Under the pieces are notes generated by a model. That model was given only the letters and a program-made list of their open reading frames with translations, was not told the DNA's origin and did no database searches. A stretch of 62,150 nucleotides of DNA. Source: Microbacteriaceae bacterium. GTDB lineage: Bacteria; Actinomycetota; Actinomycetes; Actinomycetales; Microbacteriaceae. Made by a program: the position numbers and the translations under genes. Location: NCBI GenBank assembly GCA_025463565.1, contig JAODAT010000093.1:1-62150 (forward strand). The letters are read 5' to 3'. Below, piece by piece: positions 1 to 62,150 of this stretch (the first letter of the stretch is position 1; each line of letters begins with the position of its first letter).

Positions 1-616
1 CGCTCGCGTGCCCGGCCTGGTCGAGCTCGGGAACATACACGTAGACGAGGGCACGATCGTTGGTGTCGAGCACCGATCGCGCCTCGGACAGCCGGTCCGC
101 GATACTGGCGCCCGCGCGATACTCGGCACCCCGCAGCACCGCACCGGTGAAGCCGCTCGTGCGGTAGCGCTCCATGCCGATCGCGAACGACGCGATTCCG
201 GCATCCCGAGCGGTCTCGAACAGGGTCGGCACGCGCTGCCAGCTGGCAGGGTCTAGCCTGTCGTCCCAGCCGTTCAGCTGGTTGACCACGCGGTCGTTCG
301 CGGCATCCAGGACGGTGTACCCGACCAGGCCGTGGATGCCGGGTGCGACTCCGGTGGTCAGCGTCGCCAGTGCGGCGGCGGTGGTCGTCGGAAACCGCGA
401 TCCGATTATCCCGGCCGGCGCCAGCAGGGGCGCGAGGGTGCGGGCATGGCCCGCGCGGGCTGCCAGCGACGTCGCACCCAGACCGTCGACCACGAGCAGG
501 ACCACGCTGTCGACCGACGGAAGCGAGAGCGGATTGCTCCGACCCGCCATCGCGGACAGCGAACTTGGCACGACATCGGCGAGGCTGAACCGGTGCGTTT
601 TCGTGGCCGGTAGCAT
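1..616 (-). CDS. Alkaline phosphatase superfamily protein (nucleotide pyrophosphatase/phosphodiesterase-like), 3' end outside window
   Basis: The first 205 residues of a minus-strand gene run off the left edge. Near residue 40 a hydrophobic strand ends in VVDGLGA, the usual first metal-binding Asp of the alkaline phosphatase superfamily. It is followed by FPTTTAAAL, where a Thr is the expected nucleophile, and then GIHGLVGY. Near the cut, [10 protein letters not shown] matches the D-x-x-GH metal site. The protein should hydrolyse phosphodiester or pyrophosphate bonds with two divalent metals; its substrate cannot be told. The ATG at 616 lies 7 nt after a TAGGAT box, so the mRNA is probably leaderless. 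It is divergent from parC with only 12 nt between the two start codons. Confidence 0.8.
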
Positions 617-623
617 GGGCGCA

Positions 624-629
624 ATCCTA
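624..629 (-). promoter_or_regulatory. -10 box of a probable leaderless promoter (phosphodiesterase gene)
   Basis: TAGGAT on the minus strand ends 7 nt before the ATG at 616. The last base of this box is the A of the parC start codon on the other strand, so the two divergent transcription units overlap at their starts. Confidence 0.5.
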
Positions 630-3115
630 TGGCTACCACCGATCTCCCGACCCCTCCCGGCTCGTCATCGACACCGTCCGGCGAACGCATCGACGATGTC
701 GATGTCTCCGCCGAGATGGAGGGTTCGTTCCTCGAATACGCGTACTCCGTCATCTACTCGCGTGCGCTTCCCGACGCCCGCGACGGCCTGAAGCCGGTCC
801 AGCGGCGCATCCTCTACCAGATGACCGAGATGGGCCTGCGGCCCGACCGCGGCCACGTGAAGTCCGCGCGCGTCACGGGCGAAGTGATGGGCAAACTGCA
901 CCCGCACGGCAATACCAGCATCTACGACGCGATGGTGCGCCTCGCCCAGCCCTTCGTCATGCGACTGCCGCTGGTAGACGGCCACGGCAACTTCGGCACG
1001 CTCGACGACGGCCCCGCCGCCGAGCGCTATACGGAAGCACGGCTCGCGCCCGCCGCGATGGCCATGACGGAAGATCTCGACGAAGACGTCGTCGACTTCG
1101 TTCCCAATTACGACGCCCAGTTGCAGGAGCCGGAGGTTCTGCCCGCCGCCTTCCCGAACCTCCTGGTCAACGGTGCTTCCGGCATCGCGGTCGGCATGGC
1201 CACGAACATGGCGCCGCACAACCTCATCGAGGTGGTCGGCGCCGCACGGTTCCTCATCGACAACCCGAACGCGACGCTCGACGAACTGATGTCGTTCGTG
1301 CCCGGTCCCGACCTGCCGACCGGCGGCACCATCATCGGCCTGGCCGGCATCCGCGATGCCTACGAGACGGGTCGTGGCGCGTTCAAGACCCGCGCACGCG
1401 TCGCCGTGGAGAACCTGACCGCCCGAAAGACCGGTCTCGTGATCACCGAGCTGCCGTACATGGTCGGCGCGGAAAAGGTGATCGAGAAGATTAAAGACGG
1501 CGTCAACTCGAAAAAACTCAACGGCATCTCCGACGTCACAGACCTCACCGACCGCTCGCACGGCACGCGACTCGTCGTCGGCATCAAAACCGGTTTCAGC
1601 CCGGATGCCGTCCTGGAGCAGCTCTACCGCCACACGCCGCTCGAGGACTCCTTCAGCATCAACAACGTCGCCCTCGTCGACGGCGGCCCGCGCACCATGG
1701 GGCTCAAGGAGCTGCTGCAGGTCTACGTGGATCACCGCATCTCGGTGGTCACCCGGCGCAGCGAGTTCCGGCTCGCCCGCAAGCGCGAACGCCTGCACCT
1801 CGTCGAGGGCCTGCTCGTCGCCATTCTCGACATCGACGAGGTTATCCAGGTCATCCGCACCAGCGACGACTCCGAGCAGGCGCGTACGCGATTGCGCGAG
1901 GTTTTCGATCTCTCGGAGATCCAGGCCGAGTACATCCTCGAACTGCGGTTGCGCCGCCTCACGAAGTTCTCGCGCATCGAGCTGGAGACCGAGCGGGACC
2001 AACTGCTCGCCGACATCGCCCTGCTCGAAACCCTGCTCGCCGACCCGAAGTGGGTGCGGGCTCTCGTCTCCGACGAGCTCGAGGAGGTGTCGGAGAAGTT
2101 CGGCACCCCTCGGCGTACCCTGCTGACCGAGGCGCGGCCGAGCGTCGCCACCGCGTCATCGTCGCGCACCGCGGCTCCCGTGCTCGAGATCGCGGACACG
2201 CCCTGCCGGGTCTTCCTGTCGACCACCGGGCGCGCCATCCGGGTGGACCTCGGCGACACCGCGCAGGACACCGTCGGACGCGTCGCCCGCCGTACGAAAC
2301 ACGACGCCATCCTCTCGAGCGTGGTCACGACGAGCCGCACCGAGATCGGCGCGATCACGAACCTGGGCCGGCTGGTGCGCCTCTCCCCCGTCGACCTGCC
2401 ATCGGTTCCCGAGAACTCCATCCAGCTGGCCGCCGGCGTGAAGGTCACCGAATATCTGGCCCTGGACGCGAAGAAGGAACGGGTGCTCGCGCTCGTCTCC
2501 CTGAGCTCCGATGAATCGATCGCCATCGGCACCCGCCAGGGCGTTGTCAAGCGCGTCTCCCCAGGAGACTGGCCCGCGAAGCCAGACTTCGAGGTGATCA
2601 CGCTGAAACCGGGCGATCAGGTCGTGGGTGCTCGCCAGGCCGGAGAGGGCGACGAACTGCTGTTCATTACCTCCGACGCGCAGCTGCTGCACTTCCCCGC
2701 CGCTGCTGTTCGGCCCCAGGGCCGTTCCGCCGGTGGCATGGCCGGGATCAACCTGGGCGCCAAGGCGACCGTCGTATTCTTCGGATCCATCGACCCGGCG
2801 GCAGAACCCGTCGTCACCACCGTGTCCTCGAGCAGCGCCACCATCGCGGGCGCGGACTTCGGGCGAGCCAAGGTGTCGCTGCTAGCCGAGTTCCCCGGCA
2901 AGGGCCGCGCCACCGGTGGTGTGCGCGCCCACAGCTTCCTCAAAGGCGAAGACCTGCTCTCCATCGCATGGGCGGGACCATCGCCGGCCCTCGCGGTCGG
3001 CAACGACGGCTCGATCCGCGCGTTACCGGACGCAGGGGCGAAACGGGATGCCTCGGGCCAGCCGCTGGAGGGCGTGGTCGGATCGATCGGCACATCGCTC
3101 GCCAGTGCTGACTAA
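629..3115 (+). CDS. parC: DNA topoisomerase IV subunit A (ParC-type)
   Basis: This 828-residue type IIA topoisomerase A subunit cuts and rejoins DNA and, with ParE, decatenates daughter chromosomes. The winged-helix region has [14 protein letters not shown] (the quinolone-resistance region, with Thr and Asp at the positions of E. coli ParC Ser80 and Glu84) and AAERYTE, whose Tyr134 is the active-site tyrosine. The tower, a coiled coil (about residues 380-480) and a C-terminal beta-pinwheel follow. I do not see the GyrA box (QRRGGKG type) at the start of the C-terminal domain, which favours ParC over GyrA. The matching B subunit is on the opposite strand at 5081-7180, separated by two unrelated genes. 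The ATG at 629 has no clear ribosome binding site. Confidence 0.9.
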
Positions 3116-3127
3116 ATGCGACGCTGA

Positions 3128-3439
3128 CTAGAGGTCTTCGACCGAGACCACCCAGTGCGGCCTGATCGCGCCGTAGATGTGCGGGAACAGTTCGCCGTTG
3201 CCGGCGTCCTCCCGCCGGATCTCGATGCCATCCGCCGCGACGCGCTCCTCATCGATGACGAGCACGACCAGGTCACGCTGGCCGCGATAGAACCGCTCGA
3301 CCGTCGGCGCAACCTGGTGTCGTTCCGAGGCGTGGATGTACCCGACCGCCTCGAGGGTGGCTCCCAGCGTAGAGACGCGATATTCGCCCGAGCCGATGGC
3401 GTCATGCCAGTCCGAGTGCACTGCCACGTGGTAGATCAC
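3128..3439 (-). CDS. DUF952 family protein
   Basis: This small soluble protein of 103 residues matches the DUF952 pattern: IYHVAV near the N-terminus, GYIHAS in the middle and FPHIYGAI near the C-terminus. The family's function is not established. I chose the GTG at 3439 because AGGGGGG lies 5 nt upstream and the protein then begins IYHVAV, as family members do. A GTG 18 nt further upstream would add six residues. It ends convergently with parC, 12 nt away. Confidence 0.75.
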   Translation of the reverse strand: MIYHVAVHSDWHDAIGSGEYRVSTLGATLEAVGYIHASERHQVAPTVERFYRGQRDLVVLVIDEERVAADGIEIRREDAGNGELFPHIYGAIRPHWVVSVEDL

Positions 3440-3481
3440 CAGGCCCCCCTGCGCCACGGGCGCGGCGGCGCATCAAAAAGG

Positions 3482-5035
3482 CTACACATGGGGCACGAAC
3501 TCCTGCCAGGCCAGCCGTTTCTCTTTTCGCGGGTCGCTCTCGACCCGGTCGGCATCGTCGATGATCAGGGTGTTGCGCTTGCGCGCGGTGTAGAGCGGCC
3601 AGGCCGGGTCCACAGTGCCGTTGTGGGCGAAGCGCAGCCAGTTGGCGCGCATCCGCTCACCGGTCCGCGCAAAGGCGCGATAGCCCCCGAAAACACCGAT
3701 TCCGCGACCCAGCAGCCCGCTCGCCCGGTCGAAGACCGCGAACAACTCGATGCCGTGTGTCGCGTCCAGCCCGATCCAGCGTAGGAGGCGAGGTGCGAGA
3801 TCGAAGCGGTACATGTGCACCGGGGCAAAGTCTGCGTGACGCTCGGCGACGCGGATCGATGGGTACCAGAAGGAGTAGTCGCCGGCGAAGTCTGCGGCCG
3901 GCCTCTTGGCCGGTAGACCCGGGTAGAGCAGTTTCAGGCGCTTGCGCGCCTTCTTCTTCGTCTTCGCGAAGATCGCGCGGATTCGCGGCGGTGTGCTCGC
4001 GAGAATGTCGAGTCGCCCGGTGAACAGCGAGCCTTCCCGATCGTTGGTGCCGATGATCAGGGGAACGGGATGCGCGCGCCCGTTGTCGAACGCATCGATC
4101 GGGCGCTCCGGCAGGTAGTCGCCATCGATCACCGGGCAGAGGGCGATCGTGCCCGGCTCGCTGTCGGGCATACGTCGCTGCATCACGGTAGTGGCGAGCA
4201 CCAGCTCTTCCGCGGCCGCCGAGAAGAGCAGCTCCGCGGCGTCTTCCGGACTGGTGCTCTCGGTGCTCGAATCATCCACAACGCTGCTGAGCAGCTCGAC
4301 GAAGTCCTGCGCCCAGACGGTCGTGAGCTGCTTGTCGTACACAGCGTCTGCGGGCGGGCTCTGCGCGATCGCGCGGGCGAACAGCCCACGCGCTGACGGG
4401 ACAGTCATGAGTGTGGTCACCGCGTTGCCACCCGCCGATTCGCCGAACAGCGTCACGTTGTCGGGATCTCCGCCGAAGACAGCGATGTTGTCGCGGACCC
4501 ACTCGAGGGCCGCCGCCTGGTCGCGAAGCCCGAGGTTGCTCTCGATGGGACGACCGGGAGTCGAGAAGCGGGTGAAATCGAGGTAGCCGAGCGCACCCAG
4601 CCGATAGTTGAAGTTGACGAAGATGAGGTCGCCATCACGGGCGAGTCCCTCTCCCTGAAGGTTCATCTGTCGGCCGGAGCCCGCGCTGTACGCACCCCCG
4701 TAGATCCACACCATCACCGGTCGTGGAGTCGCCGATGGCGCGAGCGGCGCGATCACGTTCACGGTCAGGCAGTCCTCGGACATGCTCGACGTCCCGTCCA
4801 CGCCGACGAACTGTCCCTTGCGATCCTGCATCGGCACGTCACCGAACTCGCTGGCATCGCGCACGCCCTGCCATGGCACGACAGGGAACGGTTTTCGGAA
4901 CCGAAGCTCGCCCACGGGCGGTGCTGCGAACGGGATGCCGCGCCACATGCGGAGGCCGTGCCTCACGGCACCCTGCACGACGCCGCCCGTCACGTCCATC
5001 CGCAGAAGATCAGTTCGGGTCTGAGTCAACGTCAC
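3482..5035 (-). CDS. Type B carboxylesterase family protein
   Basis: This 517-residue alpha/beta hydrolase belongs to the carboxylesterase type B (para-nitrobenzyl esterase) family. The oxyanion-hole motif is YGGAY (residues 112-116). The nucleophile is Ser200 in GESAGG. The acid is probably the Glu in NDREGSL, and the histidine lies in DATHGIEL. It should hydrolyse carboxylic esters; the natural substrate is unknown. No signal peptide is visible, so it is probably cytoplasmic. The GTG start at 5035 is preceded by TAAACT and a 7-nt gap, fitting a leaderless transcript. It lies between parC and parE without an evident functional link. Confidence 0.88.
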   Translation of the reverse strand: MTLTQTRTDLLRMDVTGGVVQGAVRHGLRMWRGIPFAAPPVGELRFRKPFPVVPWQGVRDASEFGDVPMQDRKGQFVGVDGTSSMSEDCLTVNVIAPLAPSATPRPVMVWIYGGAYSAGSGRQMNLQGEGLARDGDLIFVNFNYRLGALGYLDFTRFSTPGRPIESNLGLRDQAAALEWVRDNIAVFGGDPDNVTLFGESAGGNAVTTLMTVPSARGLFARAIAQSPPADAVYDKQLTTVWAQDFVELLSSVVDDSSTESTSPEDAAELLFSAAAEELVLATTVMQRRMPDSEPGTIALCPVIDGDYLPERPIDAFDNGRAHPVPLIIGTNDREGSLFTGRLDILASTPPRIRAIFAKTKKKARKRLKLLYPGLPAKRPAADFAGDYSFWYPSIRVAERHADFAPVHMYRFDLAPRLLRWIGLDATHGIELFAVFDRASGLLGRGIGVFGGYRAFARTGERMRANWLRFAHNGTVDPAWPLYTARKRNTLIIDDADRVESDPRKEKRLAWQEFVPHV

Positions 5036-5042
5036 CCTGTGA

Positions 5043-5048
5043 AGTTTA
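5043..5048 (-). promoter_or_regulatory. -10 box of a probable leaderless promoter (carboxylesterase)
   Basis: TAAACT on the minus strand, 7 nt before the GTG start at 5035. No ribosome binding site would fit in the remaining leader. Confidence 0.45.
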
Positions 5049-5080
5049 CCGATGCACCATGAACGAAAACTGAACGCGCC

Positions 5081-7180
5081 TCACACGTCGATGCGGTCGC
5101 GCGACAGCTCGCTCGACCCGGCGATGATGAAGTCCTTGCGTGGTGCGACGTCGTTGCCCATCAACAGTTCGAACACGCGATCGGCGTTGGCCGCGTCCCG
5201 GATGTTCACCCGGCGAAGCGTGCGGTGCTGGCGGTCCATGGTCGTCGTCGCCAGCTGGTCGGCATCCATCTCGCCCAGCCCCTTGTAGCGCTGGATCGGA
5301 TCCTGGTACCGCTTGTTGCTGCGTTTGAGTCCCGCGAGCACGGCCGCCAGCTCCGCCTCAGAGTAGGTGTAGATCGTCTCGTTCGGCTTCGAGCCGGGGT
5401 TCATCACGATCACCCGGTGCAACGGCGGCACGGCCGCGTAGACCCGGCCGTCACGGATCATGTCGGGCATGTACCGCATGAACAGAGTGAGCAGGAGCGT
5501 ACGGATGTGCGCACCGTCGACGTCCGCGTCGCTCATGATGATGACCTTGCCGTATCGTGCGCTGGAGAGGTCGAAGCTGCGACCGGATCCGGCGCCGATC
5601 ACCTGGATGATCGACGCGCATTCCGCGTTCGACAACATGTCGGAGACCGACGCCTTCTGCACGTTGAGGATCTTGCCGCGGATGGGAAGCAGTGCCTGGT
5701 ATTCGCTGTCGCGAGCGAGCTTCGCCGTGCCGAGTGCCGAGTCGCCCTCGACGATGAATAGTTCGCTGTTCGCGACGTCCGAACTGCGGCAGTCGACCAG
5801 TTTCGCGGGCAGCGAGGAGTTCTCGAGCGCGTTCTTGCGACGCTGGGTCTCCTTGTGCGCCCGCGCCGAGATACGCGACTTCATCTCGGCCACGATCTTG
5901 TCGAGCACGAGGGCGGACTGGGTCTTGTCGTCGCGCTTCGACGAGTTGTACTTCTCGCTCATCGATTTCGCGATCACGTTCGCCACGATGTTGCGCACCG
6001 CCGGCGTGCCGAGGATCTCCTTGGTTTGCCCCTCGAACTGCGGCTCCGGCAGGCGCACGGTGAGCACGGCGGTGAGCCCGGCGAGGATGTCGTCCTTCTC
6101 GAGCTTGTCGTTGCCGACCTTGAGCCGGCGAGCGTTCTGCTCCACCTGCGCGCGAAGGAACTTGAGCATTCCCGCTTCGAACCCGGCCTGGTGCGTACCG
6201 CCCTTGGGCGTCGCGATGATGTTGACGTAGCTGCGGAAGACCGTGTCGTAGCCGGTGCCCCACCGCAGCGCGACGTCCACCTCGCACTCGCGTGACAGCT
6301 CTGTCGCGACCATGTGCCCCTTGTCATCGAGCACGGGCACGGTCTCGCTGAAGGTGCCGGAGCCGGTCATGCGCCAGGTGTCGGTGAGCGCGGTGTCCGG
6401 AGCGAGAAACTCAACGTACTCCGCGATGCCGCCGTCGAACTTGAAGAGTTCGCGGGTGGGCTCGCCATTAACCAGGGATTCGGCCCGCTCGTCGGTAATG
6501 TCGATACCGAGCCCGCGCACCAGGAAGGCCGTTTGCCGGGCGCGCGCGAAGAGCTCCTCGGTCTGGAAGGTCGTGCCCTGCGTGAAGATCTGCGGGTCGG
6601 TCCAGTAGCGGATGCGAGTACCGGTGACACCCTTGCCAACTTTGCCGACCACCCGCAGTTCGCTGTTCGCCACAAACGGCGTGAACGGCGCGTCCGGCCT
6701 GGGCTCGCCCTCTCCGTCGGAGAAGATGCCCGGCTCGCCCCGGTGGAACGACATGGCCCAGGTCTTTCCATCACGGTCGACCTCGACGTCGAGCCGTTCC
6801 GACAGGGCGTTCACGACGGATGCACCGACCCCGTGCAGGCCGCCCGACGCCGCATACGAACCACTGCCGAACTTGCCGCCGGCATGCAGCTTGGTGAACA
6901 CGACCTCGACGCCCGACAGTCCGGTCTTCGGCTCGATGTCCACCGGGATGCCGCGGGCGCGGTCACGCACCTCGACGCTGGCGTCTTTGTGCAGCACCAC
7001 GGCAATCGAGTCGCCGTTGCCGCCGAGCGCCTCATCGACCGAGTTGTCGATGATCTCCCACAGGCAGTGCATGAGCCCGCGAGAGTCGGTCGACCCGATG
7101 TACATGCCGGGACGCTTGCGCACTGCCTCGAGCCCCTCGAGCACCGACAGGTGTCTCGCGGAGTAGTCGGAATCGGGCAC
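5081..7180 (-). CDS. parE: DNA topoisomerase IV subunit B (ParE-type)
   Basis: This 699-residue ATPase subunit partners ParC. The GHKL ATPase domain shows IIDNSVDEALGG, DRARGIPVD and GGLHGVGASVVNALS. The Toprim domain carries EGDSALGTAK and the metal-binding DADVDGAHI, and QRYKGLGEM follows near the C-terminus. The frame stays open upstream, but I place the start at GTG 7180 because AGGAGG lies 6 nt before it. The protein then begins with a short tail and HLSVLEGLEAVRKRPGMYIG, as in other GyrB/ParE proteins. An actinobacterium needs one gyrase pair elsewhere, so this is likely the second, decatenating enzyme. Calling it ParE rather than GyrB rests mainly on the partner lacking a GyrA box. Confidence 0.9.
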   Translation of the reverse strand: MPDSDYSARHLSVLEGLEAVRKRPGMYIGSTDSRGLMHCLWEIIDNSVDEALGGNGDSIAVVLHKDASVEVRDRARGIPVDIEPKTGLSGVEVVFTKLHAGGKFGSGSYAASGGLHGVGASVVNALSERLDVEVDRDGKTWAMSFHRGEPGIFSDGEGEPRPDAPFTPFVANSELRVVGKVGKGVTGTRIRYWTDPQIFTQGTTFQTEELFARARQTAFLVRGLGIDITDERAESLVNGEPTRELFKFDGGIAEYVEFLAPDTALTDTWRMTGSGTFSETVPVLDDKGHMVATELSRECEVDVALRWGTGYDTVFRSYVNIIATPKGGTHQAGFEAGMLKFLRAQVEQNARRLKVGNDKLEKDDILAGLTAVLTVRLPEPQFEGQTKEILGTPAVRNIVANVIAKSMSEKYNSSKRDDKTQSALVLDKIVAEMKSRISARAHKETQRRKNALENSSLPAKLVDCRSSDVANSELFIVEGDSALGTAKLARDSEYQALLPIRGKILNVQKASVSDMLSNAECASIIQVIGAGSGRSFDLSSARYGKVIIMSDADVDGAHIRTLLLTLFMRYMPDMIRDGRVYAAVPPLHRVIVMNPGSKPNETIYTYSEAELAAVLAGLKRSNKRYQDPIQRYKGLGEMDADQLATTTMDRQHRTLRRVNIRDAANADRVFELLMGNDVAPRKDFIIAGSSELSRDRIDV

Positions 7181-7399
7181 GCGAGGCCTCCTGGAACGAT
7201 GGTGAACGACGGGAATGGATGCGGGGCGCACCGGGTTCAACACTAATGACGACGGGTGACCCACCCGGCGACCGACACTCGTGCGGTGCAGAACCGTACG
7301 CGTTCAGCGAAATACTGGGGTTTCGTAGCCCCGATGTAACAGCAGCATGTTTGTATAGACGTACACGTAGCTCGAATAACGAAACCGGAGGAGCCTCAC

Positions 7400-7627
7400 A
7401 TGTCACAGCTCGCACCCGACACGACAGCAATGGACCTGACCTCCGCCCACGAACTCACCGCCTCGGACCGCTGCGACAGCTGCGGCGCCCAGGCGTACAT
7501 CCGCGTATCGATCGGCGAGAGCGAACTGCTCTTCTGCGCCCACCATGGCAAGAAGTACCAGGAGAAGCTCTCCACCATCGCGAGCGACTGGCACGACGAG
7601 TCGGATCGGCTCAGCGAACAGCGCTAG
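7400..7627 (+). CDS. Small zinc-ribbon-like protein, DUF7455 family
   Basis: A 75-residue protein with CDSCGAQAY and, 25 residues later, CAHHGKKY. These suggest one zinc site made by Cys and His. Proteins of this type are common in Actinobacteria and have no assigned function. The start is well supported by GGAGGAG 6-7 nt upstream of the ATG. The gene is monocistronic, since a strong hairpin terminator follows at 7637. Its start is divergent from parE, with 219 nt between them. That gap holds no other gene I can recognise. A TATAGA at about 7366 is a possible -10 box for this gene. Confidence 0.75.
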   Translation: MSQLAPDTTAMDLTSAHELTASDRCDSCGAQAYIRVSIGESELLFCAHHGKKYQEKLSTIASDWHDESDRLSEQR

Positions 7628-7636
7628 TTCTTCACC

Positions 7637-7668
7637 AGAAATGCCCCGGCTGAGGCCGGGGCATTTCT
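7637..7668 (+). terminator. Rho-independent terminator
   Basis: A perfect 14-bp inverted repeat (AGAAATGCCCCGGC) with a TGAG loop is followed by a short T run. It lies 9 nt after the stop of the small zinc-ribbon gene and 20 nt before the end of the convergent alr gene, so it can serve both strands. Confidence 0.8.
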
Positions 7669-7687
7669 GCTTTAACCCACGTAGGTT

Positions 7688-8722
7688 CTAAGCCTCGTAA
7701 GTGCGCGTGACCCTCGCGCTGAGCCTCGTCACGATCTCCTCACCGATGGTGCCCGTGGCATCCGCCCACTCCTGAAGGGTCTGCTCGCCCCGCAGTCCCG
7801 CACCGAAGAGCACGGCGTTGTCTCCTCTGCGACCCGGTCCAGCCACGGTCATCGTGCCGGCATCGATCGAGATCACCTTGTATCGCCTTCCGTCGAGCGC
7901 CACCGAGACCGCGCCGACGACGGCACTCGAAATGCCATCCGCCAGGCCGATGCCGAGCACTGAGGACTCGTCAATAGATTCGACGACCGGCGCTGTGAGA
8001 GTCATCACTGGCGTGAGTCCCAGCTCGGCCGGACCGACACCGTCGCCCGGTGCGATGCCGTAGCCGAATGCGCCTATCCGCACCAGGTCGAACCGGGCAT
8101 CGCCACGGGCGAAGCTCGCAGCACTGGCCGCAAGATGACGCACCTCGAAGGCGGCGCCCAGGCTCTCCGCCACGGCGATCGCCTCGTGGAAGCGCTCGAT
8201 CGCCGCGGAGTCCTCGTCGAACGACGCCTCGGCGATGTGCGTGAATACGCCCACCAGTTCGACCCGTCCAGCCGTCGAGAGTTCGACAGCGCGGCTGACC
8301 AGCCGAGGCCAGTCCGCAGCAGATGAACCATTGCGGTGAAGCCCGGTGTCGATCTTCAGGTGAAGCCGCGCAGAACTGTCGCGTGCGGCCGCCGCGATCG
8401 ATTCCAGCTGGGCGATGGTCGAAATGCCGAGGTCGATTTGTGCGTCCACGGCGGCGGCGTAGTCCTCGTCCGGCCCCAGGAGCCAGGCCAGAATCGACGA
8501 CTCGTCGCCCACTCCCCCTGCCCGAAGCGCGAGCCCGGTGGCAATGTCGAGCGAACCGAACCAGCGGATGCCGGCTTCCAGCGCCGCGCGCGCCATCGGC
8601 AACAGGCCGTGACCGTACGCATCCGCTTTGACGACGGCCATCACGCTCGCGGGAGCCACCCTGGTCGCGATTGTCGCAAGGTTGCGGCGGTAGGCCGCGA
8701 GATCGATCCTCGCCTCGCTCAT
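7688..8722 (-). CDS. Alanine racemase-like protein with PLP-lysine barrel but without the catalytic tyrosine segment
   Basis: This 344-residue fold-type III PLP protein resembles alanine racemase. The barrel keeps the expected residues: Lys32 and Tyr36 in AVVKADAYGHG, Arg130 in KIDTGLHRNG, His162 in GVFTHIAE and Arg215 in VRIGAFGYG. The C-terminal domain is altered. The stretch that normally reads GEGVSYG, carrying the catalytic Tyr (Tyr265 in Geobacillus Alr), is missing between ESID and ESSVLGIG. The second pocket Tyr (GYADG) is Leu260 (GLADG), CMDQ is replaced by SIDA, and the Tyr of TISYEI is Glu. A homodimer should therefore lack the second catalytic base. The start ATG overlaps the stop of the upstream Alr-like gene (ATGA), which suggests coupled translation. 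See the findings for the proposed heteromer. Confidence 0.85.
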   Translation of the reverse strand: MSEARIDLAAYRRNLATIATRVAPASVMAVVKADAYGHGLLPMARAALEAGIRWFGSLDIATGLALRAGGVGDESSILAWLLGPDEDYAAAVDAQIDLGISTIAQLESIAAAARDSSARLHLKIDTGLHRNGSSAADWPRLVSRAVELSTAGRVELVGVFTHIAEASFDEDSAAIERFHEAIAVAESLGAAFEVRHLAASAASFARGDARFDLVRIGAFGYGIAPGDGVGPAELGLTPVMTLTAPVVESIDESSVLGIGLADGISSAVVGAVSVALDGRRYKVISIDAGTMTVAGPGRRGDNAVLFGAGLRGEQTLQEWADATGTIGEEIVTRLSARVTRTYEA

Positions 8723-9396
8723 GTGCTCGCCACTGTGTTCGCCCCTGGGCTCGTCCCTCTGCTTGCTTTAGCCGCGAACTCGAGCACTATTTCCTCCGGC
8801 CGACGCCCGATGGCCGTCGCCCACACGGACACGGTGCGGCTCTCACCGAACACCTCCGCGGTCGTTCCGATTGGGACGACCTCGCTGCCGAGGTCGACCA
8901 TCAGCACGTTCATCGCCACGCGCCCGACGATGGGCATCTCGCGGCCACCGACCACCAGTGCTCCGGCGTTGCCCGCTGCCCGGTCGAGGCCGTCCGCGTA
9001 GCCGATGCCGACCATGCCGAGCATCGAGCGGCTGCGCGCGCGAAACGTATAGCCGTACGACACCCCGTCACCGGGCTGCACCGGCTTGAGGCCGACGACC
9101 TCGGCGGTCACTCGCATGGCGGGAGTGAAACCGGCCACCCAGCCGTAAAGTTCGTCCGGGCCGTTGCCGGTGCGCGAGATCGGCGCTGTGATGCCCGAGC
9201 TGCGCAACTGCCGCTCCTCCGCGTCCGACGCGACCGCGAGGCCGGTGGCACCGCCCTCGAGGGCCGCGCCTGCAGAGACAAGGGCACCGTGACCCCAGCC
9301 GTCGAACGAGACGTCCGCGATCCTGTCACCCGCCGCCGCAAGGAGGCCGGCGTTGGCACAGATGGCGGCCGCGTCGATGCGCACCGAGTGCAGCAT
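8719..9396 (-). CDS. Short alanine racemase-like protein: keeps the catalytic tyrosine domain, lacks the PLP lysine
   Basis: This 225-residue protein has a remnant of the Alr barrel and an intact-looking C-terminal beta domain. Where Alr has AVVKADAYGHG it has ADVSFDGWGHG, so the PLP lysine is Ser30 and the following Tyr is Trp34. About 120 residues of the barrel are absent between residues 75 and 84. The C-terminal domain keeps GDGVSYG with Tyr114 (Tyr265 equivalent), GYADG with Tyr133 exactly 19 residues later (Tyr284 equivalent), and GRVAMN with Met162 (Met312 equivalent). It cannot bind PLP through lysine by itself. It begins 4 nt after the gatD-like stop and its own stop overlaps the next alr start. 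It is not a broken gene: it has its own N-terminus and complete C-terminal domain. Confidence 0.8.
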   Translation of the reverse strand: MLHSVRIDAAAICANAGLLAAAGDRIADVSFDGWGHGALVSAGAALEGGATGLAVASDAEERQLRSSGITAPISRTGNGPDELYGWVAGFTPAMRVTAEVVGLKPVQPGDGVSYGYTFRARSRSMLGMVGIGYADGLDRAAGNAGALVVGGREMPIVGRVAMNVLMVDLGSEVVPIGTTAEVFGESRTVSVWATAIGRRPEEIVLEFAAKASRGTSPGANTVAST

Positions 9397-9400
9397 CCGG

Positions 9401-10138
9401 CTAGATCCTCGAGAACACGTGCTTCGCGTGCGACACGATCACGTCGCGCGCCTGTTCGGCGTACCGGTCCAGGTCGAGCAGTTCGGCTGATGGCGCGTAG
9501 TCGAAGCCGGAATTCGCCGCCATGAAGCCGATGATGGCGTCGGTCAGCAGCGGGTTGAGCGGCAGCACCGGTCCCCCGATCTGGGTTCCGATGAGGGAGC
9601 CGAACAGCACACCCTCGGCATTTCCGTCGCTGTTGCCACCGCCCTCGAGAAGCACGCCCAGCGCGTCCGCCGGGCGATCGAGGTGCCAGGCCGACGCGTT
9701 GTCCTCGAAGCCCACCAGGCCGCCGAATTTCGTCTCGGTGAGCACGTAGCCCACCGTGCGGGTCTGGATGCGTTCGGCGGAGAACGGCAGGATTTCGATG
9801 CCGTCCATCACGCTGCCGTCCAGCTGTGTGATGCCGTGGCCGAACAGCTCGGCTCCTGATCCATAGGCGAAGAGCGGAACGCCGGAGGCGACGTACCCCC
9901 GCAGGGTGTCGGCGGATGCCAGCAGGTCGGCATGCACATTGCGCATCGCTGACAGCGGCCCGTTGCCGACGACCACAAGGTCGGCAGCGCCGGGCAGTTT
10001 ATTGCCCGCGACGTGCTCGACGATGGTCACCTCGTGCCCGGAACGCTGCAGGCGCTCGCGTACGGCCATCACGTTGCCGCGGTCGCCAGCGACGCCGAGC
10101 TCGTCGGGATAAAGCTGAAGGATGCTGAGCGCGCTCAC
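9401..10138 (-). CDS. GatD-like protein with the glutaminase site lost
   Basis: This 245-residue protein belongs to the class I amidotransferase fold of GatD, the glutaminase partner of MurT that supplies ammonia for amidating D-Glu in lipid II. The N-terminal LYPDELGVAGDRGNV is typical of GatD. However, the nucleophile-elbow region reads LFAYGSGAELFG, with Gly93 where S. aureus GatD has Cys94. The later motif reads GTQIGGPVLPLNP, with Gly188 at the place of His189. The whole protein contains no cysteine. It therefore cannot hydrolyse glutamine by the known mechanism. The GTG start at 10138 overlaps the murT-like stop (GTGA), which fixes the start. It probably acts as a structural partner of the MurT-like ligase. 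Confidence 0.82.
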   Translation of the reverse strand: MSALSILQLYPDELGVAGDRGNVMAVRERLQRSGHEVTIVEHVAGNKLPGAADLVVVGNGPLSAMRNVHADLLASADTLRGYVASGVPLFAYGSGAELFGHGITQLDGSVMDGIEILPFSAERIQTRTVGYVLTETKFGGLVGFEDNASAWHLDRPADALGVLLEGGGNSDGNAEGVLFGSLIGTQIGGPVLPLNPLLTDAIIGFMAANSGFDYAPSAELLDLDRYAEQARDVIVSHAKHVFSRI

Positions 10139-11439
10139 CGCTGGTTCTCCAGTTCGAGGAAGCCGATCTGCTTTCGCGCGAGCATCATGATCTCGTAGTT
10201 GACGATCCACGTCTTCAGGCCCGATGACGGCTTCGGGAGGCCCTTCATGATGTCGATCGCCTTCTTCAGGTCGGGTTCGACGGTGCCGATGCGGATTCCC
10301 TCGTGCTCGAGACGCAGTGCGATCTGCCAGGCCTTCGCACCGGTGATCACGTCGACGTGATCCAGGGCCGCGAAGTCGATGTCGTAGATCCAGGAGATAT
10401 CCGGTGTGCCCTCGTCGATGGCGAGCAGAACCTGTTCGGGCGGCTCCGGCAGGGCGTCGAGGTTGAGCTGCAGGCTGGCCGCGTTCTTGAACATGACGAA
10501 CTCGACCTGTTCTTCGCCGAACTGCAGAAGCTCGCCGCGCCCATATGCCGGCTTCATGGCGGCGAAGGCCTTCGCTGCGGACTCGCCGCTGAAATCCTCG
10601 CCGAGGATGACGGATGCCGTGGCGAGCGCCGCCGCCGCGTCGATCCCGTAGTGCAGCCCCTTCGCCGGCAGGATCACGTCGATCACCTGGCCGGCCACGT
10701 CGATGGTCGCCCCCGCGCGGTCCGTTCCCACCAGCTCGGCGCGAGCGACGTGGGGTTCGAGCGTGATGTGCGCGTCGCGATAATCCTTCGCGTTGAAGAG
10801 GCCGTGGGGAGCGGCGGCGATCACCGCCTCGGTCGCCCCGAAGTAGGTGATGTCGGGCCGGGTCGCATCTCCCGCCGCATAGCGGCGTGCGATCTTCGAA
10901 AGATAGGGGTCTTCGCGGTTGGTGACGATGTGCGCACTCGCACGCTCGGCGGTGTCGAGCATCATGTCGGCCACCCGCTCGGTCTCGTAGAAACGGTAGA
11001 GCTGGTCGACCTGGGTGTTGAGTACCAGCACGGTCGCCGGCGGGACTACCGCGGCGAACTCGAGCGCGAAGGCCTCGTCCACCTCGAGCACGCCGATGTC
11101 GGCTTTCAGCCGGCCGAAGACGCTCGACTCGGCGAGGATCGACGACGCGATGCCCTGCGGCAGGTTCGCACCCGAGGGGTTGGTGAACACCGTGAGCCCG
11201 TGGCCCCGCAGTACCTCGGTGAGCATGTGCGTTGTCGTCGACTTGCCGTTGCTTCCGAGCACGTAGACGATGCCGTAGCGGAACTGGCTGGTCACATCCC
11301 GCAGGAAGTTCGGGGCGAGCCGTGTCGTGACGTAGCCCGGGAAGGCCGAGCCGCCACCGCGAATCTTCGCGACAGCACGCACGGCCTTGCCCGCGACCAC
11401 GGGCACGAAGTACTTCGGCCCGTATGGCTTGTTGGCCAA
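10135..11439 (-). CDS. MurT-like Mur ligase family protein without the zinc ribbon
   Basis: This 434-residue Mur ligase homologue has a P-loop GSNGKSTTT (Lys66), VLEVDEA, LNTQVDQ, a later YGRGE and PDISWIYDIDF. It resembles MurT, which uses ATP to activate the alpha-carboxyl of D-Glu in lipid II for amidation with ammonia from GatD. MurT normally carries a four-cysteine zinc ribbon inside the central domain, but this protein has no cysteine. The carboxyl-activating half thus looks intact while the nitrogen-delivery features of both partners are gone. The TTG start at 11439 is 8 nt after the sigA stop; in-frame GTG codons lie a few residues downstream and remain possible. The gene opens a tightly coupled four-gene block ending at alr. 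Confidence 0.82.
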   Translation of the reverse strand: MANKPYGPKYFVPVVAGKAVRAVAKIRGGGSAFPGYVTTRLAPNFLRDVTSQFRYGIVYVLGSNGKSTTTHMLTEVLRGHGLTVFTNPSGANLPQGIASSILAESSVFGRLKADIGVLEVDEAFALEFAAVVPPATVLVLNTQVDQLYRFYETERVADMMLDTAERASAHIVTNREDPYLSKIARRYAAGDATRPDITYFGATEAVIAAAPHGLFNAKDYRDAHITLEPHVARAELVGTDRAGATIDVAGQVIDVILPAKGLHYGIDAAAALATASVILGEDFSGESAAKAFAAMKPAYGRGELLQFGEEQVEFVMFKNAASLQLNLDALPEPPEQVLLAIDEGTPDISWIYDIDFAALDHVDVITGAKAWQIALRLEHEGIRIGTVEPDLKKAIDIMKGLPKPSSGLKTWIVNYEIMMLARKQIGFLELENQR

Positions 11440-11447
11440 GACGAGCT

Positions 11448-12827
11448 CTACTCGAGGTAGTCGCGCAGCGACTGCGACCGGGACGGGTGGCGAAGCTTCG
11501 CCATCGTCTTCGACTCGATCTGGCGGATGCGCTCGCGCGTCACGCCGAAGGTGTCGCCGATCTGGTCGAGCGTCTTCGGCATTCCGTCGCCGAGGCCGAA
11601 GCGCATGCGGATCACGCCCGCCTCGCGCTCGGAGAGCGAGTCGAGCAGCGACTCCAGCTGCTTCTGCAGCATGGTGAAGCCGACAGCGTCGGCCGGCACG
11701 ACCGCCTCGGTGTCTTCGATCAGGTCGCCGAACTCGCTGTCGCCATCCTCACCGAGCGGGGTGTGGAGGGAGATCGGCTCACGGCCGTACTTCTGCACCT
11801 CGATGACCTTCTCGGGCGTCATGTCGAGTTCGCGGCTCAGCTCTTCGGGCGTGGGTTCGCGACCGAGGTCCTGCAGCATCTGGCGCTGGACGCGCGCGAG
11901 CTTGTTGATGACCTCGACCATGTGCACCGGAATACGGATGGTGCGCGCCTGGTCGGCCATGGCGCGGGTGATCGCCTGGCGGATCCACCAGGTGGCATAG
12001 GTGGAGAACTTGAAGCCCTTGGTGTAGTCGAATTTCTCGACGGCGCGGATGAGCCCCAGGTTGCCTTCCTGGATGAGGTCCAGGAACTGCATGCCACGAC
12101 CGGTGTAACGCTTGGCGAGTGAAACGACGAGACGGAGGTTCGCGCCGAGCAGGTGGCTCTTCGCTCGCTGGCCGTCTTTCGCGACCCAGGCGAGCTCACG
12201 ACCGAGCTGCGACTTCAGTTCGGCCGGTGACATCAGCGACAGCTTGTCCTCGGCGAACAGGCCGGCTTCGATACGCATGGCAAGCTCGACCTCTTCGGCC
12301 GCGTTCAGCAACGCGACCTTTCCGATCTGCTTCAGGTAGTCCTTGACCGGGTCCGCCGTCGCGCCGGTGATGGCCGACGAGTAGACCGGCACCTCGTCTT
12401 CGTCGTCGACCAGGGAGAGCACGAGGGCGCCCGCGGGCAGTTCCTCTGCGTCTTCCTTGTCGTCGTCCTTCTCCTCGGCGGCCTCGTCGGTGGAGTCGTC
12501 GGCAGCGGCGTCATCGACGACGACCACATCGACAACCGCAGCGACGTCCACTGCGTCGTCGTCCGGCTCGACATCGGCTTCGTCGATCTCGACCTCGTCG
12601 TCCGACTCGTCGGTCGCGGCCCTCGCACCGCGCTTCGCGGGCGCCTTGGCCTTCGCGGGCGCCTTGGCAGCCGGAGCTTTTGCGGCAGCAGCCTTGGCAG
12701 CCGGTGCTTTGGTGGCCGGAGCAGCTTTGGTCGATCGCGTGGACGTCGTCGCCGGCGCAACGAGGTCGCCATTGACCTCGTCCGTCGCGGGCGACGTTGT
12801 AGTGGAGAGCTTGGCGCGGGCAGCCAT
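11448..12827 (-). CDS. sigA: Principal RNA polymerase sigma factor
   Basis: This is a 459-residue group 1 sigma-70 factor (RpoD/HrdB type). Residues 1-130 are an Ala/Lys/Pro-rich stretch followed by a very acidic stretch, as in actinobacterial principal sigma factors. Then come region 1.2 ([11 protein letters not shown]), region 2 with [21 protein letters not shown] (promoter melting and -10 recognition), region 3 ([13 protein letters not shown]) and region 4 with the helix-turn-helix [13 protein letters not shown]. It directs transcription of housekeeping genes. I chose ATG 12827 because AAAGG lies 8 nt upstream; the frame stays open further upstream only by chance. The murT-like gene starts 8 nt after its stop, so the cell-wall block may be partly co-transcribed with it. 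Confidence 0.93.
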
Positions 12828-12884
12828 AGTGACACCTTTCTTGGCTTGCTTAGTGCAACCGTCTTTGGGCAACACAAGGACCCA

Positions 12885-12890
12885 TGTCAA
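12885..12890 (-). promoter_or_regulatory. Possible -35 element upstream of sigA
   Basis: A consensus TTGACA on the minus strand lies about 60 nt before the sigA start. No convincing -10 follows at 17 nt (CAAAGA is the best available), so this is only a candidate. The remaining 176-nt gap holds no gene I can see. Confidence 0.25.
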
Positions 12891-13003
12891 GTCCGTGGCA
12901 CGCCCACAACGAAGGTGTTCGTGATCCCAACGGATATGAAAGGGTCCTAGGTCAATTATTGCACGGAATACCAGAAGGCCTTGCCAAATGCGCCCGTTGG
13001 CGG

Positions 13004-14341
13004 CTAATGTCCGCGATCGGGTTCGGACCGGCGACGCCTGCTCGACCTGACGATGGCAACCCAGAGCGGTGCCACCTGGATTCCCTCCTCCTCGTGCAGC
13101 CGCGCGCGGGTCCGGCGACGGGCGCGGATAAGGAATACGACGCCCATGCCGACCACCAGGTATTGCACGCACAATGCGATCCGGAACGAGTCCCAGGAAT
13201 AGAGATCGGTGGCGTGGCCGGATGCCACCCTGGCGTGATCGAGCAGGTCCAGCACCAGCCCGATCAAGTACATCATCACGAAGCTCGCGAGGAAGCCGCC
13301 GGAGTTGACGACCCCGTTCGCCGACCCGAGGTTGCGCATCGGGTTGAAGGTGCGCGCGAAGTCGAAGCCGATGAGAGAACCGGGGCCGCCGATGCCCAGC
13401 CCCACCACCAGCAGCACGATCAGCCAGGTCGGAGGTGTGCCGGGCCAGGCCAGCACCGCCGTCCAGAGCACCGCGAGCAGCACCACTATCCCGATCACCA
13501 GGTTGGAGCGTCGCAAGGGGAAGCGAGCGGTGAGCAGCCCCAGCAGTGGTCCGGCGACGAATCCCGTGATCACGATGAGGGTGAGGATACCGGAGGCCTC
13601 GGCTGCGCTGTAGCCGAGTGCCGCGGTCAGCAGGGGGAAACCCCAGAGCAGGGTGAACACGGTACCCGTCGACTGGGTGACGAAGTGGGACCAGAACCCG
13701 AGCTGTGTGCCCGGTCGCGAAAGCGCGTCCCGCAGCCGTTTCAGCGCACCCCCGGTAGCTGACGCCGCGGGCGTCTCCGCGTGCCGGTCGGCCAGCACGA
13801 CGATGACCAGGACGACGGACACCGCGGATAGACCGGCACCGGCCAGGAACGCCGGCGTCCAGCCGAGCGAATGCAGCAGCAGCGAGAGCGGGATCGCGGA
13901 CAGCACCTGCCCGAGCTGGCCGATGTTACCCGTCCACTGCGACAGGACCGGAAGCGTGCGCCCACTGAACCAGGTGGCGAGAAGCCTCACCACCGAGATG
14001 AATGTCATCGCGTCGCCGGCCCCGACCAGGATCCTTCCGATGATCGCGAGGCCGATGTTCGGCGCTAATGCCAGCAGCACCTGCCCGACGAGCATCGCTG
14101 CGGCACCGGTGGCGATGAGGGCCTTCGGGCCGAATCGGTCGAGGACGATCCCCACGGGCACCTGAAGGGCGGCGTAGACGATCAGCTGGACGACGGCCAG
14201 GCTCGACAAAACCGATGCGGAGACCTCGAACCGCTGGGTCGCCGCGATACCGGCGACGCCCATCGACGTGCGTTGCAGTACAGCCGTCATGTACGCAAAC
14301 GCGGCGACGCCCCACATCAGCCAGGCGCGCCGCGAGTTCAC
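13004..14341 (-). CDS. MFS transporter
   Basis: This 445-residue integral membrane protein has about 12 hydrophobic segments and the MFS hallmark DRFGPKAL (the loop 2-3 GxxxDR-like motif) after the second segment. The sequence RTSMGVAG near the N-terminus and a cytoplasmic basic tail ([10 protein letters not shown]) fit the family. The substrate cannot be inferred. The frame starts at a GTG at 14341 with a GGGGGA directly abutting it, which is too close for a normal ribosome binding site. A Met a few residues downstream could be the real start. It is not clearly in an operon with the PAC2 gene behind it. Confidence 0.82.
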
Positions 14342-14371
14342 TCCCCCAGCGTATGGGGAGCCCGGTTCAGA

Positions 14372-15304
14372 TCAGGCCAGTCCGAAGCCCGGACGCCCGT
14401 CTTCGCCATCACGGCGGATCGCGAGGAAGTTCTCGAGCTCAGCCGCGATCTCGTCCGCGGACGGCAACTCGCCTGCCTCATCGGTGAGCGGGGATCGAAG
14501 CGGGTTGCCCGCCATGTAGGAGTCGTGTCGCTCCTCCAGAGTGGAGACCAGTCGGGCAAGTTCCTGGTTGGACGCGAGTTGCTCATCGATCTTGGCGATG
14601 AACTCGCGTCCTTCTTCGCGCAGGCGGTCGGTGGGGAAGATGAGCCCCGTCGCGGCGCCGATGCTCTCGAGTGCCGTCACCGCGGCGTCCGGGTACTCGG
14701 TGTCCGCCAGGTAGTGCGGCACCAGCAGTACGAAACCCGCGGTCGGGTGGTCGAGCTTCTGGAGACGGAATTCCACGAGATGCAGTGCGGTGGCCGGCGC
14801 CTGCGTGGTCGGCTTCCAAATGGACATCGAGTCGATCAGCTCCACCCGGTTGCCGCTCACCGTCACTCCGATCGGCCGTGTGTGCGGAGTCGGCATGGGG
14901 ATCGCGTGCATCCAGGTGGTGGTCTTGACCGCGAAGCGGTCGATCAGGCCGATCACCGCCGACGAGAATCGCTCCCACTGGAAGTCGGGCTCGAATCCCG
15001 TGAGGAACAGGAAAGGCTGGCCCACCTCGTCTGCACCGAGATAGAGCGCCAGTCGTGCCGGCGTGTAGTCCGAGACGTGATCCTGGTCGAACTGGATGAT
15101 GGGCCGTCGCGCGCGGTAGTCGAACAGTTCGTCGGTGTCGAACGTCGCCACCACGCGGTGGTCCACCGAATCGATGAAGTATTCGCTCAGCTGGCTCACG
15201 CCTGAGCCCGCGTCGGCGAAGCCGGTGAGCGCAGCGATCAGCGGCAGCCCGGCGGGCACGACGACGTCGTGGTTGAGTTCGTAGAGGCCTTCTGGGTCAC
15301 GCAT
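14372..15304 (-). CDS. PAC2 family protein
   Basis: This 310-residue soluble protein belongs to the PAC2 (proteasome assembly chaperone 2-like) family, which is common in Actinobacteria. The N-terminal LIAALTGFADAGSGVSQ, the central LYLGADEVGQPFLFLTGFEPD and the later GFVLLVPHYLADTEYPDAA match this family. The C-terminal 70 residues are charged and helical (DRLREEGREFIAKIDEQ). The precise role of bacterial members is unknown. The ATG at 15304 lies 6 nt after TAGAGT, so the transcript is probably leaderless. It is divergent from pepA. Confidence 0.8.
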   Translation of the reverse strand: MRDPEGLYELNHDVVVPAGLPLIAALTGFADAGSGVSQLSEYFIDSVDHRVVATFDTDELFDYRARRPIIQFDQDHVSDYTPARLALYLGADEVGQPFLFLTGFEPDFQWERFSSAVIGLIDRFAVKTTTWMHAIPMPTPHTRPIGVTVSGNRVELIDSMSIWKPTTQAPATALHLVEFRLQKLDHPTAGFVLLVPHYLADTEYPDAAVTALESIGAATGLIFPTDRLREEGREFIAKIDEQLASNQELARLVSTLEERHDSYMAGNPLRSPLTDEAGELPSADEIAAELENFLAIRRDGEDGRPGFGLA

Positions 15305-15310
15305 GATTTC

Positions 15311-15316
15311 ACTCTA
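15311..15316 (-). promoter_or_regulatory. -10 box of a probable leaderless promoter (PAC2 gene)
   Basis: TAGAGT on the minus strand, separated from the ATG at 15304 by 6 nt. A transcript would begin at or next to the start codon. Confidence 0.55.
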
Positions 15317-15405
15317 TCGGCGGCGATCGGACCGACGGCCGTCCCCGGCCGGTTGGCATCATGCCCACAGCGAACAAGCCCGAGGGTGCGGCCGCACATG
15401 GCGGA

Positions 15406-15411
15406 TACCAT
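15406..15411 (+). promoter_or_regulatory. -10 box of a probable leaderless promoter (pepA)
   Basis: TACCAT with a 6-nt gap to the ATG at 15418. This placement is the reason for choosing that start over an upstream ATG in the same frame at 15361. Confidence 0.55.
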
Positions 15412-15417
15412 AACGGA

Positions 15418-16929
15418 ATGACCGTCCCGACTCTCGCACTCAGCCACAACCTCGCGATCGACCTCGCCGTCGACGTTCTGGTGCTCGGGGTCTCCGGCTC
15501 GGATGCGGGCCCGGTGCTCCACGCGGATGGCGCGGAGTTCGACTCGCTCCGCGAGGCTCTGGTGGCGGTCGGCATCACGGGCGGGCGTGACACGGTTCGT
15601 CGCTTCCCGGCCATCGGGTCTGCCGCAAGCATCGCCCTGGTCGGCATCGGCTCGGGTGAACCAACGACTGATTCGCTGAGGTATGCGGCCGGAACCGCGG
15701 CGCGCCAACTCGTCGGTGTCGAGAGCATCGCACTCGCATTGCCTGTCACGACAGTCGAGGAGACCTTGGCGGTTCTCGAGGGTGCGGCGATCGGTGCCTA
15801 TTCGTTTACCGAGTTCCGCCAGGCCTCGCTCGAGGCCACCAAACTCCCCGCCTCGACCATTACTGTCGTGTCAGCACTGGTCGACTCGGCGGTTGTCGAC
15901 TCAGAAGTGACGGACGCCGGCCTCGTCGAGCGGGCGACCGCTGTCGCGACCGCGGTGCACAGCGTTCGTGACCTGGTCAACATTCCCCCTTCGCACCTCT
16001 ACCCCGAAACCTTCGCAGACGCCGTGCTCGAGCTGTCGGCCGGCCTGCCCGTCGAAGTCGAGGTGATGGCGGAGGCCGAGCTTGCCGCTGGTGGATTCGG
16101 CGGCATCCTCGGCGTCGGACAGGGCTCGGTTCGGCCGCCCCGCCTGGTCGTCGTGCGCTACGCACCGGAAGGTGCATCGAAACACGTCGCCTTCGTCGGC
16201 AAAGGCATCACCTTCGACACGGGAGGGCTGTCGCTCAAGCCGCCGGCATCGATGGTCGGGATGAAGTACGACATGACCGGTGCCGCAACCGTGATGGCGG
16301 TCGTGCTCGCCGCGTCCAAGCTCGCACTGCCGATCCGGCTCACCGCCTGGCTCTGCATCGCCGAGAACATGCCGTCGGGGTCGGCCGTGCGCCCGAACGA
16401 CGTGCTGCGAATCCGCGGCGGCCGCACGGTGGAGGTGCTCAACACCGATGCTGAGGGACGGCTGGTGCTCGCCGATGGCATCGTCGCCGCGAGCGAAGAG
16501 TACCCAGACGCCATCATCGATGTTGCGACGCTCACCGGCGCGCAACGTGTCGCACTGGGTGATCGCTACTCCGGAGTGATGGGCGATGACGAACTCGTGG
16601 AACAACTGGTTGATGCCGCAGGTCGCTCGGGCGAGACCTTCTGGCCCATGCCGCTGCCCGGTGAACTGCGCAGCCTCATCAACTCCGACGTTGCCGACAT
16701 CGCCAACGCGAAGATCGGGAGCACCGCGGCAGGCATGCTGCTCGCCGGCGTCTTCCTGCAGGAGTTCGTCGGTGCAGATGAGTCGGGTGAACGCATTCCC
16801 TGGGCGCACCTGGATATCGCCGGGCCCTCCAATAACACCGGCTCACCGTATGGCTACACCGGTAAAGGACCCACCGGTGTCGCTGTTCGCGCACTGCTTA
16901 CAATGACCGAGGACATTTCGCGCAAGTAG
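15418..16929 (+). CDS. pepA: Leucyl aminopeptidase (M17 family)
   Basis: A 503-residue cytosolic metallopeptidase that removes N-terminal residues from peptides. The N-terminal macro-like domain (residues 1-165) is followed by the catalytic domain. The two-metal site is visible in FVGKGITFDTGGLSLKP, KYDMTGAATV and the family signature NTDAEGRL, and the motif TLTGAQRVALG follows. Enzymes of this family are usually hexamers using two Zn or Mn ions. The start at 15418 follows a -10 box by 6 nt. Downstream lies lpd, 59 nt away with its own ribosome binding site. Both may share transcription, but a functional link is not obvious. Confidence 0.92.
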   Translation: MTVPTLALSHNLAIDLAVDVLVLGVSGSDAGPVLHADGAEFDSLREALVAVGITGGRDTVRRFPAIGSAASIALVGIGSGEPTTDSLRYAAGTAARQLVGVESIALALPVTTVEETLAVLEGAAIGAYSFTEFRQASLEATKLPASTITVVSALVDSAVVDSEVTDAGLVERATAVATAVHSVRDLVNIPPSHLYPETFADAVLELSAGLPVEVEVMAEAELAAGGFGGILGVGQGSVRPPRLVVVRYAPEGASKHVAFVGKGITFDTGGLSLKPPASMVGMKYDMTGAATVMAVVLAASKLALPIRLTAWLCIAENMPSGSAVRPNDVLRIRGGRTVEVLNTDAEGRLVLADGIVAASEEYPDAIIDVATLTGAQRVALGDRYSGVMGDDELVEQLVDAAGRSGETFWPMPLPGELRSLINSDVADIANAKIGSTAAGMLLAGVFLQEFVGADESGERIPWAHLDIAGPSNNTGSPYGYTGKGPTGVAVRALLTMTEDISRK

Positions 16930-16988
16930 TAAGGTTTTCAGGGCGCGAAAACATCGAGCCGCATCGTCCACATGAGGGAGCCGCTGGC

Positions 16989-18362
16989 TTGTCCGAGCAG
17001 AATTTTGACATCGTGATCCTCGGGGCCGGCAGCGGCGGTTACGCCGCAGCGTTGCGCGCCAGTGAACTCGGATTCAGTGTGGCACTCGTCGAGAAGAACA
17101 AACTCGGCGGAACCTGCCTGCACGTCGGCTGCATCCCGACCAAGGCGCTGCTCCACGCGGCCGAGGTTGCGGATGTCGCCCGCGAGTCCGCCAAGTACGG
17201 CGTGAACGCCACCTTCGAGGGCATCGACATCGCGGCGGTGACCGCGTACCGCGAAGGCATCGTCTCTAGCAAGTACAAGGGCCTGCAGGGACTGATCAAA
17301 GCCCGCGGCATCACCGTTGTCGAGGGCGAAGGCCGACTCGCGTCGCCCAACTCGGTGCAGGTGGGCGACCAGACCCTCATCGGTAAGAACGTCATCCTTG
17401 CCAGCGGCTCGTACTCACGTTCGCTGCCCGGCCTCGAAATCGGTGGACGGGTGATCACCTCCGAGGAGGCGCTGCAGCTCGACTTCGTTCCGAAGAAGGT
17501 CGCGATCCTCGGCGGCGGTGTCATCGGCGTCGAGTTCTCGAGCGTCTGGAAGTCGTGGGGCGCCGAGGTGCAGATCATCGAGGCCCTGCCGCACCTGGTG
17601 CCGAACGAGGACGAGTCGATCAGCAAGCAGTTCGAGCGCGCCTTCCGCAAGCGCGGCATCAACTTCAGTCTCGGCGTGCGCTTCCAGTCGGTCACCCAGA
17701 ACGATGAGGGCGTCGTCGTCACTCTCGAAGACGGCCAGACGTTCGAAGCCGAGCTGCTGCTCGTTGCCGTCGGTCGCGGCCCCGCCACCGCCAACCTCGG
17801 TTACGAGGAGGCGGGTATCGCCATGGACCGCGGCTTCGTGCTCACCAACGAGCGCCTCGCCACCAACGTGCCGAACGTGTACGCCGTCGGCGACATCGTT
17901 CCCGGCCTGCAGCTCGCGCACCGCGGCTTCCAGCAGGGCATCTTCGTGGTCGAGGAGATCGCCGGCCTGAACCCGATCGTGGTCCCGGACAGCCACATCC
18001 CGAAGGTCACATACTCCGACCCCGAGGTCGCGTCCGTCGGCCTGTCCGAGGCGAAGGCCGTCGAGCAGTACGGCGCAGACAAGATCACCAGCTACGACTA
18101 CAACCTCGCCGGCAACGGCAAGAGCCACATCATCGGCACCTCCGGGTCTGTGAAAGTCGTCCGTCTGAACGACGGACCGGTGCTCGGCATGCACATGATC
18201 GGTGCGCGAGTCGGCGAACTGATCGGCGAAGCGCAACTCGTTGTGAACTGGGAGGCCTACCCGGAAGACATCGCCCCCTTCATCCACGCGCACCCCACGC
18301 AGGACGAAGCCCTCGGCGAAGCGTTCCTCTACCTGGCAGGCAAACCGCTCCACGTGATGTAA
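16989..18362 (+). CDS. lpd: Dihydrolipoyl dehydrogenase (E3)
   Basis: This 457-residue flavoprotein reoxidises dihydrolipoamide on E2 subunits of 2-oxo acid dehydrogenases and passes electrons to NAD+. The FAD-binding GAGSGGYAAA lies at residues 12-21. The redox-active pair is Cys43 and Cys48 in GGTCLHVGC. An NAD-binding GGGVIGVEFSS follows, and the C-terminal dimer-interface catalytic motif HAHPTQDEALGEAF contains the His-Glu pair. The TTG start is supported by GAGGGAG 8 nt upstream. The E2 gene follows 53 nt downstream, and lipB-lipA lie 3 kb away, so a lipoate-dependent functional group is clear. The E1 component is not in the window. Confidence 0.93.
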   Translation: MSEQNFDIVILGAGSGGYAAALRASELGFSVALVEKNKLGGTCLHVGCIPTKALLHAAEVADVARESAKYGVNATFEGIDIAAVTAYREGIVSSKYKGLQGLIKARGITVVEGEGRLASPNSVQVGDQTLIGKNVILASGSYSRSLPGLEIGGRVITSEEALQLDFVPKKVAILGGGVIGVEFSSVWKSWGAEVQIIEALPHLVPNEDESISKQFERAFRKRGINFSLGVRFQSVTQNDEGVVVTLEDGQTFEAELLLVAVGRGPATANLGYEEAGIAMDRGFVLTNERLATNVPNVYAVGDIVPGLQLAHRGFQQGIFVVEEIAGLNPIVVPDSHIPKVTYSDPEVASVGLSEAKAVEQYGADKITSYDYNLAGNGKSHIIGTSGSVKVVRLNDGPVLGMHMIGARVGELIGEAQLVVNWEAYPEDIAPFIHAHPTQDEALGEAFLYLAGKPLHVM

Positions 18363-18415
18363 CACCCGATATCTAGAATTAGAACCACACTGAACCCGCA
18401 TAAGGAGCACCACTG

Positions 18416-19852
18416 ATGAGCGAATCCGTCAACCTCCCGGCACTCGGAGAGAGTGTCACCGAGGGCACGGTGACCCGCTGGCTGAAGAACGTCGGCGACC
18501 GCGTGGAGGTCGACGAGCCACTGCTCGAGGTCTCGACGGACAAGGTCGACACCGAGATCCCTTCGCCCATCGCCGGTGTGATCGAGGCCATCCTGGTCGC
18601 CGAGGACGAGACCGTCGAGGTCGGCACCCCGCTGGTCACGATCGGTGACGGATCCGGTGCTGCCGCCGCTCCCGCGGCTCCCGCGCCTGCTGCTGCTGAA
18701 CCCGTCGCCGCACCCGAGCCCGTTGCCGCACCTGTGCCCGTCGCTGCTGTGCCCGTCGCTGCTGAGCCCGTCGCGGCACCCGAGCCCGTCGCAGTGCCTG
18801 AGCCCGTCGCAGCGGCGCCCGCGGCACCTGAACCGGTTGCCCCGGTCGCAGCCCCGGTGCCGACAGTGGCCGCGCCCGCGGCTGCCGTGCCCGCCGCTCC
18901 CGCTCCAGCAGCCGCCGCTCCTGCACCTGCCGCAGCCACTGACTCCAACGCCGGTTACGTGACTCCGCTGGTCCGCAAGCTTGCCAACGAGAAGGGCATC
19001 GACCTCTCGACCATCTCGGGTTCGGGCGTCGGTGGACGCATCCGCAAGGAAGACATCCTGTCGGCCGCCCCGATCAACGCCGCAACCACCACGTCCGCCC
19101 CGACCCCGGCTGCCGCCGCCCCGCTCGCCACCTCGCCGTTGCGCGGCACGAGCGTACCGATGTCGCGCCTGCGCAAGGTGATCGCCGAGCGCGCGGTCAT
19201 CTCGATGCAGACCTCGGCCCAGCTCACCTCGGTCGTCGAGGTCGATGTCACGCTCGTGGCCAACTTCCGCGACAGGGTCAAGGCCGACTTCCAGGCTAAG
19301 ACCGGGCAGAAGCTCAGCTTCCTGCCGTTCTTCGCGCTGGCCGCTGCCGAGGCGCTGAAGGCCTACCCGATCGTCAACGCGACGATCGACGGTGACACCA
19401 TCGTGTACCCGCCGCAGGAGAACATCTCGATCGCGGTCGACACCGAGCGTGGACTGCTCACGCCCGTCATCCGCGACGCCAGCTCGCTCGACATCGCCGG
19501 CCTTGCCGCGCAGATCTCGGATCTCGCCGAGCGCACCCGCGACAACAAGCTGAAGCCAGACGAGCTTGCCGGCGGTACCTTCACGCTCACCAACACCGGT
19601 TCCCGCGGTGCGCTGTTCGACACGCCGATCGTCTTCCTTCCGCAGTCGGCCATCCTCGGCACGGGCATCGTCACGAAGAAGCCCGTCGTCGTCACCGACA
19701 ACGGCCTCGACGCGATCGCGATCCGCTCCACCGTCTACCTCGCGCTGTCGTACGACCACCGCATCGTCGATGGGGCGGATGCAGCACGATTCCTCGTTGC
19801 GGTCAAGAACCGCCTCGAGGGCGGCGACTTCGTGGGCAACCTCGGAATCTGA
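18416..19852 (+). CDS. sucB: 2-oxo acid dehydrogenase E2 component (dihydrolipoamide acyltransferase)
   Basis: This 478-residue E2 subunit carries one N-terminal lipoyl domain with the lipoylated Lys43 in [12 protein letters not shown] roughly 100-residue Ala/Pro/Val/Glu linker built from repeated EPVA-type units comes next, then the E3-binding domain ([14 protein letters not shown] ... GRIRKEDIL), and the catalytic domain ending in [15 protein letters not shown] with the catalytic His and Asp. It transfers acyl groups from E1 to CoA. In Actinobacteria a single E2 of this kind often serves both pyruvate and 2-oxoglutarate dehydrogenases, so sucB is a convenience name. AAGGAG 7 nt before the ATG supports the start. 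Confidence 0.88.
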
Positions 19853-19882
19853 TAACCGCTCGCTGCACCCGTGCAGCCGGCC

Positions 19883-21295
19883 TCAACCACTGGTGCCGGT
19901 CGTGAGGTCGCGGATGCGCCATCCCGCATCGACCCGCACGACGAGTACCGACGCCGCGTAGCTGCCGGGCGCGGTCTGCGCGCCCAGCCCGACGATCGCG
20001 GAGTCACCGAGCCGCTGCACCAGGGTCGGCTGCGAGCCGTCGAGTCGTCGATCTTTGATGGTGCCGCCCGCCTGGAGCTGGCGCAGAAAGTAGCTGTCGG
20101 CCTCGAGCGCAGCGGAACCTGCTTGTTCGACCGTGGCGAGGCATCCAACCGATCGTTCGGCAATGCACGACGCGCGCTCGAAGACGAGCGCTGTCGTGGC
20201 AGCGACAGGATCGTCCCCGGAGAGTGCCGCCGCTGTCTCCGCGGTCTCGTCCGTGTCGCCGGACCGCAGGGCCCCGGTCGCCGATGCGGAGGGCAGCGTC
20301 GATGCGATCGGCGGCACACCCCGCGCGGTCCCCACCGACGGGATGACCGCGAACGCGACCACCAGGGCGCCGAGACCGATGGCGCCGGCTACCCACACGG
20401 GTTTCCGGACGGTTCTCACCAGCTCGCCCACCCGTCGACGAACGGCACGCTGGGCAATCGTCATCGGGCTGTCGTCGAGCCAGCCGGCGGCGACCATCGG
20501 TTGGGTTAGGTCGTCCGAGATCGAAGCCGTCATCGCCCGCGAGGGAAACGCGACGCGAGCAACCGCCGCCGGTTGTTCGACCCGCAGCGGCGTTGCCGGG
20601 GCGAGGTCGAACAACCGATCGGCGATCGCGGGAAGTGCACCGGAGACCGGCTGCACCGCGTCGAGCCACTCGCGCAGGTCACGAACACCGGCATCTGTCG
20701 GGCACCTGTCGAGCAGTTCACCGATGAGCATTGTGAGGTCACGAACATCGGCACAGAGCAGCGGTTCGTCGTCGCGCGCGGCCGGCGTGAGGCTGTGCAG
20801 GGCCCGGTCTTCCGGCAGCGATCCAACCACCCGTGCCCGACCGAAGCCGGCGAGAACCGGTGCACCACGCTGGTCGAGCACTATCGACCTCGGCGAGACG
20901 CCACCGTGCCCGACACCCACCCGGTGCAGCTCGGCGAGAGCGGCCGTGACGGGGGCAAGCGCGGTCACGACCTCCCCCGCCGAGAGCGAGCTGCGGCGCG
21001 CGAGCACCCGCTCGAGCGGCGGACCATCGATGCGACGGAGAGCGAGACACGGCCGCCCGTCCGGCGCTGTCGCGATGTCCGTCAGTTCCACCAGATGGGC
21101 CGACGACGCTCGGGAGAGCGCCTCGATCTCCCGGTCGATGTCCGCCACCCTGCTGTGTTCTCGGTACACCTTGAGCGCCGCGGTCTGAGGAGTTGCAGAC
21201 GCCCCCGACTCCTCCCCGGCGTGCCCGAGCCACACCGTCGCGCGGTCGCCCTCGCCGAGCTTGCGCACCAGCCGATACCCACCGATTCTGTCCAC
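19883..21295 (-). CDS. Membrane-anchored protein with a pseudokinase domain
   Basis: The 470-residue protein starts with a Ser/Thr kinase fold: glycine loop LGEGDRATVW, and the beta-3 lysine in AALKVYR. The catalytic loop that should read HRDLKPxN is HGGVSPRSI, and the DFG motif is GFG. Both catalytic aspartates are thus lost and it should be inactive as a kinase. A single membrane span (VWVAGAIGLGALVVAFAV, about residue 305) separates this cytoplasmic part from about 145 outer residues that contain two cysteines (ASCIAE, VGCLAT), possibly a disulfide. The GTG start has GGAGG 8 nt upstream. It is divergent from lipB. The role is unknown; a signalling scaffold is likely. Confidence 0.78.
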   Translation of the reverse strand: MDRIGGYRLVRKLGEGDRATVWLGHAGEESGASATPQTAALKVYREHSRVADIDREIEALSRASSAHLVELTDIATAPDGRPCLALRRIDGPPLERVLARRSSLSAGEVVTALAPVTAALAELHRVGVGHGGVSPRSIVLDQRGAPVLAGFGRARVVGSLPEDRALHSLTPAARDDEPLLCADVRDLTMLIGELLDRCPTDAGVRDLREWLDAVQPVSGALPAIADRLFDLAPATPLRVEQPAAVARVAFPSRAMTASISDDLTQPMVAAGWLDDSPMTIAQRAVRRRVGELVRTVRKPVWVAGAIGLGALVVAFAVIPSVGTARGVPPIASTLPSASATGALRSGDTDETAETAAALSGDDPVAATTALVFERASCIAERSVGCLATVEQAGSAALEADSYFLRQLQAGGTIKDRRLDGSQPTLVQRLGDSAIVGLGAQTAPGSYAASVLVVRVDAGWRIRDLTTGTSG

Positions 21296-21386
21296 GTCGC
21301 GATCCTCCGCCGTATGTGACCGTCGCGGCGCGTCCGATCTGCCGACGGTGGTCGAGGTTCGCACAAATACCCTGTGGAGGAGGAGT

Positions 21387-21392
21387 TAGAGT
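21387..21392 (+). promoter_or_regulatory. -10 box of a probable leaderless promoter (lipB-lipA)
   Basis: TAGAGT with a 6-nt gap to the GTG start at 21399. A GGAGGAGG stretch upstream at 21376-21383 is too far from the start to be its ribosome binding site. Confidence 0.5.
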
Positions 21393-21398
21393 TGTTCT

Positions 21399-22040
21399 GT
21401 GGTCGACTACGTCGTCACGGGGCTAAGCGCCAACTCCGTGCCGTACATGACAGCTTTAGAGCTGCAACGCGCAACCCATCGCGCCGTTGTCGAGGGTTCT
21501 TCCCCCGACACGGTCATCCTCCTCGAGCACCCGTCGGTCTATACGGCCGGCAAACGCACGGAGGATTCCGAACGCCCCCAGGACGGCACGCCGGTCATCG
21601 ACGTCGACCGCGGGGGCAAAATCACCTGGCACGGACCCGGCCAACTGGTGGGGTATCCGATCCTGCATCTTCCCGACCCGATCGATGTGGTCGGATACGT
21701 GCGACGACTCGAAGGCATGCTGATCGACGTCCTTGCCGAGCTCGGGGTCGATTCCGGTCGAGTAGAAGGGCGCTCCGGCGTCTGGATCAGCCACGACGAT
21801 CGGCCGGCCGACAAGATCGCGGCCATCGGCATCCGCGTCGCCTCGGGCGTCACCATGCACGGCTTCGCCCTCAACTGCAGCAATGCGTTCGATGCCTACG
21901 AGTCGATCATCGCCTGCGGCATCCCCGACGCGGGCGTCACGTCCATCAGCCGCCAACTCGGCAGGACGGTGACGCCGGAAGACGTCGTCCCCCTCATTCA
22001 AAAGCACTTCTCTCTCGTGACCGGAGTCACCGCATCATGA
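21399..22040 (+). CDS. lipB: Lipoyl(octanoyl) transferase
   Basis: A 213-residue enzyme that moves octanoyl from acyl carrier protein to the lipoyl lysine of E2 and GcvH proteins, the first step of lipoate synthesis. The signature [16 protein letters not shown] is at residues 72-87. The catalytic dyad is Lys139 (ADKIAAIG) and Cys173 (IIACGI), as in M. tuberculosis LipB (Lys142/Cys176). The GTG at 21399 is placed 6 nt after a TAGAGT box. The stop overlaps the lipA start (ATGA), so the two genes form an operon acting on the E2 encoded just upstream. Confidence 0.93.
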
Positions 22041-23026
22041 CCGTCGCACCCCCCGAAGGGCGCAGGATGCTGCGCATCGAAGTCCGCAACGCCGAGACCC
22101 CGATCGAGCGCAAGCCCGAGTGGATCAAGACCCGCGCGAAAATGGGGCCGGAGTTCATGCAGCTCCAACAGCTCGTCAAGAGCGAGAATCTGCACACAGT
22201 CTGCCAGGAGGCCGCCTGCCCGAACATCTTCGAGTGCTGGGAGGACCGCGAGGCCACCTTCCTCATCGGAGGATCGCAGTGCACGCGGCGCTGCGATTTC
22301 TGCCAGATCGACACGGGAAAGCCCGCGGACTATGACACCGACGAGCCCCGCCGGGTCGCCGAGTCCGTTGTCGCGATGAACCTCCGATACGCCACAGTCA
22401 CGGGCGTAGCACGGGACGACCTGCCCGATGAGGGCGCCTGGCTGCACGCCGAGACGGTGCGGCAGATCCACGCCCAGTCCCCCGGCACAGGAGTCGAGAT
22501 CCTCGCCACCGATTTCTCCGGCAATCCCGACCTGCTGGCCGAGGTGTTCTCATCGCGACCCGAGGTGTTCGCTCACAACGTGGAGACGGTTCCGCGCATC
22601 TTCAAGCGGATCCGCCCGGCCTTCCGGTACGAGCGATCGCTCGACGTGCTCACCCAGGGTCGGAACGCGGGCCTCATCACCAAGTCCAACCTCATTCTCG
22701 GCATGGGCGAGGAGCGGGCAGAGATCAGTCAGGCGCTCCACGACCTGCACGACGCCGGCACCGACATCATCACGGTGACTCAGTACCTGCGCCCGAGCGC
22801 GAAGCACCTGCCAGTGGCGCGCTGGGTTCGGCCCGAAGAGTTCGTGGAGATCAGGGAAGAGGCCGAAGAGATCGGGTTCCTGGGAGTTCTGGCCGGGCCT
22901 CTGGTTCGGTCCTCGTATCGCGCGGGTCGGCTGTGGGCCCAGTCGATGCAGGCGAAGGGCCGCGAGGTGCCCGAGCAGCTGCGCCACCTCGCCGACGCGT
23001 CACTCGGCTTCGCCCAGGCGGTGTAA
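22037..23026 (+). CDS. lipA: Lipoyl synthase
   Basis: This 329-residue radical-SAM enzyme inserts two sulfurs into the octanoyl chain on E2 and GcvH. The auxiliary cluster cysteines are Cys56, Cys61 and Cys67 ([12 protein letters not shown]). The radical-SAM cluster is CTRRCDFC (Cys82, 86, 89). A terminal [11 protein letters not shown] supplies the conserved Ser ligand region. The frame is open well upstream, but the ATG at 22037 is favoured because it overlaps the lipB stop and the protein then has the family's normal length. Confidence 0.94.
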
Positions 23027-23053
23027 TGAGTAGGGTCCGCGCTGAAGGGCCGG

Positions 23054-23059
23054 TATCCT
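23054..23059 (+). promoter_or_regulatory. -10 box of a probable leaderless promoter (DUF4191 gene)
   Basis: TATCCT with a 7-nt gap to the ATG at 23067. An AGGGA in the gap is too close to act as a ribosome binding site. Confidence 0.5.
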
Positions 23060-23066
23060 AGGGACC

Positions 23067-23777
23067 ATGGCCAGAACGCAGAGCACGCCCGTCAAGACCA
23101 AAGAGCCCGGGCGCCTGAAGCAGATGCTCCAGGTCTTCAACATGACCCGGCGCTACGACTCCACTGCCATCTGGTGGTTCATCCTCTCTTTCGTCGGGCC
23201 GGTCCTGGTCGGCGTCATTGCGGGCTTCATCCTCGCGAGCGACAATCTCTTCGGCTTCCTGCTCTGGATCGTCGCCGGCGTCCTGGGTGGCGTACTGATC
23301 TTCCTGATCGTGCTCGGAAGGCTGGCCGAGAAGGCCGCATACAGCCAGATCGAGGGCCAGCCGGGTGCTGTCGGCGCCGTTCTGAAATCGTCGCTCCGCC
23401 GCGGTTGGACCGCAAGCGAGATGCCCGTCGCCGTCAGCCCGAAGACCCAGGATGCGGTCTATCGCGCGGTCGGCAATGGCGGTGTCGTGCTCATCGGCGA
23501 AGGACCTCGCTCCCGCACCCAGAAGATGCTCGACGAGGAACGCCGCAGGGTCGCCCGCATCCTTCCGAACGTCGCCGTGCATTTTCTTAACGTCGGCCCG
23601 GATCCGGACGCCGTTCCGCTGCACAAGCTCGCCGGCCGCATGAACCGCTTCAAGCGCAACCTCACCAAGGCCGAGATCTACGCGGTGAGCAGCCGCCTGT
23701 CCTCTCTCGGCAAGAACACCCTGCCGATCCCGAAGGGCATCGACCCAACGAAGGTGCGTTCGGCCCGACCGCGCTGA
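23067..23777 (+). CDS. DUF4191 family membrane protein
   Basis: A 236-residue protein with two adjacent membrane spans (WWFILSFVGPVLVGVIAG and LFGFLLWIVAGVLGGVLIF, residues 35-85) and a cytoplasmic C-terminal domain with SRTQKMLDEERRRVARI and HKLAGRMNRFKR. It matches the actinobacterial DUF4191 family, which is often encoded beside lipA and glnA as here. The function is unknown. The start follows a leaderless-type promoter. Downstream lies a hairpin element and the convergent RDD gene. Confidence 0.8.
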   Translation: MARTQSTPVKTKEPGRLKQMLQVFNMTRRYDSTAIWWFILSFVGPVLVGVIAGFILASDNLFGFLLWIVAGVLGGVLIFLIVLGRLAEKAAYSQIEGQPGAVGAVLKSSLRRGWTASEMPVAVSPKTQDAVYRAVGNGGVVLIGEGPRSRTQKMLDEERRRVARILPNVAVHFLNVGPDPDAVPLHKLAGRMNRFKRNLTKAEIYAVSSRLSSLGKNTLPIPKGIDPTKVRSARPR

Positions 23778-23798
23778 CCGGCAAAGCGGATTGAGTGT

Positions 23799-23841
23799 GT
23801 CGAAATCTCACCAGCGAGCTACGTCTTCGTGAGGTCTCGAC
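23799..23841. repeat. Imperfect inverted repeat containing TCTCGACAAGCTC; possible two-way terminator
   Basis: Arms of 13 nt (GTCGAAATCTCAC at 23799-23811 and GTGAGGTCTCGAC at 23829-23841) pair in 12 of 13 positions including one G-U. The loop is 17 nt. It lies between two convergent genes. The core TCGACAAGCTC also occurs at 47892-47902, again between convergent genes. I recall similar intergenic sequences in other actinobacteria but cannot check. Confidence 0.5.
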
Positions 23842-23856
23842 AAGCTCGACCCGCTT

Positions 23857-24249
23857 TTACTTCCTGACCAGGACCGTTCCGGCAACCTTGTCGTGCAACC
23901 CGCGCTGGTCCTTGTCCCAGATCGCCGCCGGAATCACCAGGCACAGCAGCACTGTGCGCACGGCCGGGCGCCACACGCCGACCCAGCCGGTCTTCAGCGG
24001 CACGACGCGCATGCCGAGAATGAGCTGGCCGACACTGCCGCTCAGCAACGCGATGAACAAGACCTGCTCGACCGCGAAGATCGCCAGAGTCGCCCACGGG
24101 TCGTAGTGGAAGAACGCGATCGAGAGGATGACGGCAAGCGCCCAGTCGATGGCGATCGCCCCGAGCCGCCTGCCGAATCTCGCAATCGAGCGAGGGCCGG
24201 TCTCGGGGAGCCCGATGCGCTTGCCCGCCCAGTCCCCCGCATCCGCCAT
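23857..24249 (-). CDS. RDD family membrane protein
   Basis: This 130-residue protein fits the RDD family: an N-terminal FGRRLGAIAIDWALAV segment with the Arg and Asp of the family name, two further hydrophobic segments, GMRVVPLKTG, and DKDQRGLHDKVAGTVLVRK at the C-terminus. Small actinobacterial members like this lie next to glnA with unknown role. ATG 24249 is chosen because TAGAAT ends 7 nt before it; an in-frame start 36 nt upstream is possible. It is divergent from glnA1, with the GlnR-type site between them. Confidence 0.8.
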   Translation of the reverse strand: MADAGDWAGKRIGLPETGPRSIARFGRRLGAIAIDWALAVILSIAFFHYDPWATLAIFAVEQVLFIALLSGSVGQLILGMRVVPLKTGWVGVWRPAVRTVLLCLVIPAAIWDKDQRGLHDKVAGTVLVRK

Positions 24250-24256
24250 GTCATGA

Positions 24257-24262
24257 ATTCTA
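24257..24262 (-). promoter_or_regulatory. -10 box of a probable leaderless promoter (RDD gene)
   Basis: TAGAAT on the minus strand, 7 nt before the ATG at 24249. It is 17 nt from the edge of the GlnR-type site, so one regulator could affect both directions. Confidence 0.5.
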
Positions 24263-24278
24263 CGGGCGATACCGGACC

Positions 24279-24316
24279 GTAACATGCGCGAAACAATGGG
24301 GACACTGCCTCGAAAC
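24279..24316 (+). promoter_or_regulatory. GlnR-type double binding site upstream of glnA1
   Basis: GTAAC, 6 nt, GAAAC (24279-24294) is followed after 6 nt by GACAC, 6 nt, GAAAC (24301-24316). This is the known actinobacterial GlnR pattern gTnAc-n6-GaAAc repeated with a 22-bp period. Only one base (A for T in the third element) departs from it. It lies 71-108 nt upstream of the glnA1 ATG and just before a possible -10 (TTTAAT at about 24335), so nitrogen control of glnA1 is very likely. Confidence 0.75.
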
Positions 24317-24386
24317 GGCCCTGACTTAGCGTTTAATCGGCCGTCTCCTCGGTCTTTCGTGTACCAAGCTCATTGGAGTACCCCAC

Positions 24387-25811
24387 ATGTTCAAGGATTC
24401 TTCAGAGGTCCTGAAGTTCATCAAGGACGAGGACATCAAGTTCCTTGATATCCGCTTCACGGACCTCCCGGGTGTGCAGCAGCACTTCAACATCCCGGCC
24501 TCCACCGTCGACGAAGAGTTCTTCTCTGTCGGGCAGCTGTTCGACGGCTCATCGATCCGCGGGTTCGCGTCGATCCACGAGTCGGACATGCAGCTCATCC
24601 CTGACGTGTCGACCGCATACGTCGACCAGTTCCGCACCGAGAAGACGCTCATCATGATCTTCGACATCTACAACCCGCGTAACGGCGAGATCTACGGCCG
24701 CGACCCGCGCCAGGTGGCAAAGAAGGCGGAGAAGTACCTGGAGTCGACCGGCATCGCCGACACCGCATTCTTCGCGCCCGAGGCGGAGTTCTACATCTTC
24801 GACGACGTGCGCTACGAAGTGAAGCAGAACTCGAGCAGCTACTTCGTCGACTCCGAGGAGGGCGCCTGGAACTCGGGGCGCGAGGAGGAGGGCGGAAACC
24901 TCGCCAACAAGACTCCCTATAAGGGCGGCTACTTCCCGGTCAGCCCGGTCGACAAGCAGGCCGACCTGCGTGACGCGATCAGCCTCAACCTGATCGACGC
25001 CGGCCTCATCCTGGAGCGCGCACACCACGAGGTGGGCACCGGCGGCCAGGCGGAGATCAACTACCGTTTCGACACGATGGTGCACGCGGCCGACGACATC
25101 CTGAAGTTCAAGTACATCGTCAAGAACACGGCGAACGAGTGGGGCAAGGTCGCGACCTTCATGCCGAAGCCGCTGTTCGGCGACAACGGCTCGGGCATGC
25201 ACACCCACCAGTCGCTGTGGAGTGACGGCAAGCCGCTGTTCTATGACGAGTCGGGCTACGGCGGACTGAGCGACATCGCGCGCTGGTACATCGGCGGACT
25301 GCTCAAGCACGCTCCCGCGGTGCTCGCCTTCACGAACCCGACGCTCAACTCGTACCACCGCCTGGTTCCCGGCTTCGAGGCGCCCGTCAACCTGGTCTAC
25401 TCGGCCGGTAACCGCTCGGCGTCCATCCGCATCCCGATCACCGGTACCAACCCGAAGGCGAAGCGCATCGAGTTCCGCGCGCCCGACGCCTCCGGCAACC
25501 CGTACCTCGCATTCGCGGCGCAGATGATGGCAGGTCTCGACGGAATCAAGAACCGCATCGAGCCGCACGAGCCGGTCGACAAGGACCTCTACGAGTTGCC
25601 GCCCGAGGAGGCCAAGAACATCCCCCAGGTTCCGGCATCCCTCGAGGAGGCCCTGCGCGCGCTGGAGGCCGACCACGACTTCCTCACCGCCGGTGGCGTC
25701 TTCACCGAGGACCTCATCGAGACCTGGGTCGCCTACAAGCGCGAGAAGGAGATCATCCCCGCCGCGCAGCGTCCGCACCCGTTCGAGTATGAGCTGTACT
25801 TCGGCGTGTAA
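24387..25811 (+). CDS. glnA1: Glutamine synthetase, type I (adenylylatable)
   Basis: This 474-residue dodecameric GSI enzyme makes glutamine from glutamate, ammonia and ATP. It shows DGSSIRGF near the N-terminus, the metal and ATP-site motifs [19 protein letters not shown] and [12 protein letters not shown], and NRSASIRIP. The C-terminal [10 protein letters not shown] carries the Tyr that GlnE adenylylates, so its activity should be controlled by the GlnE encoded 4 kb away. GGAG 9 nt before the ATG marks the start. Upstream is a GlnR-type double box and downstream a strong terminator. This should be the main ammonium-assimilating enzyme. Confidence 0.95.
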
Positions 25812-25823
25812 GTAGTCCAACGA

Positions 25824-25858
25824 AAGAAGGCCGGTCCCGTCGGGGCCGGCCTTCTTTT
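25824..25858 (+). terminator. Rho-independent terminator of glnA1
   Basis: An 11-bp perfect stem (AAGAAGGCCGG) extended by TCCC/GGGG with a GTC loop, ending in TTCTTTT, 12 nt after the glnA1 stop. Confidence 0.85.
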
Positions 25859-25872
25859 GCGCGCGGATCTCC

Positions 25873-25980
25873 TCGTGGCGGGAGATACGCCGGCTCGCGG
25901 TGCACACAGCACGTCGTGGCGGGGGTTACGCCGGCTCGCGGCGCACACAGCACGTCGTGGCGGGAGGCACGCCTCCCGCC
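25873..25980. repeat. Tandem intergenic repeat, 41-nt period, ending in a palindrome
   Basis: The motif TCGTGGCGGG begins at 25873, 25914 and 25955. The first two 41-nt units are nearly identical, both containing TACGCCGGCTCGCGG and GCACACAGCACG. The third breaks off into a perfect 10-bp inverted repeat with a 2-nt centre (25959-25980, arm GGCGGGAGGC). I find no coding sense. This region up to 26145 has no gene. Confidence 0.8.
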
Positions 25981-26025
25981 ATGCGGTCACACGACCGCCG
26001 CGAGAATCGGCGAAGTGGCGTATCC

Positions 26026-26095
26026 CCCGCCACGTGGGCACAACTCCCGCCACGCCGGGCACAGCCCAGCCACGCCGGCACAACTCCCGCCACGC
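26026..26095. repeat. Short tandem repeat, 20-nt period, inverted relative to the preceding cluster
   Basis: CCCGCCACG begins at 26026, 26046 and 26086, with a variant CCAGCCACG at 26066, so four units are spaced exactly 20 nt. CCCGCCACG is the reverse complement of the CGTGGCGGG core in the 41-nt repeats. The whole region could fold into alternative long hairpins. Confidence 0.8.
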
Positions 26096-26099
26096 AATT

Positions 26100-26130
26100 A
26101 CGGCCGGCCCGAGAGACTCGGACCGGCCGT
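26100..26130 (-). terminator. Hairpin after the glutamine synthetase III gene
   Basis: An 8-bp outer stem (ACGGCCGG) and a 5-bp inner stem separated by one mismatch, with an AGA loop. It lies 16 nt after the stop of the minus-strand gene. There is no strong T run, so its strength as a terminator is uncertain. Confidence 0.5.
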
Positions 26131-26145
26131 TCTGCGGATGCAGCG

Positions 26146-28323
26146 CTACAGCATGTAGAGCATCTCCTGGTAGGTGGGAAGCGGCCACAGGTCGTCGGCC
26201 ACGATCTCCTCGAGCACGTCGGCAGCGGCCCGAACCGCGCTCATCGCCGGCAGGAGCGAGTCACGGGCGTGCTCGGCCTCACCGAGAGCCTCGTGTCCGG
26301 TGTCTGCCGCAAGCGCATCTTTCAGGGTCGCGAGCGCCTTCTTCAGGTCGGCGATCGGTCCGCTCACCTCGGTGAGCGAGCCTTTGTCGGCCTCGACCCC
26401 CGCTGCGCCGAGAGCGGCCACGTTGGCGGCGAGCTCGGTCTGGTAGCGCACGGCGGCCGGAAGCACGACGGTCGCTCCCATCTCGAGCGTGAGCCGCGCC
26501 TCGACACCGATCGTAAGGATGTACTGCTCCAGCCCGATCTCGTAGCGGGAGTGCATCTCGCGACGGTTGAAGACCTTGTACTTCTCGAACAACGCCATGG
26601 CCGGCTCGCTGATCAGTTCGGGCAGCGCGTCGAGCGTGGTCTTCAGGTTCAGCAGACCGCGCTTCTTCGCCTCGATCGGCCACTCGGCCGAGTACCCGTC
26701 GCCGTTGAACACGACGTCACCGTGCTCGGTGATGATTTGGGTGAGGAGCGCCTGCACGGCCTCATCGAAGTCGGTGCCCTTGGCCACCGCCGCGTCGAGC
26801 TCGTTCGCGCAGTAGTCGAGCGAGTCGGCCATGATCGTGTTGATCGTCACCATCGGAGCCGCCACAGTCTGCAGCGAACCCGGTGCGCGGAACTCGAACC
26901 GGTTGCCGGTGAAGGCGAACGGGCTGGTGCGGTTGCGATCGCCCGGGTCGGTGGGAAGCACGGGCAGGGTATCGACGCCGATCTTCATCGTGCCGCGACC
27001 CTTCGAGGTCTTGAGGGAGCCCTTGGCGATCTGGTCGAAGATGTCGGCGAGCTGGTCGCCGAGGAAGATCGAGATGATGGCCGGCGGCGCCTCGTTCGCA
27101 CCGAGGCGGTGATCGTTCGAGGCCGATGCGACGGATGCCCGCAGCAGTCCTCCGTACAGGTGCACGGCCCGGATGACGGCGGCACAGAACACCAGGAACT
27201 GGGCGTTGTCGTGCGGGTTATCGCCGGGCACGAACAGGCTGCCCAGCTCGTTGTTGCCGAGCGAGAAGTTCACGTGCTTGCCCGACCCGTTGACGCCCTG
27301 GAACGGCTTCTCGTGGAACAGGCATTCCATGCCGTGCTTCTTGGCGATCGTCTTAAAGGTCGTCATGAGCAGCTGCTGGTGGTCGGCGGCGATGTTGCCA
27401 CGCTCGAACATCGGCGCGATCTCGAACTGGCCGGGCGCGACCTCGTTGTGACGGGTCTTCGCCGGGATGCCGAGCTTGAACAGCTCACGCTCGGTGTCCA
27501 TCATGAAGCCGAGCACACGCTCCGGGATGGCGCCGAAGTAGTGGTCGTCGAACTCCTGGCCCTTGGGCGGCTTCGCACCGAACAGCGTGCGGCCGGCGTT
27601 CAGTAGGTCGGGGCGGGCGAGGAAGAAGTGACGGTCGACCAGGAAGTACTCCTGCTCGGGGCCGCAGAACGAGACGACATGGTTGAGGTTCTCGTGGCCG
27701 AACATCTTGAGGATGCGCTCGGCCTGCTCCCCCATCGCCTTCTGCGATCGCAGCAGCGGCGTCCTGTGGTCGAGGGCCTCACCGGTCATCGAGACGAAGA
27801 CCGTCGGGATGCAGAGGGTGTTGCCGTTCGGGTTCTCCAGTACGTAGGCGGGGCTGGTGACGTCCCAGCCGGTGTAGCCGCGAGCCTCGAAGGTGTTGCG
27901 CAGCCCCCCGTTCGGGAAGCTCGAGGCGTCGGGCTCGCCCTGCACGAGGGTCTTGCCGGCGAACTCGGCCAGGGCCGAACCATCGGAGACCGGCTCGAAG
28001 AAGCTGTCATGCTTCTCGGCCGTGAGCCCGGTGAGCGGGTAGAAGACGTGGGCGTAATGGGTGGCGCCCTTCTCCAGCGCCCAATCCTTCATGGCGGAGG
28101 CCACGGCATCCGCCACCAGCGGGTCGAGCGTGGCGCCATGCTCGATCGTGGACATCACCGACTTGTATACGGACTTCGGGAGCCGCTTCAGCATGACCTC
28201 TTTGTTGAAGACGTTCTCGCCGTAGATCTCGCCGGGGGTTTCATTGACATCGAAGCTCACGGCGGGAGGCACGTAGGCCTCGACGTCCGTGATGGCTTGG
28301 AGTCGGACGCTGTTTCCACTCAT
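26146..28323 (-). CDS. glnN: Glutamine synthetase, type III (GlnN)
   Basis: This 725-residue enzyme is much longer than GSI and matches GSIII: it has the N-terminal [24 protein letters not shown], the GSIII-typical [34 protein letters not shown] and [20 protein letters not shown]. It makes glutamine like GSI but assembles differently and is not adenylylated. AAGGGG 7 nt upstream of the ATG supports the start. It is convergent with glnA1 across the repeat cluster and follows ugd on the same strand. A single GlnR-like half (28406-28421) lies about 83 nt upstream, inside the end of ugd. Confidence 0.92.
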
Positions 28324-28381
28324 GACTACCCCTTACGCAGGCTTCGATTCCGCGACGGGTGCGGAATCCGGTGCGCCCAAT

Positions 28382-29821
28382 CTACGAAGCCGCTATGGCG
28401 GGGATGTTTCGCGCGCGTGTCGTTCTCGATCCGACGATCTCCTGTTGCTGGGCATCGACCGCGGCCGGCGTCTGCGGAAAAATCCAGCCCGCCGATTCCC
28501 AGGCCGCGCGATCCAGGCAGTTGCGGCCGTCGATGATCAGCGTGGATGTTGCGAAGGAGGCGAGCTCAGCGGCATCCGCCTCGATGAATTCAGTCCACTC
28601 GGTGAGCACGAGAACCAGGTCGGCGCCGCGTGCGGCGTCGGTCATCGACTCGCCGTAGGAGAGCGTGGGGAACAGTCGGCGGGCGGTGTCCATCGCCTCG
28701 GGGTCGTAGACCACCACCTGGGCGCCACGCAAGTGGAGCGCCGCTGCGACGTTCAGCGCCGGGGAGTCGCGCACGTCGTCGGTATTGGGCTTGAACGCCG
28801 CTCCGAGCACGCCGATGCGCCGGTTGAGCACCGAGCCTCCGAGCGCCTCGACGGCCTGCTCGATGATGCGCTGGCGACGTCCCATGTTGATCTCGTCGAC
28901 CTGTTGCAGCAGCGAGGCCGCGCTGTGCGCCCCGAGCTCGGTGGCGCGGAACATCAACGCCCTGATGTCCTTCGGCAGGCATCCGCCACCGAAGCCGAGT
29001 CCCGCGTTCAAGAACTGGCGGCCGATGCGCACATCGTGACCGAGTGCATCAGCGAGCACGGACACGTCGGCGCCGGCCAGGTCGCAGAGCTCGGAGATCG
29101 AGTTGATAAAGGAGATCTTCGTGGCGAGAAAAGCGTTCGCGCTCACCTTGACCAGCTCCGCGGTCGGCAGGTCGCACACGACCACAGGGGTGCCCTCGGC
29201 GATCGGCGCGGCGTAGACCATGCGGAGCAGCGCTTCCGACCGTTCGCTCGCGCCGCCGAGCACAATGCGGTCGGGGTGAAGAGTGTCCCCGACGGCCTTG
29301 CCCTCCCGCAGGAACTCGGGATTCCAGGCCAGTTCGGCGTCGATGCCCGCCGGAGCCAGCAGGGAGACAAGGCGCTGAAGCCGAGCGGCAGTCCCGACGG
29401 GCACCGTCGATTTGCCTACGATTACGCCGTCATGCGTGAGAGCACGCGCTACCTGCTCGACGGCGGTGTCGACAAAGCGCAGGTCGGCCGCGTTGCTGCC
29501 GCGCTGCTGCGGCGTGCCCACACAGATGAAGTGAACATCGGAGAGCGCCGTTGCCTCGGCCAGATCGGTCGTGAACCGCAGGCGCCCGGATGCGACATGC
29601 TTCTGCAGCAGTTCCGGCAATCCGGGTTCGAAGAACGGGATGATGCCGGCGCTGAGCGCGGCCACCTTCGCCGGGTCGACATCCACTCCGATCACATCGA
29701 AGCCCATCTCGGCCATTGCTGCGGCATGGGTCGCACCCAGGTAACCGGTGCCGATCACGCTGATTGCAGGGCGTGCAGCCCCGTCGCCGTGCCGTTCATC
29801 GAAACTCGTAAGCCCTGCCAT
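28382..29821 (-). CDS. ugd: UDP-glucose/GDP-mannose dehydrogenase family protein, probably UDP-glucose 6-dehydrogenase
   Basis: This 479-residue enzyme should oxidise UDP-glucose to UDP-glucuronate with two NAD+. It has the NAD-binding IGTGYLGATHAAAMAEMG, the STVPVGT loop, EFLREGKAV, the substrate-site Lys in ELVKVSANAFLATKISFINS, and the catalytic Cys in FGGGCLPKD. The last domain begins at GVLGAAFKPNTDDVRDSP. A sister specificity such as UDP-mannosaminuronate is less likely given EFLREG. The C-terminal 30 residues are extra and rich in Ala, Arg and Gln. No Shine-Dalgarno sequence precedes the ATG. The product would feed cell-envelope polysaccharides. Confidence 0.88.
   Translation of the reverse strand: MAGLTSFDERHGDGAARPAISVIGTGYLGATHAAAMAEMGFDVIGVDVDPAKVAALSAGIIPFFEPGLPELLQKHVASGRLRFTTDLAEATALSDVHFICVGTPQQRGSNAADLRFVDTAVEQVARALTHDGVIVGKSTVPVGTAARLQRLVSLLAPAGIDAELAWNPEFLREGKAVGDTLHPDRIVLGGASERSEALLRMVYAAPIAEGTPVVVCDLPTAELVKVSANAFLATKISFINSISELCDLAGADVSVLADALGHDVRIGRQFLNAGLGFGGGCLPKDIRALMFRATELGAHSAASLLQQVDEINMGRRQRIIEQAVEALGGSVLNRRIGVLGAAFKPNTDDVRDSPALNVAAALHLRGAQVVVYDPEAMDTARRLFPTLSYGESMTDAARGADLVLVLTEWTEFIEADAAELASFATSTLIIDGRNCLDRAAWESAGWIFPQTPAAVDAQQQEIVGSRTTRARNIPAIAAS
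28406..28421 (-). promoter_or_regulatory. Single GlnR-like site upstream of glnN
   Basis: On the minus strand GACAC, 6 nt, GAAAC, identical in its fixed bases to the second half of the glnA1 site. The second repeat expected 22 bp away is not present. It overlaps the 3' end of ugd. Confidence 0.35.
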
Positions 29822-29943
29822 GACGCCAAGAATGCGCGCACGCCCTTAAGCGACGGTTGCCCCGCCGCGAATGGCGGATGTCGAGGTTGCCTCCACAGCG
29901 AACGGAAGGTTAACTCTCAGTATCAGCGCGCGTGTCGGCAATG

Positions 29944-32838
29944 TCAGCCGTAGAAGCGCTTCTCGAACACCGCACGGGCCAGACGAGTGACCCGGAGGTA
30001 GTCCTCCTCGAGCCGGCTCGCCGACCCCGGCGGGTACTCCAGCACGCGGGCGACGCCCTCCAGTTGTTGGCGGTCGGTCGGCAGTACATCTGCTGTGCGT
30101 GCGGTCCACAGCGTCATGGCACTGCGCGCGCGCGACGCGAGAATCCAGGCATCCCGCAGTTTGCGTGCCTCGACGGTGGTCACGAACCCCTCCTTGCGAG
30201 CGACCTCGAGCGCCCGCAACGTCGACGTCGTGCGAAGGCCCGCGATCTCTGCGCCGTGCTGCAGCTGGATGAGCTGCACGAACCACTCGACGTCGCTGAG
30301 CGAGCCGCGACCCAGTTTGAGATGCCGTGAAGGATCGGCCGCCTGGGGCAGCCGCTCTGACTCCACCCGCGCCTTGATCCGCCGCACCTCGCGCACGTCG
30401 TTCAGCGGGATGTTGTGGGGAAAGCGCACGCTGTCCGCCAGGGTTTCGAAGTCGCGCAGCAACGCGGCGTCTCCCACCGCGCCGCGTGCTCTCAACAGCG
30501 CCTGCGCCTCCCAGGTGAGCGACCAGCGCCGGTAGTAGGCCCCGTACGAGTCGAGCGAGCGCACGACTGCACCGTTCTTTCCCTCCGGCCGCAGGTTGAT
30601 GTCGAGGTCGAGTGGCAGCCGCAGGTCTTCGGTGTACCGGAGCAGGAACGCCACGATCATCTCGGCCCGGGCCTGCGCCTCCTCCCCGGATGCCGTCGTG
30701 GCGCGGTAGACGTACATCACATCGGCGTCGGACCCGAAGCCCAGCTCGCGCCCGCCGAAACGACCCATGGCGATGATCGCGAATTCGATTCCGTCGCCCG
30801 GCCTGTGCACGATGGCGAGAACGCCAGACAGTAGTGCCGTAGTGACGTCGGCCAGGGCGTCGCCCAGCTCTTCGACGTTCACCTGCCCGAGAATCGCCCC
30901 GATTGCGAGTCTCAGCACCTCCCGGCGCCGAGCCGTGCGGAGGGCCAGTGCCGCAGCCGCGTCATCCTCGTGCCGGGCGACGGTCGCTGCGGCTTCCTCG
31001 AGAAGCGCCTCACGCGAGCGAGGGCGCAACTCCTCTTCGTTCTCGAACCAGGCGGCGGCCTCCGGGATGCGCTCGAGCAGGGTTCCGACGAATCGTGAAC
31101 CGGACAGAACCTGCGTGAGCCGCTGTGCCGCGCCGGATGAGTCGCGCAGCATCCTGAGGAACCAGTACGACTCCCCCAGGTCTTCGCTGAGCTTGCGGAA
31201 CGCCAGCAGCCCATAATCCGGGTCAGCACCCGAGGCGAACCACTGCAGCATCACCGGCAGCAGGTGGCGCTGGATCGTGGCCCGCCTCGACACCCCACCG
31301 GTGAGCGCCGCGATGTGCGCGAGAGCGCCGTGCGGGTCGCGGAAACCGATGGCCGCGAGGCGCGCCTCGGCCTGCACGCTGGTAAGCATCATGCCGTCTT
31401 CCGGCAGAGCGGCGACGGCGGACAGCAGCGGACGATAGAAGAGACGCTCGTGCAGGCTGCGCACCTCGTGCTTGGTGCGCGTCCACTGCTCGATGAGGTC
31501 GGCGGAGCTCGATGCGATCCCACTCGCGCGAGCCAGGATCCGCACCGCGTCAGGGTCACTCGGCATGAGATGGGTTCGCTTGAGTTCGCGCAGCTGCAGC
31601 CGGTGTTCGAGCAACCTCAGAAAGCGATAGTCGCGTGCGAACTCGGCCGACTCGACCCTGCCGATGTATCCCTGCTCGGCGAGGGCCCGCAGCGCGGGCA
31701 GGGTTGCACCCTGCCGTACCTCTGGATCGGTCTGGCCGTGCACCAGCTGCAGCAGCTGGATGGTGAATTCGATGTCGCGGAGTCCCCCGGGCCCCAGCTT
31801 CAACTGGTAGTCCAACTCGTCGGCCGGGATGTTGTCGGTGACCCGCTCGCGCATCCGCTGCACGCCCTCGACGAAACCCTCGCGCGACGCGCTGCTCCAC
31901 ACCTTGGGGGCGATCGCCTCGACGTAGCGACCACCCAGTTCGAGGTCTCCGGCCAGTGGTCGTGCCTTCAGAAGTGCCTGGAACTCCCAGCTCTTCGCCC
32001 AGCGGTCGTAGTACGCGATGTGCGACTCGAGCGTTCGAACCAGCGCTCCGTCCTTCCCCTCCGGCCGCAGGTTCGCGTCCACCTCCCAGAGCGGCGGTTC
32101 CATCGACGCCTCGTGGATGCCGCGCATCGTGGCCATGGCGAGCCGGGTCGCGATCTCCACCGAGCCTTCGCCCACGAAGATGACGTCCACGTCGCTCACG
32201 TAGTTGAGTTCTCGCGCACCCGCCTTGCCCATGCCCATGATCGCCAGCTTCGTCGCAGCGACCTCCTCGGGAGGCGAAGCTGACGTGCGACGCGCAACCT
32301 CGAGTGACGCGTCCAGTGCCGCGGCCGCGAGATCGGAGAGGGCCGCAGCGACGAGATCGAGTGCGGCCAGCGGATCGGTCTGGCCGAGATCGAACGCGGC
32401 GAGCCGCACGAGGTGACGGCGATATCGCACCCGAAGCGCCGTCCACGCCTTCTCTTCACCGGGAACATCCCGCACCGACTCGAGCAAATCGGAGCGATAC
32501 TCGGCGGCCTCCAACGGTCGCACCAACGCCGTCGACAGGGCGACCAGCTCCTCCGGTCGGCGCAGAAGGAATTCGGCGAGACCCGACGATGCGCCGAGGA
32601 TGCGGACCAGGCGGCGCGCGGACTCCGCGTCGTCGAGTATGTTGCCCGTCTCGGACGGCCAGCGGCGCAGCAGGGCCGCGAGCATCCGCAGCGCCTGGTC
32701 GGAGTCTGCGGCGTCTGCAAACAGCGGCAGCAGGTCGGTGACCGGCCGGATGAGCTCGAGCTCGGCGAGCAGCGCTGTGGCCTGATCGAGTTCGGCGAAC
32801 CCGAGCCGCGCGAGGTCGGTGAGCGTTGCCATTCTCAT
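29944..32838 (-). CDS. glnE: Bifunctional glutamine synthetase adenylyltransferase/adenylyl-removing enzyme
   Basis: This 964-residue protein has two nucleotidyltransferase domains. The N-terminal one contains GMGKAGARELNYVSDVDVIFV and should remove AMP, and the C-terminal one contains AMGRFGGRELGFGSDADVMYV and should add AMP to the Tyr of glutamine synthetase I. Each is followed by a helical GlnD-associated domain (for example GPGGLRDIEFTIQLLQLVHG and GRGSLSDVEWFVQLIQLQHG). The ATG at 32838 starts 11 nt after the glnA2 stop, so the two genes are one operon; the ATG at 32832 is an alternative. The expected target here is the Tyr in glnA1. Confidence 0.92.
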   Translation of the reverse strand: MRMATLTDLARLGFAELDQATALLAELELIRPVTDLLPLFADAADSDQALRMLAALLRRWPSETGNILDDAESARRLVRILGASSGLAEFLLRRPEELVALSTALVRPLEAAEYRSDLLESVRDVPGEEKAWTALRVRYRRHLVRLAAFDLGQTDPLAALDLVAAALSDLAAAALDASLEVARRTSASPPEEVAATKLAIMGMGKAGARELNYVSDVDVIFVGEGSVEIATRLAMATMRGIHEASMEPPLWEVDANLRPEGKDGALVRTLESHIAYYDRWAKSWEFQALLKARPLAGDLELGGRYVEAIAPKVWSSASREGFVEGVQRMRERVTDNIPADELDYQLKLGPGGLRDIEFTIQLLQLVHGQTDPEVRQGATLPALRALAEQGYIGRVESAEFARDYRFLRLLEHRLQLRELKRTHLMPSDPDAVRILARASGIASSSADLIEQWTRTKHEVRSLHERLFYRPLLSAVAALPEDGMMLTSVQAEARLAAIGFRDPHGALAHIAALTGGVSRRATIQRHLLPVMLQWFASGADPDYGLLAFRKLSEDLGESYWFLRMLRDSSGAAQRLTQVLSGSRFVGTLLERIPEAAAWFENEEELRPRSREALLEEAAATVARHEDDAAAALALRTARRREVLRLAIGAILGQVNVEELGDALADVTTALLSGVLAIVHRPGDGIEFAIIAMGRFGGRELGFGSDADVMYVYRATTASGEEAQARAEMIVAFLLRYTEDLRLPLDLDINLRPEGKNGAVVRSLDSYGAYYRRWSLTWEAQALLRARGAVGDAALLRDFETLADSVRFPHNIPLNDVREVRRIKARVESERLPQAADPSRHLKLGRGSLSDVEWFVQLIQLQHGAEIAGLRTTSTLRALEVARKEGFVTTVEARKLRDAWILASRARSAMTLWTARTADVLPTDRQQLEGVARVLEYPPGSASRLEEDYLRVTRLARAVFEKRFYG

Positions 32839-32849
32839 CAGAGGGGCTG

Positions 32850-34205
32850 TTACAGCATCTCCAGGTTGCTCTGCAGCTCGAACGGCGTCACCTGGGCGCG
32901 ATAGTCGCGCCATTCCTGGCGCTTATTCAGCAACACGAAGTTGAACACCTGCTCACCGAGCGTCTCGGCGACGAGCTCCGACTCCTCCATGAGCGCGAGT
33001 GCGTGATCGAGGCTTGCCGGCAGCTGGCTGTAGCCGAGCGCGCGGCGCTCGGCGTCCGACAGCTCCCAGACGTTGTCCTCGGCCTCGGGAGGCAGCTCGT
33101 AGCCCTCCTCGATGCCTTTGAGGCCGGCGGCCAGCAGCAGCGAGTATGCAAGGTACGGATTCGCGGCGGAGTCGATCGCGCGGTACTCCACCCGGGCGCT
33201 CTGGCCCTTGCCGGGCTTGTAGAGCGGAACGCGCACGAGAGCCGAACGATTGTTGTGCCCCCAGGTGACGAAACTCGGAGCTTCACCCAGCTTGTTCTGG
33301 GCGGCACCGCCCCATAGCCGCTTGTACGAATTGACGAACTGGTTCGTCACGGCCGTGATCTCCGGGGCGTGACGCAGCAGGCCCGCGATGAACTGGCGAC
33401 CGATGGTGGAGAGCTGGTACTGCCCGCCTGCGTCGAAGAACGCATTCGCGTCGCCTTCGAAGAGCGACATGTGAGTGTGCATTCCCGACCCGGGCTCGCC
33501 GGACAGCGGTTTCGGCATGAAGGTGGCGTAGACGCCCTGTTCGATCGCGACCTCCTTCACAACCGTACGGAAGGTCATGATGTTGTCCGCTGTGGTGAGG
33601 CCATCCGCATAGCGGAGGTCGATCTCGTTCTGCCCGGGTCCTGCCTCGTGATGACTGAACTCCACCGAGATGCCGAGGTCTTCGAGCATGCGCACCGAGC
33701 GACGACGGAAGTCGTGTGCCGTGCCACCGGGAACGTTGTCGAAGTAGCCCGCGCGGTCAACCGGCTCGGGCCCCTCCGGGCCGTACTGCGAACTCTTCAG
33801 CAGGTAGAACTCGATCTCCGGGTGCGTATAAAAGGTGAATCCACGCTCAGCCGCTTTGGCGAGGGTGCGCTTCAGCACGTTGCGCGGGTCGGCCACCGCG
33901 GGCTGGCCGTCGGGCGTGGTGATGTCGCAGAACATGCGAGCGGTCGGATCGATCTCGCCCCGCCAGGGCAGGATCTGGAACGTCGCGGGGTCCGGGTGCG
34001 CGAGCACATCGGCCTCGTACGAGCGGGTCAGGCCCTCGATAGCCGAGCCGTCGAACCCGAGACCCTCGGAGAAGGCGCCCTCGACCTCGGCCGGAGCGAT
34101 CGCCACCGACTTCAGTGTGCCGATCACGTCGGTGAACCAGAGGCGGATGAACTTGACGCCGCGCTCCTCGATTGTGCGGAGAACGAAGTCGCGCTGCTTG
34201 TCCAT
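32850..34205 (-). CDS. glnA2: Glutamine synthetase I paralogue without adenylylation tyrosine
   Basis: This 451-residue GSI homologue has GFDGSAIEG, the catalytic HPEIEFYLL, HHEAGPGQNEIDLRY, PGSGMHTHMSLF and NRSALVRVP. At the place of the adenylylated Tyr it reads NVWELSDAE, so GlnE should not modify it although it shares an operon with glnE. It corresponds to GlnA2 of Mycobacterium and Streptomyces. Some such paralogues act on other amines or make gamma-glutamyl compounds, so glutamine synthesis is not certain. AGAGGAG 4 nt upstream marks the start. No GlnR-type site is visible upstream. Confidence 0.88.
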   Translation of the reverse strand: MDKQRDFVLRTIEERGVKFIRLWFTDVIGTLKSVAIAPAEVEGAFSEGLGFDGSAIEGLTRSYEADVLAHPDPATFQILPWRGEIDPTARMFCDITTPDGQPAVADPRNVLKRTLAKAAERGFTFYTHPEIEFYLLKSSQYGPEGPEPVDRAGYFDNVPGGTAHDFRRRSVRMLEDLGISVEFSHHEAGPGQNEIDLRYADGLTTADNIMTFRTVVKEVAIEQGVYATFMPKPLSGEPGSGMHTHMSLFEGDANAFFDAGGQYQLSTIGRQFIAGLLRHAPEITAVTNQFVNSYKRLWGGAAQNKLGEAPSFVTWGHNNRSALVRVPLYKPGKGQSARVEYRAIDSAANPYLAYSLLLAAGLKGIEEGYELPPEAEDNVWELSDAERRALGYSQLPASLDHALALMEESELVAETLGEQVFNFVLLNKRQEWRDYRAQVTPFELQSNLEML

Positions 34206-34249
34206 GGGCTCCTCTTACGACCGGTCGGGGCCTCTCATGCCCCGACTAT

Positions 34250-34255
34250 TAGGCT
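34250..34255 (+). promoter_or_regulatory. -10 box of a probable leaderless promoter (nadE)
   Basis: TAGGCT with a 7-nt gap to the ATG at 34263. The intergenic space to the divergent glnA2 is only 57 nt. Confidence 0.5.
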
Positions 34256-34262
34256 AGTGGCT

Positions 34263-36023
34263 ATGCCTCGACTCCGCTTGGCGCTCGGCCAGACCAACCC
34301 CGTCGTCGGCGATCTCGACGGCAACGCGAAACAGATTCTGGCGGCCGCGAAACGTGCGGCGGCCGCCGGCGCCGATCTCTTCGCCGTCGGCGAGATGGCG
34401 CTCAGCGGCTATCCGATCGAAGATCTCGCTTCACGCCCCAGTTTCCTCGTCGCCTCCCACGACCACGTCGTTCACCTCGCCAAACAGTTGCTCGACGCTG
34501 GGCTCGGCGACCTGCCGGTGATCGTCGGTCATCCCGACGGACCGTATGAGCCACGCCTGCTCGGCACGAGTAACGCGCCGACGGCTATTGCGCAGAACCG
34601 GGCAAGCGTGCTCCAGCACGGCCACGTCAAGGCCCAGTACGCGAAACACCACCTGCCCAACTACTCGGTCTTCGACGAATACCGCATCTTCATTCCCGGC
34701 GACGAACTGTTGGTGCTGCGCATCAAGGGAGCGGATGTCGCGCTGATCATCTGCGAAGACCTCTGGCGTGATGGCGGTCCGGTCGCCAAGGTGCTCGAGG
34801 CGGACGCCGGCCTGCTCGTCGTGATCAATGCGTCCCCTTTCGAACGCGACAAGGACGATGTACGTCTGCCCCTCGTCACGCGGCGCGCGGTCGAGACGGA
34901 CACGATCGTCGCCTATGTCAACATCGTCGGCGGCCAGGACGACCTGGTCTTCGACGGCGACAGCGTTGTGGTCTCGCAGACCGGCGAGATCCTCGCTCGC
35001 GCCCCGCAGTTCGAGGAGCACTTGCTCGTCGTGGACCTGGATGTCGCCGAGGCGTCCGACAGCGAGTTGCCGGAGAAAGTGCTGCGCGTCGAACTCGCTT
35101 CGACCAGCTCAGCGGCCGACGTCATCGAGCCCGACATCGCATCGCTTCCCGACGACCGGGAGCAGGTCTGGAATGCCCTGGTACTGGGCCTCCGAGACTA
35201 TGTCGAGAAGAACGGGTTCCCGAGTGTGGTGCTCGGCGTCTCGGGCGGAATCGACTCCAGCGTCGTGGCCGCCATCGCCGCGGACGCGGTAGGCGCCGAC
35301 CGTGTCTACGGCATCGCGATGCCGAGCAAGTACAGTTCTGACGGCTCCGTGGACGACGCGAGCGAGTTGGCGAAGCGCATCGGCTTCCACTATTCGGTAC
35401 AGCCCATCGCCGACCTCGTCGCCCCGATCGAGGAGCAGCTGAAGCTCACTGGCGTCGCCGCCGAGAACGTGCAGGCCCGCGTCCGCGGCATGATCTGGAT
35501 GGCCGAATCGAACCTGCACGGTCACCTCGCACTCACCAACGGCAACAAGACCGAGATCTCTGTCGGCTATTCGACGATCTACGGGGATGCCGCTGGCGGC
35601 TTCGCGCCGATCAAGGACGTTCCGAAGACGCTGGTCTGGGAGCTCGCCCGCTGGCGGAACGAGCACGCCGAAGCCCTCGGCGAGACGGCCCCGATTCCGG
35701 TCGCTTCGATTGAGAAGCCTCCGAGCGCCGAGCTCCGGCCCGACCAGACCGACCAGGACACACTGCCGCCCTACGAGCTGCTGGACGCGATCCTAGAGGC
35801 CTACGTCACGCAGAAGCTCGGCCGGGCCGACATCATCGCCCTCGGCTTCGACGCAGACATCGTGGACTTCGTGACGCGACTCGTCGACCGCGCGGAATGG
35901 AAGCGCCGCCAGGGCGCGATCGGGCCGAAGATCAGCGGAATGGCATTCGGGCGCGATCGCCGGCTGCCCATCACGTACCGGCCGAACAATGAGCCCCTGC
36001 CTGGAGCGCAGACGCGCTCTTAA
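34263..36023 (+). CDS. nadE: NAD+ synthase, glutamine-hydrolysing
   Basis: A 586-residue two-domain enzyme that converts nicotinate adenine dinucleotide to NAD+. The N-terminal nitrilase-like glutaminase domain has the triad Glu (VGEMALSGYP), Lys (KHHLPNYSVFDE) and Cys (LIICEDLW). The C-terminal synthetase domain has the P-loop LGVSGGIDSSV, TNGNKTEISVGYSTIYGD and EWKRRQ near the end. The ATG at 34263 is chosen because the protein then starts in RLALGQTNPVVGDLDGN, as in relatives; the frame is open far upstream only by chance. It lies among glutamine synthetase genes, whose product is its nitrogen donor. Confidence 0.95.
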   Translation: MPRLRLALGQTNPVVGDLDGNAKQILAAAKRAAAAGADLFAVGEMALSGYPIEDLASRPSFLVASHDHVVHLAKQLLDAGLGDLPVIVGHPDGPYEPRLLGTSNAPTAIAQNRASVLQHGHVKAQYAKHHLPNYSVFDEYRIFIPGDELLVLRIKGADVALIICEDLWRDGGPVAKVLEADAGLLVVINASPFERDKDDVRLPLVTRRAVETDTIVAYVNIVGGQDDLVFDGDSVVVSQTGEILARAPQFEEHLLVVDLDVAEASDSELPEKVLRVELASTSSAADVIEPDIASLPDDREQVWNALVLGLRDYVEKNGFPSVVLGVSGGIDSSVVAAIAADAVGADRVYGIAMPSKYSSDGSVDDASELAKRIGFHYSVQPIADLVAPIEEQLKLTGVAAENVQARVRGMIWMAESNLHGHLALTNGNKTEISVGYSTIYGDAAGGFAPIKDVPKTLVWELARWRNEHAEALGETAPIPVASIEKPPSAELRPDQTDQDTLPPYELLDAILEAYVTQKLGRADIIALGFDADIVDFVTRLVDRAEWKRRQGAIGPKISGMAFGRDRRLPITYRPNNEPLPGAQTRS

Positions 36024-36030
36024 CGCCAAC

Positions 36031-36036
36031 TAAACT
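36031..36036 (+). promoter_or_regulatory. -10 box of a probable leaderless promoter (panB)
   Basis: TAAACT with a 6-nt gap (GGGGTC) to the ATG at 36043. It sits in the 19-nt space after nadE, so panB probably has its own promoter. Confidence 0.5.
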
Positions 36037-36042
36037 GGGGTC

Positions 36043-36882
36043 ATGACCGAACCAACGGCGGCGGAAACAGCACAGGCGAACCTGAAGCGCGTGCGCACCC
36101 GGCACTTCCAGAGCGCCAAGGAGAACGGTGTGAAGATCACCGGGCTCACCAGCTACGACCAGCTGACGGCATCCATCTTCGACCAGGCCGGAATCGACTT
36201 CCTACTGGTCGGCGACTCGGCCGGCAACAACGTCTATGGCTTCGACACGACCCTTCCCGTGACCGTCGATCACCTGATTCCGCTGGTGAAGGCCGTCGCC
36301 GGCGCCGTGACGAGGGCCTTCGTGGTCGCGGACATGCCTTTTGGTTCGTACGAGACCAGCGCCGACGAGGCACTGCACACCGCCTTCCGGTTCATGAAAG
36401 AAACCGAGGCGCACGCGGTGAAGCTCGAGGGCGGGGTGCGCAGTGCTGAGCAGATCCGCCGCATCGTCGATGCCGGAATCCCGGTGATGGCACACATCGG
36501 CTTCACGCCGCAGAGCGAGCACCGGCTCGGCGGCCACGTGATCCAGGGTCGTGGCGCGGGCGCAGACCAGCTACTCGCCGACGCCCATGCCGTCGAGGAT
36601 GCCGGAGCCTTCGCCGTCGTGATGGAGATGGTGCCATCTGAGAGCGCGAAACGCGTCACCGAGGAGCTGAAGATTCCGACCATCAGCGTCGGTGCCGGCC
36701 CGCACTGCGACGGCCAGCTGCTGGTCTGGACCGACTGGGCGGGTCTCACGACCGGCCGGATCCCGACCTTCGTCAAGAAGTACGCGAATCTCAGTGGCAT
36801 CCTGACGGATGCGACGAAGTCCTTCATCTCCGACGTGCACGGCGCTCAATACCCGGGGCCGGAGCACGAGTTCCACAACTAG
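36043..36882 (+). CDS. panB: 3-methyl-2-oxobutanoate hydroxymethyltransferase
   Basis: This 279-residue enzyme makes ketopantoate from 2-oxoisovalerate and methylenetetrahydrofolate in pantothenate and CoA synthesis. Motifs seen are LTSYDQLTASIFDQAGIDFLLVGDSAG, the substrate-site DMPFGSYE, VKLEGGVRS, AHIGFTPQS and TISVGAGPHCDGQLLVW. The protein is about 15 residues longer at the N-terminus than E. coli PanB, as is usual in Actinobacteria. The stop codon is embedded in CTAG, which is also the stop of the convergent glycosyltransferase gene. Confidence 0.94.
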   Translation: MTEPTAAETAQANLKRVRTRHFQSAKENGVKITGLTSYDQLTASIFDQAGIDFLLVGDSAGNNVYGFDTTLPVTVDHLIPLVKAVAGAVTRAFVVADMPFGSYETSADEALHTAFRFMKETEAHAVKLEGGVRSAEQIRRIVDAGIPVMAHIGFTPQSEHRLGGHVIQGRGAGADQLLADAHAVEDAGAFAVVMEMVPSESAKRVTEELKIPTISVGAGPHCDGQLLVWTDWAGLTTGRIPTFVKKYANLSGILTDATKSFISDVHGAQYPGPEHEFHN

Positions 36883-37835
36883 TCCGCGGTTTTTCTCTCC
36901 GGCTCGAGTGAACCGCGAGCGATCGCCTGCTCGTCGTCCAGGTCGACGTGCGTTGCCGCGTACAGCGAACGCCACTTGGCGAGGTGGTACCGCGGATTCT
37001 TTGCAAGCCAGCCGAGTGTCGCCCCGACGCCGTAATCGCGATCCCGGATGATTCGAATCGAGTCCTTGAGGATGAAGTAGCCACCACGGCTGAACTGGCG
37101 CCATCGAGTGATGACCCCGATCGTGTGACCGACCCGACGCAGTGCGATCGTCTCCTCGAAGACCCGCTTGCCGTATTCGCGGAGGGTGAGGTCATTGGAA
37201 TGGATGACGCTGCCGGCCGGAGAGTAGGCCTTGGCGTAGCCGGCTCTCAGGATGTCCTGGGCGAAAGCGAAATCCTCGGAGTAAGGCACATCCTGCAACG
37301 GAATCGTGTCGAGAAGGAACGACCGCCGGGTGGCCGCGTTGACATCCGAGTAGAACGATCTGGCAATGAGCGCCGCGTCCCCGTCAGCGGGCAGCCAGGT
37401 CTCGATGGTGACCCGATCGAGGGGCCCGACTTTCGCGAACGTGGTCTGGATGTCGTACTTCATCAACGGAAAACAGCTCGGTCGCGGAATCTGCAGCCCG
37501 GTCACCGCAGCGGCCGAGCCAAGCGGTGCAACCAGTTCGCGGAGCCAGCCGTCGTGTGACGGAATGGCGTCCTGCGTGAGGAACACGACAATGTCGCCGG
37601 TGGCCAGCCTCGCGGCGAGGTTACGGGTGCGACCGTGCCCGAACTCGCTGTTCGGGATCTCGTGCAGACGAATCGACGGACGATCTTTCACGATCGCGAG
37701 GGTGTCGTCCGTCGAGCCGGAATCGACGACGAGCGTCTCGACCGTGCCGTCGAACTGCTGCCCGGCTATCGCGTCGAGAGCCTCAGCGAGATATTTGTCA
37801 CCGTTGAAGGTGGGGATGATGACGGTGACGTCCAT
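36879..37835 (-). CDS. Glycosyltransferase family 2 (rhamnosyltransferase-like)
   Basis: This 318-residue GT-A fold enzyme begins VTVIIPTFNGDKYLAEALD, followed by VVDSGSTDDTLAI, the donor-binding Asp in FLTQDAIPSHDGWL, and EDFAFAQDILRAGY. The pattern FGHGRTRNLA is typical of rhamnosyltransferases of this family, though the sugar cannot be proven. The C-terminal 80 residues form a helical or amphipathic region that may associate with the membrane. ATG 37835 is chosen because it precedes the first beta strand directly. It follows another glycosyltransferase gene by 22 nt and is probably co-transcribed with it for cell-surface glycan synthesis. Confidence 0.85.
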   Translation of the reverse strand: MDVTVIIPTFNGDKYLAEALDAIAGQQFDGTVETLVVDSGSTDDTLAIVKDRPSIRLHEIPNSEFGHGRTRNLAARLATGDIVVFLTQDAIPSHDGWLRELVAPLGSAAAVTGLQIPRPSCFPLMKYDIQTTFAKVGPLDRVTIETWLPADGDAALIARSFYSDVNAATRRSFLLDTIPLQDVPYSEDFAFAQDILRAGYAKAYSPAGSVIHSNDLTLREYGKRVFEETIALRRVGHTIGVITRWRQFSRGGYFILKDSIRIIRDRDYGVGATLGWLAKNPRYHLAKWRSLYAATHVDLDDEQAIARGSLEPERKTAD

Positions 37836-37857
37836 GGTTCCCAGCGTGCCACAGCCG

Positions 37858-39099
37858 CTATCGCGGATCGACCATTGCCGCCTGGAACGCGGTGATGAAG
37901 GTCTCCCCGGGGTCGGCCCACTCGATGCTCTCGACCGATGCGGCAATCGTTGCTGCGTGCTCGACCGCATCCGGCCGGTCCACGATGGCGACCAGTCGTT
38001 TCGCGATCGCTTGCGGACTCATCGGAACGTATTCGATGTAGGTGCTGTCGAAAAAACCGTGCGTATTGTCGCCGTCGTTTACCACGGGCACCGTGCCACT
38101 GCCCATGACCTCCATCGGGAGCAACGACATGTTGGTCAGCGAGAGCACGAGGGCCGCGGCGCTGCGGTTGTAGATCGCATTCAACTGCGAGATGTCGACC
38201 GCGGAATGGTTGACGTAGGGGAACGGAACGTCGTAGCCCGACATATCCCAGCCCACCATGTTGATGATCACGTGGGGGCGCATGCGGTGGAACTCCAGCA
38301 GCGCGAGGATGCCGAACTCGGTCGCACGGCGGGGCGTGGGCGGTCTGGCGTAGAACACGATCTCATTTCGTGGCCCGGTGTTGGTGAGGCGGTAGTGCGC
38401 GTAGTCGACGGCGTAGTCGTAGTGGTCGCCCGACATGCCATACTCCCGGCTGAGCTTGTCGGCGAGCCATTTTCCCGCTGAGAACCCGTGGAAGCCGAGC
38501 CGGTACGAGTTCTCCGCGAGCACGTAGTCGCTGCCCATCGCAAAAAAGGCCGGCTCGAAGTCCTGAGTGAAGTAGAAGCGCTTGGCTTGACCCGGGTAGC
38601 GGTACGCGGCGTAGGTCGCCTCCCAGTCCGAGGCGAAGATCGCGTCGAATTCCGGGACGAGCCTGACTTCGGGGTCGTACCGGATAAATTCGGCCTTCAG
38701 TTCGGGGTATGCGCTCGTCTCGTGAAGCATCTGCTTCACTTCTTCGATGTTCACGACCGGATATTTGGCGGGGCTGTACAGGTACACAGTGAGTTGGTGG
38801 CCCGCCTCCTCCAGAAAGCTCATGAACCGGAAGGCGTTCTGGTGACCACCGCTGGTACGGCCGGGTGGCGTAATCAACCAAGCGACGCGATAGCCGCCCT
38901 CTCGCGCAGGAATCGAGCCGCCGTTGAAATCACGCGGAATGGACCAGTCGACCGCGACCACATCTTCGACGTAGACCGTGCTAAGCGGCTTCGTGCGGAA
39001 AGGGCTGAACCTGCCAGCGAACCACTTGGCCGAACGCCAGCCGGCCGAGCGGATTCCTTCGCTGCGGAGGGCGGTAGCCGCGGACTTAATTGGGTTCAC
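37858..39099 (-). CDS. Glycosyltransferase of the WsaF (rhamnosyltransferase) type
   Basis: The 413-residue GT-B protein resembles WsaF-type rhamnosyltransferases: WLITPPGRTSGGHQNAFRF in the N-terminal domain, YFTQDFEPAFFAMGSDY, and the C-terminal NAIYNRSAAALVLSLTNMSLLPMEVMGSGTVPVVNDG, which is the donor-binding E-x7-E-like region. It lacks a signal peptide. The GTG start at 39099 follows TAGTCT by 7 nt, a leaderless arrangement. With the family 2 enzyme behind it, it probably builds part of an envelope polysaccharide. Specificity is inferred from family resemblance only. Confidence 0.8.
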   Translation of the reverse strand: MNPIKSAATALRSEGIRSAGWRSAKWFAGRFSPFRTKPLSTVYVEDVVAVDWSIPRDFNGGSIPAREGGYRVAWLITPPGRTSGGHQNAFRFMSFLEEAGHQLTVYLYSPAKYPVVNIEEVKQMLHETSAYPELKAEFIRYDPEVRLVPEFDAIFASDWEATYAAYRYPGQAKRFYFTQDFEPAFFAMGSDYVLAENSYRLGFHGFSAGKWLADKLSREYGMSGDHYDYAVDYAHYRLTNTGPRNEIVFYARPPTPRRATEFGILALLEFHRMRPHVIINMVGWDMSGYDVPFPYVNHSAVDISQLNAIYNRSAAALVLSLTNMSLLPMEVMGSGTVPVVNDGDNTHGFFDSTYIEYVPMSPQAIAKRLVAIVDRPDAVEHAATIAASVESIEWADPGETFITAFQAAMVDPR

Positions 39100-39106
39100 G
39101 TCCGCG

Positions 39107-39112
39107 AGACTA
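39107..39112 (-). promoter_or_regulatory. -10 box of a probable leaderless promoter (glycosyltransferase pair)
   Basis: TAGTCT on the minus strand, 7 nt before the GTG at 39099. Confidence 0.4.
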
Positions 39113-39131
39113 CTGTACTCATAGGATTCTT

Positions 39132-39302
39132 TCAGCTATCGCGAGAGTCTTCTTCCGCCCACTTGCGCGAACGCTCGGCGATGATCTGCGGGGCTCGTGC
39201 TGCCTCCTCCTGGGAGTCGAACGGGCCGTCGAGGTCCGCGGAGAGCGACTGCCTGCCCTCTTCGACTTCACCGGTCTTGTGGTTGTAGAACCATTCGGTC
39301 AT
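39132..39302 (-). CDS. Small conserved actinobacterial protein
   Basis: A 56-residue acidic protein: it begins TEWFYNHKTGEVEEG, then LDGPFDSQEEAARA, and ends in charged helix. I recognise this as a widespread small protein in Microbacteriaceae (FYNxKTGxVEEG ... GPYxTREEAExAL) without assigned function. The second half resembles a shortened SPOR-like beta-alpha unit. ATG 39302 gives the usual N-terminus; a start 12 nt upstream is possible. Confidence 0.65.
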   Translation of the reverse strand: MTEWFYNHKTGEVEEGRQSLSADLDGPFDSQEEAARAPQIIAERSRKWAEEDSRDS

Positions 39303-39435
39303 CACGGACTCCAATCGTTACGGATTCGGGGCTACGTCGGAGTGTAGACCGGGGATCGGTCCGGCGACACCGGCAATGGCAACGCACCCCCGAGCGGTGT
39401 CATGCGGTGCCATGCAGTGCGGCAGAATAGGGAAC

Positions 39436-40185
39436 ATGGCTCACAAAGCGGTTGGCATCGACATCGGCGGAACCGGTATCAAGGGCGCGATCGTCGACAC
39501 GGCCACCGGCGAGTTGAAGAGCGATCGCATCAAGATCGCCACGCCAGAGGGCGGCGAGCCCGAGGCCATCGCGGATGTCGTGGTGCAGATCATGCACAAG
39601 CTCGGCTCGGTGGACTCGAAAGAGCCGGTGGGCGTCTGCTTCCCGGCCGTCGTGGTGAAGGGCCGCACTCTGTCGGCGGCCAACGTGTCGAAGAAGTGGA
39701 TCGGTTTCGAGGCGGAGAAACTGTTCGAGAAGAAGCTCGGGCACGACATCACCTTCGTCAACGACGCGGATGCGGCGGGGTATGCCGAGTCACTGTTCGG
39801 CGCAGCGAAGAACAACAAGGGCCTGGTGCTCATGACGACTCTCGGCACCGGAATCGGCAGCGCGATCATCTTCAACGGCGTTCTCGTGCCGAACGCCGAG
39901 CTCGGTCACCTCGAGATCGACGGTGTCGACTATGAAACGAAGGCGTCGTACTCGGCCAAAGAACGCGACAACCTGGACTGGAACCAGTGGGCCGAGCGCC
40001 TGCAGAAGTATTTCGACGAACTGGTGAAACTCTTCCATCCCGACCTGATCGTGGTCGGTGGCGGCGTGTCGAAGCAGTACGAAGACTTCCTGCCCCTGCT
40101 GAAACTCGACACCAAAATCGTGCCGGCGACCCTGCGCAACAACGCGGGAATCATGGGCGCAGCCAAGTTCGCGAGCAAAAAGTAG
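39436..40185 (+). CDS. ppgK: Polyphosphate glucokinase (ROK family)
   Basis: This 249-residue sugar kinase has the ROK phosphate-binding motif GIDIGGTGIKGAIVD at its N-terminus, then NDADAAGYAE with the catalytic Asp, TLGTGIGSAI and, near the end, VVGGGVSKQYEDF. Length and sequence (VPNAELGHLEIDG, YSAKERDNLDWNQWAERLQKY) match actinobacterial PpgK, which phosphorylates glucose with polyphosphate or ATP. ATG 39436 has a weak -10-like CAGAAT 7 nt upstream and no ribosome binding site. It is 17 nt from the KdpD-type gene but no functional link is apparent. Confidence 0.9.
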   Translation: MAHKAVGIDIGGTGIKGAIVDTATGELKSDRIKIATPEGGEPEAIADVVVQIMHKLGSVDSKEPVGVCFPAVVVKGRTLSAANVSKKWIGFEAEKLFEKKLGHDITFVNDADAAGYAESLFGAAKNNKGLVLMTTLGTGIGSAIIFNGVLVPNAELGHLEIDGVDYETKASYSAKERDNLDWNQWAERLQKYFDELVKLFHPDLIVVGGGVSKQYEDFLPLLKLDTKIVPATLRNNAGIMGAAKFASKK

Positions 40186-40202
40186 GGGTACGCCCCCGTG
40201 CG

Positions 40203-42683
40203 ATGACCGATGGCATCCTGAAGGTCTTCCTCGGCGCCGCACCCGGCGTTGGCAAGACCTTCGCCATGCTCGAGGAGGGTTGGCGGCTCGCGGAGCGAGG
40301 CGAGGACGTGCTGGTCGGAATCGTCAAGACGCACGACCGGGAGGCGACGGCACGGCTCCTGGACGGACTGGAAGTTCTGCCACGCACACACGCCACCCAC
40401 CGATCGGTGGACCTCGAGGAGCTCGACCTCGACGCCCTCATCGCGCGAAAGCCGCAGTGGGCCCTGATCGATGAACTCGCCCACAGCAATGCTCCCGGCT
40501 CGGCCCACCCCAAACGATGGCAGGACGTGCAGCAAGTCCTGGCGGCCGGAATCAGTGTGATCTCGACCGTGAACATCCAGCACATCGAATCGCTGAACGA
40601 TGTTGTGCAGTCCATCACCGGTGTCACCCAGCGCGAAACCATCCCGGACTCGGTGCTGCGCGCCGCCGACGAGATCGAGGTGGTCGACCTGGCACCCGAG
40701 GCACTCCGCAGCCGACTCGCGAGCGGGCTCATTTACCCGGCGGGCACGATCGATGCCGCGCTGTCGAACTACTTTCGGCTCGGTAATCTGACGGCGCTTC
40801 GCGAGCTGGCACTTCTCTGGCTGGCAGACGGGGTGGATGCCGCGCTCCAGACCTACCGGAGCGAGCACGGTATCCGCGGCAAGTGGGAGGCACGCGAACG
40901 GGTGGTCGTCGCCCTGCCCGGTGGCAGGGAGGGTGAGACGCTCATCCGTCGCGGTGCGCGAATCGCGGCCCGCTCCACCGGCGGGCAACTGCTGGCCGTG
41001 CACGTTGCCAGCCCCGACGGGCTCCGCGAGCCCGATCCGGCCGCGCTGGTGGCGCAGCGAGCTCTCGTCGAAACCCTGGGCGGCAGTTACCACCAGGTGC
41101 TCGGGGAGAGCACGCCGGCCGCGCTGGTCGAGTTCGCCCGCGGCGTGAACGCGACCCAGTTGGTGATCGGGGTCAGCAGACGATCGCGGCTGACTGCGCT
41201 ACTGACCGGGCAGAGCATCGGCGCCACCGTCATCCGGTCGTCGGGCGACATCGACGTGCACATCGTCACGCACGCGGCCGCCAGCACCCTCGCGTTGCCG
41301 CGTACACGCGGTGCGCTCACCGGGCGCAGGGTGCTCGGCGGTTTCGCGCTCACCGTCGTCGGGTTGCCCCTGCTCACCTGGCTTCTGGCCACGCTGCGCA
41401 CACCCGAGTCGCTGGTCGCGGACGTTCTGGCGTTCCAGCTCTTGATCGTGATCGTGGCGCTGGTCGGTGGCGTATGGCCGGCGCTCACCGCCGCGCTGAT
41501 CACCGGACTCGCGGTCGACTACTTCTTCGTGGCTCCGCTCTACCAGTTGCGGATTGCGAACCCCGCGCAGCTCGTCTCCCTCCTGATCTTCCTGGTCGTG
41601 GCTCTGCTGGTGAGTATCGTCGTCGACCAGGCCGCGTCGCGCAGCCGTGCTGCGACGCGCTCCGCCGCGGAAGCGGAAACTCTCGCGAATGTGGCCGCCT
41701 CGATAATCCGGGGTGAGAACGCGGTCGAGGCGCTTGCCAATCGCATGCGGGAAGCGTTCGGGATGTCGAGCGTCACCGTCGAGTACCGGGGCGAGCGGGT
41801 CTACGAGGCCGGAGCCGTGTCGCCCGGCGGTGCGGACATCCGCACCCGTGTCGAGCTTGGCGACGACGGTTCGGTCGTGCTGACCGGCAGAGAGTTGCAG
41901 GCCTCGGACCGGCGCATCCTCGACGCGTTTGTCGCTCAGACGGAGGCGGCGCTGGTGCAGCGAGATCTGCGCAGCCAGGCAGAAGGCATCCTTACGCTCC
42001 AGGAGGCCGATCGACTGCGCACCGCTCTTCTCGCGGCGGTAGGGCACGACCTGCGCACACCGCTCAGCGCTGCGGTGGCGGCCGTGTCAAGCCTGAGGAG
42101 CAGGGACATCGCCTGGAGCGACAAGGATCGCGACGAGCTGCTCGAGACCGCCGAAATCTCTCTCGATCGTCTCGGGCACCTGGTGTCGGACCTGCTCGAT
42201 GCCTCCCGCCTTCAGGCCGGTGTGCTGCCGATCGCCCTGACCGGCGTCGGGCTGGATGAGGTGGTTCCGCTCGCCCTCGATGAGCTGGGGCTCGGCAACC
42301 ACCAGATCGTCGTCGATGTGTCCCCCGATCTGCCACCGGCGCTATGCGACCCGGTGCTGCTGCAACGGGTCGTGGTCAATCTGCTGAGCAATGCCGTGCG
42401 CTACTCCCCTGTCGGCTCGACACCCATCGTCGCCGCCAGTGCGTTCGCGTCGCGTGTGGAGTTGCGTGTCATCGACCGCGGTCCGGGCATTCCTGCCGCG
42501 AAACTTGAGGAGGCGTTCCAACCGTTCCAGCGGCTCGGTGACATCGACAACACGACCGGGGTGGGACTCGGCCTGGCGCTGTCGAACGGTTTCATCTCTG
42601 CGATGGGCGGAACACTCGAAGCCGAGGACACGCCAGGAGGGGGTCTGACCATGGTGATCGGTCTTCCGGTGGCGGTCTCATGA
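40203..42683 (+). CDS. kdpD: KdpD-type sensor histidine kinase
   Basis: The 826-residue protein has all KdpD parts: the N-terminal KdpD domain with Walker A GAAPGVGKTFAMLEEG and LIDELAHSNAPGS, a universal-stress-protein-like domain (about 230-350), four membrane spans (about 370-480), a GAF-like domain (about 500-610), the phosphorylated His in AVGHDLRTPLSA, and a HATPase_c domain with NLLSNAVRYSP and GVGLGLALS. It should sense low potassium or ionic stress and phosphorylate KdpE, whose start overlaps its stop (ATGA). The kdpFABC pump genes are absent on either side. AGGGG about 13 nt upstream is a weak ribosome site. Confidence 0.88.
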   Translation: MTDGILKVFLGAAPGVGKTFAMLEEGWRLAERGEDVLVGIVKTHDREATARLLDGLEVLPRTHATHRSVDLEELDLDALIARKPQWALIDELAHSNAPGSAHPKRWQDVQQVLAAGISVISTVNIQHIESLNDVVQSITGVTQRETIPDSVLRAADEIEVVDLAPEALRSRLASGLIYPAGTIDAALSNYFRLGNLTALRELALLWLADGVDAALQTYRSEHGIRGKWEARERVVVALPGGREGETLIRRGARIAARSTGGQLLAVHVASPDGLREPDPAALVAQRALVETLGGSYHQVLGESTPAALVEFARGVNATQLVIGVSRRSRLTALLTGQSIGATVIRSSGDIDVHIVTHAAASTLALPRTRGALTGRRVLGGFALTVVGLPLLTWLLATLRTPESLVADVLAFQLLIVIVALVGGVWPALTAALITGLAVDYFFVAPLYQLRIANPAQLVSLLIFLVVALLVSIVVDQAASRSRAATRSAAEAETLANVAASIIRGENAVEALANRMREAFGMSSVTVEYRGERVYEAGAVSPGGADIRTRVELGDDGSVVLTGRELQASDRRILDAFVAQTEAALVQRDLRSQAEGILTLQEADRLRTALLAAVGHDLRTPLSAAVAAVSSLRSRDIAWSDKDRDELLETAEISLDRLGHLVSDLLDASRLQAGVLPIALTGVGLDEVVPLALDELGLGNHQIVVDVSPDLPPALCDPVLLQRVVVNLLSNAVRYSPVGSTPIVAASAFASRVELRVIDRGPGIPAAKLEEAFQPFQRLGDIDNTTGVGLGLALSNGFISAMGGTLEAEDTPGGGLTMVIGLPVAVS

Positions 42684-43354
42684 AGATTCTCGCGGTGGAC
42701 GATGATGCTCAGATCCTCAAAGCGTTGAGGATCAATCTCGCCGCGCGCGGTTACCAGGTGTCGCTCGCTCGCTCGGGCCCCGAGGCACTGGATGTGGCGG
42801 CGGCGACGCGGCCGGATCTCGTGATCCTCGACCTCGGCCTGCCCGGCTTCAGCGGCATCCAGGTGATCGAGGGGCTGCGCGGCTGGACGGAGGTGCCGAT
42901 CCTTGTGGTCAGCGGTCGAACGGACTCCGCCGAGAAGGTGGATGCGCTGGATGCCGGGGCGGACGATTACGTCACCAAACCGTTCGCGATCGACGAGCTG
43001 TTGGCACGGGTGCGCGCGCTGACTCGTCGCCACTCGCAGGAACACGATGAGCCGGTGATCACATTCGGCGACGTGACAGTCGACCTCACCACTCACACGG
43101 TTGCTCGCTCGGGGGTGGCGGTGAAGCTCACTCCGACCGAGTGGCGCATTCTCGAGGTGCTCGCCCGGAATCCGCGCCGACTGGTGACCAAACACTTCCT
43201 TCTCGACGCGGTCTGGGGCGCCGGTTACGAGAAAGAGGACGGCTATCTGCGGCTGTACCTGGCGCAGCTGCGCAAGAAACTGGAGCCCGAGCCGGCGCGG
43301 CCACGGTACCTGCTCACCGAACCCGGGATGGGGTACCGGTTCGTTCCGGAATGA
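42680..43354 (+). CDS. kdpE: KdpE-type response regulator
   Basis: A 224-residue OmpR/PhoB-class regulator. The receiver domain has the acidic pocket VDDD, the phospho-accepting Asp51 in VILDLGLPG, and Lys in YVTKPF. The winged-helix DNA-binding domain ends in LRKKLEPEPARPRYLLTEPGMGYRF. It overlaps kdpD by 4 nt and should be its partner. Targets cannot be told, since no kdp pump operon is nearby. Confidence 0.9.
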   Translation: MKILAVDDDAQILKALRINLAARGYQVSLARSGPEALDVAAATRPDLVILDLGLPGFSGIQVIEGLRGWTEVPILVVSGRTDSAEKVDALDAGADDYVTKPFAIDELLARVRALTRRHSQEHDEPVITFGDVTVDLTTHTVARSGVAVKLTPTEWRILEVLARNPRRLVTKHFLLDAVWGAGYEKEDGYLRLYLAQLRKKLEPEPARPRYLLTEPGMGYRFVPE

Positions 43355-43395
43355 ATGACAGGATGCACCGATACTTCTTCCTTCGGGCATGCTCA

Positions 43396-44622
43396 TCACG
43401 CCGCTGAGTCGAGTTGCACCCGGCCGCCGCGTCGGGGTGTGCGGTTGGGGTCGACCCATGGTGGCGGGATGACGTAGGGCACGTGGTCGCGGATTTCGAT
43501 TTCCCACCCGTCGTGGTGGATGCGATGGTGGTGGAACGCACACAGCATGACCCCGTTGGCCAGATCGGTCTTGCCGCCCTGCGACCACCATTGCAGGTGA
43601 TGGGCTTCTCCGTAGGCGGGTGGGCTTGAACATCCCGCCCAGCCGCAGCCGTCATCCCGGGTGATGTAGGCCAGTTTCTGGTGGCGGCTGAACAAGCGCC
43701 GGGGGTGCCCGTAGTTCAACGGCATACTGTGCCCGTCGAGGACCATGGGGATGAAGTCGGCGTCGGCGGCCAGATGGCGGGCGGTGGTGGCGGAGATCGT
43801 TTCGGTGATTCCGTCGATCGACGCGAACCCGGCACCGGTGAGGAGTTCTTCGCGGGTCATGCGGATCACCAGGGTGATCGAGGGAAGTTCCCCTCCGGCA
43901 TGCCCGCAGGTCGCCGCGTTGCGGAAGACACGTTCGGCCGCGTCCGCACGGAGTTGTTCGAACGTGCGCTCCTCCTCGACTTTCTCCTCACGGGCTTTTC
44001 GAAGGTCGGAGGACACGATCGCGTCGATCCCGGCCCGCACCAACCCGGCGGTCAGCGGGGTCATTTCCCAGACCAGCTTCGTCATCCCATCAGGCAGGGA
44101 GTTGAACTTCAGTAACCGATTCTGGTGTTGTCGGGTGTCACGGGGCATCGCGCCGTCCTGGTCGAGCCGGTCACGCACCTGCCTGGCCAACACCCCAAAA
44201 TCGGTAACAGTGAACCCGGGCGCCCGTTCCACCAACACCTGTTCGCCCTCGACGCGCGCGTCGAACGTGCAGTTCGCCCGGCCTAGCTCCCGCACGACGA
44301 TGGCAGACTTATCGACACCGATCGTCGGCAACGCTCCAGCGACCTGTTCGAACCGGGCCGGCAACATCGATCCGTCGATCGCGATCCGCGCCCGAGTGGC
44401 TTCCCCGACCTCGACTAACCGCCCTGCTTCCGCGACCGTGATGCCCCACAGTTCCGCCAGCATCACCGCCGGCCGATTGAATCCGGCGAGCTGTACCATC
44501 TCGGGCCGCACCGCCAACTCACCCGCAATCGCAGCCCGCCGCACATCCAGCGCCCGCTGTTCCGCACCCACTCCCGAGGCCACGACCAGCAGCTCGGGGT
44601 CGGTGAGAAGCGGGAAGTCCAT
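43396..44622 (-). CDS. DUF222/HNH endonuclease family protein
   Basis: This 408-residue protein has an N-terminal DUF222 helical domain (about 1-300) and a C-terminal HNH nuclease domain with CGWAGCSSPPAYGEAHH, NGVMLCAFHHHRIHHDGWE. The two CxxC-like groups bind zinc and AHH is the catalytic His pair. Such genes occur in many copies in Actinobacteria, with unknown role. The ATG at 44622 lies 6 nt after TAGAAT. A perfect LexA-type palindrome sits 22 nt upstream, which suggests induction by DNA damage. Confidence 0.85.
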   Translation of the reverse strand: MDFPLLTDPELLVVASGVGAEQRALDVRRAAIAGELAVRPEMVQLAGFNRPAVMLAELWGITVAEAGRLVEVGEATRARIAIDGSMLPARFEQVAGALPTIGVDKSAIVVRELGRANCTFDARVEGEQVLVERAPGFTVTDFGVLARQVRDRLDQDGAMPRDTRQHQNRLLKFNSLPDGMTKLVWEMTPLTAGLVRAGIDAIVSSDLRKAREEKVEEERTFEQLRADAAERVFRNAATCGHAGGELPSITLVIRMTREELLTGAGFASIDGITETISATTARHLAADADFIPMVLDGHSMPLNYGHPRRLFSRHQKLAYITRDDGCGWAGCSSPPAYGEAHHLQWWSQGGKTDLANGVMLCAFHHHRIHHDGWEIEIRDHVPYVIPPPWVDPNRTPRRGGRVQLDSAA

Positions 44623-44628
44623 ACCCCT

Positions 44629-44634
44629 ATTCTA
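44629..44634 (-). promoter_or_regulatory. -10 box of a probable leaderless promoter (DUF222/HNH)
   Basis: TAGAAT on the minus strand, 6 nt before the ATG at 44622. A 17-nt spacer puts the -35 partly inside the LexA palindrome. Confidence 0.55.
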
Positions 44635-44643
44635 GACACTATC

Positions 44644-44655
44644 GAACATATGTTC
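44644..44655. promoter_or_regulatory. LexA-type operator (SOS box)
   Basis: A perfect 12-nt palindrome, GAACATATGTTC, matching the Gram-positive/actinobacterial LexA consensus GAAC-N4-GTTC. It overlaps the -35/spacer of the HNH gene promoter. Confidence 0.7.
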
Positions 44656-44681
44656 TAGTCCGTCCAGCAGGTTGGGGACAA

Positions 44682-45167
44682 CTATTTCGCCACACGCTCC
44701 AGCCGCCGCGTCAGTCGGTAGACGATCAGCAGCGGAATGATCCCGATCACGCCGAACGACATATCGATCAGCTGCCAGCCGAGCGGTATCCCACGAATGG
44801 TGCCCGCGATGGCAGCCAGCGGAATGATGCCCGCGCAGGCGATCATGCCGAACTGGATAACCCAGATATTCCGTACCGGATCTCGAAGCGGTCCGATGAA
44901 GGCGACAGCGATCGCGAGATGTGCGAACGCGAGCCAGTCGGTGCCGTATGCGAGAAACGGATACCGTCCGTCCGTGACGACGAGCGCGTCGCGCACGCGA
45001 TCGATCCATGTGACGAATCCCGGTAATAGCTGCGGTGCGGGCGAGGCGTGAAGAATCGACGCGGCGAAGCGCAGCTCCGTCTCGAGGGGGAACGCTGTGA
45101 TTCCGCTCAGCACCAGCGCGACGATGAACAGTACGAGCCAGGTACGGATCGTCGTCAGTGTGGCCAC
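44682..45167 (-). CDS. Hypothetical membrane protein, four membrane segments
   Basis: This 161-residue protein has about four hydrophobic segments: WLVLFIVALVLSGITAF near the N-terminus, WLAFAHLAIAVAFIGPL in the middle, and two in the second half (IQFGMIACAGIIPLAAIA and FGVIGIIPLLIVY). The conserved-looking YGTDWLAFAHLAIA has His and Asp in or near the membrane. I do not recognise the family with certainty. The GTG start follows TAGGCT by 7 nt. It is divergent from the SRPBCC gene. Confidence 0.7.
   Translation of the reverse strand: MATLTTIRTWLVLFIVALVLSGITAFPLETELRFAASILHASPAPQLLPGFVTWIDRVRDALVVTDGRYPFLAYGTDWLAFAHLAIAVAFIGPLRDPVRNIWVIQFGMIACAGIIPLAAIAGTIRGIPLGWQLIDMSFGVIGIIPLLIVYRLTRRLERVAK
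45075..45080 (-). other. Nothing distinct here beyond the coding sequence
   Basis: This marks part of the membrane protein gene; the promoter box for that gene is at 45175-45180. Confidence 0.05.
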
Positions 45168-45174
45168 CCGAGTG

Positions 45175-45180
45175 AGCCTA
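45175..45180 (-). promoter_or_regulatory. -10 box of a probable leaderless promoter (membrane protein)
   Basis: TAGGCT on the minus strand, 7 nt before the GTG at 45167. Confidence 0.45.
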
Positions 45181-45241
45181 CGACGAAAGCAAAACCAGAG
45201 CCAAAGAGTGACCCGAACACATTGCGTGTATATCTGGGTGG

Positions 45242-45595
45242 ATGGAATCCATCCACATCACAGCCCAGTTCACGCTCCCGGCGACAGCGGTCTACGAGTT
45301 CGTCAGCAACCCCGACAACCTCGCGCTCTGGGCCCAGGGCGCGACCGGGGACGTAACATTCGCACCGCGCAACGATTTCGGTGTGCTCGACCACACCGTG
45401 GCTCTCCCCGATGGCGCGACGGTGACCGTACCGATGAGAGTGCTGCCGCTCGGTGACGGCAGTGAACTGGTGTTCACCATTCGGCGGACCGATGGGATGT
45501 CGGCCGCGGATTTCGAGAGAGACCGCGAGGCTGTCGAGTCCGACCTGCTGACCCTCACCGGCATTCTCGAGGGCGGCGCCGTCGACGATAGTTAG
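45242..45595 (+). CDS. SRPBCC-type (polyketide cyclase/START-like) small protein
   Basis: The 117-residue protein starts ESIHITAQFTLPATAVYEFVSNPDNLALWAQG, typical of the SRPBCC ligand-binding fold, with the characteristic vYxFvsnPdNl..W helix. The C-terminal FERDREAVESDLLTLTGIL matches the long final helix. It may bind a small hydrophobic ligand; nothing more specific can be said. TATATC lies 7 nt before the ATG, so a leaderless start is possible. The gene ends 5 nt before the 3' end of rnpB on the other strand. Confidence 0.75.
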   Translation: MESIHITAQFTLPATAVYEFVSNPDNLALWAQGATGDVTFAPRNDFGVLDHTVALPDGATVTVPMRVLPLGDGSELVFTIRRTDGMSAADFERDREAVESDLLTLTGILEGGAVDDS

Positions 45596-45600
45596 GGAAT

Positions 45601-45977
45601 GGGCCGGCTATTACGCCGGGTTCTGTCCCACCGCTTGCGCGGTCTGGACGGCCATCTATCTCGTGGCTACGTTGCCGCAGCCCTCTAGCGGTCTACCCGA
45701 GAGCGGGGCGGGCAGCCCCATAGCTCTCTGTCTGACCTTGCTCCGGACGAGGTTTACCTAGCCGATCCGATCACGCGGACCGCTGGTGGTCTCTTACACC
45801 ACCGTTTCAGCCTTACCGGGAACCGAAGTCCCTGGCGGTCTACTCTCTGTTGCACTTTCTCGCGGGTTGCCCCGGGTGGGTGTTACCCACCGTCCTGCCC
45901 TGTGGAGCCCGGACGTTCCTCGGCATTCTCCGCGCACCTAAGCGCACGAGAGAACGACGCGACCGTCTTGCCGACCC
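45601..45977 (-). ncRNA. rnpB: RNase P RNA (class A)
   Basis: Reading the minus strand, the conserved GAGGAACGTCCGGGCTCCAC block occurs near the 5' end (about 45905-45927), followed by ACAGGGCAGGACGG. Near the 3' end lies ACAGAACCCGGCGTAATAG, the CR-V and P4 partner region. The ends pair as stem P1: GGGTCGGC at 45970-45977 with GCCGGCCC at 45601-45608 (one G-U). These are decisive marks of bacterial RNase P RNA, which removes tRNA 5' leaders. The exact transcript ends may differ by a few nt. A TAGGCT about 12 nt upstream of the 5' end could be the -10 box. Confidence 0.95.
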
Positions 45978-46086
45978 ATTCCGGATCGAAGCCTACGGCA
46001 CGCCATGGGGATACCTGCACAGCCTTTCAGGAACCACCGTGACCGCTCATGGTTTTCTCATAGCTTCGCCAGCGATCCTTGGGAGC

Positions 46087-47463
46087 ATGACCACCATGGC
46101 GGCCCGCTACGAGATCACGTACCGCCGCCGCGCGCTCGCCTCCAACCTGCTTGTCGGGCTGGTCTGGGCTTCCGGGCTGATCGCCGTCATCCTGTTCTTC
46201 ACCTCGGCGGGCACGTCGCCGTTCGGCACCATCGGTGCGAGTGTGTCGAGCATCGGAATTCTCTGCGGGCTGGTGGGCAGCGACTTCATCCTGGTGATGA
46301 TCGTGCTTGCCGCGCGAGTGCCGTTCATCGACCGCACCATCGGCCATGACCGCGCGGTCGCCGTGCACCGTTCGCTCGGAAAGCCGGCGCTCTACCTCCT
46401 GCTCGCTCACGCGACCCTACTGCTGACCGGGTACGGCATCGAGCAAGGCCTGAACCCGATCGCCGAGCTGGGCCCGATGCTGGCCACCCCGAACGTGTGG
46501 CTCGCACTGATCGGGCTCCTGCTGCTGGTGACCGTCGTGGTGACCAGTCTGGTCGCGGTGAAGCGGCGCTTCAGCTATGAGGGCTGGCACCTCATCCACC
46601 TGCTCAGCTATGTCGCGGTCGCGTTTGCGATCCCCCACCAGCTGACCCTCGGTGGCATGCTCGCCACCGGCTCGCTGCAGCGGGTGTACTGGATCACCCT
46701 GTACGTGGTCGCGCTCGGCTCGATCGCGACCTTCCGCTTCATCGAACCCGTCGTGTCGAGCCTTCGCCACGGCATCCGGGTGCGCGAGGTCGAATCCGTC
46801 GCGCCCGGCGTCGTGTCGCTGCATCTGGCAGGGCGCGACCTTCGAGCCCTCGGGTCGGCCGGCGGCCAGTTCTTCGTCTGGCGGTTCTGGACGAAGTCCA
46901 CCTGGTGGCACTCGCATCCTCTCTCGCTCTCGGCGGTGCCGACCGACGACTCCGCACGAATCACCCTGCGCGACCTCGGGGCGGGAACCGGGCGCCTCTC
47001 CGCGCTCCCCACCGGGACCGTAGTGAGCGTCGAGGGCCCGTATGGCCTGTTCACGCCCGCCGCAAGGACGTCGGCAAAACTCGCCATCATCGCGGCGGGC
47101 ATCGGAATCACGCCGGCCCGTGCGCTGCTCGAACAGTCCGTGCTGCGACCCGGCGAGGCGACGGTGCTGCTGCGCGCATCGGACGCCGACGACTCGGTGC
47201 TGTGGAGCGAGGTGGATGCCCTCGCGAACGCGAAGGGCGCCACCCTGTACACGATGACCGGGCCGCGCTCCCCCAGCGCGCCACTGTGGATGCCTGCGCC
47301 CGATGCCGAGCGGGGCGTCACCCTGCGGAGCGTCTTCCCCGACCTGCTGGAATCCGACCTGTACCTCTGCGGTCCCGCGGCATGGCTGGAACTCGTGGAG
47401 GCCGACGCGCGCGACCTCGGGATGCCGCAGCACCAGATCCACAGCGAGAGGTTCGACTGGTGA
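46087..47463 (+). CDS. Ferric reductase-like transmembrane protein with FAD/NAD-binding domain
   Basis: This 458-residue protein has six membrane segments (about residues 15-215) with paired His in HRSLGKPALYLLLAHATLL and GWHLIHLLSYVAVAFAIPHQ, the likely heme ligands. A cytoplasmic ferredoxin-reductase-like part follows, with the FAD motif HPLSLSAVP and an NAD(P) loop IIAAGIGITPARALLEQ, ending LYLCGPAAWLELVEA. It should move electrons from NAD(P)H across the membrane. The next gene, for an FMN-binding protein, overlaps its stop, and the two likely form a short electron chain to the outside. GGGAG lies before both ATG 46087 and ATG 46096, so either may start the protein. Confidence 0.85.
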   Translation: MTTMAARYEITYRRRALASNLLVGLVWASGLIAVILFFTSAGTSPFGTIGASVSSIGILCGLVGSDFILVMIVLAARVPFIDRTIGHDRAVAVHRSLGKPALYLLLAHATLLLTGYGIEQGLNPIAELGPMLATPNVWLALIGLLLLVTVVVTSLVAVKRRFSYEGWHLIHLLSYVAVAFAIPHQLTLGGMLATGSLQRVYWITLYVVALGSIATFRFIEPVVSSLRHGIRVREVESVAPGVVSLHLAGRDLRALGSAGGQFFVWRFWTKSTWWHSHPLSLSAVPTDDSARITLRDLGAGTGRLSALPTGTVVSVEGPYGLFTPAARTSAKLAIIAAGIGITPARALLEQSVLRPGEATVLLRASDADDSVLWSEVDALANAKGATLYTMTGPRSPSAPLWMPAPDAERGVTLRSVFPDLLESDLYLCGPAAWLELVEADARDLGMPQHQIHSERFDW

Positions 47464-47885
47464 CTGTGTCTCTAAAAACCAGGACGATTCTCGGCGCAAG
47501 CCTTGGCATCGTGGTCGTCGGCACTGTCGGCTGGCAGCTCGCCACACTGGACCAGACCTCGACTTCTACGTCCACCTCATCGGGTGCGCGCCCGACGGTC
47601 ACGTTGACGGACGGCACTTATACCGGTACCAGCGTGCAAACGCAGTTCGGCGATGTCGAGGTGCAGATCGTCGTCTCCGGCGGCCGCATCACCGACGCCA
47701 CAACGCCGGTGCTCACCGGCAACGAGGGCAGGTCCGAGCAGATCAACAACCAGGCTGCGCCGATTCTCCGGTCGGAACTGCTCGCCTCGCAGTCGACCAG
47801 CATCCAGTCCGTCAGCGGAGCGACATACACGAGCAACGCGTACATCACGTCGTTGCAGGCCGCCTTCGACCGGGCGAAGGCCTAG
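47460..47885 (+). CDS. FMN-binding domain protein, membrane-anchored or secreted
   Basis: This 141-residue protein starts with an uncleaved-looking signal anchor (TILGASLGIVVVGTVGWQLA) and a Ser/Thr-rich linker. The FMN-binding domain follows, with DGTYTGTSVQTQFGDVEVQIVVSGG and SVSGATYTSNAYITSLQAA. The Thr in SGATYTS is the residue to which FMN is covalently attached by ApbE enzymes in this family; no apbE gene lies in the window. The GTG start overlaps the stop of the ferric-reductase gene (GTGA), so it should receive electrons from it outside the membrane. Confidence 0.82.
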   Translation: MTVSLKTRTILGASLGIVVVGTVGWQLATLDQTSTSTSTSSGARPTVTLTDGTYTGTSVQTQFGDVEVQIVVSGGRITDATTPVLTGNEGRSEQINNQAAPILRSELLASQSTSIQSVSGATYTSNAYITSLQAAFDRAKA

Positions 47886-47887
47886 CG

Positions 47888-47908
47888 CCCTTCGACAAGC
47901 TCAGGGAC
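47888..47908. repeat. Short intergenic repeat with TCGACAAGCTC core
   Basis: The 25-nt space between two convergent genes holds a CCCT ... AGGG inverted pair around TCGACAAGCTC. The same 11-nt core is in the element at 23799-23841. Confidence 0.4.
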
Positions 47909-47910
47909 AG

Positions 47911-48333
47911 TTACAGCCCGATATTCGCCTGAAGGTCCATGCAGCGGTTCGCTACCGCATCGGCGCGCGAGTTCTGCAGGCGCGGAACCCACTCGAATTT
48001 CACTGCCGTGCCGGTGAGCAGGGCACGAGCCTGTGCCGCCAGCTCTGCCATGTCGGGGTGCTTGATCTTCCAGCGACCGGACATCTGCTCAATCACGAGC
48101 TTCGAATCCATTCGCACGTGGAGTTCGGCATCGGGATCGATCGCGAGCGCCTTGCGGATGCCCTCCACCAGCGCCGTGTACTCGGCCACGTTGTTCGTGG
48201 CGTGGCCGAGATATTTCCCGACCTCGGCCAGTATCTCCCCCGTTGCGGGATCGATCACGACGGAGCCGCTCGCGGCGACGCCCGGGTTTCCGCGTGATCC
48301 GCCATCGGCTTCGATCAGCAGCTGCCGCGCCAT
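47911..48333 (-). CDS. RNase HI family protein
   Basis: A 140-residue RNase H fold protein. The acidic residues are visible in IEADGGSRGNPG (Asp), NVAEYTAL (Glu), RMDSKLVIEQMSG (Asp) and NSRADAVANR (Asp). It should cut RNA in RNA-DNA hybrids. In many Actinobacteria the same domain is fused to an acid phosphatase part (CobC-like), but here it is alone. Its ATG overlaps by one base (TGATG) the stop of the preceding coiled-coil gene, which in turn follows Nif3. This trio is conserved in Actinobacteria. Confidence 0.87.
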   Translation of the reverse strand: MARQLLIEADGGSRGNPGVAASGSVVIDPATGEILAEVGKYLGHATNNVAEYTALVEGIRKALAIDPDAELHVRMDSKLVIEQMSGRWKIKHPDMAELAAQARALLTGTAVKFEWVPRLQNSRADAVANRCMDLQANIGL

Positions 48334-49073
48334 CAGAGTCCCGATTCGTTGGTGCGCACCAGAATGGCGTTCGAGTCCGGACAGAGCAGCACGTCATCGG
48401 GAGCCGCGGCACGGATCACCTGCATGTCGCTCTCGTTGAGCTTCACCCCGCTGGCAAGCGAGACGCCACCCTGCAGAAAGGATGCCCCGAAACCGTAGCG
48501 ATCGCGCTGGCGCTCGTAGAGCGCGAGAAGGTCGGCGGGAAGCTTCCCGGCAATGGTGGCGCGATTCGCAGCGGCGTGGCTGCTCTCACCGGTGATCGCT
48601 CCGAGAGCAGCGTCGCGCTCGGCCGTGGTCGCCGCAATTCGGGATTCCAGCTCGGTGATCTTCTCGTCGGTGGCCGACAGCGTCGCCTCCAGCGTTTCGA
48701 GGCGCTCCATCACGGTGAGTTCGATCTCTTCGAGGTCCGACTGCCGTTTGCGGAGGCCCGCGAGCTCGCTTTCGAGTCCCGCGACATCCTTCACCGACGA
48801 TGAGCCTTGAAGCCGATCGGAGTCGCGGGTGATCCGCGCCTCGACCACCGCGACATCCGACTCGACGCGGCCGAGTTCCAGCCGCGCGTCCTCGACCGCG
48901 CCGTTGGCGTCCAGTCGCTCACTCCGAAGGGCATCGGCCTCGTTCGAGAGGCCGGCGAGAACGCCGATCTCCGGAACGGTCTTCGCACGATGGTCGAGCT
49001 GCCGTAGCTTCGTGTCGATCGCCTGAAGTTCGAGCAGGTGCGCCTGGTCGTCCGGGCTTGCCTTCAATGCCAT
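48333..49073 (-). CDS. Coiled-coil protein related to C4-type zinc ribbon proteins, zinc site lost
   Basis: A 246-residue protein with a long antiparallel coiled coil (residues 10-170) and a C-terminal domain that matches the zf-RING_7/C4 zinc ribbon family. The family usually has two CxxC pairs. Here the first is replaced by VSLASGVKLN and the second reads LLCPDSNAILVRTNESG, so one Cys remains and zinc binding is unlikely. Family members resemble HP0958/CT398-type chaperones. The gene lies between nif3 and the RNase H gene and is translationally coupled to the latter. Confidence 0.78.
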   Translation of the reverse strand: MALKASPDDQAHLLELQAIDTKLRQLDHRAKTVPEIGVLAGLSNEADALRSERLDANGAVEDARLELGRVESDVAVVEARITRDSDRLQGSSSVKDVAGLESELAGLRKRQSDLEEIELTVMERLETLEATLSATDEKITELESRIAATTAERDAALGAITGESSHAAANRATIAGKLPADLLALYERQRDRYGFGASFLQGGVSLASGVKLNESDMQVIRAAAPDDVLLCPDSNAILVRTNESGL

Positions 49074-49125
49074 GTCGTCGTGCTCTCTATCTGTCTGGAA
49101 AAGATCGGTGTGCGAACGATGCCGG

Positions 49126-49941
49126 TTACTGCACTATCGCGAAATCCCACGGATCGGTGCGGAGTTCGCTCACCGTGATCGTCACGCCGGGAAGCTCCGC
49201 ACGGAGCTCGTCCGCCGCAGTCTCCAGCCACAACCACTCGCTCGCCCAGTGTGACACGTCGATGAGCGCTGGCCCGCCCCCGAGTTTCGCATCCTCGCGG
49301 AAAGCCGAAGCCGGGTGGTGCCGCAGGTCGGACGTGATGTAGACGTCCGCCGAGCGCACCGCGGGCTCATCGAGCAGGCTGTCGCCCGCCCCGCCGCACA
49401 GGGCAACCGTCTCGATGGGGCGGTCGAATTCGCCGGACACCCGGATGCCCGAGGCCGTCGCGGGAAGAAGGTCGCCGAGCCGTCGCGCGAGCCTGCCGAG
49501 CGTCGTCGGCTCGGCCAGCCGGCCGACCCGGCCGATGCCGCGCCCTGCTGCGGTTGCGGGGACGATGGGCGACGCGTCCACAATGCCGATGCGGTATGCC
49601 AGCTCGGCGGAGGTGCCGGTCTCCACGACATCCGCGTTGCTGTGTGCGGCGAGAAGTGCGCAGCCGCCGCGCACGAGCCGACTGAGAACCGCACCCTTGA
49701 ACCGGTCCTCCGCGATCGTCGTCACGCCGCGCAGAAGCAGCGGGTGGTGCACGAGAAGGAGATCGGTCGCCGAGGAGACCGCTTCGTCCGCGACATCCGG
49801 TACGGCGTCGACGGCGAGGAGGATGCTGTCCACCATCGCCTCGGGGTCTCCGGCGAGCAGGCCCGCGGCATCCCACGGCTCGGCGCCCGAGATCGGCCAG
49901 AGCCGCTCCACGACGCTGCAGACCTCGGCGAGGGTGGTCAC
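49126..49941 (-). CDS. Nif3-like dinuclear metal centre hexameric protein
   Basis: This 271-residue protein belongs to the Nif3/YbgI family (GTP cyclohydrolase 1 type 2-like). Metal-binding residues are visible in LLLVHHPLLLRG, AAHSNAD and, near the C-terminus, DVSHWASEWLWLE with the conserved His-x3-Glu. The members form toroidal hexamers with two metals per subunit; the in vivo reaction is not established. The GTG start overlaps the stop of the upstream permease gene (GTGA). Confidence 0.87.
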   Translation of the reverse strand: MTTLAEVCSVVERLWPISGAEPWDAAGLLAGDPEAMVDSILLAVDAVPDVADEAVSSATDLLLVHHPLLLRGVTTIAEDRFKGAVLSRLVRGGCALLAAHSNADVVETGTSAELAYRIGIVDASPIVPATAAGRGIGRVGRLAEPTTLGRLARRLGDLLPATASGIRVSGEFDRPIETVALCGGAGDSLLDEPAVRSADVYITSDLRHHPASAFREDAKLGGGPALIDVSHWASEWLWLETAADELRAELPGVTITVSELRTDPWDFAIVQ

Positions 49942-52592
49942 TCGGCCGCCGCTCGCGAGCGTTCCTGTGCGCGGATCCCCGGCACACCGACGATGAACGT
50001 GATAAGCAGGCCGAAGACGAGAGCCACGAGCACCCCGAGATCCGTGCCGGCGAGATCACTGGACAGGCTGACGCCCAGCCGGGTGAACAGGAAGCCCTGC
50101 CAGTCCAGCCACGGGATGCTCGCGGTCGTGAGTCCGTAGCCGATCGCCGTGGCGAGGAGCAGCATGATGAGGTTCACCCAGCGAACCCGCGAATACACCC
50201 CGCCGCTTCGTAGCAGTGAATCCGAGTCGAAGCGACGACGACGGATGATCATCTCGGCGCAGAAGATGCCTGCCCAGGCCGCAACCGGCACGGCCAGGGT
50301 GGTGGCCAGGTCGCGGAACACCGGCACCACCGAGGTGACGGTGAGACCGAGCAGGATGGCGACGGCGAAGACCAGGACGCCGATCACCACCGACGACCAG
50401 ACCCGGCGCACCCGCAGTCCGAGTGCCTGCAGCGCGAAGCCGCCGGAGTAGATACTGAGCACCACGCCCGACAACAGACTGAGCACTGTTGCCGCGATCA
50501 GCGGAACCGGATACCAGATGGGGATCATCAGGGCGATCGTGTCGAGCGGTGTGGTGATAAGGCCGTGCGCGACATCCTTGCTGGATGCCGCCAGCAGCGC
50601 CCCATAGGCAATCAGCACGAAGGCGGGCAGCGTCGCACCGAGCGGCGCCCACAGCATGGCCGCCGCACCGGAGCTCGACGGGCGCTGGTAGCGCGCGAGG
50701 TCGCCACCGCTGTTCACCCAGATCAACCCGATGAAGCTGAACACCAGCACGACTCCGGTGACGACAAGAATCCATGGGCCATCCCCGACGGTAAGTGCGG
50801 CGGTGACGTTCACTGAAGGCCAGGTAACCAGCACCAGTCCGACCACGAGCACGGCGGCAACGATGCTCAGCACCAGTTGCACGCGCGCGAACAGGCTGTA
50901 GCCGAACACCGCGACCACCAGCGCGATGATGAATCCGGCCGCCATGGTGATGACGGTGAGCTGGAGCTCGGTGAGCGGCCCGCTCAGCTTCGCACCGACC
51001 AGGATGTGCGCCGTCGAGATGGCGACCAGCCAGAGCAGCACCGCACCCCAGAAGACCTTGCTGACGATCGCGATGATGGCCGGCACGGCGTTGCCCACCG
51101 TGCCGAACGTCGCGCGGGAGGTGACCATCGTCGGCTGTCCGCTCCACTTTCCGGCGAGGGTGCCGAGGCCGAGCGGCAGGAACGAGATGGCGACGCCGAT
51201 GAACGCGGCGACGATGGCCTGGCGGAGGCTCATACCGAGCGAGAACAGTGCTCCACCGAAGGCGACGCTCAGCACGGAGGAGTTGGTGGCGAACCAGAGC
51301 CAGAACACGCGGGCGGCACGCCCAACCCGGTGATCCAGTGCCGTTGGCTCGACACCGGCGGTTTCGACGGCGAAAGCACGGAGAGCGGTCGGCTCATCGT
51401 CGGAGAGAACGACCTCGTCGGTCGGCACCCGCGGAGACGCGAGGGGCTGGATCGGCGCGCTGCCGGTGGTGGGCGGCAACACCGCTACGCCTTCCGAGGT
51501 GACCGGGAACGGGCCGATCAGGTCTTCGAACGCGCGGTCGGTCGCATCTACCGGCTCCTCCGGCTCCGGGTCGAACACCAGCGGGATGATCGGCCGCGAG
51601 CCGGTGTTGAGCAATGCGAGATCCGGGTCCAGTTGTGGCGCCGGCTCGATGAAAACGGGGTCCGCGCCGGCGACCGGCGTGACCTCGATGGGCACCGACG
51701 TTATAGGCACCGACGTTATAGGCACAGGCGTGATGGGCGCGGGGCCGGCTACCGGTTCCGGCTCGATGAGGTCGTAGACCGGCGCAGTGAATGCCGGTGG
51801 TTCGGGGGTGTCATTCGCCGGTTCGTTCCAGGGCGGCGAGACCTGCACCGGGGGGGTCACCTCGGGGAGGGTGGGGGCAGCCTCGACTGGCGCTGCGGCC
51901 GCGGGCGTCGGCACGATGTCCACAACACCGGTGAACGCGGGGCGCGCGGCATCCAGCGACCGTAGTGCCTCGGGCGTGCCGATTGACAGCATTCGCTGCT
52001 GCCAGTCGCCGAACTCCCGAGCCTCCTGCTCGCGCAGGTGAAGCTGCGCCTCCAGCTGGTCCATCGCGCTGAGCGTTCCGCCGGGGGTGTCCGCCGTCTC
52101 GATGGTTCTCACCAGGTCGGCATCGGCGAGGGAACGACGGCGTGGTGCCGGTGGAAGACCACCAGGCGCACTTTCCGCCTCCGGGAAAACTACCGGGAGC
52201 CCAGACGGCGCGGGCAGGTCGGAGAGCGGGACCTGCGGAGTCGGCGCGGCCTGGGCCGTCGGCGCAGCCTGAGTCGGCGGGCTTGCCTGCGCTGGCGGGA
52301 ACGAACCCGGCGCGGGCGTGACCGACTGGACCGGGAACTGACCCGTGTGTGCGCTCGGAAACTGGCTGGCGAGCGCGCTCGCGAGATCGTCGTCGTCGTA
52401 GCCGTCAGCAGCGTCGGAACCGGAACCGTCGCTATCAGGGCTGCGTGCGGATGGGGAGGCCGCCGGCGGCGCACCATCCGGAAGGAACGGCTCTTGGCTG
52501 GTGGGAGGCGTGTACGTGGAGCGGCGCGGCCCTGGCTGCCCGTACGAGACGTCAGCGGTGCCGTCGCCGGCCGCATCCTCGTCGTTTGCCAT
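49938..52592 (-). CDS. NCS1-type (cytosine/purine permease-like) transporter with a 420-residue disordered N-terminal tail
   Basis: The last 460 residues form a permease with about 12 membrane spans: it starts FWLWFATNSSVLSVAFGG, then RQAIVAAFIGVAISFLPLGLGTLAG and the typical GQPTMVTSRATFGTVGN, matching the NCS1 family (nucleobases, hydantoins and related compounds). The first 420 residues are rich in Pro, Ala, Glu and Asp, with PITSV repeats, and should be unfolded in the cytoplasm. ATG 52592 is chosen because TATTAT ends exactly 7 nt before it. It precedes nif3 in the same transcript. The tail is far longer than in typical members and is unexplained. Confidence 0.82.
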   Translation of the reverse strand: MANDEDAAGDGTADVSYGQPGPRRSTYTPPTSQEPFLPDGAPPAASPSARSPDSDGSGSDAADGYDDDDLASALASQFPSAHTGQFPVQSVTPAPGSFPPAQASPPTQAAPTAQAAPTPQVPLSDLPAPSGLPVVFPEAESAPGGLPPAPRRRSLADADLVRTIETADTPGGTLSAMDQLEAQLHLREQEAREFGDWQQRMLSIGTPEALRSLDAARPAFTGVVDIVPTPAAAAPVEAAPTLPEVTPPVQVSPPWNEPANDTPEPPAFTAPVYDLIEPEPVAGPAPITPVPITSVPITSVPIEVTPVAGADPVFIEPAPQLDPDLALLNTGSRPIIPLVFDPEPEEPVDATDRAFEDLIGPFPVTSEGVAVLPPTTGSAPIQPLASPRVPTDEVVLSDDEPTALRAFAVETAGVEPTALDHRVGRAARVFWLWFATNSSVLSVAFGGALFSLGMSLRQAIVAAFIGVAISFLPLGLGTLAGKWSGQPTMVTSRATFGTVGNAVPAIIAIVSKVFWGAVLLWLVAISTAHILVGAKLSGPLTELQLTVITMAAGFIIALVVAVFGYSLFARVQLVLSIVAAVLVVGLVLVTWPSVNVTAALTVGDGPWILVVTGVVLVFSFIGLIWVNSGGDLARYQRPSSSGAAAMLWAPLGATLPAFVLIAYGALLAASSKDVAHGLITTPLDTIALMIPIWYPVPLIAATVLSLLSGVVLSIYSGGFALQALGLRVRRVWSSVVIGVLVFAVAILLGLTVTSVVPVFRDLATTLAVPVAAWAGIFCAEMIIRRRRFDSDSLLRSGGVYSRVRWVNLIMLLLATAIGYGLTTASIPWLDWQGFLFTRLGVSLSSDLAGTDLGVLVALVFGLLITFIVGVPGIRAQERSRAAAE
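51691..51720 (-). repeat. Perfect 15-nt tandem duplication inside the permease tail
   Basis: GGCACCGACGTTATA occurs twice in direct succession on the plus strand. It is in frame with the permease and adds five residues (PITSV), so it looks like a recent slippage event. Confidence 0.85.
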
Positions 52593-52599
52593 GCCCAAA

Positions 52600-52605
52600 A
52601 TAATA
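52600..52605 (-). promoter_or_regulatory. -10 box of a probable leaderless promoter (permease)
   Basis: TATTAT on the minus strand with a 7-nt gap to the ATG at 52592, the closest to consensus of all such boxes in the window. Confidence 0.6.
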
Positions 52606-52610
52606 CGTGT

Positions 52611-53528
52611 TCAGGCCGTATTGCCCGGGAGCCGAGCCGTAGCCATGACGGCCACTCCGGCGAGGATCAGGGCGAGCCCCACCCATCCCGCGACCGTGAG
52701 CCTTTCGCCGACTACAGCCACCGCCAGCACGGTCGCAACGACGGGCTCGACCAGGGTGATGGTGGTCGCCGCGCTGCTGCGCAATCGTGCGAGCCCGACG
52801 GCGAACAGAAGGTACGCGAGAAACATCGGCCCGATGACAAGATAGGCCGCGATTCCGGCCGCTCGAGTCGAGTGCAGCAGCGGTGCGCCAGTCAACAGAA
52901 GCACCGGAAGGAGAAGCACGGCCCCGACGCCGAACATGCCGCCCATGACCGCCCTGCCCGTCCGGCCCGTCGCCAGCGCGCGCGAGGACGCGTAGGCGTA
53001 GAGCGCGTACGCCAGCCCGGCAAGCAGCCCAAGGCCGACCCCCGGGAGAATCGCACTGTGCCGCTCCGTGTGCGCCTGCACCGCGTTAGCGTGCCCGAAG
53101 CCCGCAAGCAGCGCGATCCCGGCCACCGCGGCGAACGTGCAGGCCAGCCAGCGACGGGTCGGCCGACGACGCTCGAACGCCCACTCGAGCAGGGCGGCGA
53201 ACATCGGACCCGACCCGAGCGCCACGACGTTGCCGATCGCGACCCCTGCAAGGTTCATCGCCGTGTAAAACGCGAGCGGGTAAACGAACACTCCCAGGGC
53301 GCCGAGCGCGAGCCAGCGACGGGCGACCGGGTCACGGAGGGCCGAAATGGCTCCGGATGCCGAGAACAGAAAGAGCAGAAGGCCGCCGACACACATGGTG
53401 ACGGCGCCGATGGCGATGGGGCCGACATCCGCCGGCATGAAGCTGGCAGCCGTTCCGGTGGTGCCCCAGAGAATTGACGCAGTAACCAGGGCGGGCGCCG
53501 CGAAATCTGATCTGGGAACGCCGGTCAC
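52611..53528 (-). CDS. EamA/DMT family transporter
   Basis: This 305-residue protein has ten predicted membrane spans arranged as two EamA repeats, starting APALVTASILWGTTGTAASFMP and ending GWVGLALILAGVAVMATARL. The second repeat carries AATTITLVEPVVATVLAVAVVGERLT, typical for the family. These transporters export amino acids or other metabolites; the substrate is unknown. The GTG at 53528 has AAGGTGG 4 nt upstream, and TAAGGT 6 nt upstream would also fit a leaderless transcript. It ends 6 nt before the promoter box of the permease gene. Confidence 0.85.
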   Translation of the reverse strand: MTGVPRSDFAAPALVTASILWGTTGTAASFMPADVGPIAIGAVTMCVGGLLLFLFSASGAISALRDPVARRWLALGALGVFVYPLAFYTAMNLAGVAIGNVVALGSGPMFAALLEWAFERRRPTRRWLACTFAAVAGIALLAGFGHANAVQAHTERHSAILPGVGLGLLAGLAYALYAYASSRALATGRTGRAVMGGMFGVGAVLLLPVLLLTGAPLLHSTRAAGIAAYLVIGPMFLAYLLFAVGLARLRSSAATTITLVEPVVATVLAVAVVGERLTVAGWVGLALILAGVAVMATARLPGNTA

Positions 53529-53583
53529 GTCACCACCTTAAACGGCGGCTAACGCCCTGTCCGACAAAACACGGTCCGTTAAC

Positions 53584-53621
53584 ACACTGATGCGACCGGC
53601 CAGGGCCGGTCGCATCAGTGT
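53584..53621. terminator. Long perfect hairpin, probable terminator
   Basis: An 18-bp perfect inverted repeat with a 2-nt centre, arms 53584-53601 and 53604-53621 (starting ACACTGATGCG). It lies 42 nt beyond the stop of the minus-strand small membrane gene and upstream of the EamA gene. There is no T run, so it may be a stabiliser or a strong pause site. Confidence 0.6.
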
Positions 53622-53663
53622 CCAGTGGCTACCGTGAAGCAGCCCCAGGCGGGTCGAGACGCA

Positions 53664-53828
53664 TCAGACGCCACGACGTCCGGTGATCACCCGCGCCAGG
53701 AAGACGATGACCGCGATGATCGCGAGCACGATGCCAACCCAGAGCAGAAAGTTGAGCGCGTGGACGAATCCACCCGTGAACAACAGGACGACGGCGACGA
53801 TAGCGATGATGATCAGAAGGATGTTCAT
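53664..53828 (-). CDS. Small hydrophobic membrane protein
   Basis: A 54-residue protein with two membrane helices (ILLIIIAIVAVVLLFTGGFV and LLWVGIVLAIIAVIVFLARV) and a basic tail TGRRGV. It resembles the short lmo0937-type hydrophobic proteins, often stress-linked in other bacteria; the resemblance is loose. The start is supported by AAGGA 3-7 nt upstream of the ATG at 53828. It could be the last gene of the Ku transcript, 115 nt after the SAP-like gene. Confidence 0.65.
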   Translation of the reverse strand: MNILLIIIAIVAVVLLFTGGFVHALNFLLWVGIVLAIIAVIVFLARVITGRRGV

Positions 53829-53943
53829 GGATCCTTGCCTTTCCTCGAGCCCGGGAAGCGGGTGCCTTCCGAGCAGTTGCGATGGTAGGCCGTGTGCCAA
53901 TGGCGAGAAGGGGGTTGCCCGCCGGCCGACATCGGGGTATCGA

Positions 53944-54210
53944 TCACTGATTTCGCAGGAGGTCGACCAGCTGCGATTTCGTCTTACCTGAATACCCGCT
54001 GATGCCCAACTCTTTCGATCGTCTGCGGAGATCGGCGACCGACCAGTCGTCATACGAACCCGACTCGCCACCTTTACGGCCGACCGCGCTCTTTCCGCGT
54101 TTCGCGGCCGCGTTGGAAATGCGTGCGGCCTTTTCTTTCGATGCGCCGTCATCCCGAAGCTCCTCGTACATCTTCGGATTCTTCAGGCTGTTGTTGCGTG
54201 ATCCCGGCAT
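53944..54210 (-). CDS. Small basic protein with a SAP/Rho-N-like C-terminal motif (DUF7218)
   Basis: An 88-residue basic protein. The first part (MPGSRNNSLKNPKMYEELRDDGASKEKAARISNAAA, shown in part here as ELRDDGASKEKAARI) matches the DUF7218 pattern, and the last 35 residues (SVADLRRRSKELGISGY ... KSQLVDLLRN) match a SAP or Rho N-terminal fold that binds nucleic acid. It begins 17 nt after the Ku stop, so both are in one operon. GGAAGGACACACATC precedes the ATG. It may help in DNA end joining, but that is inference. Confidence 0.7.
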   Translation of the reverse strand: MPGSRNNSLKNPKMYEELRDDGASKEKAARISNAAAKRGKSAVGRKGGESGSYDDWSVADLRRRSKELGISGYSGKTKSQLVDLLRNQ

Positions 54211-54227
54211 GATGTGTGTCCTTCCGT

Positions 54228-55085
54228 TCAGGCGGGCTTCTTGTTCTTCTGTGCTGGCTTCTTCTGCGCTGACGTCTTCCGCGTTGAGATCTTTTGGGCG
54301 CGGTTCTGGTCGACGCTCTTCCGCAGGGCCTCCATCAGGTCGAGCACCTCGCCACCGCCCTCCTGCTCCTCCGGCTGATCGCCGAACGTCGCGGCCGTGT
54401 CGACCGCGTCGCCCTCCCTGAGCTTCGCGTCGATGAGCTTCTGCAGTTCGACCTGGTAGTCATCGCTGAACTTCGAGGGATCGAAGTCCGACTCGAAGCT
54501 CTTCACGAGCGCCTCGGACATCTCCAGCTCCTTCGCGGAGACTCTCGGAACCGGGCTGAGCGACGGGAACCTCGCCTCACGCACCTCGTCGTCCCAGAGC
54601 AGGGACTGCAGCATGAGCACGTCACCGTGCACCCGGAGCGCACCGAGACGTGTCTTCTGCCGCAGCGCGAAATGCACGATCGCGGTGCGATCCGTCTGCT
54701 GGAGGGTCTTTCGCAGAAGCGCGTATGCCTTCGGCGACTTCGAGTCCGGCTCGAGAAAGTAGCTGCGGTCGAACATGATCGGGTCGAGCTGGTCGCTCGG
54801 CACGAATTCGACCACTTCGATCTCGCGGCTCTTCTCCGCGGGAAGCGTCGACAGGTCCTCATCGGTGAGCACGACGGTGTGATCGCCGTCGTCGTAGGCC
54901 TTGTCGATGTGGTCGTAGGCGACAATTTTGTGGCAGATCTCACATCGCCGCTCGTACTTGATGCGACCACCATCCGCATCATGCACCTGGTGCAACGGGA
55001 TGTCGTGGTCCTCGGTCGCGCTGTAGACCTTCACCGGCACGTTGACGAGCCCGAAGGTGATGGCCCCGGTCCAAATGGATCTCAT
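54228..55085 (-). CDS. ku: Ku protein (non-homologous end joining)
   Basis: This 285-residue bacterial Ku starts RSIWTGAITFGLVNVPVKVYSAT. It has the zinc-like CEICHKIV, and FDRSYFLEPDSKSPKAYALLR, and ends in a Lys-rich tail (STRKTSAQKKPAQKNKK) that contacts DNA in related proteins. It forms a homodimeric ring on DNA ends and recruits LigD. The ATG at 55085 is chosen because the family begins at this point; an in-frame GTG upstream would add ten residues. It is divergent from the split ligD genes, 76 nt apart. Confidence 0.92.
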   Translation of the reverse strand: MRSIWTGAITFGLVNVPVKVYSATEDHDIPLHQVHDADGGRIKYERRCEICHKIVAYDHIDKAYDDGDHTVVLTDEDLSTLPAEKSREIEVVEFVPSDQLDPIMFDRSYFLEPDSKSPKAYALLRKTLQQTDRTAIVHFALRQKTRLGALRVHGDVLMLQSLLWDDEVREARFPSLSPVPRVSAKELEMSEALVKSFESDFDPSKFSDDYQVELQKLIDAKLREGDAVDTAATFGDQPEEQEGGGEVLDLMEALRKSVDQNRAQKISTRKTSAQKKPAQKNKKPA

Positions 55086-55148
55086 GCGTTCATGGGACAC
55101 CCGCCTCGGCCGCATTTCAACGGTCTGAACACTTTTCGCGCGCGAGCG

Positions 55149-55154
55149 TACATT
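55149..55154 (+). promoter_or_regulatory. -10 box of a probable leaderless promoter (ligD operon)
   Basis: TACATT with a 7-nt gap to the ATG at 55162. A TTG in frame overlaps the end of this box, so it is less likely to be the start. Confidence 0.5.
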
Positions 55155-55161
55155 GCACGGC

Positions 55162-56556
55162 ATGCCAGCTACGGAGGAGACGGTCACCGTCGAGAAGCGG
55201 CGCATCACGCTGAGCAACCTCGACAAGGTGCTCTACCCGGAGACCGGCACGACCAAGCGCGACGTGATCGCCTACTATGCCGAGGCCGGCGCGACGATGA
55301 TCCCGTACCTCCGCGACCGTCCCGCTACCCGGAAGCGTTGGGTGAACGGTGTCGGCACCGAGAAGGAGCCCGGCGAGATGTTCTTCCAGAAGAACCTCGA
55401 GCAGAGTGCGCCGTCCTGGGTCGCGCGGCGAACCATCGAACACAAGGATCACTCCAACGAGTATCCGCTCGTCAATGACCTGCCCACTCTCATCTGGCTG
55501 GCGCAACTGGCAACGCTCGAGCTGCATGTGCCGCAGTGGAGGTTCGGCCCTCGCGGCGCGCGGCTCAACCCGGATCGTATGGTTCTCGACCTCGATCCCG
55601 GCGAGGGTGCCGGGCTTCCCGAGTGCGTCGAGGTGGCCCGATACGTGCGCGACATTCTTCGCGGAATGGGACTCGACGCGCTGCCCGTGACAAGCGGGAG
55701 CAAAGGCATCCACCTGTACGCAGCGCTGGACGGCCGGCAGACTTCCGACCAGGTCTCCGCCGTCGCGCACGAACTGGCCAGGGCGCTCGAAGCCGACCAC
55801 GGCGACCTCGTCGTCAGCGACATGAAGAAGTCGATCAGGGGCGGAAAGGTGCTCGTCGACTGGAGCCAGAACAACGGTGCGAAGACCACGGTGGCGCCGT
55901 ACTCGCTGCGCGGCAGGCTGCGCCCCACTGTGGCGGCGCCGCGCACCTGGCGTGAGCTCGGTTCGAAAACGCTCCACCAGCTCGAGTACCCCGAGGTGCT
56001 GCGACGGGTGAAGAAGAACGGCGACCCGCTGACGACGCTCACCCCCGGCCGTCTCGATGAGGATGACCGCCTCGCGAAATACCGCAGCATGCGGTCGGCG
56101 GACCGAACGCCGGAACCGGTGCCACCGGCGCGGGCAGCGGCATCGGACGGGCACTCCTTCGTCATCCAGGAGCACCATGCGTCCCGCCTGCACTACGACT
56201 TCCGGCTGGAGCACGACGGCGTGCTGGTCAGCTGGGCTCTGCCGAAGGGCGTGCCGACCGCCTCGTCCGGCAACCACCTCGCGGTGCAGACCGAAGACCA
56301 CCCACTCGAGTACGGCGGTTTCGAGGGAACGATCCCCAAGGGCGAGTACGGTGCGGGCACCGTCTCCATCTGGGATGCCGGCAGCTACGAGCTGGAAAAA
56401 TGGCGAGATGGCGAAGAGGTGATAGTCACGCTTCACGGTCGAGCCAACGGCGGACTCGGTGGCCCGCGCAAGCTCGCCCTCATCCACACCGGCGGCGATC
56501 GCACCGCCCATGCCGAGCAGAACTGGCTCATCCACCTGATGAAGGATCGGCCGTGA
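55162..56556 (+). CDS. ligD: LigD polymerase and 3'-phosphoesterase part
   Basis: The 464-residue protein holds two of the three LigD domains. Residues 1-305 are the primase-like polymerase, with metal-binding DLDPG, TSGSKGIHLY and VDWSQNNGAKTTVAPYSLR. Residues 335-464 are the phosphoesterase, with FVIQEHHASRLHYDFRLE (catalytic His and Asp), SWALPKGVP and FEGTIPKGEYGAG. They fill and clean DNA ends during end joining. The ligase domain is a separate gene that overlaps the stop by 4 nt (GTGA). M. tuberculosis has all three in one protein in the same order. Confidence 0.9.
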   Translation: MPATEETVTVEKRRITLSNLDKVLYPETGTTKRDVIAYYAEAGATMIPYLRDRPATRKRWVNGVGTEKEPGEMFFQKNLEQSAPSWVARRTIEHKDHSNEYPLVNDLPTLIWLAQLATLELHVPQWRFGPRGARLNPDRMVLDLDPGEGAGLPECVEVARYVRDILRGMGLDALPVTSGSKGIHLYAALDGRQTSDQVSAVAHELARALEADHGDLVVSDMKKSIRGGKVLVDWSQNNGAKTTVAPYSLRGRLRPTVAAPRTWRELGSKTLHQLEYPEVLRRVKKNGDPLTTLTPGRLDEDDRLAKYRSMRSADRTPEPVPPARAAASDGHSFVIQEHHASRLHYDFRLEHDGVLVSWALPKGVPTASSGNHLAVQTEDHPLEYGGFEGTIPKGEYGAGTVSIWDAGSYELEKWRDGEEVIVTLHGRANGGLGGPRKLALIHTGGDRTAHAEQNWLIHLMKDRP

Positions 56557-57515
56557 CCACCGCACCGCGTCCCATGCTGGCGAGCCTCGGCACGGCCAAC
56601 GACATCCCTGACGAGGAGAACTGGGCGTTCGAGATGAAGTGGGACGGCATCCGGGCGATCGCGCGGACCGAGAACGGGCGAACGATCCTGTGGAGTCGTT
56701 CCGGGCGTGACGTCTCGCCCGCCTACCCGGAACTCGCAGGTCTCGCGGAAGCCCTGGGCGGGCGGGCGGCGACTCTCGACGGCGAGATCGTCGTCCTCGA
56801 TAAGCGGGGCCGTCCCGACTTCGGCTTGCTGCAGGGTCGGATGAACCTCACCCGCCCCGCGGAGATCACCCGTGCGGCCGCTAGCATCCCGGTGAATCTC
56901 ATGCTGTTCGACCTGCTCGAACTCGACGGCCGGTCACTCCTGCGTGAACCGTACGACGACCGCAGATCCATGCTCGAGACGCTCTGCGCGGGAATCGTCG
57001 CGCCATTCAGCCTCCCTGCCGCCTTCGAAGGAGATCTCGCCGCGGCGATCGAGACGAGTCGGACTCTCGGGCTCGAAGGGGTCGTTGCGAAGCGGCGGGA
57101 CAGCCGCTATGACGAGGGCGGACGTTCGCGGGCGTGGACGAAGATCAAGCATCACCGGGCCCAGGAGGTTGTCGTGGGCGGATGGCGCCCCGGCAACGGA
57201 AGGCGTGCGAACGGTGTCGGGTCGCTGCTGCTCGGCGTGCCGGACGCCGACGGCTTCCGCTACGTCGGGCGGGTCGGCACCGGGTTCACCGATCGGACAC
57301 TCGAGCAGATCGCGGCGACGCTCGCGAATCGGCCGCGAAAGACCTCGGGCCTACACGACGTGCCGTCGGCCGACGCGCGAGACGCGCACTGGGTGACGCC
57401 CGACCTCGTCGGCGAGGTGGAATTCGCCGAATGGACCGGCGACGGAAGACTACGTCAACCGGTGTGGCGGGGCTGGCGGCCCGACAAGTCGACTGCCGAC
57501 ATTCATTTCGAATAG
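56553..57515 (+). CDS. ligD: ATP-dependent DNA ligase, LigD ligase part
   Basis: A 320-residue ATP-dependent ligase. The AMP-accepting lysine is Lys29 in FEMKWDGIRAI; the other nucleotidyltransferase motifs are ATLDGEIVV, FDLLELDGR, EGVVAKR and WTKIKH. The OB-fold domain follows with VVGGWRPGNGRR and YVGRVGTGFT. It seals DNA ends in the Ku/LigD pathway. The GTG start overlaps the stop of the polymerase-phosphoesterase gene, so they are made together. The frame remains intact on both sides, so this is a genuine split rather than a sequencing frameshift. Confidence 0.9.
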   Translation: MTTAPRPMLASLGTANDIPDEENWAFEMKWDGIRAIARTENGRTILWSRSGRDVSPAYPELAGLAEALGGRAATLDGEIVVLDKRGRPDFGLLQGRMNLTRPAEITRAAASIPVNLMLFDLLELDGRSLLREPYDDRRSMLETLCAGIVAPFSLPAAFEGDLAAAIETSRTLGLEGVVAKRRDSRYDEGGRSRAWTKIKHHRAQEVVVGGWRPGNGRRANGVGSLLLGVPDADGFRYVGRVGTGFTDRTLEQIAATLANRPRKTSGLHDVPSADARDAHWVTPDLVGEVEFAEWTGDGRLRQPVWRGWRPDKSTADIHFE

Positions 57516-57529
57516 GTACTGGACTGCGC

Positions 57530-58495
57530 CTACGCGAGATATGAGTGCAGTTCGTCGCTGCGAAGCCGCTTGAGGCTGCGGGTCTCGAGCTGGCGCACCC
57601 GCTCACGCGTGATGCCGTACAGCTCCCCGACCTCGTCGAGAGTCATCGCCTGGCGCCCGTCGAGACCGAAGCGCAGACGCAGCACCGTGGCGTCACGCTG
57701 CGGGAGCGTGTCGAGTCGGCGGGTGATGTCCTCGTGACGGAAATCCATCTCGATCGCTTCAAAAGGCTCCGAGCTGTTGGTGTCCTCGATGAGGTCGCCG
57801 AGTTCTGCCGAGCCGTCCTCGCCGACCGGAAGCCCGAGCGAGACGGTGTCGTGTTCGGTGCGCTGCAGCTTCAGCACCTCTTCGGTGCTGATCTGGGCGG
57901 CATCGGCGAGTTCGATCAGGGTGGGAACCCTGCCCAGCTCTCCACCGAGGTCCCGGCGGATGCGATCGAGCTTTTCGATCTTCTCGACCGTGTGTACCGG
58001 GATGCGGATGAGCCGGCTCGCATCGGCGATGCCGCGAAGAATCGACTGGCGGATCCACCAGGTGGCGTACGTAGAGAACTTGTTGCCGATCATGTAGTCG
58101 AACTTCTCGACCGCACGCACGAGGCCCAGGTTGCCCTCCTGGATGACATCCATGATGGGCAAGCCACGACCGGCGTACCGCTTGGCGATACTTACCACCA
58201 GGCGAAGATTTGAGTGCACGAAGTTCTCGTACGCTGATGCACCGTCGCGCTGCAGGAAGAGAAGCTCGCGCTTCTCCTTGCCGCTGAGCCCGGTGCTGGA
58301 TTCGAGACGCTCGCCGGCGAGAACTCCGATTTCGATGCGACGCGCGAGTTCGACCTCCTCTTCCGCGGTGAGGAGCCGAGCCCTGCCGATGCGCTGCAGG
58401 TAGTCGCGAAGTGGATCGATCGACACCTCGCTGGATCGGCGGGCGGGTGACGGAGTAGAGAATCGGTCGGTGGTTTCAGATGCTGCACTAGTCAT
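57530..58495 (-). CDS. Group 2 sigma-70 factor (SigB/HrdD-like)
   Basis: A 321-residue sigma factor close to SigA but without its long N-terminal extension. Region 1.2 is DPLRDYLQRIG, region 2 reads [21 protein letters not shown], region 3 RIPVHTVEKIEKL, and region 4 ends YGITRERVRQLETRS. It likely recognises -10/-35 elements similar to SigA and serves stationary phase or stress, as other actinobacterial group 2 factors do. No clear Shine-Dalgarno sequence precedes the ATG. It is convergent with the ligase gene, 14 nt apart. The 125-nt space upstream has no other gene. Confidence 0.9.
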   Translation of the reverse strand: MTSAASETTDRFSTPSPARRSSEVSIDPLRDYLQRIGRARLLTAEEEVELARRIEIGVLAGERLESSTGLSGKEKRELLFLQRDGASAYENFVHSNLRLVVSIAKRYAGRGLPIMDVIQEGNLGLVRAVEKFDYMIGNKFSTYATWWIRQSILRGIADASRLIRIPVHTVEKIEKLDRIRRDLGGELGRVPTLIELADAAQISTEEVLKLQRTEHDTVSLGLPVGEDGSAELGDLIEDTNSSEPFEAIEMDFRHEDITRRLDTLPQRDATVLRLRFGLDGRQAMTLDEVGELYGITRERVRQLETRSLKRLRSDELHSYLA

Positions 58496-58620
58496 TTTTG
58501 TTGGCCCCCAAACTGGTTACGACCGAGCCTAGGGTGGGCCGCGAAATGCCCGCAAAGGGTTGACAACGACAGTCGAGTGACCTAAACGCTTGCCCTCGCT
58601 AAATAACCCTCGCCGAGAAA

Positions 58621-59082
58621 TCAGGCGGGCTTGCGAAACGCGACCAACCGCGCCACCAGCACCTGCCGGATCTCGCCGTCGGCAGTTTTTGTCTCGGAGC
58701 GTAACGTCACCGTGCCCCGGTCGGGTCGGCTCCGCGATGGGGTGATTTCGGCCACGGTCGATTCGACATGGAGCACATCGCCCGCTCGTGTCGCCGACGG
58801 CCAGCTGATGTCTCCCCCGGCGCCGACGACCCCGCCGCTGAAGGCGAAACCGCTGGTCACAAGCAACCTCATCGTCATTGCGGCGGTGTGCCAGCCGCTC
58901 GCCGCGAGACCGCCGAAGAAGGTGTCGACGGCGCCCTCCTCATCGGTGTGGAACACCTGGGGGTCGTACCGTGTCGCGAACTCGATGATCTCCTGCTTCG
59001 TGACCACGTACTCATCGGTCGTCACGGTGTCTCCGACGGAGATGTTGTCAAGAAAAAGCGCGGGGCGCGGATCTGAGGCCAT
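58621..59082 (-). CDS. MaoC-like dehydratase
   Basis: This 153-residue hot-dog fold protein has the hydratase-2 motif: YDPQVFHTDEEGA with catalytic Asp and His, and then FFGGLAASGWHTAAM. It should hydrate or dehydrate an acyl-CoA (2-enoyl-CoA type) or a related substrate. The protein is soluble and of typical length. No partner gene of fatty acid metabolism is adjacent. It ends the minus-strand pair with the nuclease-like gene, 3 nt away. Confidence 0.85.
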   Translation of the reverse strand: MASDPRPALFLDNISVGDTVTTDEYVVTKQEIIEFATRYDPQVFHTDEEGAVDTFFGGLAASGWHTAAMTMRLLVTSGFAFSGGVVGAGGDISWPSATRAGDVLHVESTVAEITPSRSRPDRGTVTLRSETKTADGEIRQVLVARLVAFRKPA

Positions 59083-59085
59083 AGT

Positions 59086-59931
59086 TCATTCTGTTCCTCT
59101 GTTCACCGAGTTGCGGACGGTATAGCTGCGAACGATCAGCTCACCTCTGATGTCACCCAACCGTTCGAGCACGCGGTCCACCAGCGCGATGGTCACTCCG
59201 GACGCCACCAGGTCGTACGGTCCGATCGGCTGCAACTTGCCGCAGCGGATGCGCACCACCTCCCAGCCGACCGCGCGCAGGAGCCGGTCTTTGCGGCGGT
59301 CGCTGTCTTCGCGTCGCCCGACGTGTTCGACGCCGATCTTGCCGATGGTGTCGTACTCGATGGCGACTCGCAGCTCGTCGATCACGAAATCCGGCCACAC
59401 CTCGAAGCGGTCGAAGAAGGCGGAACGCACCCGCACTGCGTTGACCGTGAGGTCCACCGCCAGCCGATCGCCCAACAGCTGGCGCAGCCGAGCCTCCGAC
59501 GCAGATGACGGCCGTGGCGCATTCGCGCTCCAGAACGACTCACCCGCACGCTCACTCGGCACGTCTCCACGTCGTCTCCCGTTCGCACGTCGAGTCCGAC
59601 TCCCGCTGGCCCGCGACGATCGGCCGGTTGCGAGCACGGAGCATTCCGGGCACCAGGTGGAGCGGCGACGCTGGCCTCCGCCCGGGCGATCCCTCTGCTC
59701 GGATGGCGTGGCGACGAAGATATGGCCGGCGTCGCACTGCCACTGCAGGTAGACATCGGCCGCCGGCGGTACCTGAGTGAGAGTCACGCCGGCGTTGAGA
59801 TCGGGATGGTATTGCCGCACCAGCACCGGGTACCGCTCCCAGTCCGCGCGAAAGGTGCCCACCGCGTATGGCACCTCGGCGCCCTTCGACCAGCGGCGGC
59901 GTCCCCACCAGGCTTCGACGCTTTCCGGCAT
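59086..59931 (-). CDS. Zinc-ribbon protein with a DUF559/Vsr-like nuclease domain
   Basis: The 281-residue protein has an N-terminal WWGRRRWSKGAEVPYAVGTF stretch of unknown role, a treble-clef or ribbon with QCDAGHIF and WCPECSVLA, and a C-terminal PD-(D/E)xK-like part. In the last part WPDFVIDELRVAIEYDTIGK supplies the Asp and Glu, and RKDRLLRAVGWEVVRIRCG matches the DUF559/Vsr pattern. It could be a nuclease acting on single-strand or repair substrates. GGAGG 9 nt upstream of the ATG supports the start. The stop is 3 nt before the MaoC start, so co-translation is likely. Confidence 0.7.
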   Translation of the reverse strand: MPESVEAWWGRRRWSKGAEVPYAVGTFRADWERYPVLVRQYHPDLNAGVTLTQVPPAADVYLQWQCDAGHIFVATPSEQRDRPGGGQRRRSTWCPECSVLATGRSSRASGSRTRRANGRRRGDVPSERAGESFWSANAPRPSSASEARLRQLLGDRLAVDLTVNAVRVRSAFFDRFEVWPDFVIDELRVAIEYDTIGKIGVEHVGRREDSDRRKDRLLRAVGWEVVRIRCGKLQPIGPYDLVASGVTIALVDRVLERLGDIRGELIVRSYTVRNSVNRGTE

Positions 59932-60011
59932 GCCCGCATCCTCCCGAAGGGACGGTACGGCCGGCCACCGTCATCGGGCGCCATCATCCGGCCGGGGTGA
60001 GATAGTGACGT

Positions 60012-61358
60012 GTGAGCACTCGCCGGCGACCGCTGCCCCGCATCGTTCCGTCCGGACCCGTCGCCGACACGGCGATCGACTACATCTTCTTCGTGCTCGG
60101 CGGCGCGGGCGCCGTCTGGCTGGTGGTGCTGCTCGTTCGGGAGAGCTTCCACTTCGGGTGGCTGCAGCTGGCGTTCTCAATCGTGTTCTGGGTGCTTCTC
60201 GCCTACCTCGTGCTGCCTCGCCTGCACAGCATCCTGGCCCGGATCTACGTGCCCAATTACTTCATCGGTCGCACCCGCACCAGCGACGGGCTGCTCGGCG
60301 ATCCGGTGAACCTGGCGCTCGTCGGCTCGGAGGCCCAACTGCACGACGTGATGAACGCCGCCGGCTGGACGATGGCCGATGATGTGACGCTGCGAAGCGG
60401 ACTCCGGATCGTGCGGTCGACCCTCCTCCGCACCAGCTATCTCGAGGCACCGGTGAGCCCGCTGATGCTCTTCGGTCGTGACCAGGACTTTGCATACCAG
60501 CAGGAGGTGGACGGCACCCCCGGTAAGCGGCACCACGTGCGATTCTGGCGCTGCCCGCCGGACTGGCGGCTGCCCGGCGGTCGGGCCGTCGAATGGCTCG
60601 CCGCCGGCACCTACGACAGGAGCGTCGGCTTCTCGCTGTTCACCCTGCAGATCACCCACAAGATCGACGAGAACACCGATGTCGAGCGCGACCACATCGT
60701 CACGTCGGTGAAAGCCGCAAACGGGGCGGTCACCGTGCACGTCATCCGCGACTTCTCGACGGGGTATCACGCGCGCAACGGCGGCGGCGACTCGATCGCC
60801 ACCGACGGCGACCTTCCCGTCATCGACCTCGCCACTGTGAAGCTCCCCCGCGGCGCATCGAAGATCGATCCGACCGACAGCCGGGACAAGCGGCCGGTGG
60901 CCACCATCGTCGGTTCCGTACTTCTAGCCTGCCGCTCAGTCGCCTCGGTGCTCCTGGCCGGCTCGATCGTGCTCAGCGTCGCGCGGGATCCCGCCAGTCT
61001 GACGAGCATCGATCCGACCGTGACATCGGCCGAACTGCTGCCCGTCGTGGGCGTCGTGGTGGCCATCATCGCGCTGTTCGTGATCGCCGATGTACTGCTC
61101 GCCAGGCTCGTCTTCCTCGGCCGAAACTGGGCGCGTGTGACCGGAATGTTCTTCAGCCTGATCGCCATCGCGGCACAGGCGGTATCCGTCGCAACGGGTG
61201 GTCCAGAGATCACCCTGAGGACGAATCTGGTCGGTGTCTGCCTGGATGTCCTCCTGATGATGGCGCTCTCCAGCGACCGCGCACGCATCTGGGCGAGGCG
61301 CTCGCGCAAGGCACCGAAACGCATCTCCGGCCGACCGGGAAACAGTGCCGCGTTTTAG
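60012..61358 (+). CDS. Membrane protein with LssY_C domain
   Basis: The 448-residue protein has two N-terminal membrane spans (YIFFVLGGAGAVWLVVLLV and WLQLAFSIVFWVLLAYLVL), then an LssY_C-type domain (NLALVGSEAQLHDVMNAAGW and, later, GKRHHVRFWRCPP). Several more membrane spans follow (about residues 300-420). LssY_C domains are found with PAP2 phosphatases and in DedA-like proteins, but the function is unclear. The GTG at 60012 has no good ribosome binding site. The gene stands alone on the plus strand. Confidence 0.75.
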   Translation: MSTRRRPLPRIVPSGPVADTAIDYIFFVLGGAGAVWLVVLLVRESFHFGWLQLAFSIVFWVLLAYLVLPRLHSILARIYVPNYFIGRTRTSDGLLGDPVNLALVGSEAQLHDVMNAAGWTMADDVTLRSGLRIVRSTLLRTSYLEAPVSPLMLFGRDQDFAYQQEVDGTPGKRHHVRFWRCPPDWRLPGGRAVEWLAAGTYDRSVGFSLFTLQITHKIDENTDVERDHIVTSVKAANGAVTVHVIRDFSTGYHARNGGGDSIATDGDLPVIDLATVKLPRGASKIDPTDSRDKRPVATIVGSVLLACRSVASVLLAGSIVLSVARDPASLTSIDPTVTSAELLPVVGVVVAIIALFVIADVLLARLVFLGRNWARVTGMFFSLIAIAAQAVSVATGGPEITLRTNLVGVCLDVLLMMALSSDRARIWARRSRKAPKRISGRPGNSAAF

Positions 61359-61467
61359 ACATGCTGGGCGACGACGTGCGTTTTTGCCAGAAACGGATGG
61401 TATCGTCGCTGACTTATTGCCATAACTCGGTGATCCGGTCCAACCCCCTGGTCACCCGCCGCGACAT

Positions 61468-62148
61468 ATGAAACCGAAGAATTCGCTACCCAAGCCCATC
61501 AGTTCAGCTCTTCAGTCACTACGGACTCCTGGCTTCACCAAGGAACGACTCGCCGTCTGTGCGGGGGTCGCAGCCTTAGGCCTCGTGACTGTTCTCATTG
61601 TCCCTACCGGCCCATCATCGGCCGACCAGTTGAGGGCGTACATTCACTCGCACGCCCAGACGCTCGAGGTCTCGGCGTACGTGCCGACCGCCGCGATCAC
61701 TCGCGAGTCCTACTCCGCGACGCCCGGCATCCAGACGCTCATCAACGGTGGCACCAATTACGACTGGGCCAAACTGGTTCTCCTCTACGGCGGCTGGCCG
61801 ATGACCGACGACAGCGTCACCGTGCTGGTGCGCTGGATGCGGCAGGAGAACGGCGCGGCCAGCTGGTGGAACCGCGACAACCCTCTGAACAACGGATGGG
61901 GCTCCGGCGGCGGCGGCGGAACGGGCAGTTACGCGAACCTCGACATCGCCGCGCAGCAGGCCGTCAATATGCTCAACGGCAACGCGGGAATGAGCGACAT
62001 CGTCGCCCAGCTGAAGGCGGGCGCACCGTCGGCAGACATCGAATCCGCGATCTGGGCTTCGCCGTGGGCGTCAGGCCACTACGGGAACGGTGCCAACTGG
62101 CACTACACGCCCGTCGAGGTCGTCACCGCACCCGCGAGCGCCTGGTAG
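61468..62148 (+). CDS. Secreted or membrane-anchored protein, possibly with a lysozyme-like fold
   Basis: This 226-residue protein has an N-terminal basic stretch and one hydrophobic helix (LAVCAGVAALGLVTVLIV, residues 29-46), a signal peptide or anchor. The outer part reads VLVRWMRQENGAASWWNRDNPLNNG, with the Glu of QENG after a helix and Asn-rich NPLNNG, then a glycine-rich loop, YANLDIAAQQAVNML and ASPWASGHYGNG. The pattern is like peptidoglycan-cleaving lysozyme-type domains, but I cannot assign the family. The stop codon is 2 nt before the end of the window. Confidence 0.65.
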   Translation: MKPKNSLPKPISSALQSLRTPGFTKERLAVCAGVAALGLVTVLIVPTGPSSADQLRAYIHSHAQTLEVSAYVPTAAITRESYSATPGIQTLINGGTNYDWAKLVLLYGGWPMTDDSVTVLVRWMRQENGAASWWNRDNPLNNGWGSGGGGGTGSYANLDIAAQQAVNMLNGNAGMSDIVAQLKAGAPSADIESAIWASPWASGHYGNGANWHYTPVEVVTAPASAW

Positions 62149-62150
62149 CG

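Follow-up and report, generated by a model that had tools for sequence, protein, structure and literature searches.

The window analysed here is the whole of a 62,150-nucleotide stretch of DNA from a Microbacteriaceae bacterium. Within it lies a tight run of four genes on the same strand, which encode a MurT-like protein, a GatD-like protein and two racemase-like chains, one short (S) and one long (L), with S and L as the last two of the run. The features are listed below in the order of the run; residue numbers in brackets are those of the Bacillus stearothermophilus alanine racemase (Alr).

11439..10135, minus strand: MurT-like gene, first of the four; no CxxC motifs
10210..9401, minus strand: GatD-like gene; catalytic Cys and His both absent
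9396..8719, minus strand: S, short racemase-like chain, 225 aa; barrel reduced to a stub, with Ser30 replacing the lysine
9309-9307, minus strand: codon of S Ser30 (place of the PLP lysine)
9057-9055, minus strand: codon of S Tyr114 (catalytic tyrosine, Y265)
8719..8722, minus strand: ATGA overlap, S stop and L start
8722..7688, minus strand: L, long racemase-like chain, 344 aa; PLP barrel with Lys32, Tyr36, Arg130, His162 and Arg215
8629-8627, minus strand: codon of L Lys32 (PLP lysine, K39)

Both racemase-like open reading frames are real. Their coordinates and the ATGA overlap between them had been given in an earlier note, made without database searches, and hold; the strand was not stated there, hence the gene order was missing. 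Both genes are on the minus strand, so the short gene precedes the long one. The gap between the GatD-like gene and S is 4 bases. The listed start of the GatD-like gene at 10210 overlaps the MurT-like gene, and a GTG at 10138 is, from the translation, perhaps the true start. This would give a 4-base GTGA overlap with the MurT-like stop codon.

The residues assigned by the earlier note are likewise all confirmed, these being Lys32, Tyr36, Arg130, His162, Arg215, a GLADG motif and the loss of the stretch bearing GVSYG in L, and Ser30, Tyr114, Tyr133 and Met162 in S. The C-terminal domain of L is without the segment that carries the catalytic tyrosine and has Glu at the Tyr354 position, so the expectation of a Tyr354 in the lysine-bearing chain is not met. 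That of S retains Tyr114, Tyr133, Arg139 and Met162. Neither chain has the lysine and the catalytic tyrosine together, as functional Alr does, L being without Tyr265 and S without Lys39. Jointly, the pair holds K39, Y43, K129, R136, H166 and R219 in L and Y265, Y284 and M312 in S, with S Arg139 at R290.

In Pfam, L matches the full Ala_racemase_N domain and an Ala_racemase_C domain starting only at position 35; S matches positions 29-75 only of Ala_racemase_N, a piece of 47 residues, and positions 1-124 of the 127 of Ala_racemase_C. With the NCBIfam equivalog TIGR00492 (alr), L scores 168.2 against a curated cut-off of 168, and S is below it at 111.5. The AlphaFold model of the single L chain (pLDDT 96.2, pTM 0.92) has Alr 1xfc_B as its top PDB match (TMq 0.93), and that of S (pLDDT 93.0, pTM 0.87) has Alr 8b8h_B (TMq 0.84). 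The 50 PDB matches listed for each chain consist of alanine racemases, of VanT, a related serine racemase, and of designed proteins of the same fold. Pfam and the single-chain models place both S and L in the alanine racemase fold family, with the barrel of S as a stub.

Partition of the active-site residues

In known Alr each active site is formed by the N-domain of one monomer and the C-domain of the other (PMC3245724). Tyr265 and Met312 enter the site from the partner chain, and Lys39, Tyr43, Ser204, Arg219 and Tyr354 sit on the lysine's own chain (PMC3245724, PMC3485190). The earlier note had proposed that S and L restore one complete site between them. Such a model predicts that only residues serving in cis are kept in L and only those serving in trans in S. 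This composite-site model is supported site by site across the loci, by comparison only; interaction and activity are inferred.

In each of the 77 composite loci classified there is a single barrel with K39 and a single C-domain with Y265, and these are in different modules. The modules were named by K39 and Y265, and the remaining sites are independent of this naming. Across the 56 window-type loci, L has K39 in 56/56 and R136, H166, S204 and R219 each in 55/56. Residues of the trans set are nearly absent from it, with Y265 in 0/55, R290 in 4/55 and M312 in 1/55. The window-type S has Y265 and M312 in 56/56 and R290 in 55/56, and Tyr354 in none of 56. K39 and R136 are found in none of the 44 S stubs with a profile match (a further 12 stubs gave none); at K39 these stubs have Arg in 32, Ser in 5, Ala in 4, Thr in 1, Gly in 1 and a gap in 1. 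Two sites are less clean, Tyr284 being retained in 15/55 and Asp313 in 41/55 of the L chains. The partition is equal in 21 further composites, the sole-racemase type described below, where Tyr354 is present in 21/21 L modules and 0/21 S modules. At this position all 55 readable window-type L have Asp or Glu. Because the residues divide by the site that each serves, simple decay is disfavoured. Chance and sequencing error are excluded as causes by the recurrence of the partition in all 77 loci and by the low dN/dS given below.

Distribution, intermediates and ancestry

Searches were made in 299 genomes of the family and, using profiles for S, L and the MurT-like protein, in 90 genomes that represent 84 genera; fetched loci were then examined. 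Composite loci were recognised in at least 31 of the 90 genomes and at least 28 of the 84 genera. These are lower bounds, as not every match or genome was examined. The 77 classified loci come from 68 genomes, representing 31 genus labels of one family and one MAG. The family is identified as Microbacteriaceae by named kin (Curtobacterium pusillum, Cryobacterium sp. Y11 and Microbacterium oxydans), and three named Microbacterium records were assigned to the label g85 by name and kinship. Named carriers are Microbacterium testaceum StLB037 and Microbacterium sp. TPD7012, as well as two MAGs, Microbacterium sp. 69-10 and Micrococcales bacterium Ww38. Left out of the 77 are L179, an apparent frameshifted full Alr, L186, a full pair whose barrel matches are split by the profile, and the repeat fetches L204, L212, L214, L219, L226, L227 and L230.

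A survey of Microbacteriaceae for co-occurrence of S and L had been called for by the earlier note, and the two are found together in all loci classified. Since the loci were chosen by S- or L-like matches, the 77 are a non-random sample in which orphan chains may have been overlooked. In the 56 window-type two-gene entries, which correspond to 53 places with three fetched twice, the estimated start of L, on the same strand, ranges from -7 to +76 nt relative to the stop of S. Four extra S-L pairs of the Microbacterium group (L254-L257, genus g85), with very diverged L C-domains, are outside the 77. In G469, also of g85, no S-like match was among those listed, which hints that the trait is variable in this genus.

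In a search of 198 genomes of the order, of which 184 belong to other families, the listed matches include nothing recognised as an S-like protein. G310 and G335, whose listed matches reach furthest toward the S N-terminus, were considered as S-like proteins outside the family and rejected, both being full Alr. A contig search with S alone as query found no relative. The alignment search with L returned at least 80 named loci, and these are mostly ordinary Alr. L is also matched by 275 plasmid records, all at less than 60% identity; among 10 listed plasmid matches, 7 are annotated as alr, 1 is a place without a feature and 2 are in unannotated records.

The S and L modules are naturally fused in several genera. 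Fusions in S-L order are found in G243 and G234 and in L-S order in genera g21, g50 and g74; in g77 the L-S order is present as two genes. In g50 (L191, L218-L222) the composite ORF itself extends into another domain, which in L191 we take to be TsaE.

Full-length tandems, with an upstream member A and a downstream member B that both have the Lys and the Tyr, are present at 16 loci by automatic count, and in addition at L186 and in Curtobacterium pusillum. The 16 loci and L186 (L063, L064, L068, L082 and others) span nine genus labels. Residue 354 in the 16 counted tandems is Tyr in A (once Trp) and Asp or Glu in every B. Loci with partial losses are also found. The partner in L181 has 88% of a barrel, with Thr, Phe and Gln at K39, Y43 and R136. 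L080 is a single chain of 759 aa, a lysine-less full racemase followed by L; L180 and L171 have partial barrels; and L164 has an L in which the loop is retained with Gly instead of the catalytic Tyr. The dN/dS of S and L is 0.088-0.185 in eight comparisons from four species pairs of relatives, the window's own genes being excluded.

The trees are quick searches, with group labels assigned after the residues were known. In the barrel tree, L and the tandem member B are separated from the side of A and the housekeeping Alr, which has an SH-aLRT of 99, and the two lysine-less partner barrels are on this A side, on long branches flagged as possibly falsely joined. The barrel tree, together with the equal gene order in tandems and window-type pairs, suggests that S is the former A and L the former B. 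It is likely that they arose from these by complementary loss in a full-length tandem, with the direction of evolution inferred. The C-domain trees are weak: S groups with tandem A in one (80) and not in the thinned tree. A single clade of all L modules is rejected by the AU test (p 0.0001), and the tyrosine has therefore been lost more than once; one clade of the window-type L without B is not rejected (p 0.072). The S modules of g77 are placed among B in the thinned C-domain tree (SH-aLRT 95). The AU test fails to reject a single S clade, at p 0.53 with all S of the sole-racemase type and 0.38 with g77 alone, so the number of S origins is undecided. Reciprocal loss in g77, the opposite resolution of the tandem, rests on the SH-aLRT of 95 only and can be offered as no more than a possibility.

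Sole racemases, substrate and neighbouring genes

In 18 genomes that are 97-100% complete (six g21, five g50, five g77 and two g74), every Ala_racemase_C (PF00842) match lies in a composite. None of the 18 passes the cut-off for the D-amino-acid transaminase TIGR01121, and weaker aminotransferase matches are present in 17. Barrel-only PF01168 proteins are also present in these genomes and were not inspected singly. D-Ala is needed for peptidoglycan. Because of this need, and because no other Ala_racemase_C protein was found, the sole composites probably racemise alanine and are the likely makers of D-Ala in these genomes, an activity that is inferred. They are of the Tyr354 type and not of the window type. 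Three other g74 genomes (G073, G188 and G274) have an additional full Alr with Lys and Tyr present and Ala at Tyr354. These additional Alr (L270, L271 and L272) are diverged, and Ala at this position is as in the broad-specificity racemase Bar (PMC3485190).

One reduced genome, G015 (0.9 Mb, 98% complete), has as its single Ala_racemase_C match the S of a window-type pair, and no full Alr was found in it. It is the only window-type genome lacking a full Alr, and other sources of D-Ala were unexamined there. Its pair (L172) is very diverged, has Asn for Tyr43 in L, and is beside diverged MurT- and GatD-like genes.

The genome from which the window comes (G000, 88.4% complete) encodes, in addition to S and L, one full-length Alr at C4 and another at C25, both with Lys and Tyr. 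The S/L pair is therefore not the only racemase of this genome. The C25 Alr (L001, G000:C25:28942-30015) deviates at Tyr43 (Phe) and Tyr354 (His) and is in a 515-aa ORF. A canonical alr elsewhere, combined with no interaction between the two products, would according to the earlier note refute the composite site. This is half met, as two full Alr exist and interaction is unmeasured. Because L has Glu at Tyr354, the two full Alr fit a second substrate better than they fit a refutation of the model. In the 90-genome sample, 27 of the 31 genomes recognised as bearing composites also have a full Alr with Lys and Tyr, the exceptions being G015, G020, G049 and G077.

Strict alanine specificity is attributed to Tyr354 together with Tyr265 (PMC3485190). 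The Tyr354 position is Thr391 in the lysine racemase Lyr and Ala393 in Bar (PMC3485190). With the T391Y change about half of the lysine activity of the lysine racemase was left and there was no significant change in Lys/Arg specificity (PMC3485190). As lysine activity and Lys/Arg preference were kept, residue 354 alone does not set the substrate. Asp or Glu at 354 removes the phosphate contact of Tyr354, and the possibility that this means lost activity has to be allowed for.

The walls of Microbacterium contain L-lysine, D-ornithine or diaminobutyrate, with D-ornithine in 3/4 species of the M. testaceum clade (PMC10757982), and that of Subtercola is of type B2gamma with diaminobutyrate (Dab) (PMC5945732). 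A basic substrate is suggested by the acidic residue 354, the separate full Alr and the partial adjacency to murT/gatD-like genes. On balance we lean towards racemisation of a diamino acid (Orn, Dab or Lys) for type-B peptidoglycan by the window pair, the substrate being inferred.

The glutaminase Cys is absent from the window GatD-like protein and from 44 of the 45 GatD-like ORFs in which this region is covered, the one in G003 keeping it. The count of 45 is taken from the motif listing and includes one place twice. The window GatD-like protein is also without the His, which other GatD-like ORFs retain. MurT has a Cys4 zinc ribbon; no CxxC is found in the window MurT-like protein or in any of 45 MurT-like ORFs, 5 of which are end fragments. 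The neighbours resemble the MurT-GatD lipid II isoglutaminyl synthase as a gene pair and in sequence match, but differ from it in the missing glutaminase Cys and CxxC. The co-occurrence of S-L with MurT-like genes is partial: within the 90-genome sample, G001, G036, G044, G057, G058, G084, G085 and G089 carry S-L without any MurT-like match above 30 bits, and G053 has S-L with only a partial MurT-like match of 92 bits. A bolder proposal, which is tentative, is that the MurT-like/GatD-like pair joins an amino acid, not ammonia, to the alpha-carboxyl of D-Glu.

Proposed heterodimer and rival explanations

In the proposed mechanism, S and L, both of the alanine racemase fold, would be obligate partners in a heterodimer that has a single working PLP site. 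L would give the barrel, the Schiff-base Lys32 and the PLP pocket. From S, across the interface, would come Tyr114 as the second catalytic base, together with Met162, Arg139 and Tyr133 on the side of the substrate carboxylate. The mirror site would have been lost from both chains. The division of residues and its conservation, the adjacency of the genes, the fusions and the folds of the single chains are shown. This composite-site reading is considered likely, at a probability of about 0.85, with the tandem ancestry probable and the diamino-acid substrate only somewhat more likely than not; formation of the dimer, catalysis, the substrate and the direction of evolution are inferred.

The closest known system is Alr/DadX (PF01168 and PF00842, fold type III), which shares with S/L the fold, the PLP lysine motif, the catalytic Tyr and a site shared between chains (PMC3245724). 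Alr/DadX is however a homodimer with two sites, whereas S and L are unlike chains that are each without half a site, and one site per pair is expected. Lyr and Bar have the Tyr354 position replaced, as in the window L (PMC3485190), but carry the Lys and Tyr in one polypeptide, while the S/L chains are split and the replacement is Asp or Glu. Serine palmitoyltransferase LCB1/LCB2 is a PLP-dependent obligate heterodimer with the lysine in one chain only. It differs from S/L in being of PLP fold type I and in that the partner is not trimmed to a C-domain. The trypanosome AdoMetDC and its dead paralogue, prozyme, are comparable in that an inactive paralogue is required for activity (PMC5201418), yet prozyme relieves autoinhibition, whereas S is expected to bring a catalytic residue.

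The pair could instead be a non-catalytic complex, regulatory or PLP-binding, in which L holds PLP without racemisation. Each chain alone is without one catalytic base, the PLP-phosphate ligand Tyr354 is gone from L, and the own genome has two full Alr, all of which would suit such a pseudoenzyme. Against this, S keeps the substrate residues R290, M312 and Y265 at the frequencies given above and L keeps the pocket bar Tyr354, both of which are unnecessary in a pseudoenzyme, and in 18 near-complete genomes no Ala_racemase_C protein was found other than composites built alike. This explanation is thought unlikely. Less likely still is that L or S pairs with the full-length Alr of the cell and that the adjacency is merely inherited. 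The dimer surfaces are homologous and either chain could be accepted, but S and L are together in all classified loci, the modules are fused in several genera, and composites occur where no full Alr was found (the 18 genomes and G015). The least credible is an assembly artefact in which one racemase gene is frameshifted. L179 (in G009) does resemble a full Alr read in two frames. However, the deletions are at equal places in many genera, dN/dS is low, and L and the lysine-less partner barrels are on different branches of the barrel tree; the comparison refutes this explanation and all but excludes it.

A composite site that is real, but that serves as a second alanine racemase and not as a diamino-acid racemase, cannot be dismissed in the same way and is possible. 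The family usually acts on alanine, the Lys/Arg specificity of lysine racemase was not switched by the change at Tyr354 (PMC3485190), and in G015 the window-type pair is the only Alr-like protein found. Against it are the Asp or Glu at Tyr354 in all readable window-type L, the coexisting full Alr in most composite-bearing genomes, and the retention of Tyr354 throughout the sole-racemase type.

The heterodimer with a diamino-acid substrate remains the preferred reading, and it can be extended, speculatively, to the tandems. The full A-B tandems may already be two-site heterodimers, in which the A lysine with Tyr354 would make an alanine site and the B lysine with Asp/Glu354 a diamino-acid site, and from which lineages would have kept one site by reciprocal loss. 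The window type would then have kept the B-lysine/A-tyrosine site and g77 the A-lysine/B-tyrosine site. On this extension S:L would make the D-diamino acid for type-B peptidoglycan, and the operon of S:L with the MurT/GatD-like genes would be type-B peptidoglycan machinery.

The literature searched yielded no description of an alanine racemase that is split or heteromeric, which is weak evidence of absence, since most subscription journals were not covered. As inferred from sequence, the composites represent a widespread and repeatedly modified heteromeric version of alanine racemase that is undescribed in that literature. The textbook form of Alr is a homodimer, and the enzyme, which is essential in most cases, is targeted by drugs. 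In this one family of soil and plant bacteria it seemingly turned into a heteromer that works only as a pair, each chain having lost what the other retains; intermediates and fusions are preserved there, and the loss of the tyrosine has more than one origin. The origin of heteromers from duplicated homomers by degeneration is a long-standing idea, and these loci make it directly testable. For the bacteria themselves, S/L may be what supplies type-B peptidoglycan with its D-diamino acids, and a glutaminase-dead MurT/GatD-like pair adjoins it.
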